From an uncultured Sutterella sp. (lineage in GTDB: Bacteria > Pseudomonadota > Gammaproteobacteria > Burkholderiales > Burkholderiaceae_F): a DNA stretch of 8,069 nt. A program made the translations under genes and the position numbers. The notes below the pieces were generated by a model that did not search any database, had not been told where the DNA came from, and saw only the letters and a list, made by a program, of their open reading frames with translations. The stretch spans positions 1,785,106 to 1,793,174 of the forward strand of contig LR994475.1 in the NCBI GenBank assembly GCA_905186105.1, read 5' to 3'. Shown here piece after piece: positions 1-8,069 of this stretch (position 1 is the stretch's first letter; each line of letters opens with the position of its first letter).

Positions 1-827
1 GACGCCACGGTCGCACGACGCATGGCGGCTTCAAGTGCTTCGCCTCGCGCCAACGATGCGACAACAAAGCCCGCGAAAGTGTCGCCTGCGCCAGTCGTAT
101 CGACCGCTTTGACGCGCATGGGTCGCACACGAAATGCGCCAGTGTCAGGATCGTAACCACAACTTCCGTGCGAACCCAAGGTCAAAATCAAGCGCACATT
201 TGGTAGGCGCGCGATCAAGGCATCCATCAATTCGTCTTTATCGAGTTCGCCTTGTTCAACGTCCAAGAGTTGTGACGCTTCGGTTTCATTAACGATTAAC
301 GCATAGAGCTTCTCAAAAGGCGCGTCCGCCAAGCGGTCATCAAAAGGCGACGGATTGAGGATCGTTCGTAACCCACGGGCACAAGCCGCTTCGATCATCA
401 AGGTCGTATTGGGTAACTCGTTTTGGAGCATGACAAGGTCGTCAGGTTGTGCGCGATCCAAGGTCGCCATCACGCGTTCAACCGTGACAGCTTCGTTAGT
501 TCCAGGAAAATACAAAATGCAGTTTTCGCCGTCAGGCGTCACCTGAATCACCGTATGCCCACTCGGATCCTTGTCGTGAACATCCAAGTGTGTCAAATCG
601 ACACCATCGCGCTTAAGCGTATTGACCAACAAGTCACCGTCATAGCCCACGGCACCCGTGTGAAACACCGTCATGCCAGCACGCGCAACACCAATCGATT
701 GATTGATGCCTTTGCCGCCAGGATGCACGGCACGGTTTTCTGCACGCAACGTTTCACCCGCACGCAAGAAGTGCGGCACTTTATAGACGTAGTCGATATT
801 TAAGGAACCAATGTTGATGACAGCCAT
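1..827 (-). CDS. rbsK: Ribokinase / PfkB-family sugar kinase (C-terminus beyond window)
   Basis: A cytoplasmic ATP-dependent kinase that most likely phosphorylates ribose at O5 to give ribose-5-phosphate. The reading frame is open from ATG 827-825 to the left edge, about 275 residues visible; ribokinases are usually about 300-310, so roughly the last 30 are missing. Seen in the translation: an N-terminal NIGSLNIDY strand, the PGGKG sugar-binding loop near residues 37-40 followed by NQ, a VNETE motif near 179-183, and the PfkB signature DTTGAGDTF at about 243-251, whose last Asp (about 249) is the catalytic base. The start is supported by a GGGAG Shine-Dalgarno (837-833) five bases upstream. 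No sugar transporter or regulator gene is visible beside it. Ribokinase is the best match, but a related PfkB nucleoside or sugar kinase cannot be ruled out from sequence alone. The gene looks intact and is probably unrelated in function to the retron locus. Confidence 0.93.
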   Translation of the reverse strand, partial: MAVINIGSLNIDYVYKVPHFLRAGETLRAENRAVHPGGKGINQSIGVARAGMTVFHTGAVGYDGDLLVNTLKRDGVDLTHLDVHDKDPSGHTVIQVTPDGENCILYFPGTNEAVTVERVMATLDRAQPDDLVMLQNELPNTTLMIEAACARGLRTILNPSPFDDRLADAPFEKLYALIVNETEASQLLDVEQGELDKDELMDALIARLPNVRLILTLGSHGSCGYDPDTGAFRVRPMRVKAVDTTGAGDTFAGFVVASLARGEALEAAMRRATVA

Positions 828-1028
828 GGCGACTCCCAAAAGAAGCAGTTCGCCATTAATCATAGCTGTTCTCAAACTCATGTTTTTTAATCTTTGTCGT
901 CTTGTGATGTTTTCGCGACGAACTTAACGTCCTTCAGACAAAGTGAAACAAACTCAAACGACAGCGACACAATTTTTAGAGGCGATTCGTGCTACCTTGT
1001 TTTTTCTTCCCATTCGCCTTCAGGCAGA
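828..1028. other. Divergent intergenic region
   Basis: About 200 bases between the ribokinase start and the plus-strand gene that begins near 1029-1050. It is A/T-rich in places (T-runs near 882-887 and 1000-1006). It should hold promoters for both directions, but I could not find a -35/-10 pair with good boxes and spacing for either, so none is called. Confidence 0.4.
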
Positions 1029-1049
1029 GTGCTTTTAGACGGTCGCAAC

Positions 1050-1656
1050 ATGCTTCAGAGTCCCATCAATTACGCCTATCAAGACGCGAAACAAATGGCT
1101 TCGTTTTTGTCGCAGCCTGCGTCTTTTCAGCCGATTTTTGACGAGGTCGCCCATCGTCGTGGGTTTCCTTACACTTTCGCCAATCGCGTCCTCTTCGGGT
1201 TGAGCTTCAAGACTCAACTATCGGTGATTGCGTTGATGACCTTTGCGCAACAGTCGGCACGTCTCAAGAGCCTGAATGACGCGCCGTTAGATTGGCAAGA
1301 CGACTACTGCCGGTACCTATTGGCTGATGTTGATTTATCACGGGAACACGTTGCTTAGCGAAACCCGTCACTACAAAACGTACACAAAAACACTGACGCC
1401 GCTCTTACCGATCGCGATTGAAACAGGCAAGCGTCTGAGCGTACCGACCTTTGAAACGGACGCAGGACGCCTCTTGGTTGAAGGCGTCAGTGTTCGAAAA
1501 GAAGCCGACCTTGGTCACCTTGTTGAACGCCTCTCGACACCCTTTTGGCGCGTTGACTTTGATGAAACGTCACACAACGAAGCGTTTAAGCGCATGATGA
1601 CCGAAGACTGGAGCACGCACAAAGAACGGCTTCCGAGTTTTAAGGCTTACGCTTAA
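1050..1656 (+). pseudogene. Unrecognised gene, about 201 aa, with one apparent frameshift near 1334-1344
   Basis: I do not recognise this protein. Two overlapping open frames (1050-1358 and 1327-1656) read as one protein once a single base is removed. The first frame runs smoothly to residues RYLLADVDLSR and then stops at 1356-1358. The second continues as NTLLSETRHYKTYTKTLTP to a TAA at 1654-1656. Removing one base from TTT (1334-1336) or GGG (1342-1344) joins them into about 201 residues. The second frame has no convincing ribosome site before its first ATG at 1327, which argues against two separate genes. The start is uncertain: ATG 1050 has no clear Shine-Dalgarno, and GTG 1029 in the same frame has a weak AGG before it. 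No signal peptide, membrane segment or known motif is evident. It is divergent from the ribokinase gene and overlaps the end of the 320-aa gene tail to tail by 17 bases. Whether it belongs to the retron locus is unknown. Confidence 0.55.
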
Positions 1657-2602
1657 TCGTCGAAGGAAGCAACGCTTTTTGCCACAGGGTCACGAGTCCA
1701 GCCAAATCGCGACACCAAAGCCAAGGATAGTGCTCGTGCAACTGAGTAAAGAGCGTCATTGAAATGTCGACATATTGGTTTGCCGTTTCACCGTCAAGCC
1801 GGTAAAGCTTGGCAGGCACCGGCACACCATCAGGCAAACAGACAGGGCTAACCAACTGATTTTTCCCAATAGAGAGTTGCAAAAACGTGTCTGGATCGCT
1901 CGCCATCAAGTACATGGAGACTTCTGGTGGCACTTCTAAAAGCACTTCCTCAGCCGTTGCTTTGAGACGCGGCAAGTAAAACTTTTGCAATTCTTGTTGT
2001 TCACCAGTAGCCATTAAACGAAGCAAAGTCCCCGTCACTCTCCTGCTTGACCTCAACAGCGTCAAGAACGATTCACTGCGAGCGTCTTGAGCTAGAAGAA
2101 GTTTCAAGGTAATTTGGTCACCTAAAGCTATCTCAACCGAGCACCCTGTGCCCATTTCGGTTAAATACGTTTGATCCTCTTTTGAGAAGACACCTACTGA
2201 TGCATAACGTGTCACGTGTTTAGGCACTTCTCTATCTTTATAGTCAATGTACTTCGCGACCAAGGGCGCAAAGTCGATGGACTTTCGCTCGCCGACCGCT
2301 TCTATCTGCCAACCAAACGAACCCATCCCAATAAAAATAGGATCCATGACTAAAATGGGCGATCGACTTCGTTGCGCCATGAGCGCTGCCAAAATAAGAG
2401 GTATGCGCTCATAACGAAAAGGCACAAAAGGTTGGGTTTGTTGACTCAAAAAAGCCGTTTTCCAAGCACGCATAAATCTCGAATATCGATCACAAAGCTC
2501 GCTTTCTATAGCCTGATAAAGGTGAGACTGCAATGCCTTCTGATGACAAGCCAAAAGCGACAGTGTCTCGATATGGACACTCACATTCTGATTTCCCTGC
2601 AT
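1640..2602 (-). CDS. Unrecognised 320-aa protein downstream of the retron RT
   Basis: I do not recognise the family. The frame is intact, from ATG 2602-2600 to TAA 1642-1640. The frame is open to a TTG at 2626, but the ATG is preferred because AAGGA (2615-2611) lies eight bases before it. It starts 40 bases after the RT stop on the same strand, so it is very likely co-transcribed with the RT. The N-terminal third looks helical (LALLACHQKALQSHLYQAIE region). The middle holds a beta-like stretch around SPILVMDPIFIGMGSFGWQIEA. The C-terminal part is mixed and ends in a basic tail (TIKRKP). No transmembrane helix, nucleotide-binding loop or nuclease motif was seen. By position it is a candidate accessory or effector protein of the retron, but this is inference from gene order only. 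Its stop overlaps the end of the convergent plus-strand gene by 17 bases. Confidence 0.8.
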   Translation of the reverse strand: MQGNQNVSVHIETLSLLACHQKALQSHLYQAIESELCDRYSRFMRAWKTAFLSQQTQPFVPFRYERIPLILAALMAQRSRSPILVMDPIFIGMGSFGWQIEAVGERKSIDFAPLVAKYIDYKDREVPKHVTRYASVGVFSKEDQTYLTEMGTGCSVEIALGDQITLKLLLAQDARSESFLTLLRSSRRVTGTLLRLMATGEQQELQKFYLPRLKATAEEVLLEVPPEVSMYLMASDPDTFLQLSIGKNQLVSPVCLPDGVPVPAKLYRLDGETANQYVDISMTLFTQLHEHYPWLWCRDLAGLVTLWQKALLPSTIKRKP

Positions 2603-2610
2603 GATTCTTA

Positions 2611-2615
2611 TCCTT
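2611..2615 (-). promoter_or_regulatory. Ribosome binding site that fixes the start of the 320-aa gene
   Basis: AAGGA on the minus strand, eight bases before ATG 2602-2600. The alternative in-frame TTG at 2626 lies upstream of this site and has no comparable sequence, so the ATG is the likely start. Confidence 0.6.
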
Positions 2616-2642
2616 ATTGCGCACAAACCGTGGTTTTTTGCC

Positions 2643-3533
2643 TTAAAGCAGCCTCAAGTCGTGCCATGAGGCGAGCACCCTCCTCCGCTTTAACGCTCGC
2701 CAAAAGGTAAACCGACCTCGCAATTGCGCGACGGTTTCGGGCTTACCGTCCCAAAGTAAGGGTCTCCCCATTTCCAATGCATGAACGGTCGCGCGCAAAC
2801 GTCGACACGTTTCTCGATTGACACTCACACGATCGTTGACGACGAGTCCCGTGCAACACTGACGGCGTCCACGGCGAAACACATTAGTCTTTTTGGGGTC
2901 AAGCATCAAACCTATGGGTTTAAGCACACCTTTAGCCACACCCAACAAACTGACCGCGCCTTCGCCACCCGAAAACGTGATGTCGTCGGCATAGCGTGTG
3001 TAGGTACAACCTTTGCTCGTTGCCGCATCCGTCAACAATTCGTCTGTACGCAAAAGCACGCGATTCAGTAACGCCGGCGAGGTTGGCGCACCTGTTGGCA
3101 AAACGCCTTGCGACAAGCAAATATCGGCAATTTTGAGAATCGCGCCATAAGACAAACATTCGCCTAAATCACGCTTTAACGTGTGAACCACTAACCCACG
3201 ACCAACGCTTGGGAAACACGAATGGATGTCTGCCGTCGTCACAATCGACTGACCAACATGACGCTCAGCGTTCCCAGTGATATTGCGCCCAGGGACAAAG
3301 CCAAAAGCCGCATCATGAGCACCCAAAGGCTGCAACAGCTTGACGTTAATCAGCGTCTGCAAAGCCTTCAGGGCGCGTTCGGGCGCGTAGATATCGCGTA
3401 CACCGCCACTTTTCTTTGGGATCGTACTATGGCGATAATGCGCGTCAAATCGGAAACCAAAAGGCGCTTTAAAGTCCATCATGCCCATCACCTGGCGGAT
3501 AAGTGATACGTATGACGGTCCAAGCACTAACAT
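2643..3533 (-). CDS. Retron-type reverse transcriptase
   Basis: An RNA-dependent DNA polymerase of the retron group. Family members prime on a branching guanosine of their cognate RNA and make msDNA. Counting from ATG 3533-3531 it has 296 residues, close to the usual 300-330. Motifs seen in order: YRHSTIPKKSGGVRDIYAP (about 33-51), the GFVPGRNITGNAERH stretch (78-92) containing the retron NAxxH motif, motif A ADIHSCFPSV with Asp102, LPTGAPTSP (145-153), YTRYADDITFS with the YADD box at 181-184, and CTGLVVN (227-233), which matches the VTG motif region of retrons. Two oddities: Thr147 stands where LPQG proteins have Gln, and Cys stands for Val in VTG. There is no maturase or intron-type domain. 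Start is uncertain: ATG 3533 lacks a clear ribosome site, whereas ATG 3482 has AGGTG six bases upstream and would give 279 residues. It follows the 836-aa gene by 24 bases and precedes the 320-aa gene. Confidence 0.93.
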   Translation of the reverse strand: MLVLGPSYVSLIRQVMGMMDFKAPFGFRFDAHYRHSTIPKKSGGVRDIYAPERALKALQTLINVKLLQPLGAHDAAFGFVPGRNITGNAERHVGQSIVTTADIHSCFPSVGRGLVVHTLKRDLGECLSYGAILKIADICLSQGVLPTGAPTSPALLNRVLLRTDELLTDAATSKGCTYTRYADDITFSGGEGAVSLLGVAKGVLKPIGLMLDPKKTNVFRRGRRQCCTGLVVNDRVSVNRETCRRLRATVHALEMGRPLLWDGKPETVAQLRGRFTFWRALKRRRVLASWHDLRLL

Positions 3534-3625
3534 CAATTCAAACCAAGCGGCATCGTTTTACCACTTCGATGCCATGATCGTGCGTACGTTATCGGGCACT
3601 ACGCCTCGTGCTGACCACACCTCGC

Positions 3626-4072
3626 TCAAGGCTTTGAGCGAATGGTGTACTCGCAAATAGGCATAAACATCACCTTCGTCACCGTCTGGTCCTTGCTGAG
3701 GTAAAACTTCACGTCAGCAGTGGTGACATCAGATGTTAAAGCCTTCAGACGCGCTTCGGGCGCAATCACGTATCGCGCCAAAACCACGTCGACCCAACGG
3801 GTTAATTCGGGCGACATGACATCCTTGGCGTGCTCACACAAATACTGAAGAACAGCCTCGCCTTTATCTACCATGCGTTCTAAACACATATCCAAACAGC
3901 GCGCCTCACGAATCCCTAAAAAGTTCGACGCTGTCTCGATCACTTCGTCGTACCCATGATCGTCACGCTTTAAGAGGCGATCCTCTGGTAAACGCCACCC
4001 TTCTTTAAGCGAAGAACACGTAGCGCAAAGAAGTGACGACTCGAAAGCGCCTTGGGCGATGTGGCATAGCAC
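3626..4072 (-). CDS. Fragment 5 of the broken 836-aa gene
   Basis: Authentic from EGWRLPEDRLLKRDDHG (about 4003) to TTADVKF at the A4 run 3703-3706. The first 20 or so and the last roughly 25 residues of this open frame are out of frame. The remaining true C-terminus lies in a third frame (about 3702 to the TAA at 3560-3558), reading LPQQGPDGDEGDVYAYLRV and ending NVRTIMASKW. Confidence 0.5.
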   Translation of the reverse strand: MLCHIAQGAFESSLLCATCSSLKEGWRLPEDRLLKRDDHGYDEVIETASNFLGIREARCLDMCLERMVDKGEAVLQYLCEHAKDVMSPELTRWVDVVLARYVIAPEARLKALTSDVTTADVKFYLSKDQTVTKVMFMPICEYTIRSKP

Positions 4073-4188
4073 GCATTTAAATCACGTACGCCAACACGAT
4101 CGACATAAGCATCCAAAAGCTTGCCTGTCATTTTGGGTAGAAGCGTTTTCAAAACTTCTTTTACCAACTCAAAACGGCTTTGATCCAT
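3970..4188 (-). CDS. Fragment 4 of the broken 836-aa gene
   Basis: Authentic from FELVKEVLKTLLPKM (about 4173) to ALRVLRLK at 4004-4006, where one A is missing from the coding-strand A-run. The tail KGGVYQRIAS is out of frame. Confidence 0.5.
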   Translation of the reverse strand: MDQSRFELVKEVLKTLLPKMTGKLLDAYVDRVGVRDLNACYATSPKALSSRHFFALRVLRLKKGGVYQRIAS

Positions 4189-4454
4189 GCCTCAGGCATG
4201 TCGGTTTCAATCACATCCTGCTGAATCAAACGAAGTAAAGTCTGACGATGCGATTGTGACTTCGCACTTTTAAGCCCTTGAACGACGACCTCTTTACGAT
4301 AATCTCGATCACCCACAAAGGCTGTGCATCGCAACAGTTCGGTCGCAAGTGCGACATACGAAAAGCGTCGTCCACCCAAAATCAAGTAACCCGTGCCTTT
4401 ATGGTCTGTACACCACGAACGTTCCAAAAGCGACGTGACAAAATGACGGCGCAA
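4161..4454 (-). CDS. Fragment 3 of the broken 836-aa gene
   Basis: Authentic from about 4440 (VTSLLERSWCTDHKGTGYLILGGRRF) to AWIKAV at about 4175, where one T is missing from the coding-strand T-run (plus-strand A4 4171-4174). The last few residues before its stop are out of frame. Confidence 0.5.
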   Translation of the reverse strand: MRRHFVTSLLERSWCTDHKGTGYLILGGRRFSYVALATELLRCTAFVGDRDYRKEVVVQGLKSAKSQSHRQTLLRLIQQDVIETDMPEAWIKAVLSW

Positions 4455-5145
4455 GTACCGTATTGCTTGTCAAAGCCCGATAAGCCTCGAGCAACTGGTC
4501 GTCATAAATTCGATCAAAAGGATCTCGTGAAAAAGCTTTACGCCTACAATTTCCCAGGATCTTATCGACCAAAAAGCGTCTCGGCACTTCATCCATCACG
4601 CGCTTGGCATCTGCCTGAAGGACGACAGACCAGAGGCCATTCTCAACACAAGCTTTAATAGGCACTTGTAACCAACAAGGATCCGTGGACTCAATGACTC
4701 GGGCAGCCAGCTTCAAGTGCTTCGTCAAAAGTAGCGTTTGAATCGCCTCTTTTTGCGACGCATCAACCGCCTTCAAATACCCACTCAACCACACCAATTT
4801 CTGTTGCGCAATGCCCGCATTCAAAGCCAAGGTCAAACTCTCAAGCGTAATCTTGGGCCAACCAACGACCTTAAACATGTCCTCGCGGTTAACAGCGCGC
4901 CAAATCGTCGACAACGGCAAAGGATCGTACGCCTCTGGATAATTCTTCACCAACTTTTGCGTCGCAGATTGCGCTGCACACGCTGTCATCACTGGCATGC
5001 CAATCTCGTTGATGAGCTTTTGTAATTGACGGTCATCAAAGCATTGAAGAAGGTTTTGATCAACCAAAACCTGACTAAAAGCCTCAGGGTCACCTATACC
5101 AGCGAGGTACTTTGAAACCAAGTAAATGACTGAGTGCAGTGGCAA
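4399..5145 (-). CDS. Fragment 2 of the broken 836-aa gene
   Basis: Continues the large protein in the next frame. The frame is open further upstream than its first usable start, back to just after the frameshift at 5175-5179, and reads IRRGTLWIKELPLHSVIYLVSKYL. The true sequence runs to LAPSF at the A4 run 4440-4443, after which the frame reads about 15 incorrect residues to its stop. It is entirely helix-like, with no recognised motif. Confidence 0.55.
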   Translation of the reverse strand: MPLHSVIYLVSKYLAGIGDPEAFSQVLVDQNLLQCFDDRQLQKLINEIGMPVMTACAAQSATQKLVKNYPEAYDPLPLSTIWRAVNREDMFKVVGWPKITLESLTLALNAGIAQQKLVWLSGYLKAVDASQKEAIQTLLLTKHLKLAARVIESTDPCWLQVPIKACVENGLWSVVLQADAKRVMDEVPRRFLVDKILGNCRRKAFSRDPFDRIYDDQLLEAYRALTSNTVLAPSFCHVAFGTFVVYRP

Positions 5146-6067
5146 CTCTTTGATCCATAAAGTTCCACGTCTGATTTTTCTTGCGTTTCAAACGCTTAGC
5201 TAACGTATGCTTACTTGAGGAAATCATCCGCTTCTTCAACGCTGCTTGCAGATCAGGTTGTAGTGGGTGATCAATCAACGCATTGGGCACCCTCTCGAAA
5301 AGCTCGTTGAGCTTATCAAATTCGAGTTTTTCCCAAGCATTGTTAACGCTAACCAGAATGGATCTAAGACCACAATTCGCCAAGTCTTCAAGATGTTGGA
5401 GAGCAGACCCACCCAAGAAGAATTCGTCCGCCACGTCTCCGTGCATAAAACCCGATATGAGATCTTTTGGAAGAAGGAGCGTAGCCTCAGGTTCGCATTT
5501 GGTCACCCGAATGCTATGTGCCTTGAGGTAACCAACTAAAACCTGAAGTTCAGCTTGAAGCATGAGGGACTTCAAGCCTTTGAATGAGGACAATTTTTGA
5601 ACTAATTGGAGAACATTTGGAGTGGAAGAATGCGCCCACTTCGCTAATAGATAGCGTAGTTGAATCTCCGTCGGCAACGCTGTACAAAAGCCTGGCAACA
5701 CCAACGTCTCACCTTTAAGTAAATAGGTCGCAGCCTCGCTTGACGGTGGATATTGAGCCTCAATGTCTTGAGCAACGGACGCTAACGCACCACGCTTAGC
5801 GATGCTAAGGAGGATCGCTTGGTTTTCGGGCTCTGACTTAAAGAAGGCATAGCTAAGACGTAAAACTTCAGCCTCACTCAAAGTGGGAAAGGCTTTGATG
5901 ACCTCAGCAAATCGCGCTTCGCCGTTAGCTGTCAATTGCGCAACTAGGGCTTCAAAAAAATTATCTGCATAAGGGTCGAGTGTCTCAAATGCTCTAGTGA
6001 TTTTTTGTTTTGGAAACAACGTCCTAAGGTTCACAACCATCCTATTAGCATTCTTTATTCGAAACAT
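5090..6067 (-). CDS. Fragment 1 (N-terminal) of the broken 836-aa gene
   Basis: Open frame of 325 codons from ATG 6067. The authentic part ends near Lys-Lys at the T5 run 5175-5179 (A5 on the coding strand). The roughly 30 residues after it, ending at the TGA 5092-5090, are out of frame. It contains long Leu/Ala-rich helices such as EIQLRYLLAKWA and LQAELQVLVGYLKAH and a basic stretch KHTLAKRLKRKK before the frameshift. Confidence 0.6.
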   Translation of the reverse strand: MFRIKNANRMVVNLRTLFPKQKITRAFETLDPYADNFFEALVAQLTANGEARFAEVIKAFPTLSEAEVLRLSYAFFKSEPENQAILLSIAKRGALASVAQDIEAQYPPSSEAATYLLKGETLVLPGFCTALPTEIQLRYLLAKWAHSSTPNVLQLVQKLSSFKGLKSLMLQAELQVLVGYLKAHSIRVTKCEPEATLLLPKDLISGFMHGDVADEFFLGGSALQHLEDLANCGLRSILVSVNNAWEKLEFDKLNELFERVPNALIDHPLQPDLQAALKKRMISSSKHTLAKRLKRKKNQTWNFMDQRVATALSHLLGFKVPRWYR

Positions 6068-6123
6068 CTTCTCTCACCCAAAAATTAGAAACTTGTTATC
6101 CCAGAACCGTACCTCACAACAAA

Positions 6124-6339
6124 CGTTCAAGACCCAATGAAACTGCCAACCTACTTTGACTCCATCAATGAGCACGAAGCGACGGCGAGCATGTTTTAAA
6201 CGGACCTTTAGAGCCTGTCTAAACGGTCCTTAAAACAGGCGACCCGAGTGAAGCGCTCGAAGCCACTGCTTGACTTGAACGCTGACCTAGCGATACACCA
6301 GGCATAGCCTAGATTGACAGATCCATTGGTTCTTAACCG
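6124..6339 (-). ncRNA. Retron-like msr-msd RNA, unit 4 (nearest the protein genes)
   Basis: The outer stem has a 20-position core, 6329-6310 against 6153-6134, with one mismatch and three G-U wobbles; broken pairing continues outward to 6339/6124. GG follows at 6309-6308. Stem-loop 1 (6302-6286) is CCTGG, loop TGTATCG, CTAGG, with a G-U pair possible only in minus-strand RNA. Stem-loop 2 uses AGTG/CACT (6267-6264 with 6250-6247). The msd-like hairpin (6236-6193) has 7 bp GTTTTAA/TTAAAAC, a small bulge, then 11 bp (one further bulge) around the 5-nt loop CAGGC. The 39-nt tail ends in AAG before a2. The unit ends 56 bases before the ATG of the 836-aa gene, so the RNA and mRNA probably share a primary transcript. 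Confidence 0.75.
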
Positions 6340-6429
6340 AGAACGAAAGCCGATGACATAGCGCACCACTGTCACTAAGCGCAATGGTTTTTCGAAAGTT
6401 GATACGTTTAGGAAAAACAAACAATCGCG
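6340..6429 (-). other. Spacer between RNA units 3 and 4
   Basis: 90 bases without a gene. The minus strand shows a small hairpin TGACA/TGTCA and repeats of GCGC. The stem-loop 1 motif and a1/a2 ends are absent, so it is not another unit. No convincing promoter. Confidence 0.3.
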
Positions 6430-6621
6430 AGAAACAAAACACGGCATTACCTACTATTTCTACTGTGTCAGAGCGAATAGCGTAAGAGCGACCGCCCCCT
6501 CTGGCTTTTGGTCAGAGCCGTGGGCTTCGTGATGAGCGATGCGCACTGGATTAACCGCTTTACACCGATCACATCTGGCAAGCCGCCAGACTTAACCTAG
6601 GTAACACAATGCTTTGCTTCT
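6430..6621 (-). ncRNA. Retron-like msr-msd RNA, unit 3
   Basis: The outer stem spans 24 positions, 6621-6598 against 6453-6430, with one mismatch and several G-U wobbles. The inner seven pairs, TTACCTA/TAGGTAA, are perfect. GG follows at 6597-6596. Stem-loop 1 (6590-6574) has the same TCTGG/CCAGA stem as unit 2, but its 7-nt loop is CGGCTTG instead of TGTATCG. Stem-loop 2 is GTGAT/ATCAC (6572-6568 with 6533-6529). The msd-like hairpin is the shortest, 6525-6494: GCCC/GGGC and CTCTG/CAGAG around a 9-nt loop. The 40-nt tail ends in TAG before a2. Because its loop and msd deviate most, this unit may be partly degenerate or have a different specificity. Confidence 0.72.
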
Positions 6622-6636
6622 ATAGCGACTGCTTGT

Positions 6637-6848
6637 CGATTAAGCCCAAACAACTTTTTCCGTTTCACAATCCATAAAGGAAGGCGAACGAAGAGCAGCG
6701 AAAGGGGACCGCTTGATTTAAGCGTAAGCGGACATCAAGCGCGCCCTTTCGCTGCTGCAAGTGAGCAGGCGACCGGGACTACTGCGCTTCAAAACCACTT
6801 ATCTGGCGATACACCAGACCTTAACCTTGTTTTTATCTGACTTAATCA
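6637..6848 (-). ncRNA. Retron-like msr-msd RNA, unit 2
   Basis: The outer stem is imperfect: GATTAAGTC at the 5' end pairs with GGCTTAATC at the 3' end (9 bp, one U-G wobble; a further U-G pair outside). After an internal loop, AAACAA (6832-6827) pairs with TTGTTT (6653-6648). GG follows at 6826-6825. Stem-loop 1 (6818-6802) has stem TCTGG/CCAGA and the same loop TGTATCG as unit 1. Stem-loop 2 (6800-6759) is AAGTG/CACTT with an inner GCAG/CTGC. The msd-like hairpin (6756-6694) is the strongest in the array: 13 perfect base pairs (AGCAGCGAAAGGG and complement), a small internal loop, then 8 bp (CGCTTGAT/ATCAAGCG) around a 16-nt loop. The 40-nt tail ends in AAG before a2. Confidence 0.76.
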
Positions 6849-6984
6849 TCACGAGAAAACGGTCATTTGAGCCTAAGCCTTAACGACACACTTTGTCGCG
6901 ATGAGATGCACTATAGCACCAATAAAATTTTTAGAAGACATTGATTTGATCCTGAAACATGGATCGTGGCGATAAAAGTGAGGA
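6849..6984 (-). other. Spacer between RNA units 1 and 2
   Basis: 136 bases without a gene. The minus strand has a small hairpin CGACA/TGTCG near 6884-6898 and a TATAGT that could be a -10 box near 6911-6916, but no acceptable -35 box at the right spacing. A separate promoter for units 2-4 is possible but not demonstrated. It has no stem-loop 1 motif, so it is not a fifth unit. Confidence 0.35.
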
Positions 6985-7196
6985 TTTGCACCTTAGAACG
7001 TAACTCAAACCGTCGAGATGGCGGTCTATTTTCGTGGGATAACGCTGTCCGAAGCTAGCGCGCTTATTAGCATGATAAGCGCGCACGATTGAGGACAGTA
7101 GCTTGATGATTAACCTCTGCCACAAGCGTAAATCAGAGGTCATTCATCACACTCGACGATACATCGAGCAAGCATCCTTACGTTCTAAGGTGCAAA
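6985..7196 (-). ncRNA. Retron-like msr-msd RNA, unit 1 (first transcribed)
   Basis: Read on the minus strand. The ends are a perfect 19-bp inverted repeat, TTTGCACCTTAGAACGTAA at 6985-7003 against its complement at 7178-7196, matching the a1/a2 stem of retron RNAs. After a1 comes GG (7177-7176), the candidate branch site. Stem-loop 1 is at 7168-7152 (CTCGA, loop TGTATCG, TCGAG). Stem-loop 2 is at 7149-7104, an inner 7-bp stem ACCTCTG/CAGAGGT and an outer 6-bp stem. The msd-like hairpin is at 7098-7045: 6 bp CTGTCC/GGACAG, an internal loop, then 10 bp GCGCGCTTAT/ATAAGCGCGC around a 7-nt loop. A tail (7044-7004) ending in GAG precedes a2. Size and layout agree with experimentally known retron RNAs. 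An alternative pairing, AAGCTA 7052-7057 with TAGCTT 7099-7104, may compete with the base of the msd hairpin. No promoter with good boxes was found upstream. Confidence 0.85.
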
Positions 7197-7230
7197 AAAA
7201 TGGCGTTGATCGAAAGAAAATCTTAGCCAT

Positions 7231-7251
7231 AAAACGGGGCTTTCACGCCCC
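7231..7251 (-). terminator. Possible intrinsic terminator after the SNF2 gene
   Basis: On the minus strand a GGGGC/GCCCC hairpin (7251-7247 with 7240-7236, 6-nt loop) is followed by GTTTT. It lies about 175 bases after the SNF2 stop and 35 bases before RNA unit 1, so it could separate the two transcripts. The stem is only 5 bp and the T-run is short, so strength is doubtful. The T7 run just upstream of the hairpin is not in the position needed for termination. Confidence 0.4.
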
Positions 7252-7306
7252 CAAAAAAATCTGACAGTTTTTTGATATGGACCAAAAGTCGAAATTTTTA
7301 CGGTAT

Positions 7307-7399
7307 CAATGATCCTCTCAAACGACCTTCGTTGAGCCACCCTACTCCTCTCAAACCCAAGCAGGGCTTGAAAGGTAAAGAATGGCGACAGGATCATTG
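7307..7399 (-). other. Structured element in the SNF2 3' region
   Basis: A perfect 10-bp inverted repeat (CAATGATCCT at 7307-7316, AGGATCATTG at 7390-7399) encloses two small hairpins: CTCAA-a-CGA/TCG-TTGAG at 7317-7336 and CAAGC/GCTTG at 7358-7370. It lies within the 3' untranslated part of the SNF2 transcript, 28 bases after the stop. It lacks the stem-loop 1 motif of the retron array. It might be an mRNA end structure or another small RNA; the strand is assumed from the neighbouring gene. Confidence 0.35.
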
Positions 7400-7426
7400 G
7401 GAGGATCATCGTATGTAACAAAAGCG

Positions 7427-8069
7427 TTACTGACCGTCCTCGTCTTTAGTCGACAACAAGGCGAGCAACGCTTCCTTACTCAAGCGGCTCGACATATCAG
7501 CGCCCTCTAAGAGCGCATCAGCGAGCGAACGCTTGGTGTCGTGTAAGCGAAGGATCTTTTCTTCGATCGTGCCTTCAGAGACTAGACGGTAAACCGTCAC
7601 GGGGCGCTCCTGACCAATACGATAGGCTCGGTCAGAGGCTTGGTCTTCAATCGCAGGATTCCACCACGGATCCAAATGGATCACGTAGTCAGCTGCCGTC
7701 AAATTAAGCCCCGTGCCGCCCGCCTTTAAGCTAATCAAAAAGAGCGGCATCTTGCCCAAACGGAACGCTTCGGTGAGCTTAGTGCGCTGTGCAGCCGACA
7801 CGGCACCGTCCAAATAGAGGTACTCAATCTTGAGCGCATCCAATGCTTCACGCACCAAGGCCAAATGTGACGTGAACTGGCTAAAGACCAAGGCACGGTG
7901 ACCGTTAGTGTGAAGCTCTTCGACCAACTTCAAGAAGGCTTGCGTCTTAGAAGACTCAAACGTCAACTGCGGATTGATGAGTTTCGGGTGGCACGCCGCC
8001 TGACGTAAGCGCGTCAAAGCTACAATGGCTTCCATCGGATTGATTTCACCCGATTCCAAATCCTCGTAC
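7427..8069 (-). CDS. SNF2-family ATPase/helicase, C-terminal part (start beyond window)
   Basis: A Swi2/Snf2 superfamily 2 ATP-dependent DNA translocase. About 213 residues of its second RecA-like lobe are visible, and the frame stays open to the right edge, so the ATPase lobe lies outside the window. Seen motifs: HRALVFSQFTSHLALV (motif IV region), YLYLDGAVSAAQR, LISLKAGGTGLNLTAADYV (motif V) and DPWWNPAIEDQASDRAYRIG followed by Q (motif VI with arginine fingers), then the family-typical GTIEEKIL. The protein ends in KDEDGQ at TAA 7429-7427. This looks like a common bacterial chromosomal SNF2 helicase; its role is usually unassigned (DNA or RNA-polymerase remodelling). The TTG at 8059 is an internal Leu codon, not a start. 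It lies upstream of the RNA array on the same strand, with 230 bases between. Confidence 0.93.
   Translation of the reverse strand, partial: YEDLESGEINPMEAIVALTRLRQAACHPKLINPQLTFESSKTQAFLKLVEELHTNGHRALVFSQFTSHLALVREALDALKIEYLYLDGAVSAAQRTKLTEAFRLGKMPLFLISLKAGGTGLNLTAADYVIHLDPWWNPAIEDQASDRAYRIGQERPVTVYRLVSEGTIEEKILRLHDTKRSLADALLEGADMSSRLSKEALLALLSTKDEDGQ

Follow-up and report, generated by a model that had tools for sequence, protein, structure and literature searches.

The window analysed here, a stretch of 8,069 nucleotides from the genome of an uncultured Sutterella sp. (a single contig of 2.70 Mb), carries on its minus strand, in 5' to 3' order, the final part of a gene for a SNF2-type helicase, an array of four ncRNA-like units (designated U1 to U4), a large gene that ends in a retron reverse transcriptase (RT), a gene encoding a protein of 320 amino acids and a ribokinase-like gene (Table 1). 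A consensus scan of the region identified no convincing promoter for the array: three promoter-like sites were found with 1.8 expected, which is the level of chance. Two ORFs that overlap on the plus strand (894-1358 and 1327-1656) resemble a single gene split by a frame change, as is also seen in the RT fusion gene.

The 320-amino acid protein is likely to be encoded in the same operon as the RT fusion. It has four homologues in the protein collection, the nearest being a cluster of 112 members, and no Pfam, NCBIfam or PADLOC family matches it above chance. The structure model obtained for this protein was poor (mean pLDDT 45.6) and was set aside. No relatives of the protein are encoded downstream of the fusion gene in three of the related loci described below (G040, G105 and G012).

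Table 1 Features of the locus, with positions numbered along the window
Feature	Position	Strand	Details
Promoter-like site, weak	7294..7321	-	Upstream of U1; 9/12 matches in consensus scan
Terminator-like hairpin	7236..7251	-	Between helicase gene and U1; consensus match only
U1	6985..7196	-	a1 7196-7178, GG, stem-loop 1 7168-7152, msd-like region, a2 7003-6985
U2	6638..6847	-	a1 6847-6827, GG, stem-loop 1 6818-6802, long msd-like hairpin, a2 6653-6638
U3	6430..6621	-	a1 6621-6598, GG, stem-loop 1 6590-6574, msd-like region, a2 6453-6430
U4	6124..6339	-	Closest to fusion gene; a1 6339-6310, GG, stem-loop 1 6302-6286, msd-like region, a2 6153-6124
RT fusion gene	2614..6067	-	ATG at 6067; family profile 6031-5096 (1.9e-23) and 3554-2694 (3.3e-152)
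Retron RT part	2643..3536	-	YADD motif; Pfam RVT_1 1e-17; PADLOC RT_XIII best, 3.6e-65; PDB retron Ec86 RT 1.1e-28
320-amino acid protein gene	1640..2602	-	No assigned function; ATG 11 nt after predicted stop of fusion gene

Anatomy and covariation of the four units

The array spans 1.07 kb, with units of 212 (U1), 210 (U2), 192 (U3) and 216 nt (U4). All four have a common anatomy in which an A/GG junction at the end of the a1 arm is followed by 5-7 nt, a 17-nt stem-loop 1, a further 120-148 nt and an AG/T junction at the start of the a2 arm. Stem-loop 1 consists of 7 bp and a triloop and is complete in every unit. The outer a1/a2 helix is a perfect 19 bp in U1 and extends over 24 positions in U3 and 30 in U4, in both cases with G-U pairs and a few mismatches. 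Arm scores were compared with those of 300 shuffles per unit in a search space fixed by stem-loop 1, and no shuffle reached the score of U1 (45.0), U3 (51.9) or U4 (46.8). The weakest arms are those of U2 (25.8, reached by 16 of the 300 shuffles), the inner arm of which comprises six exact pairs (AAACAA with TTGTTT) in the same register as in the other units. When ungapped arms are sought freely, the highest-scoring one in the vicinity of U2 pairs 6876-6855 with 6661-6640 instead, and the outer part of U2 is therefore uncertain. Scanned freely for long-range helices, the 1.5-kb region gave scores of 46.8 for U4, 45.0 for U1, 41.5 for U3 and 30.5 for the arm near U2; across 40 shuffles, the best arm had a mean score of 28.4 (maximum 40.5) and the fourth best a mean of 23.8 (maximum 27.4).

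The fold energies of all four units are below those of their shuffles (100 each), with z scores of -8.2 for U1, -5.7 for U2, -3.3 for U3 and -7.2 for U4, and the predicted msd-like hairpins differ from unit to unit. The elements looked for in an ncRNA adjacent to a retron RT, namely a1/a2 repeats, a junction guanosine, msr stem-loops and an msd hairpin, are present by sequence and predicted fold, the arms of U2 being weak. A preliminary description of this DNA had proposed four consecutive msr-msd-like units on the minus strand between 6124 and 7196. The extent is exact, the outermost arms lying at 7196 and 6124, and arms, junctions, stem-loop 1 and an msd-like fold were recovered in each of the four. 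The tail of 39-41 nt given there for all units was not borne out: the predicted folds read as about 41, 40, 32 and 35 nt before a2.

Between the window units the arms are wholly different in sequence and complementarity is kept. The units cannot be aligned outside stem-loop 1; only two of the six possible pairs, U2-U3 (2/200 shuffles) and U2-U4 (3/200), align above chance, both by way of this element. In a set of seven units, all 49 stem-loop 1 cells are paired, four of the seven pairs are changed on both sides and the covariation score is 0.680 versus 0.366 for shuffled sequences (0/500), with further pair types not raised (460/500 shuffles). Composites of the inner arms and stem-loop 1 were assembled by hand from arms picked for complementarity, which inflates the paired fraction; with this caveat, 95.6% of 91 cells are paired in the seven-unit composite, nine of 13 pairs are changed on both sides and the score is 0.751 versus 0.318 (0/500; further pair types 105/500). 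For the window units alone, the composite, subject to the same caveat, has 52 of 52 cells paired, nine of 13 pairs changed on both sides and a score of 0.923 versus 0.425 (0/500). A lack of covariation had been named at the outset as a possible refutation of the units; the check came out in their favour, with scores above all 500 shuffles, albeit with arms chosen as described.

The RT fusion gene and its product

The C-terminal part of the fusion is a retron-type RT with a YADD motif, and its assignment to the retron kind is also backed by its fold in a structure search. The preliminary description had placed a single retron RT downstream of the units on the same strand. The retron RT is confirmed, but it forms the C-terminal part of a far larger protein, the gene for which is broken here. 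Judged by its ORF pieces, which lie in all three frames, the gene has about six frame changes and an in-frame TAA (3558-3560); tblastn against the window with P0125, an intact protein of 1153 amino acids from a cluster of 172 members, indicates at least four frame changes. The RT of P0125 is 97% identical to that of the window. Compared with window positions 6067-2617, P0125 matches at 98.8% over residues 1-324, at 71.5% over residues 326-697 (a gapped alignment that crosses frame changes), at 89% over residues 689-791, at 96% over residues 792-1129 and at 100% over residues 1125-1153.

Runs of one or two Ns are scattered through stretches of the same genome (G000 L248-L253 and L112; 14-41 runs per 20 kb), and none is present in three stretches of G002. 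Given the scattered Ns and the intact cluster of 172 members, the breaks are most likely consensus or assembly errors rather than real gene damage, and a pseudogene reading of the gene was rejected on the same grounds. The rpoB gene is unbroken in this genome. Two frame-switch models found no switch anywhere in the window and are thus blind to the known breaks. The window and an N-free stretch share the same borders.

The structure model of P0125 (mean pLDDT 85.0, pTM 0.51) consists almost entirely of helices from residue 14 to residue 865, followed by the RT. On the basis of the helix pattern in this model, the N-terminus of about 860 residues may be an alpha-solenoid. No Pfam family matches the N-terminus, and in a structure search with the whole fusion the RT fills the list, with no match to the helical N-terminus among the matches listed. 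Two further members of the family, P0127 and P0128, are 94-100% identical per 100-residue block in the RT but only 41-46% identical over residues 101-500. This combination of a constant RT and a hypervariable N-terminus points to either diversifying selection or domain swapping. Candidate effectors are the N-terminus of the fusion and the 320-amino acid protein encoded downstream.

Related loci and specificity of the motif

Within the family, the fusion protein was found in five of 67 genomes: the window's own, G040, G105, G012 and G048. It was also found in three of the 399 genomes of another family in the same order (G1083, G1010 and G1176; at most two candidates were scored per genome). The G048 locus is a near copy of that of G012 and was dropped from the kin counts, whereas G1083 and G1010, which have near-identical units, were counted as two loci. 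Each of the six distinct kin loci has one unit, located upstream of the fusion gene, with arms, the same junctions and a related stem-loop 1. In G105 and G1176, a2 is located close to the first ATG of the open frame or beyond it, and the true start there may therefore be further in. Extra AGG-hairpins, present within 4 kb at five of the six loci, do not carry the motif and were put down to chance. The single unit of G048 (L108, 4450-4700) is separated from the fusion gene frame by mobile-element-like ORFs (about 5493-9078); the G012 locus is uninterrupted.

It had been suggested that a single conserved unit at homologous loci, with the others drifting freely, would speak against an array. The kin loci do have one unit each, but in the extra units of the window the junctions, stem-loop 1 and the pairing of the arms are preserved. 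The array itself was observed in one genome only. The RT is absent from the 11 other genomes of the genus examined, and searches scoring at most two candidates per genome found matches in two of 399 genomes across the order (its own and, as a weaker match, G337) and in one of 369 across the class (its own). None of the five genomes in the family of G091, a type XIII retron bearer discussed below, has kin of the fusion RT. The RT parts of P0001 and of the G040 fusion share 98% identity, and in the wider protein family 515 homologues pass an E value of 0.001 among 7994 scored candidates.

To gauge specificity, we used a strict signature consisting of A/GG, a 17-nt hairpin of 7 bp, AG/T and at least six inner pairs. 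Its only matches in the window are U1-U4; it has none in 480 kb elsewhere, and a scan of other strands totalling 5.5 Mb gave 10 (three in 2.70 Mb, seven in 2.26 Mb and none in 0.59 Mb). A laxer version with four inner pairs gives one more match in the window (at 5084) and six in the 480 kb. Kin provide a fairer check because the signature was partly derived from the window units. The G105 unit fits with seven inner pairs and those of G012, G048 and G1010 with four; at four inner pairs there was no match at the G040 or G1176 unit. When the units are laid out by hand, A/GG and AG/T are present in all seven kin units (G048 included). A combined scan for arm, GG and hairpin gave totals of 61.7 for U1, 58.5 for U4 and 58.2 for U3, with U2 under the arm threshold, and 21 matches in 240 kb of own-genome strands, the best with a total of 52.1. 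Applied to 80 other retron-type RTs, for each of which 2.5 kb of upstream sequence was scanned, it found one unit at five loci and two or more at none, which is weak evidence since the scanner is tuned to the window family and misses other layouts as well as U2.

Searches were also made outside the locus. Apart from one weak plus-strand microRNA match far below threshold, an Rfam scan of the window (E up to 5) found nothing. The array DNA has no match in phages at E up to 0.1, and thus no target is hinted at, and its own genome contains no second copy: the six rows returned were the array itself, three for its own self-complementary arms and hairpin, and two weak short matches. The exact U1 sequence occurs nowhere in the viral contigs. 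Eight matches to the stem-loop 1 pattern in these contigs, none with an RT of the family on the same stretch, were taken as chance. Relatives of the RT are at most 37% identical among the best 80 of 352 in viral contigs and at most 41% identical in plasmids and in phages (two records each).

Interpretation and known systems

In the current understanding, a retron comprises a single RT, a single ncRNA and an effector, and the msDNA is what phage factors contact. To our knowledge, known retrons have one ncRNA per RT. On balance, we favour the reading that this locus is a retron in which four divergent units of msr-msd layout precede one RT-fusion gene, and that recognition of stem-loop 1 and the junctions, common to all units, likely allows the enzyme to copy each into its own msDNA. 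All four units are likely to be copied; with one RT and four different templates, one enzyme would thus likely make four different small sensor DNAs.

The array would probably be transcribed together from upstream of U1. Closure of the a1/a2 arms would place the guanosine of A/GG opposite AG/T in each unit, a geometry that can be read directly from the DNA, and the RT, as in known retrons, would likely prime from the 2'-OH of this guanosine and copy the msd tail and hairpin. Priming through the 2'-OH of a guanosine next to a1/a2 is described for retrons (PMC8989520). Four RT-msDNA complexes differing in their DNA would result, and these may co-assemble through the fused protein. The last step is the least certain: binding, cleavage or modification of any single msDNA by a phage factor might release the N-terminal or neighbouring effector and stop infection, and such an OR-gate over four msDNAs might widen the range of triggers. 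The msDNA of Eco8 is a trigger-bound sensor, phage SSB binding it and thereby releasing the effector (PMC13158370); by analogy, each unit would yield one msDNA on the shared RT, the system would respond to damage to any of the four, and the array may serve to sense several triggers. A more specific proposal, which we put forward tentatively as possible rather than probable, is that of a natural multiplexed retron: an RT-solenoid would copy four ncRNAs into a panel of bait msDNAs, damage to any of which would fire the same effector, and the baits would diversify alongside the hypervariable N-terminus.

Several other explanations merit consideration. Only one or two units might be live templates, the rest being old copies in decay or out of use, as the single unit at the six kin loci, the weak arms of U2 and the fold of U3, the weakest of the four (z -3.3), might suggest. 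However, in all four units both junctions (A/GG and AG/T) persist, stem-loop 1 has its full 7 bp and six or more inner pairs remain in the arms, even though the sequences can no longer be aligned outside stem-loop 1. Copies drifting freely should have lost these features, which counts against decay; we regard this explanation as unlikely but deserving of serious weight. Were all four copied, they might still perform the same job and serve to supply more msDNA relative to the RT fusion. The common stem-loop 1 and junctions, which make all four compatible with one RT, are consistent with an effect of dosage of this kind, but near-identical copies would suffice for it, and units that cannot be aligned outside stem-loop 1 and that differ in their msd-like hairpins make it rather improbable.

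We give little credence to an obligate mixed assembly, in which the four RNAs or msDNAs would be different structural parts of one multi-protomer complex, all of them needed. The RNA part of a retron Eco2 protomer wraps the neighbouring RT in a trimer (PMC12405507), and the N-terminus fused to the RT is large and predicted to be helical; set against this, the six kin loci with the same fusion presumably work with one unit. That the array is an artefact, whether of chance inverted repeats or of assembly error, is very hard to credit. The consensus does contain scattered one- or two-base Ns, the gene behind the array is frame-broken, and the lax signature finds its additional matches in the window and in the 480 kb, but the background of the strict signature is far too low, the units are too dissimilar for an assembler to have multiplied them, and the motif recurs before the same gene in kin.

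The reading that we favour, four templates for one RT, would be new in providing a natural four-template array before one retron RT, itself part of a fusion gene. The impression in the preliminary description that such an array is undescribed agrees with searches of an open-licence library, in which no natural multi-ncRNA retron was found, an absence that is weak evidence. If correct, this reading would make it testable which part of the ncRNA an RT needs, given units that share stem-loop 1 and the A/GG...AG/T junction, and whether the sequence of the msDNA sets the trigger. Engineered retron arrays would also gain a precedent in nature, and a set of compatible templates for one RT would be at hand.

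In common with retrons in general (Ec86/Eco1, Eco2/Ec67, Eco7, Eco8), the locus has a retron RT, as judged by profile, PDB match and fold, together with a1/a2 arms, a junction guanosine and an msd-like hairpin; it differs from them in its four divergent ncRNA units and in the fusion of the RT to a predicted helical N-terminus of about 860 residues. The PADLOC type XIII retron combines RT_XIII with WGR/HEAT-ARM and SWIM proteins. RT_XIII is the best profile for the RT of the window and for P0125 (2e-68), and the helical N-terminus of the fusion recalls the HEAT-ARM partner. The scores of 219 bits for the window RT and 229.5 for P0125 (219-230) are, however, well below the 627.5 of the G091 example, and the window has a single fused gene. 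G091 (L110), from the same order of bacteria, has the canonical set of type XIII retron genes (WGR/HEAT-ARM, SWIM and RT), and SWIM and WGR profiles both match there at E below 1e-200. In the window, with E values of up to 1 admitted, neither SWIM nor WGR matched the downstream ORF or the three N-terminal ORF pieces searched (those other than the short pieces 4161-4454 and 3970-4188), and neither was among the best 25 of 61 families for the RT piece. There is likewise none in P0121 or P0123, and the best 25 of 47 matches for P0125 are all RTs. No HEAT-ARM profile is among the matches listed, the N-terminus being predicted to be nearly all-helical.

The RT-Toprim, RT-TIR and RT-protease fusions in PADLOC resemble the product of this locus in that a single polypeptide carries the RT together with a putative effector or scaffold, but in the present fusion the added portion lies at the N-terminus, is about 860 residues long and has no Pfam family. 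Finally, engineered retron arrays reportedly bring several retron templates together, to judge by the title of the 2024 work of Gonzalez-Delgado et al. Those arrays are man-made for genome editing, whereas the array in the window is natural and its units are divergent.
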